Shown here: one piece after another, positions 1 through 64,000 of the stretch
Numbering within the stretch: position 1 is the stretch's first letter
Layout: every line of letters starts with the position of its first letter
Source: an uncultured Clostridia bacterium
Lineage (GTDB): Bacteria > Bacillota > Clostridia > Christensenellales > Borkfalkiaceae
Direction of reading: 5' to 3'
Assembly: GCA_944338165.1 (NCBI GenBank)
Contig: CALVLN010000004.1
Location: 62,001 to 126,000 of the forward strand
Length of the DNA: 64,000 bases
Notes under the pieces: generated by a model
Told to the model about the DNA's origin: nothing
The model's input: only the letters and a program-made list of their open reading frames with translations
The model's database searches: none
Position numbers and translations under genes: made by a program

Positions 1-49
1 CCGCGCCGCCGCCGACGACGGCCACTCTCTTTTTGCCTTCATCCATCAT
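1..49 (-). CDS. Start of a Rossmann-fold dinucleotide-binding protein (partial)
   Basis: Reading leftward from 49 the sequence gives MMDEGKKRVAVVGGA and then runs off the window. The short beta strand followed by a Gly-Gly turn (VAVVGG) is what the first turn of an FAD/NAD-binding Rossmann fold looks like, as in flavoprotein oxidoreductases. A GAGG-like ribosome-binding site lies about 10 bases upstream. Only 15 residues are visible, so the family cannot be named. Start could be the first (49) or second (46) ATG. Confidence 0.45.
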   Translation of the reverse strand, partial: MMDEGKKRVAVVGGGA

Positions 50-87
50 CAAATCGCATACCTCGCTTGGAAAATCTTGTCAACGCA

Positions 88-116
88 TTGACAGACCGCA
101 AATTCCGTGTTAAAAT
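88..116 (+). promoter_or_regulatory. Sigma-A promoter of the YegP-repeat gene
   Basis: TTGACA (88-93), a 17-base spacer and TAAAAT (111-116). The start codon at 145 follows with AAGGAG at 130-135 as ribosome-binding site. Confidence 0.75.
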
Positions 117-144
117 AGAAGCAGAAAATAAGGAGAATACCCGT

Positions 145-945
145 ATGAAACTGTTATCTGCCCTTGCAAACGCGTCCCTCGCGTCTTATTTTCAGGAAAA
201 TCTCGGCCTCACCATCGTCCTCGCCGTCATCCTCGTGCTCATCGTCGCGATCGTCGTCATCATGATCGTGGCGGGCGTGAAGGACCGCAAGAAGATGAAG
301 GAATTCGACGCGGAAGCGGAAGCCGACGCCGAACCCGCTCAAACGCCCGCTTCTTCCGCCGCGGAAGAAGCGCCCGCAGCGGAAAAAACGGAAGCGGCGC
401 CCGTCGAAGCCGAACCGGAAAGACAGCCGGAGCCCGAAGAGGCGGCAGCGCCGGAACCCGAACCGGAACCCGAACCGGCGCCCGTTGCGCCCGTCGAACC
501 AGCGCCCGTCGCGGAAAAGACGGCCGCAAAAGCGCCCAAAGCCGCCCCCGCCGCGCCCGCGCAACCCAAGGAGGAAAAAGCGTCCGCTTCCATGCAATAC
601 AGCGGCAAATGGCTGATCTTTGAGACGGAAGCCGGCATGTACGCCTTTGAACTGCGCGCCTCCAACGGCGAAAAGATGCTGGGCAGCGGCGAATACACAA
701 CGCTCGCCGGCGCCAAGAGCGGCATCCGCACCTATAAATCCAACATCGAAAAAGGCAACTTCAAGATCATTCAGACCAAGACGGGGGATTTCATCTTCCA
801 GCTGCTTAACCGCAGCGGCCAGCTGCTTGCGCTCGGCGCCGACTATAAGACGAAGTCGCGCTGCGAAAAAGCGATCGAGTCGACCAAGCGCTTTGCCGAG
901 ACGGCTTCCATCGAAGTCGTTTCCGAAGAGGACCTCAACGGCTGA
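145..945 (+). CDS. Membrane-anchored protein with two YegP (DUF1508) repeats
   Basis: 266 residues. I chose the ATG at 145 because AAGGAG stands before it and the promoter at 88-116 lies inside the longer reading frame. One transmembrane segment (about residues 19-43, rich in V/I/L) is followed by a low-complexity Ala/Glu/Pro linker of about 100 residues. The C-terminal 105 residues hold two tandem YegP/DUF1508 units (GKWLIFETEAGMYAFELRASNG and GNFKIIQTKTGDFIFQLLNRSG share the pattern). YegP domains are small beta-rich folds of unknown function. The layout suggests a domain held away from the membrane by a charged stalk. Single-gene transcript, ended by the hairpin at 962-997. Confidence 0.8.
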   Translation: MKLLSALANASLASYFQENLGLTIVLAVILVLIVAIVVIMIVAGVKDRKKMKEFDAEAEADAEPAQTPASSAAEEAPAAEKTEAAPVEAEPERQPEPEEAAAPEPEPEPEPAPVAPVEPAPVAEKTAAKAPKAAPAAPAQPKEEKASASMQYSGKWLIFETEAGMYAFELRASNGEKMLGSGEYTTLAGAKSGIRTYKSNIEKGNFKIIQTKTGDFIFQLLNRSGQLLALGADYKTKSRCEKAIESTKRFAETASIEVVSEEDLNG

Positions 946-961
946 TCGGGCCGATACTGCA

Positions 962-997
962 TCGCCTCGCCCCGGAACGGGAGCGAGGCGATTTTTT
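962..997. terminator. Terminator between YegP-repeat gene and mrp
   Basis: Stem TCGCCTCGC/GCGAGGCGA with an inner CCCG/CGGG pairing, followed by six T on the plus strand. It lies between convergent genes. Confidence 0.75.
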
Positions 998-1850
998 ATG
1001 CTTCGTGCAGATAGTCTCCGATCTCGCGCGACTGCTCGATCTTCACAAATACGTCGGCGAGGGCGTCCGTGTCCGCATTCTCCACCTTCCCCTCATCGGC
1101 GAGCTGCGCCGTCAGGCGGTCGAGCGGCATCCGCGAAAACGCGGGGATCCCATACCGTGCGCACAATTTTTCCGCCTTGCTCTCCCCGAAAAGATCGATC
1201 TTTTTTCCGCAGTCCGGGCAGACGAGATAGCTCATATTTTCCACCATGCCGAGGATGGGCACGTTCATGAGTTTTGCCATGGACACCGCCTTGCCGACGA
1301 TCATCTCCACCAGGTCCTGCGGCGTGGTGACCACGACGATCCCGCTGAGCGGGATGCTCTGGAATACGGAAAGCGGCACGTCGCCCGTTCCCGGGGGCAT
1401 ATCGATGAACATGATGTCCACGTCGTCCCAGACGACATCCGTCCAGAACTGGACCGCCGCGCCCGCGATCAGCGTCCCGCGCCACACCACGGGGTCGCTC
1501 TCATGCTCGAGCAAGAGGTTCATGGACATCATCTGGATGCCGCCCGCCGTATAGACGGGATAAATGCTCCCCTCCGTCCCCATCGCGCGGGCGGAGACGC
1601 CGAACATCTTGGGGATGGAAGGCCCCGTGATATCCGCGTCAAGGATGCCGACGCGGTATCCGCGCGCTGCGGCGCGCACGGCGAGCAGCGCCGCGGTAAG
1701 CGATTTCCCGACGCCGCCCTTGCCGCTGGCGACGGCGATGACGCGCTTCACGCGCACGCCTTCGTGCAGGGGTTTGATAAACGACTTTTTATCGCGCGAG
1801 CCGCAGTTGCTGCTGCACGACGAACAATCATGCGTACATTCTTCCGCCAT
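996..1850 (-). CDS. mrp: Mrp/Nbp35-family iron-sulfur carrier ATPase
   Basis: 284 residues. P-loop of the deviant Walker A type, GKGGVGKS (43-50), and the conserved blocks DADITGPSIPKMFG, MPPGTGD and VENMSYLVCPDCG identify the Mrp/ApbC/Nbp35 family, which carries and transfers Fe-S clusters in the cytosol. The N-terminus has a four-cysteine patch (C5, C9, C12, C16) as in Nbp35-like members, and a CPDC pair lies near the C-terminal third, the usual bridging cluster site at a dimer interface. Own promoter at 1881-1909. Confidence 0.92.
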   Translation of the reverse strand: MAEECTHDCSSCSSNCGSRDKKSFIKPLHEGVRVKRVIAVASGKGGVGKSLTAALLAVRAAARGYRVGILDADITGPSIPKMFGVSARAMGTEGSIYPVYTAGGIQMMSMNLLLEHESDPVVWRGTLIAGAAVQFWTDVVWDDVDIMFIDMPPGTGDVPLSVFQSIPLSGIVVVTTPQDLVEMIVGKAVSMAKLMNVPILGMVENMSYLVCPDCGKKIDLFGESKAEKLCARYGIPAFSRMPLDRLTAQLADEGKVENADTDALADVFVKIEQSREIGDYLHEA

Positions 1851-1880
1851 AACATTACTCCGTATCTGATTCTCCCGTTT

Positions 1881-1909
1881 ATTTTACCCCGAATGCGGCA
1901 AAATGTCAA
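1881..1909 (-). promoter_or_regulatory. Sigma-A promoter of mrp
   Basis: Read on the minus strand: TTGACA (1909-1904), 17-base spacer, TAAAAT (1886-1881). Confidence 0.75.
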
Positions 1910-2011
1910 CTCCTCTTCCGCACGGCAGCGGCAATATTTGCGCCGCACTCCCCTTTTCCGCCAAAGAAAACGGCCTTGCGGCGAAACTTTTCTTCATCGG
2001 GAGAAAAATGC

Positions 2012-2040
2012 TTGCAATTCTTCCCGATATCGTGTACACT
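2012..2040 (+). promoter_or_regulatory. Promoter of the SRP RNA
   Basis: TTGCAA (2012-2017), 17-base spacer, TACACT (2035-2040). The predicted start near 2047 coincides with the 5' strand of the terminal SRP helix. Confidence 0.7.
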
Positions 2041-2044
2041 ATAA

Positions 2045-2280
2045 GGGCTGTGATAGGTGGGGAGTTAGCGGTGCCCTGTATCTGCAATCCGCTATAGCAG
2101 AGCCGAACGCTTTTCTCGGTGCCGGTCATGGAAGGCCGCACGCGATAAGGAACGTTGATCACAAGGTCTTATGCAACGCGCTCCCGCGAACCGTGTCAGG
2201 GTAGGGATACAGCAGCACTAAACGGATCGGCGCGTGTGCCATAAGGTAGCTTTGTCGGAGTCACCTGTCGCGTTCCCGCT
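2045..2280 (+). ncRNA. ffs: Signal recognition particle RNA, long (Bacillus) type
   Basis: About 235 nt. The 5' part has the Alu-domain hallmark TAGGTGGGGAGTTAGCGG followed by GCCCTGTA and AATCCGCTATAGCAGAGC, typical of clostridial long SRP RNAs. The 3' part has the domain IV motif TCAGGGTAGGGATACAGCAG, the Ffh-binding hairpin. The 5' bases 2045-2059 can pair with 2262-2277 through an almost unbroken helix with G-U pairs, which sets the ends. The apical loop is GGGA closed by GUA/UAC, a GNRA variant of the common GGAA. Role: core RNA of co-translational membrane targeting with Ffh and FtsY. Confidence 0.93.
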
Positions 2281-2328
2281 TCGGTGTCCGGCAACAAAAA
2301 AAGCCCTCACAGTTTTTCGGAAAACACG

Positions 2329-2361
2329 CCGCCCCGCGATCAGATCGCGGGGCGGTTTTTT
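2329..2361 (+). terminator. Terminator downstream of SRP RNA
   Basis: 12-bp stem CCGCCCCGCGAT/ATCGCGGGGCGG with a three-base loop and a T6 run on the plus strand, about 50 bases after the SRP RNA end. Confidence 0.8.
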
Positions 2362-2387
2362 CTGCGCCGTTCTGCGGCGCGCTTTTT

Positions 2388-3785
2388 TTACTTCATAAAG
2401 GCAAGGAACGCCTTGTAGTTGCTGTACAGATCCGCCTTGGAGATCACCTCGTACGGCGCGTGCATGGAGAGCACGGGCACGCCCAGATCGACCGTATCGA
2501 TGTTCAGCTTGGAAAGATACTTGGCAACCGTTCCGCCGCCGCCCGCATCCACTTTGCCGAGCTCCGCCGTCTGCCAGACGACGCCGCCTTCCGCGAACAT
2601 GCGACGCACCTCGCCGATGAATTCGGCGGACGCGTCGTTCGAGCCGCTCTTTCCGCCCGAGCCCGTAAACTTGTTCATGCACGTCCCGCAGGAAAGCATC
2701 GCCGCGTTCATCTTCTCGTACACGCCCGCAAAATTAGGGTCGAACGCCGCCGTGACGTCGGAGGAAAGGCACTTGCTGCGCGCGCGCACCTTGCGGAAGT
2801 TGGCGCCGAACGCGAGCGCGATCTCCTCCATGAGATCGGCATAAACGGCGCACTGCATGCCCGTCGTCCCCTCGCTGCCGATCTCCTCTTTGTCCACGAG
2901 CAGCGCCATCACGGTATGCGCGCTTTTGCCTTCCAGCAGGGCGGTCAGGGCAGGATACGCGCAGACGCGGTCGTCATGCCCGTATGCGCCGATGAGCGCG
3001 CGGTCAAACCCAAGATCGCGCGCGGGGAAGGCGGGTACGGCGCTCAGCTCCGCGCTCAGGAAATCTTCCTCATTCATGCCGTATTTTTCGTGAAGCAGGG
3101 AAAGCACGGTGAGCTTGATCTTTTCCTTGACTTCCTTGTCCGCATACGGCAACCCGCCGACGACGACGTTGAGCTGTTCGCCTTCGATGACCTTGGCGGC
3201 GCCCGCGCTCATCTGCTCTCTGCCCAGATGCGGCAGCAGATCGTCGATGCAGAACACGGGATCGCCCATGTCCTCGCCGACGCGGATCTCCACGCTGCGG
3301 CCGTCCTTGAGCACGACGGTGCCGTGCAGCGCAAGCGGGATGGCCGTCCACTGGTACTTCTTGATGCCGCCGTAATAATGCGTCTTGAGAAAGCACATGT
3401 TGCCGTCCTCATAGAGCGGGTTTTGCTTGATGTCGAGGCGCGGCGCGTCGATGTGCGAGGCGATCAGGCGGATGCCGTCCTCCTCAAGGTCTTTTTCGCC
3501 GATCCGGAAGACGACGACGCTCTTCCCGCGGTTGACAAAGTACTTTTTGTCGCCTTTTTTGAGTTTATCGCCGAGCTCGTAACGGGTAAATCCCTTCTCC
3601 TCCGCCATCTTCACGGCGACGGCGCATGCCTCTCGTTCCGTCTTGGCGGCGTTGAGAAAGGCCTTGTACCCCTCCGCATAGGCGTAAATGGCGGCGCGTT
3701 CCTGCTCGTCCGCCGCCTCGTAATAATTTTGTTTCTGATAGGACAGAGATTCCAGCATCTCCTGCCCTTTCGTCTTTTCTGCCAT
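2388..3785 (-). CDS. M18-family metalloaminopeptidase
   Basis: 465 residues from the ATG at 3785, which is preceded by AAAGGAGG; the longer frame starts upstream of the ribosome-binding site. M18 hallmarks are visible in order: ASHIDAPRLDIKQNPLYE (first zinc histidine and aspartate), KYQWTAIPLALHG, AYGHDDRVCAYPAL, VDKEEIGSEGTTGMQ (catalytic glutamates), SSDVTAAFDPNF, and GGGGTVAKYL near the end. The family removes N-terminal, often acidic, residues from peptides in the cytosol as a dodecamer. Monocistronic with its own promoter (3812-3840). Confidence 0.93.
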   Translation of the reverse strand: MAEKTKGQEMLESLSYQKQNYYEAADEQERAAIYAYAEGYKAFLNAAKTEREACAVAVKMAEEKGFTRYELGDKLKKGDKKYFVNRGKSVVVFRIGEKDLEEDGIRLIASHIDAPRLDIKQNPLYEDGNMCFLKTHYYGGIKKYQWTAIPLALHGTVVLKDGRSVEIRVGEDMGDPVFCIDDLLPHLGREQMSAGAAKVIEGEQLNVVVGGLPYADKEVKEKIKLTVLSLLHEKYGMNEEDFLSAELSAVPAFPARDLGFDRALIGAYGHDDRVCAYPALTALLEGKSAHTVMALLVDKEEIGSEGTTGMQCAVYADLMEEIALAFGANFRKVRARSKCLSSDVTAAFDPNFAGVYEKMNAAMLSCGTCMNKFTGSGGKSGSNDASAEFIGEVRRMFAEGGVVWQTAELGKVDAGGGGTVAKYLSKLNIDTVDLGVPVLSMHAPYEVISKADLYSNYKAFLAFMK

Positions 3786-3811
3786 ATAATGCCTCCTTTT
3801 GATCCGCATGT

Positions 3812-3840
3812 ATTATAGCACACCCGCCGCAAAAAAGCAA
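3812..3840 (-). promoter_or_regulatory. Sigma-A promoter of the M18 aminopeptidase
   Basis: TTGCTT (3840-3835), 17-base spacer, TATAAT (3817-3812) on the minus strand. Confidence 0.75.
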
Positions 3841-4028
3841 ATGCAATCGCGCCGTTTCTGCGCATATGCATACATGTTCATCCCGCCGAGCGTATCCCCG
3901 CCCCATGTCCGCAAAAAGGGCGGTCCCCTCCGCCCGGAACGCGCCGTTGCGCGCGGAGCCAAACGCTCAACCGCAGGTAGAATCAACCGATTACCGAGAA
4001 ATTCAACCAATCGTAGAGCAAAACCCCA

Positions 4029-4056
4029 TTGAATTGAAGGAAAAAAATAGTATAAT
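4029..4056 (+). promoter_or_regulatory. Promoter of the HTH/zinc-ribbon operon
   Basis: TTGAAT (4029-4034), 16-base spacer, TATAAT (4051-4056). AGGAGGG at 4096-4102 is the ribosome-binding site. Confidence 0.65.
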
Positions 4057-4108
4057 GGATTTGAAAAGACGGAGCGCTGCCGTCAAATATATTTCAGGAG
4101 GGTTTATC

Positions 4109-4945
4109 ATGCCACAATATGGAAAAATCATCTCACGGCTCCGAAAAGAGCACAACATGACGCAGGCGGAACTCGGCGCCAAACTCAACGTCTCTTTTCA
4201 GGCAGTCAGCAAATGGGAGAACGATCTGGCACAGCCCGATTTTGCTACCATGAACGAGATCGCCAAGATCTTCCAGGTCCCGCTGACCGTATTTGCCGAA
4301 GAAAACGCCGCGGAATCCCGCGCGGCCGCCGTCGCCGAAAGCACGGAAGACGATCCGCTTCTCGGATACTGTTCCGTCTGCGGGAACATTGTGCATCAGA
4401 GCAACGTGGCGCAGCAGCGTCCGAAGCTCGTCTGCCGGGCATGCGCCGAAGAACAGGCAGAAAAAGAAAGGGCGGAAGCGGAAGCTGCCCAGAAAAAGCG
4501 GCGCGACGAGGAACTGCACCGCCGCGCCCGCATCCGTCATATGCGCAATCTCGGCCTCGGCTGGGGCGCGGTCGGCGGCGTAATCCTTGCCGTCCTTGCC
4601 GTCATCGGGGTCGTCGCGGCAAAACAAAATGCGGGCATCGCCGTGCTCGGCGGCGTACTCGGCGCCCTGTTCGGATTTACCTTCATCGCACAACTGTTCT
4701 GGGACGGATTCGTCGCCGATACGGCGCTCGCCGGCGGAAAGATCATCGGCACGCCCGGGATCATCTTCTCCTTCGATCTGGACGGCTTTATCTTCCTGAT
4801 CGCCATGAAGATCCTCTTTGCCGTACTCAAATTCCTCGTCTTTCTCATCACGTCTCTCGCCTGCGTCCTCTTTGCCGTCGTATGCAGCCCGTTCACCTTC
4901 TTCCCCTGCCTGCTGCGCGTCAACCGCGGCGAGGAAGCGGATTAA
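4109..4945 (+). CDS. Membrane-bound HTH regulator with zinc ribbon
   Basis: 278 residues. The start is the ATG at 4109 after AGGAGGG. Domains in order: an XRE-type helix-turn-helix (about 1-65; MTQAELGAKLNVSFQAVSKWE), a zinc ribbon with two CxxC pairs (YCSVC and LVCRAC, about 90-122), a highly charged helix (about 122-150), then about four hydrophobic segments to the end. The DNA-binding part would face the cytosol while the C-terminus sits in the membrane, as in one-component membrane regulators. It is 27 bases upstream of the MBG lipoprotein and probably co-transcribed. Ligand and targets are unknown. Confidence 0.8.
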   Translation: MPQYGKIISRLRKEHNMTQAELGAKLNVSFQAVSKWENDLAQPDFATMNEIAKIFQVPLTVFAEENAAESRAAAVAESTEDDPLLGYCSVCGNIVHQSNVAQQRPKLVCRACAEEQAEKERAEAEAAQKKRRDEELHRRARIRHMRNLGLGWGAVGGVILAVLAVIGVVAAKQNAGIAVLGGVLGALFGFTFIAQLFWDGFVADTALAGGKIIGTPGIIFSFDLDGFIFLIAMKILFAVLKFLVFLITSLACVLFAVVCSPFTFFPCLLRVNRGEEAD

Positions 4946-4972
4946 CCGAATATCTTAAATAAGGAGAGCACC

Positions 4973-6877
4973 ATGAAAAAAATACTACAAGTCCTCTGCA
5001 TACTTGCTATGGCTCTGGCCATGACGTTTGGCTTTGCCGCATGCGGCGGCACGCGATCGCCGGAAACAAACGACGATCAGGAACAACCGACGCCGACGCC
5101 CGGACAGCCCGAAGATCCGAAAGATCCCGAAGAGCCCGACAAACTCACCTTTACGGGCGTCACGTTTGAAAGCGATACCATCGTCTACGACGGGAAGGAG
5201 CATTCCCTCACCGTGACGGGCTCCCTGCCCCAGGACACCGCCGTGGAATACACGAACAACGTCGGCACGGATGCGGGCGTCTATTCTGCGAGCGCGACCC
5301 TTTCGGCAGAAAATTATGAGACGCTTACCCTCACGGCTACGCTCACCATTCAAAAAGCGACCTTCCCCGCAGACGTCGCCCTCGAAAGCGATACCGTCGT
5401 CTACGACGGGGAAGCGCATTCCCTCACCGTGACGGGCTCCCTGCCCAAGGGCACGACCGTGGAATACACGAACAACGGAAAGACGGAAGGCGGCGAATAC
5501 GAAGTGACCGCCACCCTCACCAATCCCAATTACCAAACGCTTATCCTCAAAGGTATGCTGTATATCCGCACGCTGGCGGACGCCAAAGCGATCATAGACG
5601 ACATCCTCGTCCGCCCCGATCCCTGGAGCTTCCTGCCGGAAGCGCTGACTCCCGAAAAAATGGCATATACCGCCATGCCCGTCACTGAATTCACAACCGA
5701 TACTGCCGTTTCCGCGATCGGAAAACGCACCGTCGGCAAGCAGCTCAACGTCGTCTACGATATCCTCGGGCATTCGCAGACCGCGCTCGAGACCGCAGAC
5801 GTCATTTTCACGGCGGGCGAGGCGATCGCCGCGGCGTATCAGACGTTCATCAATAACAATCCCGACGATTACAGCGAATTTACCGGCTCCGTCACCGTGG
5901 CAGGGATCGGTTTTTCCGCAAAGATCGCGGTGCAGGGCGCGCAGAGCATGCTCCTGCTCGGCAACGGGACGATCAGCTTGGAGCTGCGGGCGGACGGCGA
6001 AGCAAACGTCAATTACGGCAGGATCCAGATCACCGACGGCGTCACGCTCAAATATCAGATGACGGACACGACGCTGAAATTTGCCGTCAATGCGGAAGTT
6101 TCGGCGGGGCAGGTCGCCACGGCAAGGGTCACGCAGATGCTGGAGTTTATCCGCGAAGAGGGCATCGTGACCGGATACCTGTATGAATATTACGGCGTGG
6201 ACACGGCGATCGACGTGGGCGTGAAAACGACCTCCCTCATCACGTCCGATCCGGAAGGCTACACGATTGTCACGGGAAACAAGCGCGAATCGGACGATCT
6301 GCTCATCGATGCGTATGAAGAAGTCTATGATTCCGAGACGGGAAACTTCATCGGCGCAGAAGTTGCGGAGACCGTAAATGTTGCCGACTTTGATACGCTT
6401 TGGTTTCCGCTTGCCGACGTTACGGGTTTCCGCACGGTACGCGTTCTGGATGAAGCGAACGGCCTGAATGCGGACACGGTATACGTCAACGGCGGCAGCA
6501 CGCCGTTTGCGACAAAGAACATCGGCGGTCTGGGACTGGACACGCTCTCCCGTCGGTACGATATCGAGATGAAAGAGGTATGTTACTTCGTCGCTGCGAG
6601 CGACGGTGAGGGCGGCACGGTCTACGAGCGCGTTGAGACGCTCGTCCCCATGCTGTTCGTACAGAACAAATCGCTTGCGGACTTTTCCGACGACGTGACG
6701 GACGAAAACCCCGATACCGTTCCCTCCGCGGCGCTTCCGGCGAACGCGATCGCCGTCGTCACCACGCCGTTTACGACCATGCACGAGACATACGCGGCGC
6801 TCAAAGAACTCGTGACCTATGAAGAGATCGCCGCCTTCATCGGCGAAAAAGACAGCTTCTTTGCAGACGAAACCTGA
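4973..6877 (+). CDS. Lipoprotein with two MBG-type beta repeats
   Basis: 634 residues. A lipoprotein signal peptide ends in FAAC (Cys 23) and is followed by a Pro/Glu/Asp-rich linker. Two units of 72 residues follow (about 60-205), each with a YDGKEHSLTV/YDGEAHSLTV core and an EYTNN strand, resembling MBG (mucin-binding-like/Ig-like) repeats of surface proteins. The remaining 430 residues are not recognised; they contain a long beta-rich region. Likely exposed on the outer face of the membrane. Ribosome-binding site AAGGAG. It follows the membrane HTH gene by 27 bases, so the two may form a sensor/regulated-lipoprotein unit (inference). Confidence 0.78.
   Translation: MKKILQVLCILAMALAMTFGFAACGGTRSPETNDDQEQPTPTPGQPEDPKDPEEPDKLTFTGVTFESDTIVYDGKEHSLTVTGSLPQDTAVEYTNNVGTDAGVYSASATLSAENYETLTLTATLTIQKATFPADVALESDTVVYDGEAHSLTVTGSLPKGTTVEYTNNGKTEGGEYEVTATLTNPNYQTLILKGMLYIRTLADAKAIIDDILVRPDPWSFLPEALTPEKMAYTAMPVTEFTTDTAVSAIGKRTVGKQLNVVYDILGHSQTALETADVIFTAGEAIAAAYQTFINNNPDDYSEFTGSVTVAGIGFSAKIAVQGAQSMLLLGNGTISLELRADGEANVNYGRIQITDGVTLKYQMTDTTLKFAVNAEVSAGQVATARVTQMLEFIREEGIVTGYLYEYYGVDTAIDVGVKTTSLITSDPEGYTIVTGNKRESDDLLIDAYEEVYDSETGNFIGAEVAETVNVADFDTLWFPLADVTGFRTVRVLDEANGLNADTVYVNGGSTPFATKNIGGLGLDTLSRRYDIEMKEVCYFVAASDGEGGTVYERVETLVPMLFVQNKSLADFSDDVTDENPDTVPSAALPANAIAVVTTPFTTMHETYAALKELVTYEEIAAFIGEKDSFFADET
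5168..5260 (+). repeat. MBG-coding direct repeat, copy 1
   Basis: 93 bases nearly identical to 5384-5476 (216-base period, in frame). The copies share the run coding for YDG...HSLTVTGSLP, showing recent duplication or gene conversion. Confidence 0.85.
5384..5476 (+). repeat. MBG-coding direct repeat, copy 2
   Basis: Second copy of the 93-base repeat at 5168-5260. Substitutions are mostly in the stretches coding for KE/EA and QDTA/KGTT. Confidence 0.85.
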
Positions 6878-6885
6878 TAGCCCGT

Positions 6886-6928
6886 AAAAAAAGGCCTGCC
6901 CGTGCGGAAAGCACGGGCAGGCCTTTTT
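6886..6928. terminator. Strong bidirectional terminator
   Basis: Perfect stem AGGCCTGCCCGTGC/GCACGGGCAGGCCT with A-run before and T-run after, between the lipoprotein gene and the convergent ABC gene. Confidence 0.88.
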
Positions 6929-7153
6929 TGATGCATATGTTTCAGAACGAATATGCGCTCCGTTCCATACGAGCAAAATCATGCGCAGATCGCGGCGTAT
7001 TCTGCACGCATGTGCCGACACACATATGCGGAGGGCGCGATGCGATACGCAGGGCATACCATGCCCGCGCGCTTTGCGCTGCCGCGTATCCATGGCCGCA
7101 TCTTATTCCCGTTCGTTTCGCCCGGACATGCCATGGCCGGATGCGGTTTGGCC

Positions 7154-9346
7154 TTATTTTTCCCGAAGGATCTCAACGGGCTTTCTGCGCGAGATGCGCA
7201 AAGCCGGCAAAACCGTGGCAAGGGCCGCCGCGCCGAAGCACAGGAGGATCAGATACAGCGCGGGCAGCAAGCCGATCGAAAAGAGCGAACAGCGATAGAC
7301 GTGATTGAGGATCACGCATACGATCCCGCCCGCGACCAGAGAAAGGACGAGGTCGAGGATGGCGATCATGCCGCTCTCGGCCAGGCAGACCTTGACGGCG
7401 TCCGCCTTGCCCCCGCCCAGGGCGCGCAGAATGCCGATCTCGCGCCTGCGCGCCTCCGTGGAAGCGAGCAGGAAATTCATCAGCAGCAGGGCGCTGAATA
7501 CGGCGAGGACGATGCTGATGCCGAGCGCGGGGACGAGGAACATATCGTCCGTGAACATCCACGCGGCGTCGGTAAAGCCGGAATAGGCGGAAGTCACATT
7601 TACGGTATGCGTCTTGTTAAACTGATACGTCATGTTGCTTGAATCGTCCACGGTGACATCCTCATAGCAGAGGCTGTCGATAAGCGCGCGGTCTCTCTCC
7701 GCGTTGCCCGTCAGACGGTACAGGACTTTGGTAAACTGCGTCTGTCCCAGCCCTTCGCCGCCGATCAGCGCCGTCTTGATCATGTGGTCGCCGCGGGACC
7801 AATCGTAAAAATAGCCGTCGACATCCACGTAAAAGTCGTCCGTGTAGTTCCCGAGATAGACGCCGTCAAAATCCCGATCGTACCCTTTCAGCCATTCAAG
7901 GCTCTCTTCCGTGGAAAAGATGCCGACGATGGTGCGGCCGTTGATGGTCAGGCCGAGCAGGTCTTCCGGCGTCCCGATGGGCACTACCTCTCCTTTCTCT
8001 TCCGCGCCCGATTCGGCCGCCGGACCGCGAGACGGTTCCTGATACCCGAACCGTACGAACATGTCGGCCTGGTAATCGGTCAAGGCGATCTCCTCCGCCG
8101 TCACGGGCAGACGGCTGTTCGCCGTCACCGCGGACATGCCCAGCTCCTCTGCTTTCACCGACCCGTCCACGACCACATACCGCAAGATGAGTCCCCTGGA
8201 AAAATAGTTATACGGGTTCAGGCGTTCCGGGGTATCGAGTTCGCCCGTTGCGAGGTACAGGCTCGCCGAAACTTCCATCGGTTCAAAGACGGGAAAAATA
8301 TCCGTTTCCGCGCGCAGCGCATCCAGCTGTTCCTGCGAGAAATATTCTTCATGCGCGTCCTGCCTGTCAAACGTCTGTCCGTTGGGATATGTCACCTTTT
8401 CGTCATACTCCACATATGCGGAAAGCGTGACGGTCTCGGCGTCGTTATCGTAAGAAGTCCTGAGCACGGCCATGACCATGTCCGTACTCAACGCAGACGT
8501 GGAAAAAACGAATACGGTCAGGGAAATGACGGCGAGCAGCACGGAGAGCACCAGCCGCACCGTCTTTTTGCGGAAGCCGAACAACCCCATGCGCAGGACG
8601 GAAGCCAAGGGGAGCCCGCCCTTTGCCCCGTTTTTGGCCGATGCAGGCTTTTCCTCCGGCTCCCGCTTCGTCCTGTCGGAGATGACGCTTCCGTCGTGCA
8701 GTTCGATGATGCGGTCGCCGTAGCGCTCCGCACTCTCCCTGTCGTGCGTGACGACGACGATGAGTTTGTCTTGGGAAAGCTCTTTCAAAAGCGCAAAGAG
8801 CGACGCGCTCGTCTCGCTGTCAAGTGCGCCCGTCGGTTCGTCTGCCAGAATGATCTCCGGGTCCTTGACGAGCGCCCGCGCGACCGCCACGCGCTGTTTT
8901 TGACCGCCCGAAAGCTGCGAGATCTTCCTCTCGTACAGCGTGTTTCCGTCCCCGTCCACAAGGCCGACGCGGCGCAGCGCCGCATCCACCTGCGCACGGT
9001 CTGCCTTCTGTTTTTTGAGCTGCAGGGCAAGGGCAATATTCGCCCCTGCGGAATACCACTCCAGCAGATTGAACTCCTGAAAAACAAACCCGACGCAGTT
9101 GTTGCGGTATATGTCAAGGTCGCGCTCCCGCCCGGTGACGATGGAAGTACCGTTGAGTGCGATCTCCCCCTGCGTCGGGCTGTCCATCCCGCCGAGGAGG
9201 TTAAGGAGCGTCGACTTGCCGCAGCCGCTCTTGCCGAGAACGAAAACGAGCCCGCTCGACGGCAGCGTGAATGTGACGTCGCGGAGCGCGTGCACCTGCC
9301 CCGCGCCGCTCTCATACACCTTGGATACGTGTTTGAGTTCGACCAT
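7154..9346 (-). CDS. ABC transporter, ATPase fused to FtsX/MacB-like permease
   Basis: 730 residues. ATPase domain at 1-230: Walker A GKSGCGKST (about 38-46), Q-loop FQEFNLLEW, signature LSGGQ, Walker B ILADEPTGALD, H-loop VVTHD. A linker leads to TM1 (about 265-290), a large extracytoplasmic domain (about 290-600) and three C-terminal TM segments with the FtsX motif STEARRREIGILRALGGGKADAVK. This is the MacB/YknY-like class, which works as a mechanotransducer exporting peptides, lipids or drugs; here both halves are in one chain, common in Clostridia. Monocistronic. The promoter spacer holds a 9-base G run (see 9400-9430). Confidence 0.9.
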   Translation of the reverse strand: MVELKHVSKVYESGAGQVHALRDVTFTLPSSGLVFVLGKSGCGKSTLLNLLGGMDSPTQGEIALNGTSIVTGRERDLDIYRNNCVGFVFQEFNLLEWYSAGANIALALQLKKQKADRAQVDAALRRVGLVDGDGNTLYERKISQLSGGQKQRVAVARALVKDPEIILADEPTGALDSETSASLFALLKELSQDKLIVVVTHDRESAERYGDRIIELHDGSVISDRTKREPEEKPASAKNGAKGGLPLASVLRMGLFGFRKKTVRLVLSVLLAVISLTVFVFSTSALSTDMVMAVLRTSYDNDAETVTLSAYVEYDEKVTYPNGQTFDRQDAHEEYFSQEQLDALRAETDIFPVFEPMEVSASLYLATGELDTPERLNPYNYFSRGLILRYVVVDGSVKAEELGMSAVTANSRLPVTAEEIALTDYQADMFVRFGYQEPSRGPAAESGAEEKGEVVPIGTPEDLLGLTINGRTIVGIFSTEESLEWLKGYDRDFDGVYLGNYTDDFYVDVDGYFYDWSRGDHMIKTALIGGEGLGQTQFTKVLYRLTGNAERDRALIDSLCYEDVTVDDSSNMTYQFNKTHTVNVTSAYSGFTDAAWMFTDDMFLVPALGISIVLAVFSALLLMNFLLASTEARRREIGILRALGGGKADAVKVCLAESGMIAILDLVLSLVAGGIVCVILNHVYRCSLFSIGLLPALYLILLCFGAAALATVLPALRISRRKPVEILREK

Positions 9347-9634
9347 ACGATCCCCCTTTTTCTCGGGGCAGCCGTTCCCTGCTGCCCGCTCTTGGCTCTA
9401 TCATACCATATACCCCCCCCCTGCTGTCAAGATACTAAATTTGACATTGCGGAAGATTTTCTGTCAAAATGCTTTTACATCAGACATATGTTGCATGTTT
9501 CCTTTGTTTTTGCGCGCATATAAGCATTTTTATGTTTATTTTGCACGGAAACGAGCATATATGTCTGCGAAGACATCTGTATCCGCGCGCATGCCGCGTG
9601 TTTGCGGGCTTGCGATGCAATCCCCGCAGCGGCA
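9347..9634. other. Intergenic region with no recognised gene
   Basis: Apart from the ABC promoter and the rplQ terminator, this AT-richer stretch has a small hairpin ATGTCT/AGACAT around 9560 and several CATATG words. No gene or known RNA was recognised. Confidence 0.5.
9400..9430 (-). promoter_or_regulatory. Promoter of the ABC gene with homopolymeric spacer
   Basis: On the minus strand TTGACA (9430-9425) is followed by a spacer with nine consecutive G (9421-9413) and TATGAT (9405-9400). The spacer is 19 bases to TATGAT, two longer than optimal. Confidence 0.6.
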
Positions 9635-9664
9635 TAAAAAAAGAACGCCCGAAACGGACGTTCT
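9635..9664 (-). terminator. Terminator of the S10-spc-alpha cluster
   Basis: 10-bp stem (AGAACG plus TCCG paired with CGGG plus CGTTCT) followed on the minus strand by seven T; just after rplQ. Confidence 0.85.
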
Positions 9665-9681
9665 CTCTGTTTGCCTGAACC

Positions 9682-10188
9682 TTAAACGAGTTCGATGACT
9701 GCCTGTTCGGCACCGTCGCCGCGGCGCTGGCCGAGGAGATAGATCCTCGTGTAGCCGCCGCCCTGGCCGAGCTCTTCCTTGCGCTGCGCATACTTGGGCG
9801 CGATCTCATTGAACAGCTTCTCCATCAAAGGATGCTGGACCTGAGCGGTGCGCTTTTTGTAATCGCTCTTCTTCTCGGCGAAGGCTTTGATCTCCTGCAA
9901 GTCGTACGTCTTTGCCATGATGGCGCGGCGGGCAGCGAGCTTCTTGGGGCCGTCCTTGATGGACGTCGTCTTGATCTCCTTGCCCTTCTTGTCCTTGGTG
10001 ACGACCTCGATCTCCACGACGTCGTCATAAGTGTTGATCGCCTTGGTGATCAGCTTCTCGACGTAGGAACGCAGTTCCTTTGCGCGTGCCGCCGTCGTTT
10101 CCAGCCTCCCGTACCAGAGGAGCTGGGAAGCCTGGTTTCTCAAAATTGCCATTCTCTGTTCGGTGGTTCTCCCTAATTTACCCGGCAT
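9682..10188 (-). CDS. rplQ: Ribosomal protein bL17
   Basis: 168 residues. The N-terminal MPGKLGRTTEQRMAILRNQASQLL and the C-terminal GGGYTRIYLLGQRRGDGAEQAVIEL are the conserved ends of L17, a large-subunit protein near the exit tunnel. Firmicutes L17 is usually about 115-130 residues; here about 45 extra residues lie in the middle (about 62-105: a KDKKGKEIKTTSIKDGPKKL block and a charged helix). Last gene of the alpha block, three bases after rpoA. Confidence 0.96.
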   Translation of the reverse strand: MPGKLGRTTEQRMAILRNQASQLLWYGRLETTAARAKELRSYVEKLITKAINTYDDVVEIEVVTKDKKGKEIKTTSIKDGPKKLAARRAIMAKTYDLQEIKAFAEKKSDYKKRTAQVQHPLMEKLFNEIAPKYAQRKEELGQGGGYTRIYLLGQRRGDGAEQAVIELV

Positions 10189-10191
10189 GGT

Positions 10192-11145
10192 TTAATCCTC
10201 CTTTTTGTCCAGCGAAAGACCGTACGATTCGAGCTTCTGGATCACCTCGTCCAGAGATTTTCTGCCAAGGTTGCGTACCTTGAGCATCTCTTCCTCGTTC
10301 TTGCGGATCAAGTCTTCCACAGTGTGAATGTTCGCTCTCTTCAAGCAGTTGTAGGAACGGACGGAAAGGTCCATATCCTCGATCTTCATGGAGAGGATCT
10401 GCTGCTGTTTGTCGTCATCCGTCTTGACCAGGATATCCATGTCCTTGATGGTATCGGAAAGATTGACGAACAGGCTGATATGATCCTGCATGATCTTGGC
10501 GGCGAGAGAGACGATCTCCTTGCCGGAGAACGTCCCGTCCGTCCAGACTTCGATCGTAAGTCTGTCGTAGTCGATGTTCTGCCCCACGCGCGCAGGTTCC
10601 ACGTTGTAGTTGACCTTCTGCACGGGCGTATAGATGGAATCGATGGGAATATAATCGACCACGGGCTGTTTGTTATCCTTGGCGGGACGATACCCTCTGC
10701 CTCTGCCGATCGTGATCTCCATATCGATCTTGCCGCCTTCGTCGACGGTGCAGATATACTGATCGGAATTGATGATCTCGACTTCGGCGTCCTGAGAGAT
10801 ATCCGCCGCGGTGACGACCGCGGGGCCTTCCTTATAGAGGCGGAGCGTCTTGGTATAATCCTTGTCGGTAACTTTGGTCTTGATTGCCAGCAGCTTCAAA
10901 TTCAGGATGATCTCGGTGACGTCCTCCTTCACCCCGGGGATGGCGGAAAACTCGTGCTTGACGCTTCCGTCCATGAATTTGATCCCCTGCGCGGCAGCGC
11001 CGGGCAATGCCGACAGCAAAATTCTTCTCAGGCAGTTGCCAATGGTAAGACCGAAACCCTTTTCGAGCGGTTCAACGACGATCTTCGCGTACGATTTCTC
11101 CTCGTTCTCCGTCACCTCGATTTTGGGCATATCCATTTCGATCAT
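10192..11145 (-). CDS. rpoA: RNA polymerase alpha subunit
   Basis: 317 residues. N-terminal assembly domain (GFGLTIGNCLRRILLSALPGAA) and C-terminal domain (MDLSVRSYNCLKRANIHTVEDLIRKNEEEMLKVRNLGRKSLDEVIQKL) that contacts DNA and activators. AAGGAGG precedes the ATG at 11145. Position between rpsD and rplQ is standard. Confidence 0.98.
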   Translation of the reverse strand: MIEMDMPKIEVTENEEKSYAKIVVEPLEKGFGLTIGNCLRRILLSALPGAAAQGIKFMDGSVKHEFSAIPGVKEDVTEIILNLKLLAIKTKVTDKDYTKTLRLYKEGPAVVTAADISQDAEVEIINSDQYICTVDEGGKIDMEITIGRGRGYRPAKDNKQPVVDYIPIDSIYTPVQKVNYNVEPARVGQNIDYDRLTIEVWTDGTFSGKEIVSLAAKIMQDHISLFVNLSDTIKDMDILVKTDDDKQQQILSMKIEDMDLSVRSYNCLKRANIHTVEDLIRKNEEEMLKVRNLGRKSLDEVIQKLESYGLSLDKKED

Positions 11146-11170
11146 AAAGCTACCTCCTTACATGATTCAA

Positions 11171-11794
11171 TTATTTGGAGTACAATTCGACGATCATGTG
11201 TTCTGCGATCTGGCTGTCGACGTCCTCTCTCGTGGGAAGTGCAAGGATCTTGCCTTCCAGCTTCTCGGGATCAAACTCCAGCCACTTCGGCATGTTCGCG
11301 ACTTTCATCGTCTTGATCTGCTCGAAGAATTTGTTGTTCTTTCTCGTCTCCTTGACGGCGATCACGTCGCCTGCTTTTACGATATACGAAGGGATATTGA
11401 CCGTTCTGCCGTTTACCGTGAAATGCGAATGGTTGACAAGCTGTCTTGCCTGCGTGCGCGAAGACCCGATGCCCATGCGGAAGATGACGTTGTCGAGCCT
11501 GCGCTCGAGAAGGGAGAGCATGTTTTCACCCGTGATGCCCTTCATTCTGTCCGCAACTTCGTAATAGTGACGGAACTGACCTTCCTGCACGCCGTAGATG
11601 CGCTTGGTCTTCTGCTTCTCGCGGAGCTGCTGCCCGTACTCGGAAACCTTCTTCCGCGCCGCGCCGTGCTGGCCGGGAGCGGTAGGACGCTTGTTGAACG
11701 GACATTTCTCCATGTAGCATTTATCGCCCTTGAGAAAGAGCTTTGCGCCCTCTCTTCTGCAAAGTTTGCATTTTGCGTCTCTGTATACTGCCAT
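11171..11794 (-). CDS. rpsD: Ribosomal protein uS4, zinc-binding form
   Basis: 207 residues. Primary 16S-binding protein. The N-terminus has the four-cysteine zinc site (CKLC, then CYMEKC), the C+ form. The S4 RNA-binding domain ([33 protein letters not shown]) follows. In many bacteria S4 represses its own operon; here the operon has its own leader upstream of rpsM. Confidence 0.97.
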
Positions 11795-11809
11795 GTTCTC
11801 TCTCTCCTA

Positions 11810-12211
11810 TTATACTCTTCTGCGCTTGGGCGGTCTGCATCCGTTGTGAGGGATGGGAGAAACGTCGGAGATCAGCGTCACCTCGAGCTCGCAGTTGCCG
11901 AGCGCGCGGATCGCGGATTCTCTGCCCGCACCGGGGCCCTTGACGTAGACTTCGACCGAGCGAAGCCCGTGCTCCTTGGCAGCCTTTGCCGCCGTCTCCG
12001 CGGCCATCTGCGCCGCAAACGGGGTGCCCTTTCTCGAGCCCTTGAACCCGAGCGCGCCTGCGCTCGACCAGGAGATCGCGTTGCCGCTCATATCCGTGAT
12101 GGTGACCAGCGTGTTGTTGAAGGAGGACTGGATATGGACCTGTCCTTTGTCGACTTTTTTCAGTTCCTTGCGCTTGCGCGAAACGACTGTTCTTTTCGTC
12201 TTATCTGCCAT
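11810..12211 (-). CDS. rpsK: Ribosomal protein uS11
   Basis: 133 residues. [31 protein letters not shown] and the C-terminal [18 protein letters not shown] are S11 hallmarks. It lies on the small-subunit platform. Between rpsM and rpsD in the alpha block. Confidence 0.97.
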
Positions 12212-12223
12212 GTTCCGTTCTCC

Positions 12224-12592
12224 TTACTTCTTCTTGTTCGCGACCGTGCGTGCGGGACCTTTGCGCGTGCGGGCGTTTCTCTTGGTGCTCTGCCCGCGGA
12301 CGGGGAGCCCCTTTCTGTGGCGGACGCCGCGATAGCACCCGATCTCCATCAGGCGCTTAATGTTGAGGGAGACCGTGCTGCGAAGCTCGCCCTCCACCGT
12401 ATAGTTGTGATCGATATATTCTCTGAGCTTGGATACGTCCGTCTCGTTGAGATCTTTGACTCTCGTGTTCGGGTCGATGCCCGTCGCAGCGAGGATCTTC
12501 TTGGACGTAGCAAGACCGATCCCGTAGATATACGTGAGACCGATCTCTACACGTTTCTCTCTGGGTAAATCTACACCGGCAATACGTGCCAT
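12224..12592 (-). CDS. rpsM: Ribosomal protein uS13
   Basis: 122 residues starting at 12592 ([26 protein letters not shown]), with GGAGG nine bases upstream; the longer frame continues into the leader and is not coding. The C-terminus [28 protein letters not shown] reaches the tRNA sites. First gene of the alpha block, with its own promoter 204 bases upstream. Confidence 0.97.
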
Positions 12593-12789
12593 TCTTGTAA
12601 CCTCCGTGTTATTTTCAGGTGTTTTCTGTATCGGTGAACGCGTATCCCGGAAGGATAGTGGAAAATATCCGCCCGAAAGCGCGTGAATATTCGCAAAAAA
12701 GCGCAAAGCAAGCCGAGTTTCCGCACAGGAACCGTGCGGAAATTCAGCCTGGATCTGCAATTGGTGCGGTGCGGATACCCGAAACCGCA
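12593..12789 (-). promoter_or_regulatory. Untranslated leader of the alpha operon
   Basis: About 200 bases between the promoter at 12796-12824 and rpsM. It contains a perfect hairpin TTCCGCAC/GTGCGGAA (12719-12741). Ribosomal-protein operons often carry leaders bound by one of their products (S4 for alpha operons). I cannot match it to a known leader by eye. Confidence 0.5.
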
Positions 12790-12795
12790 TTGTTC

Positions 12796-12824
12796 ATTAT
12801 AACACAATTTTCCAAAAGTGTCAA
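12796..12824 (-). promoter_or_regulatory. Perfect consensus promoter between rpmJ and rpsM
   Basis: On the minus strand TTGACA (12824-12819), 17-base spacer, TATAAT (12801-12796). It allows rpsM-rpsK-rpsD-rpoA-rplQ to be transcribed separately from the upstream cluster. Confidence 0.85.
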
Positions 12825-12830
12825 TCGATT

Positions 12831-12947
12831 TCAGCCCTGTCTTTGCTTATGGCTCTTGTTTTTTGAACAGATGACCATGACTTTGCCGTTTCTCTTGATG
12901 ACTTTGCATTTGTCGCACATGGGCTTGACGGAAGGTCTGACTTTCAT
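12831..12947 (-). CDS. rpmJ: Ribosomal protein bL36
   Basis: 38 residues: [19 protein letters not shown] to SHKQRQG. The zinc site is formed by C11, C14, C27 and H33. AAAGGAG lies before the ATG at 12947. Sits between infA and rpsM as in most Firmicutes. Confidence 0.96.
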
Positions 12948-13010
12948 GTTTTTCTCCTTTCAATGCTTCCGCGGGATCCCGCGGGATATTCTCGCCTGAT
13001 ACGTTCGCGC

Positions 13011-13232
13011 TTACGACTTGCTGCGCCAGGTGATCCTGCCCTTGGTCAGGTCGTACGGGCTCATCTCGAGTTTGACCCTGTCGCCCTCGATGATCCGGAT
13101 ATAGTTCATTCTGAGCTTGCCCGAAATATATGCCGTAATGACGTGGCCGTTGGACAGCCGTACTTTGAACGTGGTGTTGGGCAGCGCCTCTATGACCGTG
13201 CCCTCTGCTTCGATGACGTCGTCTTTCGACAC
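13011..13232 (-). CDS. infA: Translation initiation factor IF-1
   Basis: 73 residues, an S1-like OB fold: [46 protein letters not shown]. It blocks the A site during initiation. Located between map and rpmJ. Confidence 0.97.
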
Positions 13233-13269
13233 GATGTTCTATCCTCCGCTTTTTGTTTTCCCCTGCGCC

Positions 13270-14013
13270 TTACAGCGTCAGGATCTCCACGCCGTCCTCC
13301 CGGACGACGACCGTGTTTTCGTAATGCGCCGCGCATTTCCCGTCTTCCATGACGGCCGTCCAGCCATCGTCGAGCACACGGACGCGGTAGCTGCCTTCTG
13401 CGATCATCGGCTCGATGCACAGCACCGTGTTCGCCCGAAGGCGGACGCCCGTGCCCCTCCTGCCGTAGTTGGGGACGGCGGGGTCCTCGTGCATTTCTCT
13501 GCCGATCCCGTGCCCCGTATAGGCGCGGATAACGGAAAACCCGTTCTCTTCGGCGTGCTTCTGCACGCGGTAACCGATGTCGTAAAGCGGCGTTCCCGCC
13601 TTCAGCCCGTCGATGCCGCGGAAGAAACATTCTTCCGTCACGCGGACGAGCTTCTTCTTTTCTTCCGGCGCTTCGCCGATACAGAAGGTGCGCGCGCCGT
13701 CGCCGTGAAAGCCGTTCTTGTAGGCGCACAGGTCGACGCTGACGATGTCGCCTTCGCGCAGCACCCGATCGCCGGGAATGCCGTGCACGACGACCTCGTT
13801 CACCGAGACGCACGCGGAAGCGGGATAGCCGCAATAGCCGAGGCAGGAGGGTTCCGCGCCGCTCGCCTTGATGAAATCATAGACGAGAGTATCCACCTCT
13901 TTGGTGGTCATGCCGGCGCAGATGCGCTCCCCCACGAACTTCAGGCAATCCCGCACGATCGCACACGATTCGCGGAGATAGGATATCTCCTCTTCGCTTT
14001 TGACGCGGATCAT
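13270..14013 (-). CDS. map: Methionine aminopeptidase, type I
   Basis: 247 residues. Metal ligands are in the usual blocks: DIVSVDLCAYKNGFHGDGART (two Asp), GHGIGREMHEDPAVPNYG (His), LCIEPMI (Glu) and the last Glu near CAAHYENTVVV. Removes the initiator methionine. Start overlaps the adk stop by four bases (ATGA), so the two are translationally coupled. Confidence 0.97.
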   Translation of the reverse strand: MIRVKSEEEISYLRESCAIVRDCLKFVGERICAGMTTKEVDTLVYDFIKASGAEPSCLGYCGYPASACVSVNEVVVHGIPGDRVLREGDIVSVDLCAYKNGFHGDGARTFCIGEAPEEKKKLVRVTEECFFRGIDGLKAGTPLYDIGYRVQKHAEENGFSVIRAYTGHGIGREMHEDPAVPNYGRRGTGVRLRANTVLCIEPMIAEGSYRVRVLDDGWTAVMEDGKCAAHYENTVVVREDGVEILTL

Positions 14014-14648
14014 AAGCCCATCTTTTCGTCGAGCACCTTTGCGATCTCCGCAAACAGCACTTCGGCGGGCGCTTCCGTCCCCGTAAAGTTGAGGATAATG
14101 CCTTTCTTGGTGTAATACTCGATGAGCGGCGCCGTCTGCGCTTCGTACACTTCGAGGCGGCTCTTGACCGTTTCGGGATTGTCATCCTTTCTCTGGTAGA
14201 GTTCGCCGCCGCAGCGCTCGCAGGTGGTCTTGCCGCCGAGCGTCGAGACATGGTAGCTCTCGCCGCATTCTTTGCAGACCCGTCTGCCGCACAAACGGTC
14301 CATGAGGAGCGCAAAATCAATGTTGATGTTGACGACGGCGTCGATCTTCGCAAACTTGTCAAGCTCCTCCGCCTGGAAGAGGTTGCGGGGGAACCCGTCG
14401 AGCAGGTAGCCCTTCGCCACGTCGTCCCAGGTGAGCCTGTCTTTGACGATCGCACAGGTGACCTCGTCGGGGACCAGCTTGCCCGCGTCGATGTACGATT
14501 TGGCAAGTTTGCCGATCTCCGTGCCGTTTTTGATGTTGGCGCGGAAGATGTCGCCCGTAGAGATGTGAGGAAGCCCGTAACGTTCGGAGATCTTGGTCGC
14601 CTGCGTGCCTTTGCCCGCGCCGGGGGCGCCGAGTAAGATGATGTTCAT
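14010..14648 (-). CDS. adk: Adenylate kinase, zinc-lid form
   Basis: 212 residues. P-loop GAPGAGKGTQ (7-16); the LID has four cysteines (VCKEC and CERC) as in Gram-positive zinc-binding kinases. Converts ATP plus AMP to two ADP. GGGAGG precedes the ATG. Between secY and map, as usual. Confidence 0.97.
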   Translation of the reverse strand: MNIILLGAPGAGKGTQATKISERYGLPHISTGDIFRANIKNGTEIGKLAKSYIDAGKLVPDEVTCAIVKDRLTWDDVAKGYLLDGFPRNLFQAEELDKFAKIDAVVNINIDFALLMDRLCGRRVCKECGESYHVSTLGGKTTCERCGGELYQRKDDNPETVKSRLEVYEAQTAPLIEYYTKKGIILNFTGTEAPAEVLFAEIAKVLDEKMGL

Positions 14649-14666
14649 GCGTTACCTCCCGTGATA

Positions 14667-15986
14667 TTATTTCAGGAATCCCTTGTACGTCTTCATCATG
14701 ATCTGCGACTGCAGCTGCTTGTCAAACTCGAGCGCAACCGAGACGACGATGAGGATACCGGTCGTAGAGAATACGTTGACGAGGTCGTAGCTGGCCCAGC
14801 TGAACGCAAGCGACGGGATGAAGGCGATCGCGGTCAGATAGATGGCGCCGAACAGCGTGATGCGCTTGGAAATGCGGCGCAGATACTGTGCGGTCGGCTT
14901 GCCGGGGCGGATGCCCTGAATGAAGCCGCCGTTCTGCTGGATGTTTTTGCTGACGTCCTCGGGGTTGAACTGGATCTCGTTATAGAAGAACGCGAACACG
15001 AAGATGAGTACGCTGAGCACGAGAACGTAGATCCAGGTCCCTTCCATGAACACGCTGTTCCACCAGGCAGCCGCGTCTGCCCAGGCGGGGACGAGGCTCA
15101 TGAGCATGGAGGGGAAGGAAATGACGGCGAACGCAAAGATGAGGGGCATGACGCCGCCGCCCGCGATCTTCATGGGGATCACGGAAGACTGGCCGCCGTA
15201 CATCTTGGTGCCGCGCACCTGCTTTGCATAGTTGACGGGGATCTTGCGCTCGGCAAGATCGACGAATACGATGAGGAAGAAGATGACGACGACCAGGACC
15301 ACGAAGAACGCGAGTTCCAGGAATGCCATCGGATCCGCCGTGACGCCCTCGATGAACTTGGCGACGACGGAATCGCCTGCCGTGGAAAGGATACCGATGA
15401 AGATGATCATCGAAATGCCGTTCCCGATGCCGTATTCGGTGATGCGCTCACCCAGCCACATCACGAGCATGGCGCCCGCCGTATAGACGATCGTCATGTA
15501 GAAGCCGGCAAACACGGCGGAGTCAAAGAACATATCCAGCTTGATCGCCGTGCCCGTCTCGCCGCTGGCGAGGTCGACTTCCTGGTTCGCGAAGTTGACG
15601 ATGATGCCCACCGCCTGGACGACGGCAAGCACGACCGTGATGATGCGCGTAATGTTGGAGATCTTTTTTCTCCCCTCCTCGCCCTGCTTGGAAAGGCGTT
15701 CCAAGGCGGGGATGCCGACGGTGAGGAGCTGCATGATGATGGATGCGTTGATGTAAGGCCCGATCCCGAGTGCAAACAGGGTGCCGCTGGCGAGCGAACC
15801 GCCCGTGATGCTGCTCATGAGCTGAAGGAAGGTGTTCCCTTCGATCGCGGCAGAGAAGAAACTGCCGCGCAGCCCGGGGACGGGAATGTAGCAGCCGACG
15901 CGGAACACGAGCAGGATCAGAAGCGTGATGATGATCTTCTTTCTGATATCCTTGTTCCGGAAGGCATTTTTCAGAGTTTCAAACAT
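14667..15986 (-). CDS. secY: Protein translocase subunit SecY
   Basis: 439 residues from the ATG at 15986 (MFETLKNAFRNKDIRKKI), with GGAGAG upstream. Ten transmembrane segments with the plug and pore motifs (GCYIPVPGL, FALGIGPYINASIIMQLL, YGIGNGISMIIF). Core of the Sec channel. A terminator-like hairpin at 16039-16076 separates it from rplO. Confidence 0.97.
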   Translation of the reverse strand: MFETLKNAFRNKDIRKKIIITLLILLVFRVGCYIPVPGLRGSFFSAAIEGNTFLQLMSSITGGSLASGTLFALGIGPYINASIIMQLLTVGIPALERLSKQGEEGRKKISNITRIITVVLAVVQAVGIIVNFANQEVDLASGETGTAIKLDMFFDSAVFAGFYMTIVYTAGAMLVMWLGERITEYGIGNGISMIIFIGILSTAGDSVVAKFIEGVTADPMAFLELAFFVVLVVVIFFLIVFVDLAERKIPVNYAKQVRGTKMYGGQSSVIPMKIAGGGVMPLIFAFAVISFPSMLMSLVPAWADAAAWWNSVFMEGTWIYVLVLSVLIFVFAFFYNEIQFNPEDVSKNIQQNGGFIQGIRPGKPTAQYLRRISKRITLFGAIYLTAIAFIPSLAFSWASYDLVNVFSTTGILIVVSVALEFDKQLQSQIMMKTYKGFLK

Positions 15987-16038
15987 GTTTTCTCTCCTAT
16001 CTGGGATCTCCGAAGCGAAGGGCGCTGCCGCCAAGGAG

Positions 16039-16076
16039 AAAAAAGCGGACAACGGCCGGCCGAAACGGCCGCCGTT
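16039..16076 (-). terminator. Terminator-like hairpin between rplO and secY
   Basis: On the minus strand, AACGGC-GGCCG, loop TTT, CGGCC-G-GCCGTT (11 bp with one bulge), then a T6 run seven bases later. The offset T-run suggests attenuation rather than full termination. Confidence 0.5.
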
Positions 16077-16084
16077 CCCTCTTT

Positions 16085-16534
16085 TTATCCGATCACTTCG
16101 GCCGTTCCGCCCGCCTGCTCGATCGCAGACTTCGCGGATCCGGAAAATTTCGCGGCCCGGACGGTGAGAGCAACGGAGAGTTCGCCGTCGCCGAGCACCT
16201 TAAGCCCGCTGTTGTTCTTGACTGCCTTCGCAAGCCCGTTTTCCATCACGAACCCGTAATCGACCACCGTCCCCGCGGGAAGTTCCGCAAGGTCGGAAAG
16301 GTTGACGATGACGTACTCCTTCCGGAATCTGTTGTTGAATCCTCTCTTGGGGATCCTTCTTGCAAGGGGCATCTGGCCGCCTTCGAAGCCGGGTCTTACC
16401 CCGCCGCCCGAACGCGCCCACTGGCCCTTGTGGCCTTTGCCGCTCGTCTTGCCGAGCCCCGAGCCGATCCCGCGGCCGAGACGCTTTTCCGACGTTCTCG
16501 CTCCCTCCGCGGGAGCAATCGTATCGATTCTCAT
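16085..16534 (-). CDS. rplO: Ribosomal protein uL15
   Basis: 149 residues: [21 protein letters not shown] and [20 protein letters not shown] are the conserved Gly/Arg-rich N-terminal extension that threads into 23S rRNA. Followed by the hairpin before secY. Confidence 0.97.
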
Positions 16535-16544
16535 GACTTACTCC

Positions 16545-16718
16545 TTATACGTTCTCCACCTTGACGAGGTGCGCGACCTTCTTGAGCTGCCCCTGCAGTG
16601 CGGGGGAATCCTCAAAGGTCTTTTCGGAACGGATCTTCTTGAGGCCGAGCGCCGCGATCGTCGCCTTGACGGAAGCGACCTCGCCGATCGTGCTCTTTAC
16701 GAGTGTAACTTTTACCAT
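16545..16718 (-). CDS. rpmD: Ribosomal protein uL30
   Basis: 57 residues: MVKVTLVKSTIGEVASVKAT then IAALGLKKIRSEKTFEDSPALQ. L30 is a small ferredoxin-like fold present in Firmicutes but lost in some groups. Between rpsE and rplO; GGAGG-type site upstream. Confidence 0.95.
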   Translation of the reverse strand: MVKVTLVKSTIGEVASVKATIAALGLKKIRSEKTFEDSPALQGQLKKVAHLVKVENV

Positions 16719-16729
16719 TGCGCGCCTCC

Positions 16730-17248
16730 TTACCCGATGATCTCTTCCACGGTCTTGCCGCGGAGCGCCGCGACCTGTTCCGCCGTCTTCAGCTGCGAAA
16801 GGCCCGCGATCGTCGCCTTGACGCAGTTGCCTGCGTTCTGCGTGCCGTGAGACTTGGTGCGGATGTTCTTGATCCCCGCAGCCTCCATGACCGCACGGAC
16901 GGGGCCGCCCGCGATCACGCCGGTACCGTTTTCAGCCGGCATCATGAGCACTGCGCCCTTGCCGAAGCGGCCGAGGACCTCGTGCGGGATGCTCGTCTCC
17001 ACGATGGGAACGGAGATCATGCTCTTTTTCGCTGCCTGCGTTGCCTTCTCGATCGCCTCGGGAACTTCTTTTGCCTTTCCCGTGCCGAAGCCGACCCGGC
17101 CGTTTCCGTCGCCGACGACGACAAGCGCCGCAAAGCGCATGTTCCTGCCGCCCTTGACCGTCTTGGAAACGCGGTTGATCTCGATCAGCTTTTTCACAAG
17201 CCCGTCATTTTCTTCCTGCTTTCTTGCAGGTCTGTTCTCTCTTGCCAT
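16730..17248 (-). CDS. rpsE: Ribosomal protein uS5
   Basis: 172 residues. Double-stranded RNA-binding N-domain ([28 protein letters not shown]) and S5 C-domain ([26 protein letters not shown]). It acts in decoding fidelity. Confidence 0.97.
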
Positions 17249-17261
17249 GTCTCCTCTCCTC

Positions 17262-17630
17262 TCAGAAATTCAGTCCGGCTTCACGCGCGCCGTCCGCGAC
17301 CGCCTTGACGCGCCCGGTGTACAGGTACCCGCCTCTGTCGAATACGACCGAGCCGATCCCCTTCTCCTTTGCGCGTTCCGCGACCGTCTGCCCTACGACT
17401 TTAGCTGCTTCCGTCTTGGTCATGTCGGCGATCTTTTCCTTGACCGCCTTTTCCATCGTGGAAGCGGACGCGAGCGTTACGCCCTTCGTGTCGTCGATGA
17501 TCTGGACATAGATGTGATTCAGACTTCTGTAAACGTTCAGACGGGGCGTCTCCGCCGTGCCGGAAACGTGTTTCCGGACGCGCGCGTGGCGGCGCTGTCT
17601 GACGGTGTTTTTATCGATTTTGGATATCAT
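17262..17630 (-). CDS. rplR: Ribosomal protein uL18
   Basis: 122 residues. [29 protein letters not shown] and [26 protein letters not shown] are typical. Binds 5S rRNA. Confidence 0.97.
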
Positions 17631-17643
17631 TGTCTACGCTCCT

Positions 17644-18192
17644 TTACTTCTTGCCCTTACCGGAAGTCTTGCCTTCCTTGTGCTCGACGTTCTCGCCCTT
17701 GTAGCGAATGCCGTAGCCGTGATAAGGTTCGGGCTCGCGGAGGGCGCGAAGGTCGGCCGCGACCTGCCCTACAAGCACCTTGTCAATGCCCGACACGGTG
17801 ATCTCCGTCTGCGAAGGGCACTCAAACTTGATGCCTTCGGGTTCCGCAAACTCCACCGGGTGCGAAAACCCGATGTTCATGACGAGTTTGTTGCCCTGCT
17901 TGGCGACCTTCCAGCCGACGCCGCGGATCTCCAGCCCTTTGGTGTATCCCTCGGATACGCCCTTGACCATGCCCGCGATGAGCGCGCGGTAAAGACCGTG
18001 ACGCGCATTCGTCTCGTCCTGATCGTTGAGCGCAAGCACCTTCACGTGGCCGTCCTCGACCTTGACGTCGATGGCGCCCGTGATCTTCTGCGTGAGCGCA
18101 CCTTTCGCGCCCTTGACCGTGACCAGGGAATCCTTGTATTCTACCGTTACGCCTGCGGGGATCGCCACAGGCAATTTACCGATTCTCGACAT
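17644..18192 (-). CDS. rplF: Ribosomal protein uL6
   Basis: 182 residues. MSRIGKLPVAIPAGVTVEYKD and the C-terminal PEPYHGYGIRYKGENVEHKEGKTSGKGKK are L6 signatures. Two duplicated domains, near the GTPase centre. Confidence 0.97.
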   Translation of the reverse strand: MSRIGKLPVAIPAGVTVEYKDSLVTVKGAKGALTQKITGAIDVKVEDGHVKVLALNDQDETNARHGLYRALIAGMVKGVSEGYTKGLEIRGVGWKVAKQGNKLVMNIGFSHPVEFAEPEGIKFECPSQTEITVSGIDKVLVGQVAADLRALREPEPYHGYGIRYKGENVEHKEGKTSGKGKK

Positions 18193-18202
18193 GGTTCCCT
18201 CC

Positions 18203-18595
18203 TTACCAGACGTAGCAGAGCACTTCGCCGCCCACGTTCTGGGCCTTTGCCTGCTTATCCGTCATGATGCCTTTGTTGGTGGAAACGATGGCGATGCCGA
18301 ATCCGCCCAGCACTTTGGGCATATCCGCCGCGCCGCTGTACGTGCGCAGGCCGGGCTTGGAGACCCGCTTGAGCCCCCCGATGACCGATTCGCGCGTTTC
18401 CGTATATTTCAGCGTGATGACCAGCTTGCCGTTGTAGCCGTCTTCTGCAAGCTGCACGTCCTTGACGTAACCTTCGCGGAGCATGATGTCTGCGATCGCC
18501 TTCTTCATGTTGGAGGAAGGGATCTCCACCGTCTCCTTCTTGGTGACGAGGGCGTTTCTGATTCTTGTGAGCATATCTGCAATGGGATCTGTCAT
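18203..18595 (-). CDS. rpsH: Ribosomal protein uS8
   Basis: 130 residues. [31 protein letters not shown] and [19 protein letters not shown]. Central-domain 16S binder; known as the spc operon autoregulator in E. coli. Confidence 0.97.
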
Positions 18596-18606
18596 GTTCT
18601 GCCTCC

Positions 18607-18792
18607 TTACCAGCTGGACTTCTTCACGCCGGGGATCTGCCCCTTATAGGCGAGGTTCCTGAAGCAGATACGGCAGATGCCGTACTTCCTCAGCACCGCG
18701 TGCGGTCTTCCGCAGATGGAGCAACGGGTGTATGCTCTCGTGGAAAACTTGGGCGTCTTCTGCTGTTTGTTGATCATTGACTTCTTTGCCAT
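18607..18792 (-). CDS. rpsN: Ribosomal protein uS14, zinc-binding type
   Basis: 61 residues with zinc cysteines CSIC and CRIC ([24 protein letters not shown]). The short C+ form typical of Gram-positive bacteria. Confidence 0.97.
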
Positions 18793-18803
18793 ATCCGTTC
18801 TCC

Positions 18804-19397
18804 TTACTTCTTGAAGGGCATACCCATTGCCCTCAGCAATTCTCTCGCTTCTTCGTCCGTCTGCGCCGTGGTGACAAAGCAGACGTCCATGCCGCGGATC
18901 TTCTCGACCTGGTCGTAGGTGATCTCGGGGAAGATCAGCTGTTCTTTGAGGCCGATCGAATAATTCCCCCTGCCGTCAAACGCCTTGTCGGATACCCCGC
19001 GGAAGTCGCGGAGACGGGGAAGCGCGATGGAAATGAACTTATCAAAGAAGTCGTACATCCTCTTGTCGCGGAGCGTGACTTTAAGACCGACGGGCATCCC
19101 CTCTCTGATCTTGAAGTTAGCCACCGACTTGGTTGCCTTGCGGTACACGGGCTGCTGCCCGGAAATGAGCTTGAGCTCGTTCTCGGTGATCTGCATGGAC
19201 TTCTGATTGTCCTTGATGTCGCCGAGACCCGTGTTGATGACGATCTTCACGAGCTTGGGGCACTGCATGACGGACTTGTACCCGAACTTCTTCATGAGGT
19301 ACGGGACGACTTCCTTCACGTACTGTTCTTTCGCCCTGCTCGTATACGTCGCTGCCGTTGCCTGCGCTTCGGCTTCTGCTTTCTTCTTCGTAGCCAT
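18804..19397 (-). CDS. rplE: Ribosomal protein uL5
   Basis: 197 residues. [63 protein letters not shown] are L5 blocks. Binds 5S rRNA. The N-terminus has an extra Ala/Lys-rich stretch ([20 protein letters not shown]) of about 18 residues before the usual start. Confidence 0.97.
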
Positions 19398-19423
19398 AAA
19401 AAGTCTCCTTATTCCCGTTGGCC

Positions 19424-19879
19424 TTATTCTTCGTCCGTAGCAGCGGGCGTGCTCTCAACGGTGGTTGCGGCTTCGGCATCTGCCTTCTTCGCGCTGCGCT
19501 TTCTCGTTCTCTTCTTGGGAGCTTCCGTCTTTTCTTCCTCTGCCTTTGCCTTGGACTTCTTGACGTAAGCCTTGTCGAGAACGGCGCCGCACTTCTTGCA
19601 GACTCTCACTTTCTTGCCGTCGATCACGGCATGGCCGACTCTCGTCGCCTTGCCGCACTTTTCGCATACGACTTCCACGTTGGAAACGTCGATGGGGCCC
19701 TCTTCCTTGACGATCCTGCTCGTCTGGTTGGCACGACGGGCCTTCTCGTGCTTGGACTGGACGTTCACGCCCTCGACGCGGATCTCCCCCGCCTTGGGGA
19801 AGGTCGCGAGGACTTTGCCCTGCTTGCCCTTATACTTGCCCGTAATGACGAGTACGGTGTCGTTTACTTTTACTTTCAT
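19424..19879 (-). CDS. rplX: Ribosomal protein uL24 with zinc ribbon and long tail
   Basis: 151 residues; typical L24 is about 105. The KOW domain ([36 protein letters not shown]) is followed by a C+ segment with two CxxC pairs (CEKC, CKKC). After residue 107 comes an extra Lys/Glu/Ala/Thr-rich tail of about 44 residues ending in DEE, probably disordered. L24 starts large-subunit assembly. Confidence 0.96.
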
Positions 19880-19892
19880 TCCCGGCTCCTCC

Positions 19893-20261
19893 TTACAGTA
19901 CTTCGGGCGCGAGGGAGATGATGCGCATGTAATCCTTCTCTCTCAGCTCTCTGGCGATGGGCCCGAAAATACGCGTGCCCTTGGGTTGTTTCTGACTGTC
20001 GATGATGACTGCAGCGTTGTCGTCGAACCGGATGTAGGTGCCGTCCGCCCTGCGGATGCCCTTGGAGCTTCTGACGATGACCGCCTTGACGACGTCGCCC
20101 TTCTTGACCGCGCCGCCGGGCGTCGCCGTCTTGACGGAGGCGACGATGACGTCGCCGATGTTGCCCGTCCTGCGGAAGGAACCGCCGAGCACGCGGATAC
20201 ACATCAGTTCTTTTGCGCCGGAATTGTCGGCCGCTTTCAGTCTGGTCTGAGGTTGTATCAT
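19893..20261 (-). CDS. rplN: Ribosomal protein uL14
   Basis: 122 residues. [27 protein letters not shown] is the conserved N-terminus. Forms an inter-subunit bridge and is the docking site of RsfS. Confidence 0.97.
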
Positions 20262-20283
20262 AACTCTTTGTTCTCCTTATCCA

Positions 20284-20538
20284 TTACTTCGCCTTCTCGA
20301 CGATCTCGGCGACTCTCCAGTTCTTGTCCTTGCTGAGCTTTCTCGTCTCCACGATGCGCACCGTATCGCCGACGCCGCATGCGTTTTCTTCGTCGTGCGC
20401 CTTGAAGCGTCTCGTCTTCGTGATCGTCTTTTTATAGATGGGGTGCTTCGCCTTGTCCGTGACCGCGACGACCACCGTTTTGTCCATCTTGTCGGAAACG
20501 ACGATGCCTACTCTTTCTTTTCTCAGATTTCTTTCCAT
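20284..20538 (-). CDS. rpsQ: Ribosomal protein uS17
   Basis: 84 residues: [21 protein letters not shown] and [29 protein letters not shown]-fold 16S binder. Confidence 0.97.
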
Positions 20539-20550
20539 GTCTGTCTCTCC

Positions 20551-20745
20551 TTACGCCTTCAGTTCGCGGGCGCGGATCTCCGTGTTGACCCTCGCGATGT
20601 CTTTTTTGCACGTTCTGATGGACACGGGATTTTCCAGCTGTCCGGATGCGAGACGGAAACGGAGATTGAACAGCTCGCTCTTCAGCTCGGACAGTTTCTT
20701 GCTCAGTTCAACGTCGGTCATATTGTGAAGTTCCTGTGCTTTCAT
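20551..20745 (-). CDS. rpmC: Ribosomal protein uL29
   Basis: 64 residues, two helices: [21 protein letters not shown] and [37 protein letters not shown]. Starts on the last base of the rplP stop (TAATG). Confidence 0.96.
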
Positions 20746-21176
20746 TAGCCTTCACCGCCTTCTGCAATGGTTTCTTTTTTGACGAATTTGCACTTGATGG
20801 GAAGCTTGTGCGCCGCAAGACGCATCGCTTCGCGTGCCACGTCCTCCGTCACGCCCGCCATTTCGAACAGAACCCTGCCCGGCTTGACGACCGCGACCCA
20901 GTATTCGACCGAGCCCTTACCCGAACCCATACGGGTCTCCGCGGGCTTCTTGGTGATGGGCTTGTGCGGGAAAATATCGATCCAGACCTTACCGCCGCGC
21001 TTGATGAAACGCGTCATTGCGATACGGGCCGCCTCGATCTGATTGGACTTGATCCAGGCGCACTCTTCCGCGACGAGCCCGTATTCGCCGTAGGCGATCA
21101 CGTTGCCCTTCTGCGCGGAACCCGTCATGCGGCCGCGGTGCTGCCTTCTTCTCTTGACTCTCTTCGGGATTAACAT
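20745..21176 (-). CDS. rplP: Ribosomal protein uL16
   Basis: 143 residues: [81 protein letters not shown]. Lines the A-site tRNA path. Shares one base with the rpsC stop and one with the rpmC start. Confidence 0.97.
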
Positions 21177-21838
21177 TACTGCTCTCCTCCTTCCGCCTTC
21201 TTCGCGGATTTCAGGACTTCGCCTTTATAGATCCAGCACTTGACGCCGATCATGCCAAACGTCGTGTGCGCTTCCGCAAACCCGTAGTCGATGTCCGCGC
21301 GCAGCGTCTGAAGGGGAATGGAACCTTCGTGATAGTGCTCCGTCCCCGCGATCTCGCGCCCGTCGAGACGGCCGCTGACCTGCATCTTGACGCCCTTGAC
21401 GCCCGCACGCATCGTTCTGCCGATCGCCTGCTTCATGGCGCGGCGGAAGGAAATGCGCTTTTCCAGCTGCGCCGCAACGCTCTCGGCGACCAGCTGCGCG
21501 TCCGCGTCGATCTTTCTGACTTCCGTCACGTTGATGATGACCTGCTTGCCGTTCGTGAGCTTGGCAAGATCCTTCTTGATGACTTCGATCTCGCTGCCCG
21601 CCTTACCGATGAGCACGCCGGGTCTGCCCGTGTAAATGGTGACGACGATCTTGCCCGCCGCGCGCTCGATGAGGATCTTGGACACGGCCGCCGCATAATA
21701 CTTCTTCTTGATGTGCGTGCGGATGGTGTGGTCTTCTTTGAGGAATGCGGAAAATTCCTTCTTGCCGGCATACCACTGCGTATCCCAGCCCTTGATGATG
21801 CCTACTCTCAACCCGTGAGGATTTACTTTCTGTCCCAT
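21176..21838 (-). CDS. rpsC: Ribosomal protein uS3
   Basis: 220 residues starting at 21838 ([22 protein letters not shown]); upstream residues of the longer frame overlap rplV and are not S3. The KH domain has [24 protein letters not shown]. Part of the mRNA entry channel and helicase. Confidence 0.97.
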
Positions 21839-22239
21839 TATACTTCTCCTTCCGCTTTCTTCACGTCCAAGATCACCGTGATGTGGCTGGTCCTCTTGAG
21901 GATCGCATGGCCTCTGCCCTTGGATACGGGCTGCATGCGCTTGAGCATCGTGCCGCCGTCCGCGAAGCACTCGGCCACGTACAGGTCCTGCCTGTCCATG
22001 CCCATGTTGTGCTCTGCGTTCGCCACGGCGCTCATCAGCACCTTCTTCGTGGGAAGGGAACCGCCGTTGATCGTGTTTTCGAGGATCGCCTTGGCTTCCG
22101 CGACGCTCTTGCCGCGGATGAGGTCGAGCACCGTTCTCACCTTATAGGGAGATACTCTGATGTATTTTGCCACCGCGTAAGGACGTTTTTCTCTCTTTTC
22201 CTCAACTCTCGCGGCTTTCTTTTTCATATTACCCGCCAT
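21838..22239 (-). CDS. rplV: Ribosomal protein uL22
   Basis: 133 residues. [26 protein letters not shown] and the tunnel-facing loop [24 protein letters not shown]. The start codon of rpsC overlaps its stop by one base. About 20 extra basic residues at the N-terminus. Confidence 0.97.
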
Positions 22240-22250
22240 GATGCTCCTCC

Positions 22251-22529
22251 TTATTTCCCGGGCGTGGTCGTCTTTGCCGTATGGCCCTTGAACGTTCTCG
22301 TCGGCGCGAACTCACCAAGCTTGCACCCTACCATGTCTTCGGTAATGTAAACGGGAACGTGCTTTCTGCCGTCGTAAACGGCGATCGTGTGACCCACCAT
22401 CTGAGGGAAGATCGTCGACGCGCGCGACCAGGTCTTGAGTACCTTCTTTTCGTTGACCTTGTTCATCTCTTCGATCCTCGCAAGGAGCTTCGCTTCGACG
22501 TAAGGCCCTTTCTTTATGCTTCTCGACAT
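22251..22529 (-). CDS. rpsS: Ribosomal protein uS19
   Basis: 92 residues: [62 protein letters not shown]. Head of the small subunit. Confidence 0.97.
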
Positions 22530-22544
22530 GATTTTCTGCCCTCC

Positions 22545-23372
22545 TTAATTGATCCTCTTGAGGATGAATCTGCTCGTGGGGTTCTTCTTCTTTCTCGTCT
22601 TGTAGCCGAGCGCGGGCTTGCCCCAAGGGGTCATAGGGCCTGCGTGGCCGACGGGAGACTTGCCTTCGCCGCCGCCGTGCGGGTGGTCGTTCGGGTTCAT
22701 GACGGAGCCGCGGACGGTCGGCTTGATGCCGAGGTGACGCGTCTTGCCCGCCTTGCCGATGCGGATGATCTCGTGCTCGAGATTCCCCACCTGCCCGATC
22801 GTCGCCTTGCAGGCGAGCGGGATGAGGCGCATTTCCCCGGAAGGCATCTTGATGGTCGCATACGCACCCTCTTTTGCCATGATCTGTGCGGAGATGCCGG
22901 CGCTTCTCGCGATCTGGCCGCCGCGGCCGGGCTTCATCTCAATGTTGTGCACCATGGTACCGACGGGGATATCCGCAAGGATGAGCGCATTGCCGACCTT
23001 GATATCCGAGCCGGCGCCGCTCGTCACCTTGTCGCCGACGTTGAGGCCGACGGGAGCGAGGATATAGCGCTTTTCGCCGTCCGCATAGACGAGCAGTGCG
23101 ATGTTTGCGCTGCGGTTGGGGTCGTACTCGATGCTCCTGACCGTTGCGGGGATGCCGTCCTTATTTCTCTTGAAGTCGATGATGCGGTATTTTCTCTTGT
23201 TGCCGCCGCCGATGTGACGGACCGTGATCCTGCCGGCGTTGTTTCTGCCGCCCGACTTGCGCTGGTCCTCGAGGAGAGAACGCTCGGGCTTGACGCCCGT
23301 GAGCTCCTCGTAGGAGTGGACCGTCATGAAACGGCGCGCCGCGGAAGTGGGTTTATATCTCTTGACTGCCAT
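22545..23372 (-). CDS. rplB: Ribosomal protein uL2
   Basis: 275 residues: [42 protein letters not shown], and the peptidyl-transferase-proximal [19 protein letters not shown] with its key histidine. Confidence 0.98.
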
Positions 23373-23390
23373 TTTTCTTTCCTCCGAATT

Positions 23391-23681
23391 TTACGACAAC
23401 GACTTGAAGTGCTCGATGGGCTTGGACTCTGCCGTCAGCTGCACGATGGCCTTCTTCTGCGTGGGCGTGTAACCCTCGTTTCTGCCCATTCTCTTCAGCT
23501 TGCCCCTGCGGGTCACGGTGTTCACGCTCGCGACCTTCACGCCGAACATCTGCTCGACCGCGATCCTGATCTGCGTCTTGTTGGCGCTCTTCAGGACGAT
23601 GAACGTGTATTTCTTCTCGGCGATCCCGTCATAGCCCTTTTCCGTGAGGACGGGCTTTAAGATAATGTCTTCGGGTCTCAT
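23391..23681 (-). CDS. rplW: Ribosomal protein uL23
   Basis: 96 residues: ILKPVLTEKGYDGIAEKKYTFIVLKSANKTQIRIAVEQMFGVKVASVNTVTRRGK. Exit-tunnel docking site of trigger factor and SRP. Overlaps rplD by four bases (ATGA). Confidence 0.97.
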   Translation of the reverse strand: MRPEDIILKPVLTEKGYDGIAEKKYTFIVLKSANKTQIRIAVEQMFGVKVASVNTVTRRGKLKRMGRNEGYTPTQKKAIVQLTAESKPIEHFKSLS

Positions 23682-24301
23682 GCGTAAACCTCCTCAAGCA
23701 TTTTCGCGGAAGCCTTGGTGAGCACGACGATCGCGTTCGCAACGACTTCGTAAGTGTTGATCTCGGAAACGGAGATCGTGTGGAGCGTCTCGAGGTTGCG
23801 CGCCGCCAGGATAACGTCTGCATTCTGCTCGTCCATGACGACGACCGTTCTCTTATCGAGTTTGAGCGCCTTGCGGAAGGCTTCCATCTCCTTCGTCTTG
23901 GGCGCGGAAACGCTCAGCGCGTCGACGATGATGAGTTCCCCGTCCGCGAGCTTTTTGGAGAGCGCCGAAACGAGCGCGCCACGCTTTGCGGTGAGGTTCA
24001 TCTTCTTGGAGAAATCGCGGGACTTGGGTGCGAACACGACGCCGCCCTTCGTCCACTGCGGCGCACGGATGGAGCCCTGACGGGCACGGCCGGTGCCCTT
24101 CTGGCGCCACGGCTTCGCGCCGCCCCCGCGGACTTCCGTCCGGGTGAGCGTGGACTTGGTGCCCTGACGGCCGTTCGCAAGGTAGGTCACGACCGCCTGA
24201 TGGATCAAAGGCTCGTTGTATTCGGCGCCGAACACCGCATCGTTGAGATCGACCATGCCGACCTCTTCGCCTTTCATATTATATACTTTCACGCTTGCCA
24301 T
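23678..24301 (-). CDS. rplD: Ribosomal protein uL4
   Basis: 207 residues from 24301 (MASVKVYNMKGEEVGMVDLNDAVFG). The extended loop KPWRQKGTGRARQGSIRAPQWTKGG reaches the tunnel. L4 is the classical S10 operon autoregulator in E. coli; here the candidate target would be the leader before rpsJ. Confidence 0.97.
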   Translation of the reverse strand: MASVKVYNMKGEEVGMVDLNDAVFGAEYNEPLIHQAVVTYLANGRQGTKSTLTRTEVRGGGAKPWRQKGTGRARQGSIRAPQWTKGGVVFAPKSRDFSKKMNLTAKRGALVSALSKKLADGELIIVDALSVSAPKTKEMEAFRKALKLDKRTVVVMDEQNADVILAARNLETLHTISVSEINTYEVVANAIVVLTKASAKMLEEVYA

Positions 24302-24312
24302 GTCTGTTCTCC

Positions 24313-24948
24313 TTATTTGCTCTTCACGCTGTCCCCGATGGTGACGATGCTGCCCTTGGGGCCGGGAATGGCGCCCTTGATGAGGATGGCGTTGCGCGCC
24401 GCGTCCACTCTGACGACTTCGAGATTCTGAATGGTCACGTTCTCGACGCCGTACTGACCGGCGAGGTGCTTCTGCTTGAATACGCGCGAAGGGGAGCTGT
24501 TTGCGCCCATGGAACCGGGCTCCCTGTGTACGGGGCCGACGCCGTGCGTCTCTTTCAGGCGGCGCTGATTCCATCTCTTGATGACGCCCGTATAACCGTG
24601 ACCCTTCGTCACGCCCGCGACGTCAACATGGTCGCCCGCCGCGAAGATGTCGGCCTTGACGCTGCCGCCGACCTGGTAGCCTTCCACCGAGTCAAGGCGC
24701 ACCTCTTTGAGCACCTTGCAGGGCTTGACTTTCGCCTTCGTAAACTGCCCGAGGTCGGGCTTGTTGAGCGATTTTTCGCTCGTCTCGATAAGCCCGAGCT
24801 TGAGCGCGCTGTAGCCGTCCGTCTCCACAGTCTTGACCTGCACGACGGGGCAAGGGCCCGCTTCCACCACGGTCACGGGGATGACCCTGCCGTCTTCCGC
24901 GAAGATCTGCGTCATGCCGACCTTACGTCCGATGATTGCTTTATTCAT
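24313..24948 (-). CDS. rplC: Ribosomal protein uL3
   Basis: 211 residues: [71 protein letters not shown]. The 89-base gap to rpsJ holds a hairpin TGCCCC/GGGGCA (about 24994-25021) of unknown role; AAGGAG precedes the ATG. Confidence 0.97.
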
Positions 24949-25037
24949 GGATAAAGTTCACTCCTTAAAATTTATTTCCACAATACCGCAGTTTTGCCCC
25001 AATCCTTGCGGAACGGGGCAGATCCAGTATTATCGGA

Positions 25038-25337
25038 TTACAGTTTTACTTTGATGTCTACGCCTGCGGGAAGGTGGATGGAATCCAGAAGCTTCGCGTT
25101 GGGCGAATAGATGTCGATGATCCGCTTGTACGTTCTCAGCTCGAACTGCTCGCGGGAATCCTTGTATTTGTGCGGGCAGCGGAGGATGGTGACGACCTCG
25201 CGCTCGGTGGGAAGCGGGATGGGCCCCGAGATCTTCGCACCGCCCTTCTGCATCGTCTCGACGATGCGGCTCGCCGCCTGATCGACGAGTTCGTGGTCGT
25301 ATGCCGCCAACTTGATCCTGATTTTCTGACTTGCCAT
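25038..25337 (-). CDS. rpsJ: Ribosomal protein uS10
   Basis: 99 residues: [76 protein letters not shown]. Also NusE in antitermination. First gene of the 31-gene cluster, AAGGAG before its ATG. Confidence 0.98.
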
Positions 25338-25576
25338 TTGTCTGACTCCTTAATTTTATACTAACTGAAAATTACTTGCGTCAACATATCCGTGCGTATC
25401 GAGGCATGCTCATCAAAAAAAACACTCGGTTTGCGGTGTTTTCTCGCAAAAGCCTCGGTTAGTCGCAGAAGTCGTGCTTCTACATTTGTCAGCGGAAATT
25501 ATCTGCCGAGGGGCTTTTCAAACCTCGATTTTTCAGTAACTTCCCGCCTCAACCCTATACGCCGTAATGACACAGC
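25338..25576 (-). promoter_or_regulatory. Structured leader of the S10 operon
   Basis: About 240 untranslated bases before rpsJ. In minus-strand order: a CGAGG/CCTCG hairpin (25527-25507), a GTAGAAG/CTTCTGC hairpin (25483-25465) and AAAACAC/GTGTTTT (25442-25419) running into T8 (25422-25415), which looks like an intrinsic terminator 80 bases before the start codon. This is the layout of an attenuation leader. The regulator is not identifiable by eye. Confidence 0.6.
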
Positions 25577-25582
25577 CTAACT

Positions 25583-25611
25583 ATAATACATAAAAGTCAA
25601 CGGTTTGTCAA
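25583..25611 (-). promoter_or_regulatory. Promoter of the S10-spc-alpha cluster
   Basis: On the minus strand TTGACA (25611-25606), 17-base spacer, TATTAT (25588-25583). A TTGAC copy lies inside the spacer. Confidence 0.85.
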
Positions 25612-25798
25612 CTGTTTTGCGGCGTTTTCCGCGAAAAAATTGCAGAAAATACGCATATTTTTGCCGTTTTTTGCCCCCTCCGCCTATCTTGTTGTTTGTT
25701 CCCCGTTCCGCCACAAAATATACACGCCCGCACCGGGCCGCCTCCTCTTTTTTTCGACGAGATGCAGGCAAAAACACGCTCCCGCGGGACGATTTTGG
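25612..25798. other. Intergenic region upstream of the S10 promoter
   Basis: Divergent intergenic stretch with no gene recognised. It contains AT-rich blocks that may act as upstream promoter elements. Confidence 0.4.
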
Positions 25799-25827
25799 TT
25801 GACAACGCCGCGCGCGAAGCGTAAACT
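25799..25827 (+). promoter_or_regulatory. Promoter of the YoaK-family gene, nearly leaderless
   Basis: TTGACA (25799-25804), 17-base spacer, TAAACT (25822-25827). The start codon is at 25838, so the transcript would have about five bases or fewer before the ATG, and no Shine-Dalgarno is present. Confidence 0.6.
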
Positions 25828-25837
25828 TTTCCACGTT

Positions 25838-26557
25838 ATGAACATTTACAGGGAAAAACTGAAAAAGTACCCCGTCCACGAATGGACGGAGGCCGGATTT
25901 TTGCTGTGCTTTCTGGGCGGCTTCCTCGACGCGTACACCTTCGTTTCAAGAGGGGGCGTCTTTGCCAACGCGCAGACGGGAAACCTCATCCTGCTCACGC
26001 TGGGGCTGGCGCGGGGAGACGGCGCCGCGGCGCTGCGCTACCTCGTCCCCATCCTCTTCTTTTTTGCGGGCGTGATCTGCAGCCGCTTTTTTCTGCGCTC
26101 CGAACGGGCGGACGCGGCGACGGCACGCGGGCGGGCGGCGATCCTGATCGTGGAAGCGGCAGCGCTCGCCGTCGCGGCGGCGCTCCCTCCGGCCGTTCCG
26201 GATCATTGGGTGACGGCGCTCGTCGCGCTGGCGGCCGCCCTGCAATTTGACAGTTTCCGCCGCCTTGAGGGCATGGCGTTTGCCACCGCCTTCTGTACGG
26301 GGAATCTCCGCTCGACCACGGAGGCCTTCTTCCGCCTGTTTGCGCGCAGAGAACGCGCGGCGCTTGCATGCGCCGTCAAATACTGCATCGTCCTTGCGGG
26401 GTTCGTCGGCGGCGTGCTGGCGGGATATTTTGCGACCGCCGCCTGGTCGAACTTTTCCGCTTTTTTCTGTTCGGGATTGCTGATCTTCCTCAGCGGGATG
26501 CTGCTCCTCGGCGACGGCGCACGCCGCCGTCTCTCCGATGACGGTATGTCTGCGTAG
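25838..26557 (+). CDS. YoaK-family (DUF1275) membrane protein
   Basis: 239 residues, about six transmembrane segments. The DUF1275 blocks are visible: LLCFLGGFLDAYTFVSRGGVFANAQTGNLILLTLG near the N-terminus and LEGMAFATAFCTGNLRSTTEAF in the second half, the internal repeat of this family (xxANAQTGN / xxxCTGNLRS). Function is unknown; transport has been suggested for the family. I chose the ATG at 25838 since homology-like sequence begins there, although it lacks a ribosome-binding site. Confidence 0.85.
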   Translation: MNIYREKLKKYPVHEWTEAGFLLCFLGGFLDAYTFVSRGGVFANAQTGNLILLTLGLARGDGAAALRYLVPILFFFAGVICSRFFLRSERADAATARGRAAILIVEAAALAVAAALPPAVPDHWVTALVALAAALQFDSFRRLEGMAFATAFCTGNLRSTTEAFFRLFARRERAALACAVKYCIVLAGFVGGVLAGYFATAAWSNFSAFFCSGLLIFLSGMLLLGDGARRRLSDDGMSA

Positions 26558-26649
26558 CGCCGCTTATCTATGCCGATGCTCTAGGGCATGTATGCCGCAG
26601 AGCCGCGCCCTGAACTTCGGACATGCCCGCCCCGCTGTATCCGACGCAC

Positions 26650-26683
26650 AAAAAAGCCGCTCCGAAACGGAGCGGCTTTTTTC
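26650..26683. terminator. Bidirectional terminator
   Basis: Stem AAGCCGCTCCG/CGGAGCGGCTT with flanking A and T runs, between convergent genes. Confidence 0.88.
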
Positions 26684-26693
26684 TTGCCTTATA

Positions 26694-27695
26694 TCACTTG
26701 GTCATGCCTTCCTGCACGGCGACCGCAACGGCGACCGTGGCGCCGACCATGGGGTTGTTGCCCATACCGATCAGGCCCATCATCTCGACGTGCGCGGGCA
26801 CGGAAGAAGACCCCGCGAACTGCGCATCCGAATGCATGCGTCCCATCGTATCCGTCATGCCGTAGGACGAAGGCCCTGCCGCCATGTTGTCGGGGTGCAG
26901 CGTTCTGCCCGTGCCGCCGCCCGATGCGACGGAGAAATATTTGAAGCCGTTCTCGACGCACCACTTTTTGTAGGTGCCCGCGACGGGATGCTGGAAGCGC
27001 GTAGGGTTGGTGGAGTTACCCGTGATGGAAACGCCTACCTTCTCGAGCTTCATGATGGCGACGCCTTCGGGAACGTTGTCCGCGCCGTAGCACTTGACCT
27101 TCGCGCGCGGGCCGTCGGAATACGCGACCTCTTTGGTGACGGTGACCGTCTCCGTATACGGATCGAAGACCGTCTCGCAATAGGTGAAACCGTTGATGCG
27201 GGAAATGATCATCGCCGCGTCCTTGCCGAGCCCGTTGAGGATGACGCGGAGCGGGTTCTTGCGCACCTTGTTGGCGTTCATGGCGATGGAGATGGCGCCC
27301 TCTGCCGCCGCAAACGACTCGTGCCCCGCGAGGAAGCAGAAGCAGTCCGTCGATTCGGAGAGCAGCATGGAACCGAGGTTGCCGTGGCCGAGGCCGACCT
27401 TTCTGTTTTCGGCGACCGAACCGGGAATGCAGAACGCCTGCAGGCCGATGCCGATGGCAGCCGCCGCGTCCGCCGCGTGCTTGCAGCCCTTCTTGATGGC
27501 GATCGCCGCGCCGACGGTGTATGCCCAGACCGCGTTGTCAAAGCAGATGGGCTGCGTGCCGCGCACGATCTTCTCGCAATCTACGCCCTTGGAGAGCGCG
27601 ATATCCTTGCATTCTTCAATGGAGGAGATCCCGTATTCCTTGAGAACACCGTTGATCTTATCGACTCTTCTTTCATATCCTTCAAACAAAGCCAT
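26694..27695 (-). CDS. GGGtGRT-family protein
   Basis: 333 residues, full length for the family. The naming motif GGGTGRT is at about 259-265, followed by LHPDNMAAGPSSYGMTDTMGRMHSDAQFAGSSSVP. Other conserved-looking stretches are HGNLGSMLLSESTDCFCFLAGHESFAAAEGA and MNANKVRKNPLRVILNGLGKDAAMIISRINGFTY. No membrane segment and no signal peptide, so it is cytosolic. Its function is not known to me; homologues occur in anaerobes next to an IscU-like scaffold gene, as here (13-base gap to the upstream gene). It may act on an Fe-S or sulfur-linked reaction (inference). Confidence 0.85.
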   Translation of the reverse strand: MALFEGYERRVDKINGVLKEYGISSIEECKDIALSKGVDCEKIVRGTQPICFDNAVWAYTVGAAIAIKKGCKHAADAAAAIGIGLQAFCIPGSVAENRKVGLGHGNLGSMLLSESTDCFCFLAGHESFAAAEGAISIAMNANKVRKNPLRVILNGLGKDAAMIISRINGFTYCETVFDPYTETVTVTKEVAYSDGPRAKVKCYGADNVPEGVAIMKLEKVGVSITGNSTNPTRFQHPVAGTYKKWCVENGFKYFSVASGGGTGRTLHPDNMAAGPSSYGMTDTMGRMHSDAQFAGSSSVPAHVEMMGLIGMGNNPMVGATVAVAVAVQEGMTK

Positions 27696-27708
27696 ACCGC
27701 GTACCTCC

Positions 27709-28410
27709 TTATGCCTTGCGGGGGTCGATGTACTTCACCGCGCCCGCTTCTTCGCTGAATCTGCCGTAAGTCCCCATCGCCTTCTTCCACGCTTCGTTGG
27801 GCTCCATGCCCTTCTTGACGAAGTCGGTCATTTTGCCGAGAGAAACGAACTCATAGCCGATGACCTGATCGTCCTTGTCGAGAGCGAGGCGGGTGACGTA
27901 CCCTTCCGCCATCTCCAGATAACGCACGCCCTTGAGCGCCGTGCCGTACATGGTACCGACCTGAGAGCGGAGCCCCTTGCCGAGATCCTCGAGCGCCGCG
28001 CCGACGGTAAGCCCGCCTTCGGAGAACGCCGACTGCGTACGGCCGTAAACGATCTGCAGGAAAAGCTCGCGCATGGCGGTGTTGATGGCATCGCACACGA
28101 GGTCGGTGTTGAGCGCTTCGAGAATGGTCTTGTGGGGCAGGATCTCCGCCGCCATGGCCGCAGAGTGCGTCATGCCCGAGCAGCCGAGCGTCTCGACGAG
28201 CGCTTCCTGGATGACGCCTTCCTTGACGTTGAGCGTCAGCTTGCAGGCGCCCTGCTGCGGCGCGCACCAGCCCACGCCGTGCGTGAACCCGCTGATATCC
28301 GTGATCTGTTTTGCGCAGACCCACTTCCCCTCTTCGGGAATGGGCGCGGGGTCGTGCTTCGGCCCCTTAGCGACGCAATACATTTCTTCTACTTCGCGTG
28401 AATATTGCAT
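27709..28410 (-). CDS. IscU/NifU-like iron-sulfur scaffold protein
   Basis: 233 residues from the ATG at 28410 (GGAGG upstream). It resembles the NifU N-terminal/IscU fold: cysteines at 32, 49, 56 and 77, with VETLGCSGMTHSAAMAAEIL matching the scaffold helix that carries a cluster cysteine. It is about 100 residues longer than IscU, with a C-terminal domain ending AGAVKYIDPRKA. Upstream partner of the GGGtGRT gene in a two-gene operon. No cysteine desulfurase (IscS/SufS) is nearby, so the sulfur source would be elsewhere. The scaffold role is inferred from the fold. Confidence 0.8.
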   Translation of the reverse strand: MQYSREVEEMYCVAKGPKHDPAPIPEEGKWVCAKQITDISGFTHGVGWCAPQQGACKLTLNVKEGVIQEALVETLGCSGMTHSAAMAAEILPHKTILEALNTDLVCDAINTAMRELFLQIVYGRTQSAFSEGGLTVGAALEDLGKGLRSQVGTMYGTALKGVRYLEMAEGYVTRLALDKDDQVIGYEFVSLGKMTDFVKKGMEPNEAWKKAMGTYGRFSEEAGAVKYIDPRKA

Positions 28411-28464
28411 GTGATATCCTCCATTAAATTTATCCATTCCTGTTTCCCGGAACAATACATCGTT

Positions 28465-28493
28465 ATTTTACCATATCCTTGCAAAAAAAACAA
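28465..28493 (-). promoter_or_regulatory. Promoter of the IscU-like/GGGtGRT operon
   Basis: On the minus strand TTGTTT (28493-28488), 17-base spacer, TAAAAT (28470-28465). The -35 lies in an inverted repeat CCTTG-N9-CAAGG. Confidence 0.6.
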
Positions 28494-28559
28494 GGAATTG
28501 CCGGGAAAATTCGCACGGGCAGCAAAAAATTTTTATCCGCGGCAAAATTTGGTTTGCTA

Positions 28560-28588
28560 TTGACAAGCCGCACGTTTCGTACTATAAT
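28560..28588 (+). promoter_or_regulatory. Perfect consensus promoter of the lipoprotein gene
   Basis: TTGACA (28560-28565), 17-base spacer, TATAAT (28583-28588). Confidence 0.85.
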
Positions 28589-28618
28589 GATGACATTGAT
28601 ATGATAAGGAGGCAATTT

Positions 28619-29551
28619 ATGAAAAAACTGACTGCACTCGCCGTGCTGCTGGGAGGATGCGTTCTGCTCTCCGCATGCGGATCCGGCGCCGTCATCCCCG
28701 GCAACTACAAAACGCCCACCGATGCGGAGCTGGAAGAAGCGCTCTCTTCCATCGACGGGGATGCCATGTTCGGCGACCCGGCTGCGGAGGATTACCGCAT
28801 CGGGCTGCGCGCGGATGCTTCGTTCTTTTTCTCCCTCCGGTCGGGAGAGCAGGAGATGTCGGCAGATCTCGACATGGACTATCGGCTCTCCGGAACGGGC
28901 GAAACGGATGTTGCGGGCGCAGGCTCCCTCTCCGCGCACAGTACGGAAAACGGGACGGTGACCGCCGCGGATTACACCTTCTACAATGACAACGTCTATT
29001 TCTACTTCGACGACACGACGGACGATGCGTCCGGCAAAAAAGTTACGCTGGACGAGATCGGGAACTTCATCTCCTCGGCGCTCGGATCTCTGGGCGATCT
29101 GGGCAATATGCCCTATGCAGGCACGGCGCTCCTTGCAGAAAGCAGCACCGATCCCCTGCCCGCAGAGTCTACGCTCGCACAGATGCAGGAAGCGGGCATC
29201 GACGTCGGGCTGGACACGGGCAGCGGCGTCAAACTGCGTCTGAAGATGAACGAGACCTTCTTTGCAAATCTCGCCGCGCAGATCGGGCAGACAAACGGGA
29301 TGGAGGTCGAATTCCCCGCGCAGACGCTGGAAGTTTACTTCTACGTCAATGAGGACGGACTCTTTGAACAAGTCTCCGCCGTCGTCAACGTCTCCATGGA
29401 AATGTCCTATATGGATAACACGGTGACGATGGAGCTGAACGGCGACTTCCTGCTCGCCCGCTCGGAAGAAGAAGTCGTCTTACCCGAGGAGGTCGAATCG
29501 TACCCCGAAACGGATCTGCAGCTTCCCTCCGGCGGCGGAACCATTCTTTAA
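28619..29551 (+). CDS. Lipoprotein of unknown function
   Basis: 310 residues. The start at 28619 has AAGGAGG just upstream; the longer frame begins before the ribosome-binding site. Signal peptide ends LLSAC (lipobox, Cys 20). The body alternates short beta strands (ADLDMDYRLSGTGETDVAGAG, TVTAADYTFYNDNVYFYFD) and has no cysteine. The pattern is like the LolA/LprG-type half-barrel lipoproteins of Gram-positives, but I cannot confirm that. Driven by a perfect consensus promoter, so probably abundant. Confidence 0.75.
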   Translation: MKKLTALAVLLGGCVLLSACGSGAVIPGNYKTPTDAELEEALSSIDGDAMFGDPAAEDYRIGLRADASFFFSLRSGEQEMSADLDMDYRLSGTGETDVAGAGSLSAHSTENGTVTAADYTFYNDNVYFYFDDTTDDASGKKVTLDEIGNFISSALGSLGDLGNMPYAGTALLAESSTDPLPAESTLAQMQEAGIDVGLDTGSGVKLRLKMNETFFANLAAQIGQTNGMEVEFPAQTLEVYFYVNEDGLFEQVSAVVNVSMEMSYMDNTVTMELNGDFLLARSEEEVVLPEEVESYPETDLQLPSGGGTIL

Positions 29552-29561
29552 ATCCAAACAC

Positions 29562-29594
29562 AAAAAAGGGGACAGCTCCGGCTGTCCCCTTTTT
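29562..29594. terminator. Bidirectional terminator
   Basis: Stem AAAGGGGACAGC/GCTGTCCCCTTT with flanking A and T runs, between the lipoprotein gene and yhbY. Confidence 0.88.
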
Positions 29595-29632
29595 GTTTGC
29601 AGCGCTGCGGACATGGCGTCGTCCCTGAACGC

Positions 29633-29923
29633 TTAAAACTCGAGGTGCGCAAAGTGATCGCGCGAGGAATAGCGATACAGGATCGCCTTTCTGCCGATGA
29701 CTGCCACCACTTCCGCCTGCAAAAGATCGGCGGCGTTCTGCGCCATCGTCTCCGCATCGGCCTCCGCCGTCTCCAAAATGCTCACTTTGATGAGTTCCCG
29801 CGCCTCCAGCGCTTCGGACAGCGTCTTTAAAAGATTCCCGGTGATGCCGCCTTTGCCGATCTGCGTCACGGGCGAGAGATTCGCCGCGATCGCCTTTAAT
29901 TTGCTTCTCTGCTTGCTTGTCAT
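29633..29923 (-). CDS. yhbY: YhbY-type CRM-domain ribosome assembly protein
   Basis: 96 residues, a single CRM RNA-binding domain: SKQRSKLKAIAANLSPVTQIGKGGIT with the GxGG loop, ELIKVSIL, VVAVIGRKAILYR. Binds pre-50S particles. GGAGG before the ATG. Third gene after obgE; usually yhbY directly follows obgE, but here an unknown gene is between them. Confidence 0.93.
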   Translation of the reverse strand: MTSKQRSKLKAIAANLSPVTQIGKGGITGNLLKTLSEALEARELIKVSILETAEADAETMAQNAADLLQAEVVAVIGRKAILYRYSSRDHFAHLEF

Positions 29924-29953
29924 AACACTCCTCCGGGCATGGTATGCCCTTGT

Positions 29954-31288
29954 TTATTGATGTAAAATACTTCCTTCGGGGAAAAGGTCGAATCCGCAGC
30001 GGAACACAAGCGGCCCCTCCCCGGTGAGGACGACGAGCCGCGCGCCGAACGCGTGCAGCACGGGCGCCATGGCGCGCAGTTTGCGGAAGAACGGCGTATC
30101 CGTCACGAGAAAATCGAGAAAGAAACGATCCTGCCCCTCCGCCGCGCCGAGAAATTCCGCCGCAAGCGGATCCTTCCCGTGGTGCAGATACCACAGCAGC
30201 GTATCGAGCGCGCGTTCCGCCCCGGCGGCAGGGCGCGGAACGTACAGATAGGCAAACAGCACGCCGCACGACTGCCAGAACGCCCCGGACGATGCCGCCG
30301 CGCCCACGCCGCAATCGCTCATACCCTCATATCGGGTGACGCCGCTTGCGATGCGTTCGCGGAAAGGAAGCGCGTCCCGCCCCGCAGGCGCATAGGATAA
30401 GAAGGGCGGAAACACGCCGTCCCCGCGCGGAGCTGCGCCGAGCAAAGCTGCCGCCGCTTCCACAGACATGCCGTGCCGCTTCGCCCCACGGACGAAGCGA
30501 ATGCCGCCCGCGGCGGCCGAGCGCACCGCGTCCTCCCCCGCCGCATTGCACAAGGCGAGCCAGACGGACGATGCCGCCGCGTCCTTTTGCTTTAACGTCA
30601 GTTTTTCCGCGTGCGGATGCAGGATCTCCAGGCATCCCCCTTCGCGAGAAGGACAGAAGCGGAACGGCGGGCATTTTTTTGCGGCGTCGCCCGCTGCCCC
30701 CGCGGAAAGATAAGGCAATACCTGCCAGCCTGCCGCGCCCATATCCGCATCTGCCGCCGCGGCGAGCCCGTTTACGAACATGGTATGCAGAGCGGAGCGC
30801 AGCGGCGGCGCATGCAGGCAAAGGGCAGGCCTGCCGTCCCGCAAGCATCCGTACACAGAAACGTCGCCGGGGAAAGGAAGCGGGATGCGGGAAAAGGCCG
30901 CATTCAGCTTTTTCGTGTTGCCCGAAGCGCAATGGGCGGCAAGTTCGGCTTCCTGCGCCGCCTGCGCCCGCCAAAATTCCCGGCATCGCACGGCAAACGG
31001 CGCAGGCATGTCCACGCCGGGCGGCAATTCCGCCCGCGGCGGCGGCCCGCCGTACTCCTCCCGCGAATACAAATCTACGCGCAACCCGAAGATATGATCC
31101 GTCTCGCGCAGGGCAAGCGCGACCGTTTCCGTTTCGCCGAGCAGGAACTCGGGCGCGGCGCAGCCTTCCTCTTTCAGGCGGACGACGCTGACCGTACCGC
31201 CCTTTTTCAGTTCCTCAAGCGAAGTGCGCGTCGCGGGGAACAGGTAATATCCGTATTCATAAAAGAACGCCTGCTTTGATTTTTCCAT
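29954..31288 (-). CDS. Protein of unknown function between obgE and yhbY
   Basis: 444 residues from the ATG at 31288 (GAGGGGG upstream). No signal peptide or clear membrane segment; rich in Ala and Cys (for example FRFCPSREGGC). The start FFYEYGYYLFPATRTSLEELKKGGTVSVVRL and the end VVLTGEGPLVFRCGFDLFPEGSILHQ suggest an ordered alpha/beta protein. No P-loop or known catalytic motif was seen. Gaps of 45 bases from obgE and 30 to yhbY indicate an operon with two ribosome-assembly genes, so a translation-linked role is possible (inference). Confidence 0.75.
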   Translation of the reverse strand: MEKSKQAFFYEYGYYLFPATRTSLEELKKGGTVSVVRLKEEGCAAPEFLLGETETVALALRETDHIFGLRVDLYSREEYGGPPPRAELPPGVDMPAPFAVRCREFWRAQAAQEAELAAHCASGNTKKLNAAFSRIPLPFPGDVSVYGCLRDGRPALCLHAPPLRSALHTMFVNGLAAAADADMGAAGWQVLPYLSAGAAGDAAKKCPPFRFCPSREGGCLEILHPHAEKLTLKQKDAAASSVWLALCNAAGEDAVRSAAAGGIRFVRGAKRHGMSVEAAAALLGAAPRGDGVFPPFLSYAPAGRDALPFRERIASGVTRYEGMSDCGVGAAASSGAFWQSCGVLFAYLYVPRPAAGAERALDTLLWYLHHGKDPLAAEFLGAAEGQDRFFLDFLVTDTPFFRKLRAMAPVLHAFGARLVVLTGEGPLVFRCGFDLFPEGSILHQ

Positions 31289-31333
31289 GATCCCCCTCAC
31301 AGACGCGGACATGGTACCGCCCGTGTAAATCCG

Positions 31334-32614
31334 TTACAGAACGAAGTCAAATTCCACGTCGCCGACGACGACGGTATCGCCCTCCTTGCAGCCCGCCTCC
31401 GTAAGCGCCTTGATGACGCCGCGCTCGCGCAGGACGCGCTGGAAATACTGCATGGAATCGGGATTGTTGAGCACGACGTTGCGGCACAACATGTCTATCA
31501 GTCCGCCGAGGAGGACGTACTCCCCGTTTTCGCCGCGCACGATCTCAAACTGCGTATTGTCCTCCGCGGCAAATGCAAAGTCCTCGTCCGCGGGGATGCG
31601 CTCCACGGGCGGGAGCGTATCCAGAAATTCGCTGACGGCGCGCAGCAGGGCGTCCGTCCCCTCCCCCGTCACCGCCGTGACGGGAAAGAGCCTGTACCGT
31701 TCGCCATACTCCGCCGCAAAGCGCGGCAGATTCTCCTCCGCGCCGTATACGTCACACTTGTTGAGAACGACGAACTGCGGCAGCGCGGCAAGTTTTTCCG
31801 AATATTCTTTGAGTTCGCGGTTGATCTTGACGAAATCTTCAAGCGGATCGCGCCCTTCCGCGCCCGAAACGTCGACGACGTGCAGCAGCATGCGCGTGCG
31901 TTCGATGTGGCGGAGAAAGTCATGCCCCAGCCCCGCGCCCTGCGCCGCGCCTTCGATGAGGCCGGGGATATCCGCGGCGATAAACGATTTTTCGTAGTAG
32001 CGCACCACGCCGAGATTGGGCGAAAGCGTGGTAAAGTGGTAATTGGCGATCTTGGGCTTTGCCGCGGAGATCTTGGAGAGCAGCGTGCTCTTGCCCACGT
32101 TGGGGAACCCGATGAGCCCCACGTCGGCGATGACCTTCATCTCAAGGATGAGCGCATGCTCCTTGGTACGCACGCCCTTCTGCGCAAAGTTGGGGGCGTG
32201 CCGCCGCGCCGTGGTGAAGCGCACGTTGCCCTTTCCCCCTCTGCCGCCCTTTAACACGAGAATCTTTTCCCCGTCGGAAAAGACGTCGCAGACGATCTTC
32301 CCGCTCTCTGCATCCCGCACGAGCGTGCCGCACGGCACTTTGATGACGACGTCCCTGCCGTTCTTCCCGAAGCACTGATTGCTCCCGCCGCGCTCGCCGT
32401 TCTCCGCAAAATATTTGGAGGTGAACCGGAAGCTCAGAAGATCGTTCATGTCCTTGTCGCCGACGAAATAGACGCTGCCGCCGTCGCCGCCGTCGCCGCC
32501 GTCCGGCCCGCAGGCGGGCTTCCCCTTGTAAGCCTTAAAGGAATTCATCCCGTCGCCGCCGTCGCCCGCCTTCACGGTGATGCGCACCCTGTCGGTAAAT
32601 ACTTTGGTATCCAT
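31334..32614 (-). CDS. obgE: Obg-family GTPase
   Basis: 426 residues from 32614 (MDTKVFTDRVRITVKAGDGGDGMNSF). Gly-rich Obg fold (about 1-160), G domain with GFPNVGKSTLL (G1), DIPGLIEGAAQGAGLG (G3), NKCD (G4), and the C-terminal OCT domain (about 345-426). Essential for 50S maturation and stress signalling. The start is inferred as leaderless: the promoter -10 box ends seven bases before the ATG and no Shine-Dalgarno is present. Confidence 0.96.
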   Translation of the reverse strand: MDTKVFTDRVRITVKAGDGGDGMNSFKAYKGKPACGPDGGDGGDGGSVYFVGDKDMNDLLSFRFTSKYFAENGERGGSNQCFGKNGRDVVIKVPCGTLVRDAESGKIVCDVFSDGEKILVLKGGRGGKGNVRFTTARRHAPNFAQKGVRTKEHALILEMKVIADVGLIGFPNVGKSTLLSKISAAKPKIANYHFTTLSPNLGVVRYYEKSFIAADIPGLIEGAAQGAGLGHDFLRHIERTRMLLHVVDVSGAEGRDPLEDFVKINRELKEYSEKLAALPQFVVLNKCDVYGAEENLPRFAAEYGERYRLFPVTAVTGEGTDALLRAVSEFLDTLPPVERIPADEDFAFAAEDNTQFEIVRGENGEYVLLGGLIDMLCRNVVLNNPDSMQYFQRVLRERGVIKALTEAGCKEGDTVVVGDVEFDFVL

Positions 32615-32620
32615 ACGTTC

Positions 32621-32649
32621 AGTATAACAAATCGGCAAAAAAAAGGCAA
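32621..32649 (-). promoter_or_regulatory. Promoter of obgE, leaderless
   Basis: On the minus strand TTGCCT (32649-32644), 17-base spacer, TATACT (32626-32621), then GAACGT and the ATG. The expected transcription start is the A of the ATG. Confidence 0.65.
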
Positions 32650-32726
32650 GAGCTTTTCCCCGCCGCGCCGAATGCCGCCGACGAAAAAAGTATTTTGTCA
32701 AATTATGAAAAAATGCGAAAAAACCG

Positions 32727-32754
32727 TTGAACTTTTTTGCATTTGTGGTACAAT
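32727..32754 (+). promoter_or_regulatory. Promoter of the YugP-type protease gene
   Basis: TTGAAC (32727-32732), 16-base spacer, TACAAT (32749-32754). Confidence 0.6.
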
Positions 32755-32775
32755 AAGGATAAGGAGCGGAATGCG

Positions 32776-33489
32776 ATGCCTTTTTATCTGTATCTGCTGA
32801 TCCTCATCCCGCTGATCGCTTTTTCGGGTTGGGCGAGCGCAAAAGTCAATTCCACATTCAACGCCTTCGACAAGGTGCCCAACCGCGCCTGCATGACGGG
32901 ATATGACGCCGCCGTGCGCCTGATGCGCAACCGCGGCGTGACGGATATTTCCGTCAACCGCGTCAACGGGAAGCTCTCCGACCACTACCATCCCAAGAAA
33001 AAGCAGGTCAACCTTTCGCGGAGCACGTACGGGAGCATCTCGGTGGCGGCGGTCGCGGTGGCCGCGCATGAGATCGGACACGTCATGCAGAAAAAGCAGG
33101 GATATCTTCCCTATAAGCTGCGCTCCGTCCTGGTCCCCGCCGCAAACATCGGCTCCAACCTGGCGCTGCCTCTCGTGATCATAGGGATCCTTCTGGACCT
33201 TGCCATCCTCTCCGGCAGCCCCGCCGGGCGGTACTGCGTCTATATCGGCATCGCCTTTTACGCGCTCTCCACGCTCTTCGTGCTCGTCACGCTGCCCGTT
33301 GAGCTGGACGCGAGCAAACGCGCCAAACGCATGCTCGTCGAAGACGGCATCCTCGCCGCAGACGAAGTGGAAGGCGCTGGCAAAGTGCTTTCCGCCGCGG
33401 CAATGACGTACGTGGCGTCCCTGTTTGCCTCCCTCTTCAATCTGCTGCGCTTTGCCCTGTTCGCCCTCTCCTTCCTGCGGAGAGACTGA
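32776..33489 (+). CDS. YugP-family membrane zinc metallopeptidase
   Basis: 237 residues. The ATG at 32776 follows AAGGAG. The zinc-protease motif HEIGH is at 98-102 in VAAHEIGHVMQKK; SDHYHPKKKQVNLS just before is conserved in the family. An N-terminal helix and about three C-terminal transmembrane helices place the active site at the cytoplasmic membrane. Substrates are unknown for most members. Single gene, ended by the terminator at 33491-33533. Confidence 0.92.
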   Translation: MPFYLYLLILIPLIAFSGWASAKVNSTFNAFDKVPNRACMTGYDAAVRLMRNRGVTDISVNRVNGKLSDHYHPKKKQVNLSRSTYGSISVAAVAVAAHEIGHVMQKKQGYLPYKLRSVLVPAANIGSNLALPLVIIGILLDLAILSGSPAGRYCVYIGIAFYALSTLFVLVTLPVELDASKRAKRMLVEDGILAADEVEGAGKVLSAAAMTYVASLFASLFNLLRFALFALSFLRRD

Positions 33490-33490
33490 T

Positions 33491-33533
33491 AAAAAACAAA
33501 ACCTCCCGCCTGCTTGCAGGCGGGAGGTGTTTT
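33491..33533. terminator. Bidirectional terminator
   Basis: 13-bp stem ACCTCCCGCCTGC/GCAGGCGGGAGGT with flanking A and T runs, between the protease gene and icd. Confidence 0.88.
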
Positions 33534-33536
33534 CTT

Positions 33537-34748
33537 TTATGCGTCGAGCCGTTCCGCAACGGCGCGGAGGAAGGCTTCCGAGGAAAGTTTCTGCGGCACG
33601 ATCCCCTCGCGGGAAAAGAGCGGAATGAGATCGCCCGTCATCTGCCCTCCCTCGATGGTCGCGATCGTCGCGCGCTCGAGGCGCTCGGAAAACGCGCACA
33701 GGGCGGGGATCCCGTCGAGTTCGCCCCGCTTTTTCAGGGCGCCCGTCCAGGCAAAGATGGTCGCCACCGAATTGGTGGACGTCTCCTCCCCTTCCCGGTA
33801 ACGGTAGTAGTGGCGGGTCACCGTGCCGTGCGCCGCCTCGTATTCGTACTTGCCGTCCGGAGAGACGAGCACGGACGTCATCATGCCGAGCGAGCCGTAC
33901 GCCGTCGCCACCATGTCGCTCATGACGTCGCCGTCGTAATTCTTGCACGCCCAGAGGATGCCGCCCTCCGAACGGACGATGCGCGCCACCGCGTCGTCGA
34001 TGAGGGTGTACGCATAGGTGATCCCCGCCTCCTCGAACGCTTTGCGGTATTCCTCATACACCTCCGCAAACAAGTCCTTAAAGCGGCGGTCGTATACCTT
34101 GGAAATGGTATCCTTGGCGGCAAAATACATGGGGAGCCGCCGCTCGAGGGCATAGCGGAAACAGGCATGCGCGAAGGATCGGATGGAGGCGTCGAGGTTA
34201 TGCACGCACTGCACCACGCCCGTGCTGCCGTTGAAATCGTGAATGAGCTGGCGGCGCTGTTCCCGCCCTTCCTTGTCTGTGACGACGAGATACGCCCGCT
34301 CTCCCTCGCTGAGGCGCTCCTCGGCGTTGTGATACACGTCGCCGTAGGCGTGCCTTGCCAGCACGATGGGGCGCTTCCAGGACGGAATGTAGGAGCGGAT
34401 CCCCTCGCAGAGGATGGGCGCGCGGAACACGGTGCCGTCGAGGATGCGGCGGATGGTGCCGTTGGGGCTTTTCCACATCTCGCGGAGGCCGTATTCCTCG
34501 ACGCGCTGCGCGTTTGCCGTGATGGTGGCACACTTGACGGCGACGCCGTATTTTTTTGTCGCCAGCGCGCTCTCAATGGTCACGGTATCGCCCGTCTCGT
34601 CGCGGTTTTTTAAGCCCAAATCGTAATATTCCGTCTTGAGATCGACATACGGCAGGATGAGGATCTCCTTGATCCACTTCCACAGCACGCGCGTCATCTC
34701 ATCCCCGTCCATCTCCACGAGCGGGGTTTTCATCGCGATCTTCGGCAT
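33537..34748 (-). CDS. icd: NADP-dependent isocitrate dehydrogenase
   Basis: 403 residues from 34748 (MPKIAMKTPLVEMDGDEMTRVLWKWIKE), GAGG upstream. SPNGTIRRILDGTVFRAPI and EAAHGTVTRHYYRYREGEETSTN mark the eukaryote-like, homodimeric class of ICDH that also occurs in Clostridia. Converts isocitrate to 2-oxoglutarate with NADPH formation in the cytosol, mainly for glutamate synthesis in anaerobes. The promoter lies in the 3' end of ddl, so it can be expressed apart from the cell-wall operon. Confidence 0.94.
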   Translation of the reverse strand: MPKIAMKTPLVEMDGDEMTRVLWKWIKEILILPYVDLKTEYYDLGLKNRDETGDTVTIESALATKKYGVAVKCATITANAQRVEEYGLREMWKSPNGTIRRILDGTVFRAPILCEGIRSYIPSWKRPIVLARHAYGDVYHNAEERLSEGERAYLVVTDKEGREQRRQLIHDFNGSTGVVQCVHNLDASIRSFAHACFRYALERRLPMYFAAKDTISKVYDRRFKDLFAEVYEEYRKAFEEAGITYAYTLIDDAVARIVRSEGGILWACKNYDGDVMSDMVATAYGSLGMMTSVLVSPDGKYEYEAAHGTVTRHYYRYREGEETSTNSVATIFAWTGALKKRGELDGIPALCAFSERLERATIATIEGGQMTGDLIPLFSREGIVPQKLSSEAFLRAVAERLDA

Positions 34749-34773
34749 GGGGTGCCTCCTCGGTTTTTCTTCT

Positions 34774-34802
34774 ATTATACCCCATCCGCGCGCATTTTGC
34801 AA
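34774..34802 (-). promoter_or_regulatory. Promoter of icd inside the ddl 3' end
   Basis: On the minus strand TTGCAA (34802-34797), 17-base spacer, TATAAT (34779-34774). The TAA inside the -10 box is the stop codon of ddl. Confidence 0.75.
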
Positions 34803-35905
34803 GTCTTTGCCCCGAAAACGGGCGAAGAAAGAATGCCGGAACTTACGATCTCCTTGCGCGGCGGCGGCGAACATGCCCCCTCGATAAGCTGCAAAAGCAG
34901 CATCCGCGCGTCCGTCAGGCTTCCCCCGAACAGATACAGGGCGAGGGAGCCCGGCACGGTATTCAGCTCGTTGAAATAGACGTTGCCGTCCGAGAGGAGA
35001 AAATCTGCCCGCACGATGCCGGAAATCGAAAACGCCTCGCAGATCTTTTGCGTATACGTGCGGATCGCCTCGGATACGGGATCGGGCAGATCGGCGGGGA
35101 ATGCGGACGTCTTTCCCTCCCGCGGTTCATACTTTTCCGAAAACGTCAGTATCTCGCGGGAAGAGAAGACCTCCTCGCAGGGGGAAACGCGCAGGCGCCC
35201 CCCGCAAGCGCAGGCCGCGCAGTTGATATCCCGCCGCGCGGGCAGATACGGCTCGAGCAGCGCGAGCGAGTCCAGCCGGAAAGCGAGCTCCAGCGCCCGC
35301 GCAAGCGACGCCGCGTCCTCTGCGACGGCAATGCCGATGCTTGAACCGAGGCGGCACGGCTTGACGATGAGCGGATACCCGAGCGAACGCGCGCGGGCAA
35401 ATACCTCCTCCCGCGAAGACGACCACGCCTCTTCCCGCACGGTCTCCCATGGGAGAACGGGGATGCCAAGCCCCTTTACCGCATACTTGGCCGCCCCCTT
35501 GTTCATAAAAAGCGCCGAAGCAAGGGCGGGCGGCGAAGCAAGCGGAATGCCCGCCCAGGCAAGACATGCCGCCAGCGTGCCGTCCTCTCCGGGGCCGCCG
35601 TGGCAGCAATTGAGGGCGCAGTCGAGCCGCGCATACGGTTTTTTCGGCCGACGGGCGCGATACAGGCAGCCGTCGCGAAAAAATACGTGCACCATGTCTT
35701 TGGTTTCCCTGACTTCCCCGGACATGGCGCCGCGGAAAAATTCCACGCGCCGCGCCCCTTCGCAGAGATAAAACGCCCCGTCGCCGAGCAGAACGGGCAG
35801 CACGCGGGCGTCTCCGCGCAGCAAATTTACGGCAAGCATGCCCGTGATGACGGAGATCTCCCGTTCCGATGATCTTCCGCCGAAAAACACCGCGATCGTC
35901 CGCAT
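34775..35905 (-). CDS. ddl: D-alanine-D-alanine ligase family protein
   Basis: 376 residues from 35905; GGAGG lies nine bases before. ATP-grasp ligase: VFFGGRSSEREISVITG (N-terminal), HGGPGEDGTLAACLAWAGIP, PLIVKPCRLGSSIGI, IVRADFLLSDGNVYFNELNTVPGSLALYLF (metal-binding Glu/Asn). Makes D-Ala-D-Ala for peptidoglycan. The NELNTVPGS loop departs from the usual NEINTMPGFT, so the exact acceptor (D-Ala, D-Lac or D-Ser) is uncertain. It follows murF, which uses its product. Confidence 0.9.
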   Translation of the reverse strand: MRTIAVFFGGRSSEREISVITGMLAVNLLRGDARVLPVLLGDGAFYLCEGARRVEFFRGAMSGEVRETKDMVHVFFRDGCLYRARRPKKPYARLDCALNCCHGGPGEDGTLAACLAWAGIPLASPPALASALFMNKGAAKYAVKGLGIPVLPWETVREEAWSSSREEVFARARSLGYPLIVKPCRLGSSIGIAVAEDAASLARALELAFRLDSLALLEPYLPARRDINCAACACGGRLRVSPCEEVFSSREILTFSEKYEPREGKTSAFPADLPDPVSEAIRTYTQKICEAFSISGIVRADFLLSDGNVYFNELNTVPGSLALYLFGGSLTDARMLLLQLIEGACSPPPRKEIVSSGILSSPVFGAKTCKMRADGV

Positions 35906-35965
35906 AAAAAAACACCTCCGCATGAATTTTCCGCTTCGGTGTTTCTCTCGTATTCATTCGATCCT

Positions 35966-37552
35966 TTACAGGTATTTGTCCGGCAGATCGTTGAGGAAGA
36001 GCACGCTATCCCCTTCCGAGAGCAAGCCGCCGAGCAGCGTTTCCGCCGCCGCAAGCGTGGGGACGACGTGCAGACGCGCTTCCTCTCCTCCGGCGGCAAG
36101 GTAGCCGGTGCGGACGGCAAGCACCAACGTCTCGCCGACGAGGACGACGCCGTCCAGGCCGACGAAGGCGGCGCCGAGCGCCTCGTTCTTCTCCTCCTCC
36201 AGCGCCCCGAGTTCGACAAGCCCGGGCGTGACGACGTATTTCCTGCCCGGGAACAGACGCAGCGTCTCCACCGCGTCGCGCGCGCCCGCTTCGTTGGCGT
36301 TATAAGCGTCGTCAAGGATATTCAGGCCGTTTTCCCGCATGAGCGCGAGGCGGTGCGGCACGGGCGAAACGCAGGCGAGGCCTTCCGCGATCTCCTCCTT
36401 GCTCATGCCGAAAAGCGAACAGAGCGCCGCGGCGAGCGCGGCATCCTGCGCGGCATGCCTGCCGAGGAGCGGGATGCGTACGGGGATGCTGCCGTCCGGA
36501 AGCCGCAGGGTAAACGACGCCCCTTCCGCCGTACAGACGACGTCCTCCGCCCCAAAGTCGCGCCCTTCGACGAGGTCGCCTTCCCGCGCGGCAGACGCTG
36601 CCGATCCGCCGAGGACGCAGCGCTCCGTGCGTGCGCAGAGAACGCTTTTTTCCGCAAAGATCGCCTCTTCCGAGCCGAATGTTTGAAAATGCTGGGTGCC
36701 GATCGCCGTGATCACGCCGTACTTGGGGCGTACCATGTCGCAAAGTTCGCCGATATCCCCCCTCTTGCGCGCGCCCATCTCCGCGAGGAAGATCTCGCAC
36801 GACGTCCCCCGTTCCTTCACGGTGCGGGCAATGCCGAGCGGCGTATTATACGACTGCGGCGTGGCGATAACGGAATACTTCCGCATGAGGAGATGTTCCG
36901 CGACGGCTCTGACCGTCGTCTTGCCGCAGCTGCCCGTGATGCCGACGCGGACGCAGTCGCTCGCTCCCAGCCGCTCGCTTGCCGCACGGATGAAGGCGCG
37001 GTTATGCGGAACTTCATAGACGAGCATGAGCGCGTTCGCCGCCGCCAGCAAAAACGGAAGCAGCAGCGGAACCAGGCAGAGGGGAACAAAGCAGAGGCAT
37101 TCCACGAGGCGCACGCCGGCAGCGAGCGCCGCGGCTTTCAGCCCGACCATCGCCCCGAATGCGGCGAAATACAAGAGCACGAAGACGCATACGATCAGCC
37201 GGATCATGCGCGGCGTGCGCGCAAGCGGCACTTTGAGGGCGTACTTTTTCTCCGAAAACGCGAAGAGCACGCACATGCCCCACAGGGGCAGCAGGCAGAC
37301 GGCGTTCACCGCTTCCGGCGCCAGGAAGGAAAAGCACAGCCCGCAGAGCGTCAGCAGCAAAACATGGCTGAGAGAGAGCAGCTCCAGGCGGCGCAGGCGC
37401 ATATTGTGCCTGCGGAACAGCCATCTGAGGAAGGCGCCGCCGGAGTAGCCCTCCTGCTGCAAGATCCCGAGCATGCCGGGGCAGCAAAGCAGGAACAAAA
37501 GCGCGGTGACCGCGGATGCCGCCGCGGCGGATAACAGAAACGCAAGACTCAT
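35966..37552 (-). CDS. murF: MurF-type Mur ligase with N-terminal membrane domain
   Basis: 528 residues, about 70 more than usual MurF. The first about 195 residues form around five hydrophobic segments (SLAFLLSAAAASAVTALLFLLCC and further helices). The ligase follows: P-loop GITGSCGKTT, EMGARKRGDIGELC, AIGTQHFQTFGS, DDAYNANEAG and FVGLDGVVLVGE. MurF adds D-Ala-D-Ala to UDP-MurNAc-tripeptide, normally in the cytosol; here the enzyme would be tied to the membrane near MraY. The start overlaps the hydrolase stop by four bases, and ddl follows 60 bases later. Confidence 0.9.
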   Translation of the reverse strand: MSLAFLLSAAAASAVTALLFLLCCPGMLGILQQEGYSGGAFLRWLFRRHNMRLRRLELLSLSHVLLLTLCGLCFSFLAPEAVNAVCLLPLWGMCVLFAFSEKKYALKVPLARTPRMIRLIVCVFVLLYFAAFGAMVGLKAAALAAGVRLVECLCFVPLCLVPLLLPFLLAAANALMLVYEVPHNRAFIRAASERLGASDCVRVGITGSCGKTTVRAVAEHLLMRKYSVIATPQSYNTPLGIARTVKERGTSCEIFLAEMGARKRGDIGELCDMVRPKYGVITAIGTQHFQTFGSEEAIFAEKSVLCARTERCVLGGSAASAAREGDLVEGRDFGAEDVVCTAEGASFTLRLPDGSIPVRIPLLGRHAAQDAALAAALCSLFGMSKEEIAEGLACVSPVPHRLALMRENGLNILDDAYNANEAGARDAVETLRLFPGRKYVVTPGLVELGALEEEKNEALGAAFVGLDGVVLVGETLVLAVRTGYLAAGGEEARLHVVPTLAAAETLLGGLLSEGDSVLFLNDLPDKYL

Positions 37553-38250
37553 TGAAAAAACTCCTCTGCCGCCATGTTGAACATGAGCGGATCGTCCAGA
37601 TGTGCAAAATGCCCGCAATCTTTCAGCAGGCGGAGACGGCTCCCCTTTACGCAGGCGTGAAAGAGCTCGGCGTCGGCGGGCGGCGTCTGCGTATCCTTCT
37701 CGCCGCAGACGAAGAGGACGGGCCGCGTGATCTTTGCCGCATCGGCGCGGAGGTCCTCGTTGACGATGCGCTTGAAGCTCTCGCGCATGAGCGGGGAAAG
37801 CGAACGGTACTCCTCGCTGCCGAACCTGCGTTCGGCGTAGGCGGGCGCGATCGAACGGACCATGCGGTACGCCTTCACGCGCAACCGGTAGGAAAGCGTG
37901 CGCCTGTGCACGATGCCCGCGCAGCCGCACAAAACGGCGCGGTCGAACACGGGGCGGCGGGAAAGGCATTTGATGGCCACCCTGCCCCCGAAGGAATGCG
38001 CGATGACCAAGGGCTCGCTGATCCCCATCTCACGCAAAAACCCTTCGGTGACGTCGCAATAATCCGCCACGGAATAGGGCCGCGGGATGGGCGCGCTCTC
38101 CCCGAACCCGGGGAAGTCAAACGCCGTCACGCGGTAAAATCTGGAAAAGTACTTGATCTGCGGGTAAAAACTCTCTTTCCGGGCGAGGTAGCCGTGCAGA
38201 AACACGAGGTCCCTGCCGCTTCCCGCCTGCAAATAAGATATTCCCTTCAA
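37549..38250 (-). CDS. Alpha/beta hydrolase
   Basis: 233 residues. Oxyanion-hole HG (FLHGY, about 19-23), nucleophile elbow AHSFGG (serine about 86), acid in CGEKDTQTPP and histidine in DCGHFAHLDDP. No signal peptide, so cytosolic. Substrate unknown. It sits in an operon where each start overlaps the previous stop by four bases (rimI before, murF after), which hints at a link with cell wall or tRNA-modification genes but does not define it. Confidence 0.88.
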   Translation of the reverse strand: MKGISYLQAGSGRDLVFLHGYLARKESFYPQIKYFSRFYRVTAFDFPGFGESAPIPRPYSVADYCDVTEGFLREMGISEPLVIAHSFGGRVAIKCLSRRPVFDRAVLCGCAGIVHRRTLSYRLRVKAYRMVRSIAPAYAERRFGSEEYRSLSPLMRESFKRIVNEDLRADAAKITRPVLFVCGEKDTQTPPADAELFHACVKGSRLRLLKDCGHFAHLDDPLMFNMAAEEFFQ

Positions 38251-38684
38251 ATAAGCTCCTTTTTCATCACGATGGCATCCTCGCCGTCGGGATAGTAGCG
38301 GGCGCGCGCATACAGCCCCGCAAAGCCGTTTTTGAGATAGAGCATCTGCGCAGGCGCATTGGAGACGCGAACCTCGAGAAAGACCCGCTTTGCGCCCTGC
38401 CGCTTGGCCTCCGCCAAAAGCGCGGACAAGATCTCCTGCCCCCTGCCGCAGCGGCGATAAAGTTCCGCCGTGGCGATCAGCAGCACTTCCGCTTCATCCA
38501 GAAGCCAGCTTATGCCCCCGTACGCCGCGATCCTGCCCCCCTCTTCGCTCAGAACGCCGTAAAAGCGCTCGGAAAGAAAACAGTCCGTAAGCGCGCGGCG
38601 GTTCCACGGCGCGGAGGGAAAACATTCGCGCTCCAAGCGCTCGATCTCGGAAAGATCTTCAAATTTCCAAGGCCTGAGATTCAT
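38247..38684 (-). CDS. rimI: Ribosomal protein S18 alanine N-acetyltransferase (RimI-like)
   Basis: 145 residues from 38684 (MNLRPWKFEDLSEIERLERECFPSAPW). GNAT fold with acetyl-CoA motif (ATAELYRRCGRGQEILSALLAEAKRQGAKRVFLEVRVSNAPAQMLYLKNGF). Usually adjacent to tsaB, as here. The pyrophosphate-binding loop reads RRCGRGQEI rather than the common RGxG/A arrangement with Ile/Val, still acceptable. Overlaps its neighbours by four bases on each side. Confidence 0.92.
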   Translation of the reverse strand: MNLRPWKFEDLSEIERLERECFPSAPWNRRALTDCFLSERFYGVLSEEGGRIAAYGGISWLLDEAEVLLIATAELYRRCGRGQEILSALLAEAKRQGAKRVFLEVRVSNAPAQMLYLKNGFAGLYARARYYPDGEDAIVMKKELI

Positions 38685-39289
38685 TGACGGCGCTCCTCTG
38701 CCGAGGAACGGCGCAGATAGAGCGCGGAGAGCGCGTCTGCCCCGCAGCGCTCCCCCTGCCTGGCGAGCACGGCGCGGTACAGCCCCTCCGCGGGGTCGAG
38801 AAGATCGCAAACGAGGCAGCAAGGCTCCGCCGCCGCGAGGCGGTATTCCCCGCGCAGCGCTTCCGCCTCCGCCGCAGGCACGTAGCGGGGGGAAAGCGCG
38901 ATCTTTTTGGAAGCGTCGTATGCGCAGAGATAAACGTACCCGTGCCCTGCGTCCGTCACGGCGGCGACGGGCCCGCTCTCTTCAGCGTATGCGACGACGT
39001 CGAACGAGGTGACGGCGAGCGCGGGCTTTGCGCAGCCAAAGCAAAGCCCCTTGACGGTGGCAATGCCGATGCGGATGCCCGTAAACGACCCGGGACCTAC
39101 GACGGCGGCAAAAAAATCGCAGTCGGCGGGGGCCATGCCCGCCTCCGCGAGCGCCGCGTCGATCTCGTCCATCAACCGCACGGAATGGGAAAGGGCGCAG
39201 TCGGGCAGATACCGCCGCGTAAGCGCTCCGTCATGAAAGGCGAGCACCGTGAGATGCCTGCCGCTTGTATCGATGGCGAGAAAGTTCAA
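38681..39289 (-). CDS. tsaB: tRNA t6A modification protein TsaB
   Basis: 202 residues. ASKHA fold: MNFLAIDTSGRHLTVLAF and VVGPGSFTGIRIGIATVKGLCFG. Partner of TsaD and TsaE in forming threonylcarbamoyladenosine at A37 of ANN-decoding tRNAs. tsaD is not in the window. Overlap of four bases with tsaE and with rimI. Confidence 0.95.
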   Translation of the reverse strand: MNFLAIDTSGRHLTVLAFHDGALTRRYLPDCALSHSVRLMDEIDAALAEAGMAPADCDFFAAVVGPGSFTGIRIGIATVKGLCFGCAKPALAVTSFDVVAYAEESGPVAAVTDAGHGYVYLCAYDASKKIALSPRYVPAAEAEALRGEYRLAAAEPCCLVCDLLDPAEGLYRAVLARQGERCGADALSALYLRRSSAEERRQ

Positions 39290-39687
39290 ATGCGTATCAC
39301 CCGTTCCTTTTCCCCCGTCTTGACGAGGGTGATTTTTTTACAGCCTGCAGGCAGAAGCCCGCGGATGTTTTCGCTCCATTCGATGACGCAGACGCCGCCC
39401 GCGTCAAAATAATCGCACAGGCCCAGACTTTCCGCCTGCGCCTCCGACGAAATGCGGTAACAATCGTAATGAAAGAGCTTGTCCCCGTAGCTGTTCATGT
39501 AAGCGTACGTGGGGCTTGTGACCTCCTCGCGGATGCCGAGCCCGCGGGCGATGCCCTTGGTAAGCGCCGTCTTCCCCGCGCCCATCTCTCCCTCGAGCAG
39601 CACGACGTCGCCGGGGCGCAGCGATTTTGCATACGCCTCCGCCCAGGCAATGGTCTCCTCTTCCGAATGTGAAATAAAATCAGCCAT
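39286..39687 (-). CDS. tsaE: tRNA t6A modification ATPase TsaE
   Basis: 133 residues. P-loop GEMGAGKTALTKG (about 33-45), TSPTYAYMNSYGDKLFHYDCYR and VIEWSENI. Supplies ATP hydrolysis to the TsaBD complex. First gene of the six-gene operon. No Shine-Dalgarno; the promoter -10 box ends eight bases before the ATG, so the mRNA is probably leaderless. Confidence 0.95.
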   Translation of the reverse strand: MADFISHSEEETIAWAEAYAKSLRPGDVVLLEGEMGAGKTALTKGIARGLGIREEVTSPTYAYMNSYGDKLFHYDCYRISSEAQAESLGLCDYFDAGGVCVIEWSENIRGLLPAGCKKITLVKTGEKERVIRI

Positions 39688-39695
39688 ACACGGAC

Positions 39696-39724
39696 ATTAT
39701 ACCGCATACGGCTGATTTTTGCAA
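39696..39724 (-). promoter_or_regulatory. Promoter of the tsaE operon, leaderless
   Basis: On the minus strand TTGCAA (39724-39719), 17-base spacer, TATAAT (39701-39696), then GTCCGTGT and the ATG at 39687. Predicted leader about two bases. Confidence 0.75.
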
Positions 39725-39757
39725 TTCTTTTGAGAAAAAATTAGCAGTTCCGCCCGT

Positions 39758-40495
39758 TTATTCCCGCCCTGCATCCGGATCGACCTCCGCGGCGACGGAG
39801 CGCGATCCCGCAGCGGGCGTGACTTCCGCGCTTTGCCCGGCGCCGTTTTCCGCAGGTTGCGCTTTGGCGCGGTGCATGCGCTTTTCAAACTTATCGGACG
39901 TGATCTTGATGAAACGGGAGAGCGGTTTGTAGATCACGAATACGACGATGCTGATCCCGACGCTCTTGATGGCGTTAAAGGCAAGGACGTAGCCCCAGAT
40001 GGAACGGAAGGCTTCCGCCGCATCCATGCTGCCCAAAAAGCCCATGGCGCCGAAGAAGGGGAAGTTGATGTAGCGGTTGACGATCAGGCTGACGCCGATC
40101 TGGATGACGCAGGCGAGCGCGAGGTAGAGCACGACCCACCACTTCCCCTTTCGGAAACGATACGCGATGGCAGGCAGGATGACGTAAGCCGCCGACATGA
40201 TGAGGTTTGCCACCTCCCCCACGCCCGCCGTCGACGAATCGAGCAGGCAAAGCGCTTCCTTGATCGCGATGGAGACGAGCGCCTCCACGGGGCCGAAGAT
40301 AAAGCCCTCGATGATGAAAAACAAGTTTGCAAAATCAAACTTCAGCTGGTTGGCAAGCGGGACGCCGGGGAAAATGGCGAACTCCAGAAACGTCACCACG
40401 TACGCGAGCGCCGTAAAGATCGCCATGTAGGCGATGCGCGGCGCCGAAAAGTGTTCCCGCAAGACGCGCAGAAACCTGCTCTCTTTTTCTTCCAT
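39758..40495 (-). CDS. ribU: Riboflavin ECF transporter S component
   Basis: 245 residues with about six transmembrane segments. LKFDFANLFFIIEGFIFGPVEALVSIAIKEALCLL and STAGVGEVANLIMSAAYVILPAI match RibU. The FMN riboswitch just upstream supports riboflavin as substrate. It would use the shared energising module (EcfA/A'/T), not in the window. The C-terminal about 45 residues (KRMHRAKAQPAENGAGQSAEVTPAAG...) form a charged, probably disordered tail. Ribosome-binding site AAGGAG. Confidence 0.94.
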   Translation of the reverse strand: MEEKESRFLRVLREHFSAPRIAYMAIFTALAYVVTFLEFAIFPGVPLANQLKFDFANLFFIIEGFIFGPVEALVSIAIKEALCLLDSSTAGVGEVANLIMSAAYVILPAIAYRFRKGKWWVVLYLALACVIQIGVSLIVNRYINFPFFGAMGFLGSMDAAEAFRSIWGYVLAFNAIKSVGISIVVFVIYKPLSRFIKITSDKFEKRMHRAKAQPAENGAGQSAEVTPAAGSRSVAAEVDPDAGRE

Positions 40496-40541
40496 ACCGA
40501 AAAACTCCTTAAAAAATTTTTTGATCGGCTATTCTTCGGCA

Positions 40542-40571
40542 AGAAAACGCGCCCCCACTCAGGGGGCGCGG
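40542..40571 (-). terminator. Expression-platform terminator of the FMN riboswitch
   Basis: On the minus strand CGCGCCCCCT, loop GAG, TGGGGGCGCG then TTTTC, between the aptamer and ribU. Typical of transcription-terminating FMN switches. Confidence 0.85.
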
Positions 40572-40582
40572 AAAAAACACCT

Positions 40583-40698
40583 TTCCTTCTTTTTCCATCC
40601 GGACTATACCGTCGGTACGGGAATCACACCCGTTCGGGAGCTCGCGCTCTTCGCAGACTTTACTGCCGGTGGAGACTTTCACTCCGCCCCAAAGAATA
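40583..40698 (-). promoter_or_regulatory. FMN riboswitch (RFN element)
   Basis: On the minus strand the aptamer has GGGGCGGAGTGAAAGTC, CACCGGCAGTAAAGTCTGCGA, GGGTGTGATTCCCG, ACCGACGGTATAGTCCGGAT, all conserved RFN blocks. P1 is TTCTTT/AAAGAA. Binding of FMN would favour the terminator and shut off riboflavin uptake. Confidence 0.95.
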
Positions 40699-40711
40699 TT
40701 CGATTGTCTGT

Positions 40712-40740
40712 ATTATACGCCCGCGCCTTTATACTGTCAA
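40712..40740 (-). promoter_or_regulatory. Perfect consensus promoter of the FMN riboswitch-ribU unit
   Basis: On the minus strand TTGACA (40740-40735), 17-base spacer, TATAAT (40717-40712). The TGA inside the -35 box is the stop codon of the small gene at 40737-40931. Confidence 0.85.
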
Positions 40741-40931
40741 GCGTTTTCCGTCTCCTTCCTGCAAATTTGCCGCAGCGCGAGGGCAAAGCATTCCCCGTGC
40801 GGGAAGCGCAGCATGAGCTCGTTCCCCCGCTTTTGCACGGCGGCGACGAATTCATCCCGAATGACGATGCGGAGCTCCTCCAGCAGCTCCTCCGCCGTGA
40901 TCCCGCCTTCCTTCAATGCCTCATGTTTCAT
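40737..40931 (-). CDS. Small protein of unknown function in a divergent HTH module
   Basis: 64 residues with GGAGG before the ATG at 40931. Sequence begins MKHEALKEGGITAEELLEEL and ends RQICRKETENA; mainly helical, acidic N-half and basic C-half, no membrane segment. Divergent to a single-domain HTH gene; the promoter (40973-41002) carries two palindromic sites, so expression is probably repressed by that HTH. A toxin-antitoxin, phage-type or metabolic switch role cannot be decided. Confidence 0.75.
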   Translation of the reverse strand: MKHEALKEGGITAEELLEELRIVIRDEFVAAVQKRGNELMLRFPHGECFALALRQICRKETENA

Positions 40932-40947
40932 CTTTTGCCTCCTTGGA

Positions 40948-40964
40948 TATAGTTTATAACTGTA
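40948..40964. promoter_or_regulatory. Operator-like palindrome O1
   Basis: TATAGTTTATAACTGTA, an imperfect copy of the palindrome O2. It covers the predicted transcription start of the minus gene. Centres of the two sites are 29 bases apart. Confidence 0.6.
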
Positions 40965-40972
40965 TTTTCCCC

Positions 40973-41002
40973 ATTTTACAGTTTTAAACTGTATCCTGTC
41001 AA
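40973..41002 (-). promoter_or_regulatory. Promoter of the 64-residue protein gene
   Basis: On the minus strand TTGACA (41002-40997), 18-base spacer, TAAAAT (40978-40973). O2 fills the spacer. Confidence 0.7.
40977..40993. promoter_or_regulatory. Operator-like perfect palindrome O2
   Basis: TACAGTTTTAAACTGTA: perfect inverted repeat TACAGTTT/AAACTGTA around a central base, between the -35 and -10 boxes of the minus promoter. A bound dimer would block RNA polymerase. Confidence 0.7.
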
Positions 41003-41020
41003 GTATCGGGGGACACTGTC

Positions 41021-41227
41021 ATGCAAGAATTATACCGGATCGCCCAAAATCTCAAGCGGCTGCGGCAAGAATGCGGCTATACGCAGTCGTACGTGGCGGA
41101 GCGCATCGGCATCCGCTATCAGTCGTACCACGCCTATGAAGCGGGAACGACCGTGCCGACTTTGAGAAACTTCATTGCGCTTGCAAAGCTTTACGACGTC
41201 CCGTTGGACGAGCTCATCGCACCGTGA
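41021..41227 (+). CDS. Single-domain XRE-family HTH repressor
   Basis: 68 residues, one Cro/CI-type helix-turn-helix: LKRLRQECGYTQSYVAERIGIRYQSYHAYEAGTTVPTLRNFIALAKLYDVPLDELI. GGGGGA lies eight bases before the ATG. Divergent to the 64-residue gene and separated by two palindromic sites which are its likely targets. No sensing domain, so regulation would depend on protein level or on a partner (possibly the 64-residue product, inference). Followed by the strong terminator at 41240-41278. Confidence 0.88.
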   Translation: MQELYRIAQNLKRLRQECGYTQSYVAERIGIRYQSYHAYEAGTTVPTLRNFIALAKLYDVPLDELIAP

Positions 41228-41239
41228 CGCTTCCGATGC

Positions 41240-41278
41240 AAAAGGGGCGGGCGGCAACATTGCCGCCCGCCCCTTTTA
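41240..41278. terminator. Bidirectional terminator between two HTH genes
   Basis: Long stem AAAAGGGGCGGGCGGCA/TGCCGCCCGCCCCTTTT with flanking T-run. Confidence 0.88.
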
Positions 41279-41485
41279 TTGCGTCTCATCGGGAAGATAT
41301 TCTATGATATCTTCTACCCGGCATTGCAGGATCTTACAGAAGTCGTCGATCTTTGCCGTACTGATCCCGCCGCCCTTGCGCATCCGCGAAATGGTGGCGC
41401 TGCTGATCCCGTACGTATTGATAAGCGTATAGGTGCTCTCCCCCCGCTCCCTGATCGTTCTCCAAAAAGGCGCATAGCTGATCAT
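41276..41485 (-). CDS. XRE-family HTH protein (HTH_26 type)
   Basis: 69 residues from the ATG at 41485; longer starts lie upstream of the predicted transcription start. HTH core ATISRMRKGGGISTAKIDDFCKILQCRVEDIIEYLPDE, like small transcriptional regulators of the HTH_26 family. No ribosome-binding site; the promoter -10 box ends seven bases before the ATG, so it is probably translated leaderless. Divergent to the zinc-ribbon membrane protein gene, with overlapping -35 boxes and a palindrome between. Confidence 0.85.
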   Translation of the reverse strand: MISYAPFWRTIRERGESTYTLINTYGISSATISRMRKGGGISTAKIDDFCKILQCRVEDIIEYLPDETQ

Positions 41486-41491
41486 ATTTTT

Positions 41492-41520
41492 ATTGTATGC
41501 TATGAGCATTTTCTTGACAA
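41492..41520 (-). promoter_or_regulatory. Promoter of the HTH_26 gene, leaderless
   Basis: On the minus strand TTGTCA (41520-41515), 17-base spacer, TACAAT (41497-41492), then AAAAAT and the ATG. The predicted start is the A of the ATG. Confidence 0.65.
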
Positions 41521-41542
41521 TAGTCATATTTATGACTATAAT
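41514..41542 (+). promoter_or_regulatory. Perfect consensus promoter of the zinc-ribbon gene
   Basis: TTGACA (41514-41519), 17-base spacer, TATAAT (41537-41542). Its -35 overlaps the -35 of the divergent promoter. Confidence 0.85.
41522..41537. promoter_or_regulatory. Operator-like palindrome in the zinc-ribbon promoter
   Basis: AGTCATATTTATGACT, perfect inverted repeat AGTCATA/TATGACT, filling the spacer between -35 and -10. The divergent HTH protein is the natural candidate binder. Confidence 0.65.
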
Positions 41543-41566
41543 AGAGAAAAAAGGAGGAAATCAACC

Positions 41567-41905
41567 ATGTTTTGCAGGAATTGCGGGAAGGCGATCGACG
41601 ACAGAGCCGTGATCTGTCCGCACTGCGGCGTACCCGTCCGTCAGGAAGCGCCGCGCAATAAGCTGGGCTTCGGGCTGTGCATCGCGGGGTTCGTCCTCTC
41701 GCTGCTCTCGCTCTGGCTGGGCGTATACTACTGCGTCGCTTCGATCGTCGCCATCGTATTGAGCGCAATCGGCATGAACATAGCCAAAAAGAACGGGGAC
41801 AGCCACGGACTGGGCACGGCGGGGCTCGTCATCGGCATCGTCTCCCTCGTCCTATGGATCATCGTCCTCGCCGCCGTAGCCTCTGCAGTCAACGCCATAC
41901 TATAA
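41567..41905 (+). CDS. Zinc-ribbon and DUF4190-like small membrane protein
   Basis: 112 residues, AAGGAGG before the ATG at 41567. N-terminal zinc ribbon (MFCRNCGKAIDDRAVICPHCG, two CxxC pairs), a short basic linker, then two hydrophobic segments (about 35-60 and 85-108) separated by NIAKKNGDSHGLG. The arrangement is that of zinc_ribbon_2/DUF4190 proteins; their role is unknown. Controlled by a consensus promoter with an internal palindrome and a divergent HTH gene. Confidence 0.85.
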   Translation: MFCRNCGKAIDDRAVICPHCGVPVRQEAPRNKLGFGLCIAGFVLSLLSLWLGVYYCVASIVAIVLSAIGMNIAKKNGDSHGLGTAGLVIGIVSLVLWIIVLAAVASAVNAIL

Positions 41906-41932
41906 CACGGCATGACCATATCGCATTCAAAC

Positions 41933-41977
41933 AAAAAATACCCCCGCCCGCAGGTTGCGGTCGGGGGTATTTTTTTT
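41933..41977. terminator. Bidirectional terminator
   Basis: Nested stem ATACCCCCG/CGGGGGTAT with inner CCGCA/TGCGG, flanked by A and T runs; between the zinc-ribbon gene and glyA. Confidence 0.85.
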
Positions 41978-41979
41978 CG

Positions 41980-43230
41980 TTACATGACGTCGTGTTCGTA
42001 GATGGGGAAACGCGCGCAGAGCGCCGCCACGCGGGCGGAGACCTCCTCGACGGCGTCCTCCTTTTTGCGGATGACCGCGGTGACGAGATCAGCGATCTCC
42101 GCCGCCTCCGCCTCCTTCATGCCGCGCGAAGTGATGGCGGGCGTGCCGATGCGGACGCCGCTGGTGACGAAGGGCGAAGTCGTCTCAAACGGGATGGTGT
42201 TCTTATTCGCCGTGATGTGCGCGCGGTCCAATAGCGCTTCCAATTCCTTGCCCGTCATGCCCTCCTTGCGCAGATCGACGAGCATGAGGTGATTGTCCGT
42301 TCCGCCGGAGACGAGGCGCACGCCGTTTTCGGTGAAGCGCTTCGCCATGACCGCCGCGTTGCGCACGATCTGCGCCTGATACGCCTTGAACTCGGGGGAA
42401 AGCGCCTCCCGGAACGCGACCGCCTTGGCGGCGATGACGTGCATGAGCGGGCCGCCCTGCGTGCCGGGGAAGATGGCCTTGTCGATCGCTTTGCCGTACC
42501 GTTCCTTGCACATGATGGCGCCGCCGCGGGGGCCGCGCAGCGTCTTGTGCGTGGTGGTGGTGACGAAATCGGCATACGGCACCGGGGAAGGATGAAGCCC
42601 CGCCGCCACCAGGCCCGCAATGTGCGCGATGTCTACCATCATGAGCGCGCCCACCTTGTCGCAGATGGCGCGGATGCGGGCGAAATCGATGGTGCGCGGG
42701 TACGCGCTCGCACCCGAGACGATGAGCTTGGGCTTGCAGGAAAGCGCGATCTTTTCCATCTCGTCGTAATCGATGGTCTCCGTCGCTTCCGACACGCCGT
42801 AGGGCACGATGTTGAAATACACGCCCGAAATGTTGACGGGCGAGCCGTGGGTGAGATGCCCGCCGTGGGAGAGATTCATGCCCATGATCGTATCGCCGGG
42901 CTTTAACGCGGCAAAATAGACGGCAAAATTTGCCTGTGCGCCGCTGTGCGGCTGCACGTTGCAGTATTCGCAGCCGAACAGCTGCTTTAAGCGGTCGCGG
43001 GCAAGATCTTCCGCCACGTCCACGAACTGACAGCCGCCGTAATAGCGTTTCCCGGGATACCCTTCCGCATACTTGTTGGTAAAATGGCTGCCCATCGCCG
43101 CCATGACGGCGGGGGAAACGATGTTTTCACTGGCAATGAGTTCGAGATTGCCGCGCTGACGCGCCAGTTCCTGCTCCATTGCCGCGCAAAGTTCGGGATC
43201 CGCCCTGCGGATACAGCTGAGATCGATCAT
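41980..43230 (-). CDS. glyA: Serine hydroxymethyltransferase
   Basis: 416 residues. PLP-lysine motif [17 protein letters not shown]-terminal [31 protein letters not shown]. Interconverts serine and glycine with transfer of a one-carbon unit to tetrahydrofolate. Monocistronic, promoter at 43260-43288, GGAAGG before the ATG. Confidence 0.97.
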
Positions 43231-43259
43231 ATCGCACCTTCCTTGACGTTGTTTTCCCC

Positions 43260-43288
43260 ATTATATCACAAATACGCGCGTTCGGCAA
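43260..43288 (-). promoter_or_regulatory. Promoter of glyA
   Basis: On the minus strand TTGCCG (43288-43283), 17-base spacer, TATAAT (43265-43260). Confidence 0.75.
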
Positions 43289-43398
43289 GGCTTTGCGCGG
43301 AGAAAACTGCATGCTCCGTTCTGCAAGGGCGTGACCCCTTTATGCACGGCGCGGCCGAAAAAATTTTCATCATGCCGAAAAAAATTCACGCTGTCCCC

Positions 43399-43427
43399 TT
43401 GAAAATATTCTTACGGTATGCTATAAT
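43399..43427 (+). promoter_or_regulatory. Promoter of the YbjN-type gene
   Basis: TTGAAA (43399-43404), 17-base spacer, TATAAT (43422-43427); AAAGGAGG before the start. Confidence 0.75.
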
Positions 43428-43451
43428 GGTTTCAAAAGGAGGATTTGATCC

Positions 43452-43928
43452 ATGTTTTTTTCATCCAATAACCCTGCAAAGGCTGCATTTGACCTCGTTG
43501 TAAAGACCTTCAAGAAAAACAAATGGAAGTACGAAGCCAACAAGGACAAACTGCAGGTCAAGACCATCTTCTCGGGCGACGACCTCGACATGACGCTGTA
43601 CATCAGCATCGACGAAGACAGAGACCTTCTGCGCATCTATTCGTTCCTGCCGGAAGATTTCCCCAGCGACAAGATCGCGCTCGGCGCGTTTGCCACCGCA
43701 GCCGTCAACTGGAAGATCGCCAACGGCACCTTCGACTACGACGTGTCCGACGGTACGGTCATGTTCCGCGTCGTCAACTCGTTCCGCAACTGCCCGATGA
43801 GCATGGAGATCATCGACTATCTCGTGCACATCACCGTCGGCACCGTGGACGAATACAACGACAAGCTCGTCGACCTTGCAAAGGGCAGAATGACGCTGGA
43901 CCAGTTCATGTCCGCCATCAACAACTAA
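43452..43928 (+). CDS. YbjN-domain protein
   Basis: 158 residues. The pattern LDMTLYISIDEDRDLLRIYSFLPEDFPSDKIALGAFATAAVNWKIANGTFDYDVSDGTVMFRV matches the YbjN/secretion-chaperone-like alpha/beta fold, followed by a four-residue NCPM turn and a C-terminal helix. No signal peptide. Function unclear in the family. Followed by two tandem terminators. Confidence 0.82.
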   Translation: MFFSSNNPAKAAFDLVVKTFKKNKWKYEANKDKLQVKTIFSGDDLDMTLYISIDEDRDLLRIYSFLPEDFPSDKIALGAFATAAVNWKIANGTFDYDVSDGTVMFRVVNSFRNCPMSMEIIDYLVHITVGTVDEYNDKLVDLAKGRMTLDQFMSAINN

Positions 43929-43936
43929 ACGATTTT

Positions 43937-43967
43937 CCGCCCGCAGCCTCTGCGGGCGGCTTTTTTT
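43937..43967 (+). terminator. First tandem terminator after the YbjN gene
   Basis: 10-bp stem CCGCCCGCAG/CTGCGGGCGG with three-base loop and T7. Confidence 0.88.
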
Positions 43968-44013
43968 GCAACGGGGCATGTCCGCTTCTTCGGACATGCC
44001 CCGTTGCTTTTTT
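43968..44013 (+). terminator. Second tandem terminator
   Basis: 17-bp perfect stem GCAACGGGGCATGTCCG and its complement, six-base loop CTTCTT, then T6. It starts at once after the T-run of the first. Confidence 0.85.
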
Positions 44014-44030
44014 CATTCCTTCGATCTACG

Positions 44031-45626
44031 TCATTCCGCAGCGTCGGGCGCGGGCTCTGCCGCCGCCCCGTAGAATCCCGACTGTTCCGCCTTTTGCACG
44101 AGGTCGAAAAACGATTCCTTATACGCATCTCCCGCGAGGTACCCTTCGGGGAGCGCCGCGAGGCGGGACAGCACGCCCGAAAGCGACGCCGTACCCATGT
44201 ACTGCGACTCGCGCAAAACGAGCGCAAATTCGGCGACACAGGCGGCAAACTGCGTATCCGCCGTCTCGCATTCCTCGCGCGTGACCGTGCACGCGATCTC
44301 ACGGTCGGCATCCGCCGTATCGCGGAAGCGCACCGCGGCTTCGGCAAGATCCCCCTCCTCTCCCGTGAGCGCAAGCTCATACATGACCGTCACGCAGAGG
44401 TTGCTGCCGATCTCCCCCGTGTCCTTTTCGGGGTTATTGAAGTCGTCTTCGGAGATCATCTTCAGGTCGTACCCGAGCAGGCGGTAAGAGGATACCGTAT
44501 CCGCGTTGAACGTAACGCCCGCCTTGGCGTCGTTTGCGACCGTATAGAGGGTGCCCGCCAGCTCCTCGGTAAAGATTTTTTCCGCTTCGAGCGGGCTGTC
44601 CATGTACGCATAATTGCCGTTCCCGTTGAGCGCGAGCGTCTGCAGGATATCGTCCCGCGTGTTGCCGAGCCCCACGCCGATAACGGAGAGGGCGACGCCG
44701 CCCTGCGCCTTGGACTGAATGAATTCCGTCAGCTCGTCCCGGTCGGTGACCCCCACGTTGAAATCGCCGTCCGAAAGCAGCACGACGCGGCTGTTCCCGG
44801 CTTCCGCCGCGTATTTTTCCGCCTCTGCATAGGCGCGCTCCAACCCGCCCGAGCCGTACGTCGACCCGTAGGAAGTGAGCTTTGCGATGGCATTGCGGAT
44901 GACGGGTTTGTTCTCCTCCGTCGCCGCCGTGCTTGCGAGCACCGTCTCCACACCGTTCGCATAGGTGACGATGGAGAGGCGGTCGTCCGCCCCCAGCGAA
45001 TCGACGAGTTTGTTGGCGCCGAGTTTGACGAGGTCGAGCCGCGTCTGTCCTTCCATCCCGCTGACGACGCCGCCCATCGAGCCGGACACGTCGACGAGCA
45101 GCACGTAATTGCCGCTGCCCGTCCGCTGCGCCGTTTCCGTGCGGATGCCGAGCGTCAGCAGCTTATGCTCCGCATTCCACGGGCAGTCGGCAAGATAGGG
45201 CGTGACGGCGATGCCCTCCCCCGCTTCGGGTGCGGGATAATCGTAGCTGAAGTAATTGACCAGTTCTTCCAGCCGCACCGAATCGGGCGCAACTTTGTCC
45301 TCTCTCATGATCTGTGCGCGGACGTAAGCGTAATTTGCCGTATTCCGGTCGAGCGAGAAGTAAGACGACGGCGCCTCTGCCGTATCGTAAAACCCCTGTT
45401 CGACGACGGCGTCGTACCCGTAATTCGGCTGTCCGTCCGATTCCCAGGGGAAAGAGGAATCTTCGCCGGAAACGCCCCCTTGCGGTCCTTGCGCTCCTCC
45501 ATCCGGCGCCGCGCCGTGATCCGGATCGTCGATAAACGTTTCCGCCCCGCCGCTGCAGGCGCAGAGCATCAGGCACAAAAGCACGGAAAGCCCGCCGACA
45601 ACTATCTTCTTTGCGATCGTTTTCAT
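44031..45626 (-). CDS. von Willebrand factor A lipoprotein (YfbK-like)
   Basis: 531 residues. Lipobox LCAC (Cys 24), Gly/Asp/Pro-rich linker, then the vWF N-terminal segment SSYFSLDRNTANYAYVRAQIMRED...LEELVNYFSYDYP, the A domain with the MIDAS motif DVSGS (179-183), and a C-terminal DUF3520-like region. Displays a metal-dependent adhesion-type domain on the outer membrane surface. AAGGAGG upstream. It is 91 bases after the anti-sigma-like gene and probably in the sigma operon. Confidence 0.9.
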   Translation of the reverse strand: MKTIAKKIVVGGLSVLLCLMLCACSGGAETFIDDPDHGAAPDGGAQGPQGGVSGEDSSFPWESDGQPNYGYDAVVEQGFYDTAEAPSSYFSLDRNTANYAYVRAQIMREDKVAPDSVRLEELVNYFSYDYPAPEAGEGIAVTPYLADCPWNAEHKLLTLGIRTETAQRTGSGNYVLLVDVSGSMGGVVSGMEGQTRLDLVKLGANKLVDSLGADDRLSIVTYANGVETVLASTAATEENKPVIRNAIAKLTSYGSTYGSGGLERAYAEAEKYAAEAGNSRVVLLSDGDFNVGVTDRDELTEFIQSKAQGGVALSVIGVGLGNTRDDILQTLALNGNGNYAYMDSPLEAEKIFTEELAGTLYTVANDAKAGVTFNADTVSSYRLLGYDLKMISEDDFNNPEKDTGEIGSNLCVTVMYELALTGEEGDLAEAAVRFRDTADADREIACTVTREECETADTQFAACVAEFALVLRESQYMGTASLSGVLSRLAALPEGYLAGDAYKESFFDLVQKAEQSGFYGAAAEPAPDAAE

Positions 45627-45717
45627 CCTTGTTTCCTCCTTATCCCGCGCCTGTTTGCGGCGCGTTCACCTTAACAACGCTTCCAAACGCCCGCTGTCCC
45701 GCCGCGGCGGAAAAATT

Positions 45718-46413
45718 TTACGCCCCGGCTGCGAGCAGACGCATGAGGAAGGAAAGATCGGAAACATCCCTGCTTGTAAGCGTCACGCAGCAGACGTTTT
45801 CCCCGAGCAGCTGCGCGTCGTATACGGTCTCCCCGTTTTCCGCCGTGCGCTGCGCGTAAGTATAGGCGTGCCCGAGGGCGTCGCCGCGCTCCTCCAACGA
45901 TGCGTAGCGCTCCGCCTGCGGCAGCGAGTACGTCCCGCCCGAAAGGTCAACGTACGCCTCCGCCTCCCAATGGGAAAAGCCGTGCAGATAGCGGAGCCGC
46001 ACCTCCACCCGGAGCGGTGAACCGTCCTCCGCCGTATACAGCGTATAGTCCGCCTGCGCGTTGTCCGCCCATTCAAAGGGCGCCAGCCCCCTGATGGCGC
46101 CGTACTCCGCCGCGAGCGAAGCATACGTGACGCGCGTGCCGACGGGCTCCGTCCCGTCGGGCGGAACGGCGGAAGGCCCCGCGGGAGCGCCGCCATGCAG
46201 CGTACCTGCAAACACCGCCCCCGCCGTCACCGTGCCGATGAGAAGCGCGCACGCGCAGGCAGAGGCGAATGCCATCCACCGTCTCCTCTTTTGCGCGCGG
46301 CGGGCGCCGAGCGCCTCTTTGGCCGCGGACAGATCGCAGCGCGGCGCCTCGGCGCCGTCAAAATAGGCGCGGAATTCTTGTTCGAGTCGTTCGTCTTTTT
46401 TCATATCTTCCAT
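45718..46413 (-). CDS. Membrane anti-sigma-like protein
   Basis: 231 residues. Short cytosolic N-terminus (about 45 residues, charged: ERLEQEFRAYFDGAEAPRCDLSAAKEALGARRAQKRRR), one transmembrane helix (about 47-69, MAFASACACALLIGTVTAGAVFAG) and an extracytoplasmic domain. This is the layout of anti-sigma factors, with the sigma gene 13 bases upstream. No ZAS zinc motif (HxxxCxxC) was found, so binding to sigma is inferred from layout only. The ATG at 46404 is an alternative start. Confidence 0.7.
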   Translation of the reverse strand: MEDMKKDERLEQEFRAYFDGAEAPRCDLSAAKEALGARRAQKRRRWMAFASACACALLIGTVTAGAVFAGTLHGGAPAGPSAVPPDGTEPVGTRVTYASLAAEYGAIRGLAPFEWADNAQADYTLYTAEDGSPLRVEVRLRYLHGFSHWEAEAYVDLSGGTYSLPQAERYASLEERGDALGHAYTYAQRTAENGETVYDAQLLGENVCCVTLTSRDVSDLSFLMRLLAAGA

Positions 46414-46426
46414 ACTTACAACGCGT

Positions 46427-46978
46427 TCAACCCTCCGTTTGTCCCTCGGAAAGCAGCTCTTTCAGCTTTTCCTCCGCCGCGGTGACCAGCCGCCCCACCG
46501 CCGACTTGCTCTTCCCCGTCTCCGCGGCGATCTCCCGCACGGTGAGATCGAGATAATACCTGTAATAGATCATCGCGCGCTCCTCTTTGGTGAGGCGCGA
46601 GACGGCGTCCTCAAGCGCGGCGGCGCGTTCGATGCGGCTGCCGTCGTAACGCCCGTCGGTGAGGTGGAAGAATGCGTCGATATCCTCCTCCGCGCGCACC
46701 TTGCGGCGGCGCAGAAGGTCAAAAGCGCAATTGCGCACGATGCGCATGACGAAGGCATACGCGTTCGTATCCGCGCGGTACCCGCGAATGCCTCGGGCGA
46801 GCTTTATAAAACTTTCACTGACCACGTCTTCCGCGTCCTGGCGGTTCCTGACGATGCCGAGGGCGAGCGCGTACATGCGCCCGCCGATGCAGGAAAAGAC
46901 GGCGTCCAGCGCCTTGGCGTCGCCGCCGCGCAGGGACAGAAGAAGCTCGTTAAGTTGTCCGCGGTCACCCGGCCCCAT
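46427..46978 (-). CDS. ECF-type RNA polymerase sigma factor
   Basis: 183 residues from 46978 (MGPGDRGQLNELLLSLRGGDAKALDAVFSC), AAGGAGG upstream; the longer frame contains the promoter. Region 2 (MYALALGIVRNRQDAEDVVSESFIKLARGI...AYAFVMRIVRNCAFDLLRRRK) and region 4 HTH (LDLTVREIAAETGKSKSAVGRLVTAAEEKLKELL). First gene of a three-gene operon with an anti-sigma-like membrane protein and a vWA lipoprotein. Confidence 0.92.
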   Translation of the reverse strand: MGPGDRGQLNELLLSLRGGDAKALDAVFSCIGGRMYALALGIVRNRQDAEDVVSESFIKLARGIRGYRADTNAYAFVMRIVRNCAFDLLRRRKVRAEEDIDAFFHLTDGRYDGSRIERAAALEDAVSRLTKEERAMIYYRYYLDLTVREIAAETGKSKSAVGRLVTAAEEKLKELLSEGQTEG

Positions 46979-47005
46979 GCGCGCCTCCTTACAAATTCTG
47001 CCACC

Positions 47006-47034
47006 ATTGTAATACACGGCGCTCCCGTTGTCAA
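47006..47034 (-). promoter_or_regulatory. Sigma-A promoter of the ECF operon
   Basis: On the minus strand TTGACA (47034-47029), 17-base spacer, TACAAT (47011-47006). It looks housekeeping rather than an ECF promoter. The -35 starts five bases after the trxA terminator T-run. Confidence 0.75.
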
Positions 47035-47038
47035 GGGC

Positions 47039-47071
47039 AAAAAAACGGACGGAGCGCGTCTGCTCCGTCCG
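47039..47071 (-). terminator. Terminator after trxA
   Basis: 10-bp stem CGGACGGAGC/GCTCCGTCCG, loop of six, then seven T on the minus strand. Confidence 0.88.
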
Positions 47072-47157
47072 CATGCGTCTGTTTTTTCGCCCGCGCGCGG
47101 AAGAAAAGCTACGCTTTTCCCGCACGCGCGCCTACCGCGCCGACGGCGGCAGAAAAT

Positions 47158-47469
47158 TTACAGATTGCGTTCCAAAAAGCTCTTCATGGCAGCCTTTGGC
47201 ACATAGCCGAGGTTATGATCCTTGACCTTGCCGTCCGCAAAAATCAACACGTCCGGGATGGACATGATGCCGAACTGTGCCGCCGCTTCCTGATTGTCGT
47301 CCACGTTGACTTTGACGAATTCCGCCTTGTCCTTCAGCTCCTCGGAGAGTTCCTCCATAACGGGCCCGAGCATGCGGCAGGGGCCGCACCAGCTTGCCCA
47401 GAAGTCGCACACCACCGTCTTGCCTTCTTTGACCATGGCAATGAGTTCGCTTCCGCTGATCTCTTTCAT
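47158..47469 (-). CDS. trxA: Thioredoxin
   Basis: 103 residues from 47469 (GAGGAGG upstream). Active site WCGPC in VCDFWASWCGPCRMLGPVMEEL, and the cis-proline loop MSIPDVL. Cytosolic disulfide reductant. Last gene of the long hisS/hslU operon; 11-base gap to hisS. Confidence 0.95.
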   Translation of the reverse strand: MKEISGSELIAMVKEGKTVVCDFWASWCGPCRMLGPVMEELSEELKDKAEFVKVNVDDNQEAAAQFGIMSIPDVLIFADGKVKDHNLGYVPKAAMKSFLERNL

Positions 47470-47480
47470 CGTATACCTCC

Positions 47481-48746
47481 TCAATTTTTATTTTTGTGCG
47501 CAAAAATATATTGCGCAAGTTGTTCAAAAGCTACCCGTTCCGAAGAAGACGTGCGCATATCCTTGACTTCCGCCGCGCCCGCAGAAAGCTCGCTTTCGCC
47601 GACGACCGCCACAAAGCGCGCCCCCGTCTTGTCCGCATACTTGAACTGCGACTTGACGGAACGGTCCATAAGGTCAACCTCGCAGGGGATGCCCGCCCTG
47701 CGCAGCGAGGCCGCGAGCAGGAAACACTGCCGGCGGCTTACCTCGTCCATGCCGAGAAGATAACAATCCGCCCTGTTTTCCTCGGGCATGGGTACGCCTT
47801 CTGCTTCCAGCACCATCAGCAGGCGCTCCAGCCCCGCCGCAAATCCGACCGCGGGAACGGCGCGTTCGCCCATCTGTTCGAGCAGAGAATCGTATCTTCC
47901 GCCGCCGCACACGGTGCCCTGGGCGCCCGCCGCAGACGTCGTGAACTCGAACACGGTACGGCTGTAGTAATCCAACCCGCGCACGATGGACGGATTGACC
48001 TCGTATGCGACGCCCGCCGCATCCAGGAGCGATCTGACCTCCTCGAAATGCGCGCGGCAGTCGGCGCAGAGATAGTCGAGGATCCGGGGCGCGCCCGCCG
48101 TGATGCGGCGGCACCCCTCCTCCTTGCAGTCGAGCATGCGCATGGGATTTTTTTCAAAGCGCGCGCGGCAGTCGGCGCACATCTCTTCAAGATGCGGCCG
48201 GAAGTAATCGCGCAGCGCCTCGTTGTACGCCGTGCGGCACTGCCTGCAGCCGATGGAATTGAGCTCCAGCTTGATCTGTTTCAACCCCAGGCGGCGCAGA
48301 AAGAGGTCGGCGAGCAAAATCGTCTCCGCATCCGCCTGCGGGCCCGCCGCGCCGTACAGCTCCACGCCGAATTGATGGAACTCGCGCAGGCGCCCTGCCT
48401 GCGGCCGCTCGTAGCGGAAGGCGGAAATGAGATAGTAAAGTTTTGCGGGAAGCACGCCGCCCGCCATGCCGTTCTCGATGAACGACCGCGCAACGCCCGC
48501 GGTGCCTTCCGGGCGGAGCGTCACCGAACGGCCTCCCTTATCGAGGAAGGTATACATCTCCTTGGTGACGATGTCCGTGGTGTCCCCCACCCCGCGCTGA
48601 AAGAGCTCGGTATGCTCGAAGACGGGGGTGCGGATCTCTTTGAAGGCGAACAACTCCGCCGTCTCACGCGCCGTGCGCTCGATGAACTGCCAGAGGTGGG
48701 AACGGGAAGGGAGCACGTCCTTGGTGCCCTTGGGAATGTGGATCAT
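47481..48746 (-). CDS. hisS: Histidyl-tRNA synthetase
   Basis: 421 residues. Class II motifs; IPKGTKDVLPSRSHLWQFIERTARE (motif 1), FRYERPQAGRLREFHQFGVE (motif 2) and the His loop VRGLDYYSRTVFEF. GGAG before the ATG. Not paired with aspS as in many Firmicutes; it follows hslU and precedes trxA. Confidence 0.96.
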   Translation of the reverse strand: MIHIPKGTKDVLPSRSHLWQFIERTARETAELFAFKEIRTPVFEHTELFQRGVGDTTDIVTKEMYTFLDKGGRSVTLRPEGTAGVARSFIENGMAGGVLPAKLYYLISAFRYERPQAGRLREFHQFGVELYGAAGPQADAETILLADLFLRRLGLKQIKLELNSIGCRQCRTAYNEALRDYFRPHLEEMCADCRARFEKNPMRMLDCKEEGCRRITAGAPRILDYLCADCRAHFEEVRSLLDAAGVAYEVNPSIVRGLDYYSRTVFEFTTSAAGAQGTVCGGGRYDSLLEQMGERAVPAVGFAAGLERLLMVLEAEGVPMPEENRADCYLLGMDEVSRRQCFLLAASLRRAGIPCEVDLMDRSVKSQFKYADKTGARFVAVVGESELSAGAAEVKDMRTSSSERVAFEQLAQYIFAHKNKN

Positions 48747-48772
48747 GTTATCTCCTTATGTGCTGCGAGTGA

Positions 48773-50083
<1,311 letters not shown>

Positions 50084-50127
50084 GATTTTCTCCTTATTGG
50101 ATGACTGCGGCCTATCCGTGTCTGCGG

Positions 50128-50664
50128 TCAGACCGTCTCGCAAATGATATGGTCGTTGGTGTACACGCAGATCTCGCTGGCGATCTTGAGCGCCTTCCTT
50201 GCGATCTCCTCCGCGCCGAAATCGGTATTCTGCACGAGCGCGCGCGCCGCGGCCAAAGCATAATTGCCGCCGCTGCCGATGGCGCAGATGCCTTCGTCCG
50301 GTTCGATGACTTCGCCCGTGCCCGAAAGGATGAGCAGCGTGTCCTTGTCCGCCGTGATCATCATGGCTTCCAGCCTGCGGCCGATCTTATCCGACCGCCA
50401 CATGTCCGCAAGCTCCACCGCCGACCGCATGAGGTTGCCCGCAAACTTGTTGAGCATCCCCTCAAACCGCTCGGAGAGGGCAAACGCGTCCGTAACGGAG
50501 CCCGCAAAGCCCAAAATGACCTTGCCGCCGTAGATGCGGCGCACCTTGATCGCCGTATTTTTAAAGATGACCGATTCGCCCATGGTGACCTGACCGTCGC
50601 CGGCGATGGCCGTAACGCCGTCGCGTTTGACGGCGCAGATCGTCGTTCCGTGAAATTCCATCAT
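50128..50664 (-). CDS. hslV: HslV/ClpQ protease subunit
   Basis: 178 residues. N-terminal [26 protein letters not shown] with the catalytic Thr of the proteasome beta fold after a short propeptide. The ATG at 50664 overlaps the trmFO stop by four bases (ATGA). Forms the HslVU protease. Confidence 0.96.
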
Positions 50665-51965
50665 AACTCCTTTGCTCCCGCGATCGTCTTGCGGAAGCGT
50701 TCGATCTCTTCGAGAGCGCGCTCGGAAAGCCGCCTCTTTTTCTCTTTTTTGTCGCGGATCCCGTCAAATCCGCCCGCCAGCACGCCGTAATTCGCGTTCA
50801 TGGGCGAAAAATCTCTGTTCTCCGCAGCGATATACCGGGAAAGCGCCCCGCACATGCAGGTGGACTGCGGCACTTCGTCCGCCGCGCCGTTGAGCCTGTT
50901 CCAGACATGAATGCCCGCGAGGAGCCCGCTCATGGCGCTTTCCACATACCCCTCAACGCCCGTGATCTGCCCCGCAAAAAAGAGATCGGGGCACCCCTTG
51001 ACCGAAAAATCGGCGTTGAGCACGCGCGGGGAATCGAGATACGTGTTGCGGTGCATGACCCCGTAGCGCAGAAATTCCGCATGGCGGAGGGCGGGGATGA
51101 GGGAAAACACGCGTTTCTGTTCGCCGAAGCGGAGATTGGTCTGGCAGCCGACGAGGTTATAACAGGTCCCCTCGGCGTTTTCCTTGCGCAGCTGCAGCAC
51201 GGCGTACGGCCGCGTACCGTCCGCCCCGCTCAGCCCCACCGGTTTGAACGTGCCGAACCGCAGCGTGTCCTTCCCGCGGGAAGCCATCACCTCGACGGGC
51301 ATGCATCCCTCGAAGATCTCGCGCTTTTCAAAGTCGTGCAGCGTCACCTTTTCCGCGGCGAGAAGCGCCGACACGAACGCCTCGTACTCCTCCCGCGTGA
51401 GCGGACAGTTGATATAATCGCCCGTGCCCCTGCCGTAACGGTCGCCCGTAAAGGTATGCGCATACTCGATGCTGTCCGCGGAAACGATGGGCGCCGACGC
51501 ATCGTAGAAATGCAGCCCGCCGCCGAACCGGGCGGCGATCGCCTCATACAGGGCGCCCGACGTGAGCGGCCCCGTGGCGACGATGCCGCGCTCGGGCAGC
51601 TGCGTCTGTTCCTCCGTGACCACGTGAATATGCGGACATGCCCGTATCTCCCGCGTCACAAACGCGGCAAATGCTTCGCGGTCGACGGCGAGCGCGCCGC
51701 CCGCCGGCACACGCGTCCGTTCCGCCGCCCGCATGGTGACGGAGCCCAAACGGCGCAGTTCTTCTTTGAGAAGCCCGCAGGCATTCCCCCACACGTCGTC
51801 GCTCTTCAGGGAATTGGAGCAGACGAGCTCGCAGAACAGCGGGCTCTCATGCGCGGGGGTGAATTTTCCGGGCTTCATCTCGACGAGCTCGACGTCCGCC
51901 CCGCGGCTGCCGAGAAAATACGCCGCCTCGCACCCCGCGAGCCCCGCGCCGACGATGCGGATCAC
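50661..51965 (-). CDS. trmFO: Methylenetetrahydrofolate-tRNA uridine-54 methyltransferase TrmFO
   Basis: 434 residues. FAD motif [21 protein letters not shown] at the N-terminus, [28 protein letters not shown], and [25 protein letters not shown]. Starts with GTG at 51965, overlapping the topA stop (GTGA). Makes ribothymidine at tRNA position 54 using methylene-folate and FADH2. Confidence 0.95.
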
Positions 51966-54211
51966 TGCGCCGCCCCGCCCGCTTCGGGCGCAGGCCCGTC
52001 CGTTTGCTCCGCCTTGGGTTCGCGGTAATCGCACTCCTTATTGGCGCAGCGCACGTCCCCCCTGCGCGTGACGACGAGCGCGCCGCCGCACTTGGGGCAC
52101 TTTTTACCCGTGGGAACGTCCCAGCTCATGAACTTGCAGACGGGATACCCGCTGCACCCGTAATAGATCTTGCCGTAGCGGGAACGAAGTTTCTTGGTCG
52201 GCTTGCCGCACTCGGGGCAGACGCCCTCGAGCACCTCATCCTTCTTTTCTTCCTTGTCCCCGTAGGGAAGGGTGGATCTGCACTTCGGATAATTGGGGCA
52301 GGCAAGGAATTTACCGAATTTCCCGTTTTTCACCACCATCATGGCGCCGCACTTGGGGCAGGGCGTGTCCGAGACGACAGTCTCCTCCTCGCTGATGATG
52401 TTAGAACATTCCGGATAATTGGAACAGGCGAGATATTTGCCGTATTTGCCCGTTTTGCGCACCATGGGATGCCCGCATTTGGGGCAGGGGATCTCCGTCA
52501 TTTCGTCGCCGTCGGAGTTGGCGATCTTCAGCTGCCGCTCGAACGGCGGGTAAAAATCGCGCAGGATCTGATGCCAGTCCTTGTCGCCCTCTTCAATGTC
52601 GTCCAGCTTTTCCTCCATGTCCGCGGTGAAACCGACGTCCATGATATCCTTGAAGTATTTGACGAGCAGATCGGTGATGCGGAACGCCACGGGCGTCGGC
52701 ACCATGTACTTGCCGTCCTTCTCGATGTACTTGCGTTTGTTGAGCACGGAGATGATGGAAGCGTACGTCGAGGGACGTCCGATCCCTTTGTCCTCCATCG
52801 CCTTGACGAGCGATGCGTCCGTGTAGCGCACGGGGGGCTTGGTGAACTTCTGCTCCCCTTTGGCGCCGTCCTTGCAGGCGAGCGCGTCGCCCTCCTTCAG
52901 ATCGGGCAAAAGCTTGGCGGGCGATTCCTCCTCGTCCTCCTTTTTGCTCTCCTGATAGACGGCGGTGTATCCTGCAAATTTCAGCGTCTTCCCGCTCGCT
53001 TTGAGCATATAATCGCCGTTTGCGATCTCCATCTGCACGGCGTTGTACTGCGCCTCCGCCATCTGCGAGGCGATAAAGCGCTCGTAAATGAGCTTGTACA
53101 CGTTATAGTGCTTGCGGTCGAGCAGCTTTTTCACCGATTCGGGCGTGCGCGAAAGGTCGATGGGACGGATGGCCTCGTGCGCGTCCTGCGCGCCCTTTTT
53201 GGACGCATAGACGTTGGGCCGCGCGGGGCAGTACTCCGCCCCGTATTTTTCCGCAATGAATTCGCGCGCCGCCTTCTGCGCCTCGTCGGAAACGCGCGTG
53301 GAATCGGTACGGATGTAGGTGACGAACGCGATATGCCCTTCGCCCTCCACGTCGATGCCTTCATAGAGGTGCTGCGCCATCAGCATGGTCTCGGGCGAGG
53401 TGAGCCCCAGCTTGTTGGAAGCGTCCTGCTGCAGCGTGCTCGTGGTAAAGGGCGCGGGCGCATGCGAGCGCGTCACCGATTTTTTGACGGACGCGACGGC
53501 GTACTGCCCCGCATTGAGGGCCGCGAGCACGGCGTCCGCCTGCGCCTTGTCGGAAGGGCGGCACTTTTTGCCCTTGTATTTTTCCAGCGTCGCCTTGAAC
53601 GGCGAAAACTTTTTGGGGACGTCCTGCAATTCCGCCGTGATGACCCAGTACTCTTCGGGGACGAAGGCCTGGATCTCCCGCTCGCGGTCGACGACGAGCC
53701 GGAGCGCCACCGACTGCACGCGCCCCGCCGAAAGCCCGCTCTGGATCTTGTTGTTGAGCAGCGGAGAGAGCTTATAGCCGACGAGGCGGTCGAGCACGCG
53801 GCGTGCCTGCTGCGCGTCCACGAGGCTGTAATCGATCCTGCGCGGATGCTGCAGCGCCCGCTCCACCGCGCGGGGCGAGATCTCGTTGAATTCAATGCGG
53901 TTCTCGCCGTCCGCGGGAAGCCCGAGCACCGTCTGCAAATGCCAGGAGATCGCCTCGCCTTCGCGGTCGGGGTCGGTTGCGAGATAGACTCTGTCCGCCC
54001 GCTTTGCCTCCTCCGTGAGGCGCTTGATCGTCTCCTCCTTCTTGGGCACGACGACATAGCGGGGCTCAAAATCGTCCTTGACGGCGACGCCCAGCGTCTT
54101 TTCGGGCAGGTCGCGGATGTGGCCGCCCGAAGCGTCCACGCGGAACTTCCCGTGCAGGTATTTGGAGATGGTTTTTGCCTTGGAAGGCGACTCTACGATG
54201 ATCAGATCCAT
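51962..54211 (-). CDS. topA: DNA topoisomerase I
   Basis: 749 residues. TOPRIM domain (MDLIIVESPSKAKTISKYL; DPDREGEAISWHL), active-site YIRTDSTRVS, and four C-terminal zinc ribbons (CPKC/CSNYPEC, CPKC/CPNYPKC, CPEC/CSGYPVC, CPKC/CANKEC). Relaxes negative supercoils. Between dprA and trmFO as in Firmicutes. Confidence 0.97.
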   Translation of the reverse strand: MDLIIVESPSKAKTISKYLHGKFRVDASGGHIRDLPEKTLGVAVKDDFEPRYVVVPKKEETIKRLTEEAKRADRVYLATDPDREGEAISWHLQTVLGLPADGENRIEFNEISPRAVERALQHPRRIDYSLVDAQQARRVLDRLVGYKLSPLLNNKIQSGLSAGRVQSVALRLVVDREREIQAFVPEEYWVITAELQDVPKKFSPFKATLEKYKGKKCRPSDKAQADAVLAALNAGQYAVASVKKSVTRSHAPAPFTTSTLQQDASNKLGLTSPETMLMAQHLYEGIDVEGEGHIAFVTYIRTDSTRVSDEAQKAAREFIAEKYGAEYCPARPNVYASKKGAQDAHEAIRPIDLSRTPESVKKLLDRKHYNVYKLIYERFIASQMAEAQYNAVQMEIANGDYMLKASGKTLKFAGYTAVYQESKKEDEEESPAKLLPDLKEGDALACKDGAKGEQKFTKPPVRYTDASLVKAMEDKGIGRPSTYASIISVLNKRKYIEKDGKYMVPTPVAFRITDLLVKYFKDIMDVGFTADMEEKLDDIEEGDKDWHQILRDFYPPFERQLKIANSDGDEMTEIPCPKCGHPMVRKTGKYGKYLACSNYPECSNIISEEETVVSDTPCPKCGAMMVVKNGKFGKFLACPNYPKCRSTLPYGDKEEKKDEVLEGVCPECGKPTKKLRSRYGKIYYGCSGYPVCKFMSWDVPTGKKCPKCGGALVVTRRGDVRCANKECDYREPKAEQTDGPAPEAGGAAQ

Positions 54212-54236
54212 GTTGACTCCTTGACTGTCCGCCCGT

Positions 54237-55313
54237 TCAAAGGGCGCTGTATCGGTTCCCGCCGGACTTGACCGCGAGGTTTTTCATTTCCAGCGAGGCG
54301 AGCACCGCGGTGAGCTCAAACACCGCCATGCCCAGCTTTTCCGCAAGCTCCGCCGCGTGCATCTCCCCGTTTTCGCGCAGGAGCGCGAGCACGCGCGCCT
54401 CTTCGGGCGGAAGCGTTTCCCGGCGGTCCTCCTTCGCGTCGATGCCGTAAGCGGAAAGCACGTCCTCCGGGCAGGACGCAAGGTATGCGCCCTTTTTGAT
54501 GAGCCCGTTGCAGCCGCTCCCCTGCGCGACGCCGATGTTATAGGGAAACGCAAACACGTCCCGTCCGTAATCGGCCGCGTACGAGGCGGTCATGAGCGCG
54601 CCGCTGCGCGGCTCCCGCGCGGAAACGACGAGCACGCCCTCCGAAAGCCCCGCCAGGATGCGGTTGCGGGCGTGAAAATAATACTTCATGAGTTTTTCTT
54701 CGGGCGGATACTCGGAAAGCAGAAGGCCGCTGCGTTTCACCTTCTCTTTGAGGGAAGCGTGCGCGGCGGGATAACAGCCGTCCAGCCCCAGAGGAAGCAC
54801 GCAGATGAGGTTTCCGCCCGCACAGGCGCCGTCGATGGCGGCGCGGTCGCCGCCTTCGGCAAAGCCCGTGACTACGGCAAACGACTGCGAGATCCGCTCC
54901 GAAAAGAGTTTAGTCTGTTTTTCCGCCCAGGGCGGCGTCAGCCGCGAGCCGACGATGCAGAACCTGCGCTTTTGCAGGAGGGCGCGGTTCCCCGCGCCGA
55001 AAAGGACGAGCGGCGGATCGGGGATCGCCTTCAGATTTTCCGGATAGTCTTCGCTCAGCAGCGTGACGGCAAAATACCCGCGCGAGGAAAGCCGGGAAAG
55101 AAACGCGTCCGCCTCCCGTTCGCGCGCGGCGCCGTCAATTGTATATACACGCGCCGAAGCGTCTTTTATCACCCCGCGGGCAAATTCCTGCAAACCGGCA
55201 AAGAGGCGCGCGGGGTCCCCGGCGGCACGGAGAAGCGCGGCGCGCTCCCTGTATTCCGCCTGCACGCAGCCGCACAGCCAGATGATCGCCTTTTCTTCCC
55301 GCGTGTATTCCAT
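54237..55313 (-). CDS. dprA: DNA processing protein DprA
   Basis: 358 residues from the ATG at 55313, with GGGGTG six bases before. An alternative GTG at 55322 would overlap the comM stop (GTGA). Rossmann-like DprA fold with IVGSRLTPPW, GGDRAAIDGACAGGNLICVLPLGLDGCYPAAH, RNRILAGLSEGVLVVSAREPRSGALMTA and QGSGCNGLIKKGA. C-terminal winged helix. Loads RecA onto incoming ssDNA in transformation. Confidence 0.93.
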   Translation of the reverse strand: MEYTREEKAIIWLCGCVQAEYRERAALLRAAGDPARLFAGLQEFARGVIKDASARVYTIDGAAREREADAFLSRLSSRGYFAVTLLSEDYPENLKAIPDPPLVLFGAGNRALLQKRRFCIVGSRLTPPWAEKQTKLFSERISQSFAVVTGFAEGGDRAAIDGACAGGNLICVLPLGLDGCYPAAHASLKEKVKRSGLLLSEYPPEEKLMKYYFHARNRILAGLSEGVLVVSAREPRSGALMTASYAADYGRDVFAFPYNIGVAQGSGCNGLIKKGAYLASCPEDVLSAYGIDAKEDRRETLPPEEARVLALLRENGEMHAAELAEKLGMAVFELTAVLASLEMKNLAVKSGGNRYSAL

Positions 55314-55318
55314 TCCGC

Positions 55319-56845
55319 TCACCCCAGTTTATCGTAAATGCGGTAGGAGACCGCCTCGTACACGTGCTTGGGCAGGATCTGCTCGCTCGCGTCGAGGTCG
55401 GCAATGGTACGCGATACCTTGATGATGCGCGAGCGCGCCCGCGCCGAGAGCTTCATCCGCTCGAAGGCGCTGCGCAGGATGGCGTCCCCTTCTGCGGAAA
55501 GTTTGCAGAAGGCGCGCATTTCCCCTTCCCCCATTTCCGCGTTGGTGACGATCTTCGCCCCCGCAAACCGGTTGCGCTGGATGCGGCGGGCGTATTCCAC
55601 CCGCTCCTTGACCTCCGCCGAACTCTCCTGCTTCTGCTGCGAAGTCAGGTCGTCGTAAGAGATATTGTCCACCTCCACCTGCAGATCGATGCGGTCGAGC
55701 AGCGGCCCGGAGACCTTGGCGCGGTAACGGCGGATCTCTGCAGGCGTACACGTACAGGTAAGCCCCGCGGATCCGTAGTTGCCGCACGGGCAGGGGTTCA
55801 TGCTTGCACAGAGCATAAAGCGCGCGGGATACGTCACCACGCCCGCCGAACGGGCGATGGTGATGACGCCGTCTTCAAGCGGCTGACGCAGCGCTTCCAG
55901 CGTGGAGCGCTTGTATTCGGGCAATTCGTCCAGAAAAAGCACGCCGCCGTGCGCCAGCGAGATCTCCCCGGGATGCACGGCGCGGTTGCCGCCACCGCAC
56001 ATGGAGACCGTGGTCGCCGTGTGGTGCGGCGTACGGAACGGCCGCTCGGTGACGATGCCCTCCTCCCCCAGCGTGCCCGCCACGGAATGAATCTTGGTGA
56101 TCTCCAGCGCCTCCTCAAAGGTGAGGTCCGGCATGATGGTGGGCAGGCAGCGCGCGAGCATGGTCTTGCCCGTACCGGGCGGCCCGACCATGAGCAGGTT
56201 GTGCCCGCCCGATACGGCGATCTCCAGCGCCCGCCGCGCGACGGGCTGCCCCTTCACGTAGGCGAGATCCGCGGATGCGGCACGCCTTCCGGAGAGCACG
56301 CTGAATTCCGCCGTTTCCACGGGCGGAAGAAGCGCCGCGCCCGAAACGTGCGCGACGACTTCCGAAAGATTGGCGGCTGCGTAGATCTCCGCTCCGCCCA
56401 AAAACCGTGCCTCTTTTTCGTTGCCTTTGGGCAGGATGAATTTGCTGAATCCGTGTTTTTTGGCGGAGATCAAGATGGGAAGGATGCCGTTGACGGGGCG
56501 CAGGTCGCCGTTTAAGGCAAGCTCGCCCAAAAAGACGGTATCCGAAACGTCTGCGCCGACGAGCTGCTCGCTCGCCTTCAGCAGGCTGACGGCGATGGCA
56601 AGATCGAATACGGCGCCTTCCTTTTTGAGGTCGGCGGGCGCAAAGTTGACGGTGATCTTGTGCAGCGGAAACAGAAGGCCGCTGTTTTTCAGCGCCGAGC
56701 GCACGCGCTCCTTGGATTCCTTGACGGCGGTATCGGGCAGCCCCACCATCTCATAGGCGGGGATGCCCTTGTTGACGTCCGTTTCCACCTCGACGGGGAT
56801 CCCCTCGAGGCCGTTGAGCGTGTAGCAGATGACTTTTGCGATCAT
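55319..56845 (-). CDS. comM: YifB/ComM-type Mg-chelatase-like AAA+ helicase
   Basis: 508 residues from 56845 (AAAGGGGG upstream). N-terminal Lon-like fold (IPAYEMVGLPDTAVKESKERVRSALKNSG), AAA+ with Walker A GPPGTGKTML and FLDELPEYKRSTLEALRQPLE, C-terminal Mg_chelatase_C. Zinc-like cysteines in NPCPCGNYGSAGLTCTC. Branch-migration helicase in transformation. Followed by dprA. Confidence 0.93.
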   Translation of the reverse strand: MIAKVICYTLNGLEGIPVEVETDVNKGIPAYEMVGLPDTAVKESKERVRSALKNSGLLFPLHKITVNFAPADLKKEGAVFDLAIAVSLLKASEQLVGADVSDTVFLGELALNGDLRPVNGILPILISAKKHGFSKFILPKGNEKEARFLGGAEIYAAANLSEVVAHVSGAALLPPVETAEFSVLSGRRAASADLAYVKGQPVARRALEIAVSGGHNLLMVGPPGTGKTMLARCLPTIMPDLTFEEALEITKIHSVAGTLGEEGIVTERPFRTPHHTATTVSMCGGGNRAVHPGEISLAHGGVLFLDELPEYKRSTLEALRQPLEDGVITIARSAGVVTYPARFMLCASMNPCPCGNYGSAGLTCTCTPAEIRRYRAKVSGPLLDRIDLQVEVDNISYDDLTSQQKQESSAEVKERVEYARRIQRNRFAGAKIVTNAEMGEGEMRAFCKLSAEGDAILRSAFERMKLSARARSRIIKVSRTIADLDASEQILPKHVYEAVSYRIYDKLG

Positions 56846-56864
56846 ATTTCCCCCTTTGAACGCA

Positions 56865-58784
56865 TCACGCAAACAAAACGCTCATCCATGACGCGGGAAG
56901 CGGGATGGAGAACAGGAACGGGATAAGCACGACAAAGCAGGCCGACAAGAAGACGATCGCCACCGGGAACACGATGCGGAACCCCTTCTGCGGGAGAAGC
57001 GAGACGGCGCCCGCCGCGATCAGGAACGCAAACACGTACACGAGCGCGAGCATCATGAGCGAGGACACGGTGTAAGACGTTGCGATGAGGCAGAGGACGG
57101 CGGCCGCCGCGGGAAGGATGAACGAGCGCAGAAGCGCACGGCGCGCGCGTTTTTCGCGGCTCTCGGCTTCAAGCAGCGCCTGCTTTTCCTCCTCGGTCGA
57201 TGCGGCAGCCGCGTTGACGCGGCGTCTCCCGACAAAGCTGAGCACGACGCGCACGACGGCATAGACAAAGCCCGCCGCGGCGCAGAAGATGGCGACGAAG
57301 TTGAAGCAGACCAGCGTCACCGCATACGGATCGCCGCTGCCTGCAAAGGTGCGGTACAGATAGTCCCAGCCCGTCTGATCGTACGAAGTGAGGTTGTACC
57401 CGGAGAAGGCGCCCGCAAACCCCTTGCCGATGAGCGCAAACAGGGTGAGCGCCGGCTCGAGCGGATCGTCGAACACCTTGACGTAGGTGAGGTAGACGGG
57501 AATGACGGAAAGGATGAGGAGAAGGAAGGTCCCGAGCAGGAGCGCCGTTGCAAACAGCACGGGCGCCACGCGGTTCTTATAGCGGAATTCCGCCCTGACC
57601 TGCGGCTTGTCCTCTTCCGCCGCCTTTTCGATCTGATATTTTTTTGCGCGCTGTTGACGTACCATGCCCGCAACGAACAGTGCGACCGTCCCCGCCGCAG
57701 GCAGAAGGAAGGCCCCGCTCACGCAAACAGACGCCGCCGCAGAGAGCCCGGAGAAAAGCACGGGCATCGCGCTGCGCACGCGCGCCTGCTTCATGCCGTT
57801 CGCATAGAAGAGATACCCCAGGTAGAAGGAAAGCATCCAGAAGAACACGCCGAGCATGAGCGGCGTACCGAGATGCCCGAGCGAAAGGAAGCCCCCCGCG
57901 AGCACGTAGAGGAGCCCGAACGCAAGCCCCGCCTTATCGCTGCGGAACAGCCTGCGCGCCAGCGATGCGCCGAGCAGGAGCACGCCGAAACAGGCGAGGA
58001 ACGGCAGGAGACGCAGCCCGAACGGGCTCATGCCGAAGATGAGCGTGGAAAGCGCGAGCAGGTCGATGCCGAAGGCATTGTAGACCCCGTCCGCATGATA
58101 GACGTTCCCCGACGTATAGGCGCCGCCGCGATACATCTCCGCAATGGTCATCAGCGTATACGCCTCCTCGTCGCCGAAGCGGAAGAAGGAGGACTGCCCC
58201 ATGGAAGGCACGTACTGGCTGTCCAGAAGCGCTGCCGCGGCATCCGTGTTGATATTCCCGGACAAAGACTTGTCCACGGTCGCCTTGATGAGCGTACCGT
58301 CGTCGGCGACGAAGACGACCTCGTTGACGAGGACGGTCCCGTCGCGTGCGGTCAGCTCGAAATACGGGTAAGTGCTCAGATTGGATTCTTTTTCGCTGAG
58401 ATCGAACGGGGAGATCCAGTTGAAGGACGCGCCCGTGATCGCATCCTCGTCGCCCGTATAGACGTTGGCGACGGTAAATTCGCCGAAGCCGCTCTGGAAC
58501 CAACTGCTGCCGTTCTGGGAACGGCGGATGCGCAGCGACGTGGTGTTGCCGATGCTTTTATAGACGGTCCCGACGTTGACGTAGATCCCCTTGAGCGTCT
58601 TCTGCCCTTCTGCCGCCTCCAGGCGGAAGACGACGGTCGCGCCTTCCTTGAGCTCGAATCCCCTGCCTGCAGAACGCACGTCGCCGAGCGTCCCCATGCC
58701 GAGCAGGAAAAACACGAGCGCGAGGATGACGAATGCCCGCATGAATGCGGAGGATTGTTTCCATTTTGCCAATAACTTACTCAT
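56865..58784 (-). CDS. Large multipass membrane protein, GT-C-like
   Basis: 639 residues. One N-terminal TM, a beta-rich extracytoplasmic domain (about 40-190: ELKEGATVVFRLEAAEGQKTLKGIYVNVG), then about 12 hydrophobic segments. GDEEAYTLMTIAEMYRGGAYTSGNVYHADGVYNAFGIDLLALSTLIFG resembles the first loop of GT-C glycosyltransferases of the PMT type, where an acidic pair binds a polyprenyl-phosphate sugar. If so, it would glycosylate surface polymers or proteins; this is inference. 19-base gap to comM. Promoter at 58818-58846. Confidence 0.65.
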   Translation of the reverse strand: MSKLLAKWKQSSAFMRAFVILALVFFLLGMGTLGDVRSAGRGFELKEGATVVFRLEAAEGQKTLKGIYVNVGTVYKSIGNTTSLRIRRSQNGSSWFQSGFGEFTVANVYTGDEDAITGASFNWISPFDLSEKESNLSTYPYFELTARDGTVLVNEVVFVADDGTLIKATVDKSLSGNINTDAAAALLDSQYVPSMGQSSFFRFGDEEAYTLMTIAEMYRGGAYTSGNVYHADGVYNAFGIDLLALSTLIFGMSPFGLRLLPFLACFGVLLLGASLARRLFRSDKAGLAFGLLYVLAGGFLSLGHLGTPLMLGVFFWMLSFYLGYLFYANGMKQARVRSAMPVLFSGLSAAASVCVSGAFLLPAAGTVALFVAGMVRQQRAKKYQIEKAAEEDKPQVRAEFRYKNRVAPVLFATALLLGTFLLLILSVIPVYLTYVKVFDDPLEPALTLFALIGKGFAGAFSGYNLTSYDQTGWDYLYRTFAGSGDPYAVTLVCFNFVAIFCAAAGFVYAVVRVVLSFVGRRRVNAAAASTEEEKQALLEAESREKRARRALLRSFILPAAAAVLCLIATSYTVSSLMMLALVYVFAFLIAAGAVSLLPQKGFRIVFPVAIVFLSACFVVLIPFLFSIPLPASWMSVLFA

Positions 58785-58817
58785 CCGTGATATTCCTTAT
58801 TATATGGTGTTAGTTCT

Positions 58818-58846
58818 ATTCTATCCGAAACGCCCGCGTTTGTAAA
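58818..58846 (-). promoter_or_regulatory. Promoter of the competence/topA/hslU/trxA operon
   Basis: On the minus strand TTTACA (58846-58841), 17-base spacer, TAGAAT (58823-58818). A second TATAAT is at 58804-58799 without a good -35. Confidence 0.55.
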
Positions 58847-58907
58847 CGGTTTTCCCCCACCTTTTTTGATTTTTTTGCACAAAAAATTGCGCGAGGGAGG
58901 GGCGGCG

Positions 58908-58955
58908 GAAAAAAGGAGCGGCGCGCCGTTGACTTTCGGCGCGCCGCTCCTTCCG
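58908..58955 (-). terminator. Terminator of rplS
   Basis: 16-bp stem AAGGAGCGGCGCGCCG/CGGCGCGCCGCTCCTT, loop of eight, then T6 on the minus strand. Confidence 0.9.
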
Positions 58956-58972
58956 CAATGCGGACGTTTTGC

Positions 58973-59317
58973 TTACTTGTTTTCCTTGATCTTGGCAGCC
59001 TTCCCCGTGCGGCCGCGCAGATAATAGAGCTTTGCTCTTCTCACCTTACCGGCTCTGACGACGGTGACGTACGCCACCTTGGGGGAATGGACGGGGAAAC
59101 ATCTTTCCACGCCGACGCCGAACGACAGACGGCGCACGGTGAACGTTTCGCGGATGCCGCCGTTCTTCTTGGCGATGACGACGCCTTCGAAGTTCTGGAC
59201 TCTCTCCTTGCCGCCCTCGATGATGCGATACCCCACCTTGACGGTGTCGCCGACGTTGAACTGGGGCACGGTTTCCTTCATGCCTTCGGCTTCGATCGCT
59301 TCGATCAATCCTTTCAT
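58973..59317 (-). CDS. rplS: Ribosomal protein bL19
   Basis: 114 residues from 59317 ([52 protein letters not shown]). GGAGG before the ATG. Own promoter; separate from trmD/rimM, with which it is usually found. The 65-base leader has nested hairpins (CGTTC/GAACG around CCGCATGCGG). Confidence 0.97.
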
Positions 59318-59387
59318 GACTTTACCTCCTGTAATCACGCGACGTTCATTCCCGCATGCGGCAGAGGAACGCCCGAAGTCTTTTGGT

Positions 59388-59416
59388 ATTATAACGGAAT
59401 TTTCGGGAAAATGCAA
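59388..59416 (-). promoter_or_regulatory. Promoter of rplS in the vanW 3' end
   Basis: On the minus strand TTGCAT (59416-59411), 17-base spacer, TATAAT (59393-59388). The TAA inside the -10 box is the vanW stop codon. Confidence 0.75.
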
Positions 59417-60714
59417 CTCATTTTGCCCGCTTTTTGCAAAATTTTTCCGCCCGACGGAAAATCTGCGGGCATCTCCTCCGGGGAAACGGGTTTTTTCTGC
59501 ACGATGCCCTGCACCGCCGCGTAGACGTCCCTGCGGATGCGCCGCCGCGACAAAAGCTTTCCCTCCCCGTCGAAATGCAGCAGAAAACTCTCGCTGATCA
59601 TCCCCCGTTTCCCAGCGCGCAGCACGCGATCCTCCTCGCCCTGCACCTCGCGCGGAGGAGGGGGCTCCACCGTCTCCAGCGTCACGCTTTCCGTGCGGTA
59701 TGCGCTGCCGTCCGAACAGCCGTACAGACTCGCCGTGACTTCGCCCCGCTCCGCCGAAGCGAGCAGATACACGGGAAACGGATGCGGATTGCGGAATTTG
59801 AGGTCGCTGTACTCGGAGACCATGGCGTCGAGCGAAGGCAGGACGTATCCGACGGAAAGAGAATGGCCGTGGCTTTCCGTAACGGTCATGCCCGCGAGCA
59901 GCGCCGCGTTGAAAAGCGTGGTGCTCGTCTGGCAGACGCCCCCGCCCATGCCCTCGGTAAATTCACCGTCCGCAATGACCGTCGCCCGCGAAAATCCGTT
60001 CTCTTCCGTCCGCGGCCCTACCGCCGCGTTGAAGGAAAATTCCCCGCCCGGCGGGATGACGCTGCCGGAAAGAAGGTAGGCCGCGCGCGCGACGTTCCGC
60101 GCGCGCGGCGCGTTTCCCGCATCAAAGCGGGTGGAAAAGCGGGAAAGCAGGCACGTCCGCGCGCGCAGCGCCTCTTCCGTGACCGCAGGCATCAGCTCGC
60201 GGACACGGAGCGTGACCTGCGTCGCGCCCGTGCGGAGCGCCTCCGTGACGTCGGAAAGCAGCTTTTGATACAAACATGCTATGCCCGTATGCCCTGACGA
60301 ATAGGAAAATCCCTCGCGGGAAAAGGTAAGGCGGGCGTCTTGCGGGGCGCAGGCGTTGCGCTCGCAGAGGGCGAGCAGGCGCGATTCCGCGTCTGCCCAG
60401 TTGCGGCGCACGCAGACCGAGATCCGCTCGTTCCGGCGCGCCGACCGCAGCCGCGCCGGCAGGTCGTCGGAAAAACTCAGTTCCGGCCAACGCACGATCA
60501 GCGTCTCCGACGGCGACTGCACGATCAGCGGCGGAAGCGCCGAAGCGATCGCTTCCCGCACCTTTGCCGCCGCCTCCGCATACCCCATGCCGCCGACCTC
60601 GATGCCTTCCGCCACGACGCCCTGCGCCACGGTGCGCGGGCCGATGCAGCCCGCCGAAAAAAGAATGCTCCCCGCAAGGAGGAGCCAGCTCATCATACGC
60701 AACCTTCTGCCCAT
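59389..60714 (-). CDS. VanW-family lipoprotein
   Basis: 441 residues. Signal peptide with SAGC lipobox near residue 23. N-terminal peptidoglycan-binding-4-like part, then the VanW domain with [68 protein letters not shown] and the [37 protein letters not shown] block. VanW-domain proteins are membrane or cell-wall associated; the function is unknown beyond vancomycin clusters. Part of the recF-PHP-vanW transcript. Confidence 0.9.
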
Positions 60715-60733
60715 ATCCCCGCCCGCAACGGAA

Positions 60734-61555
60734 TCAATCCAGCAAAGCGGAAAGGAGGCGGTCCGAAGGGTAAAAGGCGGGCATCCCGAGGACGCGCCTG
60801 CCGCCGTCCGCGTGGAAGTCCGATCCGCCCGTAACGAGGAGCCCGCAGCGCTCCGCGATGCGCAGGAAATATTCCGTTTCCTCCGCAGTATGCGCCGTAT
60901 ATACGCATTCTATCCCGTCCAGCCCTTCCGCGCAGAGGCGGGCAATGAGCGCTTCCCGCTCGCAGAACGGAAGCGCGATGCGCCCCGGATGCGCAAGCAC
61001 GGCAATGCCGCCGAGCGCGTGGATGACGCGGATCGCCTCGGACGGCGAGGGGCGGAACAGATCGGAATACGCGGGCATGCCCTTATCGAAGTACGCCGCG
61101 TACACCTCCTTCAGCTTGCGCTTCAAGCGCACGGAGAAGGCGCGCACCACGTGCATGGTATGCAGCGGCGTTTCCTTTTTGAGGTGAAAGCGCTCCACCT
61201 CGGACATGGTCACGTCAAGTCCTAGGCAGGCGTTGGCTTTTTCCACCATATCCCTTGCCCGCAGCGCTCCGCCGCGGCGGCGCTCTTCCAAAAACGCCTC
61301 GTAAGCCGGGCCTGCGGCGCAGCGGTACCCGAGCACGTGCACTTTGCCGCCTTCATAGGAGGAGACCTCCCAGCCCGGCACGAAGCGCAGCCCGCAGGAT
61401 GCGGCGGCCGCCGCCTTCTCCGCCATGCCGCTCATATTGTCGTGGTCGGTCATGGAGAGAAACTCCACGCCCGCCTCCGCGGCGCGGGCGGCGAGTTCCT
61501 GCGGCGTAAACGCGCCGTCCGAATAGACGGTATGCAGGTGCAGGTCGGCTCTCAC
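60734..61555 (-). CDS. PHP-domain metal phosphoesterase (5'-3' RNase/nuclease type)
   Basis: 273 residues starting at GTG 61555, overlapping the recF stop (GTGA). RADLHLHTVYSDGAFTPQEL and FLSMTDHDNMSG supply the metal-binding His/Asp; VLAHPGR, VTGGSDFHADGG complete the PHP site. Close to the TrpH/RNase AM family acting on 5'-phosphorylated nucleic acids or pAp; the exact substrate is not determined. Confidence 0.88.
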   Translation of the reverse strand: MRADLHLHTVYSDGAFTPQELAARAAEAGVEFLSMTDHDNMSGMAEKAAAAASCGLRFVPGWEVSSYEGGKVHVLGYRCAAGPAYEAFLEERRRGGALRARDMVEKANACLGLDVTMSEVERFHLKKETPLHTMHVVRAFSVRLKRKLKEVYAAYFDKGMPAYSDLFRPSPSEAIRVIHALGGIAVLAHPGRIALPFCEREALIARLCAEGLDGIECVYTAHTAEETEYFLRIAERCGLLVTGGSDFHADGGRRVLGMPAFYPSDRLLSALLD

Positions 61556-62637
61556 GATACGATCTTCCCTCCCCGGATCATGATCTTGTTGGTCTCCCGC
61601 CCGTAAAGTACGCGTTCGGCATGCGTACAGGTAAGGATGCATTGGATCCCGCCCACCCGCGCGAGAAGCTTTTTGCGGCGGGGAAGATCGAGTTCGCTCA
61701 TCACGTCGTCCAGGATGAGCACGGGCGCTTCCCCCGCGCGCTGTTTGAAGATCTCCACTTCGGCGAGTTTGAGCGCAAGCGCCGCCGTGCGCGTCTGCCC
61801 CTGCGACGCAAATCCCTTGGCGTCGCGCCCGTCGATGCGGATGCGCATATCGTCGCGGTGCGGGCCGACCGTGGTGAATCCCAGGCGCATGTCGCGCTCG
61901 TAAGAGGCGGAAAGCTCCCGGAGAAGATTTTCCGCGATCTCTCCCTCCTCCTCGCCGTAATCCTTCTCCCAGCCCACGGAAAGCGTCTCCGCCCCGTCCG
62001 TGAGGTAGGCGTGCGCCTCGGCGGCGAGCGGCGAGAGCATGGAGACGAATTCCTTGCGCTGCCGCACGACGGTGGCGGCGTAGCGGGCAAGCTGCTCATC
62101 CCAGACGGGGAGCGTCTCCAAGATCATGGAAGCATCCCGCTCTTTGAGCAGGTTGTTGCGCTGTTCCAGGATCCTGCTGTACCGCAGCAGCGCCGTGCAG
62201 TAGCTGCGCGACGTCTGGGAGATGGAGAGATTGAGAAAACGCCTGCGCTCGTCCGGACCATCCTGGATGAGCCGCAATTCCCCCGGGGAGAAAAAGACGC
62301 TGTTCATATTGCCCAGAAGGTCGACGGAGCGGGCGATCTTCACGCCGTTGACGCGCAATTCCCGCCCCGATTCGAAGATATCCGCCTGCAGCGTGACGTT
62401 CCCGTAACGGCTGACCGCCTCGGCGCGCACGCAGGCGCGGTCGGCGCCCTGGCGGATGAGCTGACGATCGTGCCGGATGCGCAGCGAAGCGCCCGTGCAG
62501 AGGTAAAACACCGCCTCCGCACAGTTGGTCTTCCCCTGTGCGTTCCGCCCGAACAGCACGTTGATGCCGTCGGAAAAGCAAAACGTCTCGTCCTCATAAT
62601 TTCTGAAGTTGTGCAGGGTCAATTTTTTTATGATCAT
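61552..62637 (-). CDS. recF: DNA replication/repair ATPase RecF
   Basis: 361 residues from 62637 (MIIKKLTLHNFRNYEDETF). Walker A GRNAQGKTN (30-38), signature SFFSPGELRLIQDGPDERRRFLN-type motif, Walker B LILDDVMSELD. Loads RecA at gaps. In most Firmicutes recF follows dnaA-dnaN; here it runs away from dnaA on the other strand. The ribosome-binding site is weak. Confidence 0.95.
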   Translation of the reverse strand: MIIKKLTLHNFRNYEDETFCFSDGINVLFGRNAQGKTNCAEAVFYLCTGASLRIRHDRQLIRQGADRACVRAEAVSRYGNVTLQADIFESGRELRVNGVKIARSVDLLGNMNSVFFSPGELRLIQDGPDERRRFLNLSISQTSRSYCTALLRYSRILEQRNNLLKERDASMILETLPVWDEQLARYAATVVRQRKEFVSMLSPLAAEAHAYLTDGAETLSVGWEKDYGEEEGEIAENLLRELSASYERDMRLGFTTVGPHRDDMRIRIDGRDAKGFASQGQTRTAALALKLAEVEIFKQRAGEAPVLILDDVMSELDLPRRKKLLARVGGIQCILTCTHAERVLYGRETNKIMIRGGKIVS

Positions 62638-62685
62638 TTCCGGGAAACTTCCGCAAAAACACTTTCTTTTTCGGCGGTTTTGTAC

Positions 62686-62713
62686 TATACTGTAAGGGAA
62701 CAATGCGAACCCG
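62686..62713 (-). repeat. 28-bp element facing recF
   Basis: On the minus strand CGGGTTCG, eight bases, CCTTACAGTATA, then GTACAAAAC. A TATAGT at its end may be a -10 box. Inverted partner of 62940-62967. Confidence 0.7.
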
Positions 62714-62939
62714 CCTTTTGCGGCATCTTTTTGGCGTCTTGCCGTTCATCGTCTTTGCAATACGAGGGTATTGCCGCATCCTCTTCGCGGCAAACCATCC
62801 GAAAAATCCTGCCGCAGAAGGTGCAAAGCAATCAAAAGCCGTATAATTTGCGGTCAGGCGCGGCGAAAGGCACAGCGCGTGCCGTGTGGCACGGGCAAGC
62901 CTTTCAACAATGCATCACCGCAAACTTGGCGCTTTTGAT

Positions 62940-62967
62940 CGGGTTCGTTTTACCCCCTTACAGTATA
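62940..62967 (+). repeat. 28-bp element facing dnaA
   Basis: CGGGTTCG, eight bases, CCTTACAGTATA; 23 of 28 positions equal the recF-facing copy. Followed by CCGTAAGGGA and then ACAAAAC, also shared with the other copy. Confidence 0.7.
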
Positions 62968-63062
62968 CCGTAAGGGAACAAAACGCGCGGTGCGATACAC
63001 CGATCGATACACCAATATTATAGCAAAAACCGCGCGATTTACAAAGCGTTTCAGGGGAAAAA

Positions 63063-64000
63063 ATGGCGGAAAAGGCACAGTTTGAATTTTTATGGGAAAA
63101 AATACGCGAGCGGGCAGAAAAAACCATCCACCCGCTCTCTTACGGCATGTTCATCGAACCGCTCGTCCCCGTGGACGTCGTCAACAAAAAGATCGTCCTG
63201 AAGGCGGGAACGGAAATGGCGGCCGCGCAGATCATGAAGAGCTATACCAAACAGCTGCAGGACGCCATCCAGACCGCGGACGTCGGGCTCAACGGATTCC
63301 ACATCGTGGTGGACGGCAGCCAGACGTACACGCTCAACGAGGAGCCGGACGCGCTCGAGGAGACGGAGTCCGTCGCGCTCGACGCGCGCTTCACCTTTGA
63401 TTCCTTCGTCGTCGGCCCTTCCAATAAATTCGTGTATGCGGCGGCAAAGTCCGTCTCCGAAACGCCGGGGGAAAACTTCAACCCGCTCTACATTTACGGC
63501 GGAACGGGGCTCGGCAAGACGCACCTCATGCAGGCGATCGCCAACGAGATCACGGCAAAAAAACCCTCGCTGAAAGTGCTGTACACCACGAGCGAGCGCT
63601 TCCTCAACGAATTTGTGGACAGCATCGCCAAAAAGAGCAGCGGGAAGGACAGCGAGGCGCGTTTCCGCAACCGCTACCGCAACGTCGACGTGCTCATCAT
63701 CGACGACATCCAGTTCTGGGCGGGAAAATACGGGGTGCAGGAAGCGTTCTTCCACACCTTCAACGATTTGGTGGCGCAAAACAAACAGATCGTCATTTCG
63801 TCCGACTGCCCCGCCAAGGAGCTGACGACGCTTGAGGAACGGCTGCGCACCCGCTTTGAAGGCGGCCTCATCGCCGACATCCAGCCCCCCGACCTCGAGA
63901 CGAAGATCGCCATCTTAAAGCGCAAGGCGCTGGAAAAGAAATGCGTCATCCCCAACGACGTGCTTGCCTTCCTCGCCAAAGGATCGGACAACAACGTGCG
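63063..64000 (+). CDS. dnaA: Chromosomal replication initiator DnaA (partial)
   Basis: First 312 residues; the gene continues beyond the window. ATG at 63063 after AGGGGA. Domain I (1-80: FEFLWEKIRERAEKTIHPLSYGMFIEPLVPVD), a short acidic linker, then AAA+ domain III: FDSFVVGPSNKFVYAAAKSV, Walker A GGTGLGKTH (146-154), Walker B VLIIDDIQF, sensor I VISSDCPAKEL, and the arginine-finger region EERLRTRFEGGL. The DNA-binding domain IV is outside. Its position defines the right edge as origin-proximal. Confidence 0.96.
   Translation, partial: MAEKAQFEFLWEKIRERAEKTIHPLSYGMFIEPLVPVDVVNKKIVLKAGTEMAAAQIMKSYTKQLQDAIQTADVGLNGFHIVVDGSQTYTLNEEPDALEETESVALDARFTFDSFVVGPSNKFVYAAAKSVSETPGENFNPLYIYGGTGLGKTHLMQAIANEITAKKPSLKVLYTTSERFLNEFVDSIAKKSSGKDSEARFRNRYRNVDVLIIDDIQFWAGKYGVQEAFFHTFNDLVAQNKQIVISSDCPAKELTTLEERLRTRFEGGLIADIQPPDLETKIAILKRKALEKKCVIPNDVLAFLAKGSDNNV

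Follow-up and report, generated by a model that had tools for sequence, protein, structure and literature searches.

The window analysed here is a stretch of 64 000 nucleotides from an uncultured Clostridia bacterium, an organism known from assembled metagenomes alone. Towards its end the list of open reading frames places a gene on the minus strand (61552-62637, ATG at 62637), which we take to be recF by protein similarity and the first annotation, and dnaA on the plus strand (63063-63998; protein match in 59/61 genomes), which runs off the window. Between the two genes, 28-bp inverted repeats bound positions 62686-62967, just where the original prediction had placed them: the left repeat (62713-62686, minus strand) reads CGGGTTCGCATTGTTCCCTTACAGTATA and the right one (62940-62967, plus strand) CGGGTTCGTTTTACCCCCTTACAGTATA, with 23 of 28 positions equal and 226 bases between them. 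Searching the whole genome for the repeat pattern returned these two sites and one copy with three mismatches on another contig (0 matches for the reversed pattern as control). In a BLAST comparison of the recF-dnaA region with 40 relatives, many matches were limited to 62686-62967 (75-87% identity). As the relatives' matches share these limits, the pair represents the two ends of one repeated unit rather than a chance resemblance. The unit proper is 276 bp long (62689-62964, plus strand; ACTGTAAGGG...CCCTTACAGT), its limits being set by the sharp ends of 20 or more copies with unrelated flanks, by empty sites and by the junction statistics given below. Its terminal inverted repeats, defined by the 23/28 inverted match and a genus-wide pattern search, lie at 62689-62713 (plus strand) and 62940-62964 (minus strand), and the list of open reading frames holds no plausible gene inside it; it is thus short and non-coding, as a miniature inverted-repeat transposable element (MITE) would be. 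The remark that similarity resumes beyond the right repeat was also right: the right flank (62964-62985, plus strand, TATACCGTAAGGGAACAAAACG) equals 62686-62707, the left end, at 19/22 positions by eye. Solo ends are common in congeners, and this stretch is most likely the relic of another copy's end. Standing directly 3' of the element, it creates the palindrome CCCTTACAGTATACCGTAAGGG.

With the 463-bp recF-dnaA intergenic sequence as query, 22/41 genomes gave a match of one of two kinds, some limited to 62686-62967 and others covering only the recF end. An alignment of 22 copies with the window copy has sharp ends, (A)TACTGTAAGGGA... and ...TCCCTTACAGTAT, outside which the flanks are unrelated. 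The ends were found genus-wide in 19/103 genomes, one of which (G018) holds 44 end matches, while the reversed pattern gave 0. Matches are carried by Candidatus Gallimonas, Candidatus Coproplasma and uncultured Clostridia, with up to about 20 element copies per genome in the first two, and the same unit of about 276 bp stands at dozens of unrelated loci, before many unrelated genes. Copies are absent from the recF-dnaA regions of about 30 congeners that we inspected. The multi-copy ends found across the genus, together with the unrelated flanks, identify the unit as a dispersed mobile element rather than a regulatory pair specific to this locus. There are also mini elements, about 62 bp long and consisting of the two ends only (G075:C1:2407-2469, G075:C7:1360-1421 and G080:C5:27852-27913). 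Solo or truncated ends lie at promoters just upstream of gene starts at three loci (L291, G018:C4:52000-52450; L109; L104), and two of the genes there resemble XRE-type regulators, judging from their first residues. Three end patterns tried on viral contigs found none.

Three occupied sites could be compared with orthologous empty sites in congeners. In each, the insertion is into a -10 hexamer (TATAAT) and AT is duplicated: an empty site reads e.g. TTGACT-N18-TATAAT, and the occupied one TATA-CTGTAAGGG...CCCTTACAG-TATAAT. The dinucleotide AT stands at the left junction in 63/64 copies and at the right junction in 63/64, a target duplication of the kind expected of a MITE. The outermost junction bases are T in 51/64 and A in 52/64, and the 4-bp flanks are identical in just 42/64 copies. 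These junctions are most simply explained by duplication of the 2 bp AT, with TATA as the preferred context. Duplication of all 4 bp (TATA) was dropped, since the mismatches are confined to the outermost bases, and a TA duplication is ruled out by the empty sites. An IS630/Tc1-mariner-derived MITE (TA duplication, DDE_3 transposase) was rejected accordingly, as the empty sites fit AT (or TATA) but not TA and PF13358 was absent in 14 genomes. Among other candidates for the parent transposase, PF01609 was likewise absent and PF00665 had matches without element ends, so that these searches yielded no transposase bearing the ends of the element; assemblies from metagenomes often break at repeats. 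At the window site congeners read TTTTGTACTATAAT and here we find TTTTGTACTATACTGTAAGGG, with AT at 62687-62688 and again at 62965-62966, so that the element, by this alignment, sits inside the -10 hexamer of the predicted dnaA promoter and splits it. At two positions in one other genome (G075:C48:9834-9856 and G075:C54:7868-7890) the sequence ATACTGTAAGGGAACAGTATAAT has 16 extra bp between AT repeats at a -10-like box and might be the footprint of an excision.

Because the element begins with ACT, the left junction reads TATACT. The predicted dnaA promoter (62657-62691, plus strand) accordingly combines the native AAACACTTT and a weak -35 region with a rebuilt -10, TATACT, at 62686-62691, where congeners have TATAAT; the earlier idea that the repeat ends act as -10 hexamers therefore stands for the left end, which replaces the native box in the congener alignment. 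Opposite lies a predicted recF promoter (63017-63051, minus strand; AAACGCTTT..TATAAT), found by pattern search and conserved in congeners. An inverted pair facing recF and dnaA does exist, as had been proposed, but it is not formed by the 28-bp copies; it is the promoter-like pair 62657-62691 (plus) and 63051-63017 (minus), kept in nearly all congeners examined. Of 31 congener sequences inspected, almost every one places the dnaA promoter nearer to recF and, on the opposite strand, a recF promoter of like sequence nearer to dnaA; the two are usually within about 120 bp of each other, compared with 324 bp here. The pattern AAACRCTTT-N17-22-TATAMT occurs in this genome at these two sites only; we do not claim AAACRCTTT as a regulator site specific to dnaA and recF, for similar sites occur elsewhere in other genomes. 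If both predicted promoters are used, both transcripts would cross the element and the divergent recF and dnaA leaders would overlap. Long recF-dnaA gaps in two further genomes (G045 and G013) turned out not to hold this element.

The rebuilt box is not peculiar to dnaA. A TTG lies 17 or 18 bases upstream of the left-junction hexamer in 18/63 copies, as against 4/63 for right junctions (Fisher p=0.0018), and at other spacings from the left junction TTG occurs about 1.25 times per position (30 over 24 positions). From these counts it is the left end, not the right, that preferentially comes to lie under a native -35. Near the right end 23 gene starts were counted and near the left 14, a difference that is not significant (p=0.19), and orientation tests based on open reading frames are too noisy to be relied on. 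It seems, from truncated and solo ends at promoters, that the rebuilt -10 is sometimes kept after the rest of the element has been lost.

The interior of the element is dominated by predicted secondary structure. The window copy folds with z = -9.1 on the plus strand and z = -8.5 on the minus strand, and the consensus fold of 24 copies consists of a terminal stem plus two long hairpin arms, with 97.1% of cells paired, both-sided changes in 29/74 pairs and a covariation of 0.277 (0.107 when shuffled, at most 0.079 when slid). Arm 2 (62829-62941, plus strand) is a conserved hairpin common to elements of other Bacillota, detected with both covariance models (R1 and R2) in order-wide and phylum-wide searches. 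Arm 1 (62712-62823, minus strand) is a diverged inverted copy of it, recognised by model R2 (16.6 bits, E=0.0012) and by both-sided changes in the consensus fold; other elements (L365, L399 and L377) show this head-to-head arrangement more clearly. From our reading of the alignment columns, an internal loop C[AA]G / C[GCA]G is conserved and occurs twice per hairpin in inverted orientation; in distant taxa the outer of the two loops is the better kept. Searching Rfam with the window and related elements gave no relevant match, and the right hairpin is absent from that collection of structured RNA families.

A covariance model of arm 2 found the hairpin in 44 of 396 genomes of the order (17/142 genera), many of them with several copies, and a second model, built from a cross-genus alignment, found it in 14 of 398 genomes drawn from the phylum (13/267 genera). 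Across taxa both sides have changed in 29/31 pairs and covariation is 0.662 (0.191 shuffled), figures that are favoured by the fitting of the cross-taxon alignment to the model. In the same model-fitted alignment G-U pairs exceed A-C mismatches by 86 to 21; within the unfitted Gallimonas alignment the counts are 27 and 16. Some of the compensatory changes could have arisen by template switching within palindromes rather than by selection. In other taxa the hairpin is usually flanked closely by inverted repeats of unrelated sequence, among them ATACCAGACCAGAATAATACGAAC, ATACCTGGTAAG, TTAGGCAAACTG and CTAGTACC(N)TGTMAACCCTAAA, and the elements so delimited mostly span near 160 bp (one hairpin) or 275-295 bp (two). 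Tested against a null of mismatched flank pairs (left with right), these repeats lie above the 99% level at 29 of the 41 distant loci and do not exceed the null at the other 12. The same hairpin inside elements with unrelated terminal repeats indicates that the hairpin, and not the ends, is the conserved unit. A second hairpin in the window's own genome (L405, G000:C2:62841-62932) has other possible ends, AACCTATCCAAAG, below the 99% level, and in other genera of the order (L392, G387:C2:292239-292669; L391, G265:C18) the hairpin stands in tandem series about 150-160 bp apart.

Taken together, the interval is very probably one copy of a non-autonomous, MITE-like element that has inserted into the -10 hexamer of the dnaA promoter and rebuilt it, probably leaving itself as a folded leader; its core is a conserved hairpin. 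Terminal inverted repeats and multiple dispersed copies of polymorphic presence are both in place for a MITE. The sequences support well that it inserts into AT, preferably T-AT-A and very often in a promoter -10 hexamer, that it duplicates the AT, and that the junction TAT|ACT re-forms the -10 with its original distance to the native -35. In the rest of the mechanism that we propose, the transposase would be supplied in trans and transcription would start inside the left end, so that the dnaA mRNA would begin with nearly the whole element as its probable folded 5' leader, and the recF transcript would carry the element's complement. Such a structured leader might shield the 5' end of the host mRNA, by which promoter insertions would be tolerated. 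A specific role in the regulation of DnaA or RecF is not needed for any of this. Given that elements with unrelated ends carry it widely across Bacillota, the hairpin probably has a strand-specific function of its own, as folded RNA or as single-stranded DNA; we favour the RNA form, though this is our judgement and not a finding. Tentatively, we go one step further and suggest that the hairpin, with its twofold-symmetric internal loops, may be a mobile module in its own right, either RNA or single-stranded DNA in folded form, which many unrelated sets of transposon ends across Bacillota have acquired or which has outlived them, kept because it protects the host mRNAs whose promoters it enters or because it is recognised for movement, and which here would have taken over the dnaA 5' leader.

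The same structural data could be read for DNA alone. The hairpin would then be folded single-stranded DNA that is recognised for movement as attC sites or IS200/IS605 ends are, without any function as RNA. Its conserved unpaired bases and the twofold symmetry of its internal loops would suit such recognition, as would the retention of the hairpin while the terminal repeats differ, and G-T wobble pairs in DNA would bias the strands just as G-U pairs do. The clear terminal inverted repeats and the AT duplication, however, suggest a transposase acting on double strands, and a non-exhaustive search found no recombinase linked to the copies; we regard this reading as rather unlikely. Alternatively, the element might be a MITE of the ordinary kind in decay, whose long palindromic interior stays self-complementary through template switching during replication, the hairpin being functionless. 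Passages of a review on MITEs state that their transcripts commonly fold (PMC10969869), both strands of the window copy fold about equally well, and the G-U excess within Gallimonas is weak. Decay of this kind is nevertheless difficult to reconcile with the conserved unpaired bases, with the strand-specific G-U excess across taxa and with one hairpin common to elements with unrelated ends, and we consider it unlikely.

The two functions first proposed for the inverted repeats fare far worse than these. Duplicated promoters or operators under one regulator that coordinates dnaA and recF would explain the symmetric placement facing both genes and the -10-like TATACT in the repeat, but the proposal is refuted by the empty sites: congeners lack the copies at this locus, the same unit is dispersed before many unrelated genes, and its ends are those of a mobile element with target duplication, which makes such a shared control highly improbable. 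That the interval, which adjoins dnaA, belongs to the replication origin, its inverted sites enclosing a replication element, can be practically dismissed, as the interval and its surroundings hold no DnaA box (TTATNCACA, up to one mismatch) and counts of this box in the window are at chance level, the insertion is absent in congeners and other copies lie elsewhere in genomes. The search across the genome and its relatives thus went against both proposals, the element being neither conserved at the locus nor confined to it. Inverted repeats beside dnaA should therefore be taken as origin or operator sites only with caution.

Among known systems, RUP and BOX of Streptococcus pneumoniae are likewise dispersed, intergenic, folded repeats, differing from the present element in sequence and host; RUP is considered MITE-like and has TA as its target. 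MITEs are normally recognised by ends borrowed from an insertion sequence. Here the ends differ and it is a folded, deeply conserved core that is shared, so that the role of the core calls for explanation. The attC sites and the subterminal hairpins of IS200/IS605 likewise combine a mobile unit with secondary structure in which particular bases are unpaired; to our knowledge neither has terminal inverted repeats and target duplication of the kind found here. The IS200/IS605 transposase is described as recognising structure (PMC6006769). Prokaryotic MITEs are characterised in review passages as shorter than 500 bp, with terminal inverted repeats and a target duplication, without a gene, intergenic, and with transcripts predicted to fold (PMC10969869); a core with cross-genus covariation and unrelated ends is not described in those passages. 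Closest in its effect on promoters is the Correia element (CREE) of Neisseria, a small non-coding repeat with inverted ends that begin with TATA, in which a -10 within the first six bases and a native -35 form the Snyder promoter; it becomes part of the mRNA, has TATAG[CT]GGATTAA as its end sequence and, in the paper concerned, is recorded only in Neisseria (PMC2649163). The element described here is alike in its TATA-beginning inverted ends and in supplying the -10 to a native -35, but its ends are TATACTGTAAGGG rather than TATAG[CT]GGATTAA, which places it outside the CREE family. An insertion that rebuilds the -10 box illustrates how the promoter of a housekeeping gene, in this case the replication initiator, could be captured by a mobile element without being silenced. 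The present element differs from CREE further in that the insertion point is the -10 of existing promoters, that AT is duplicated, and that the hairpin core is common across Bacillota.
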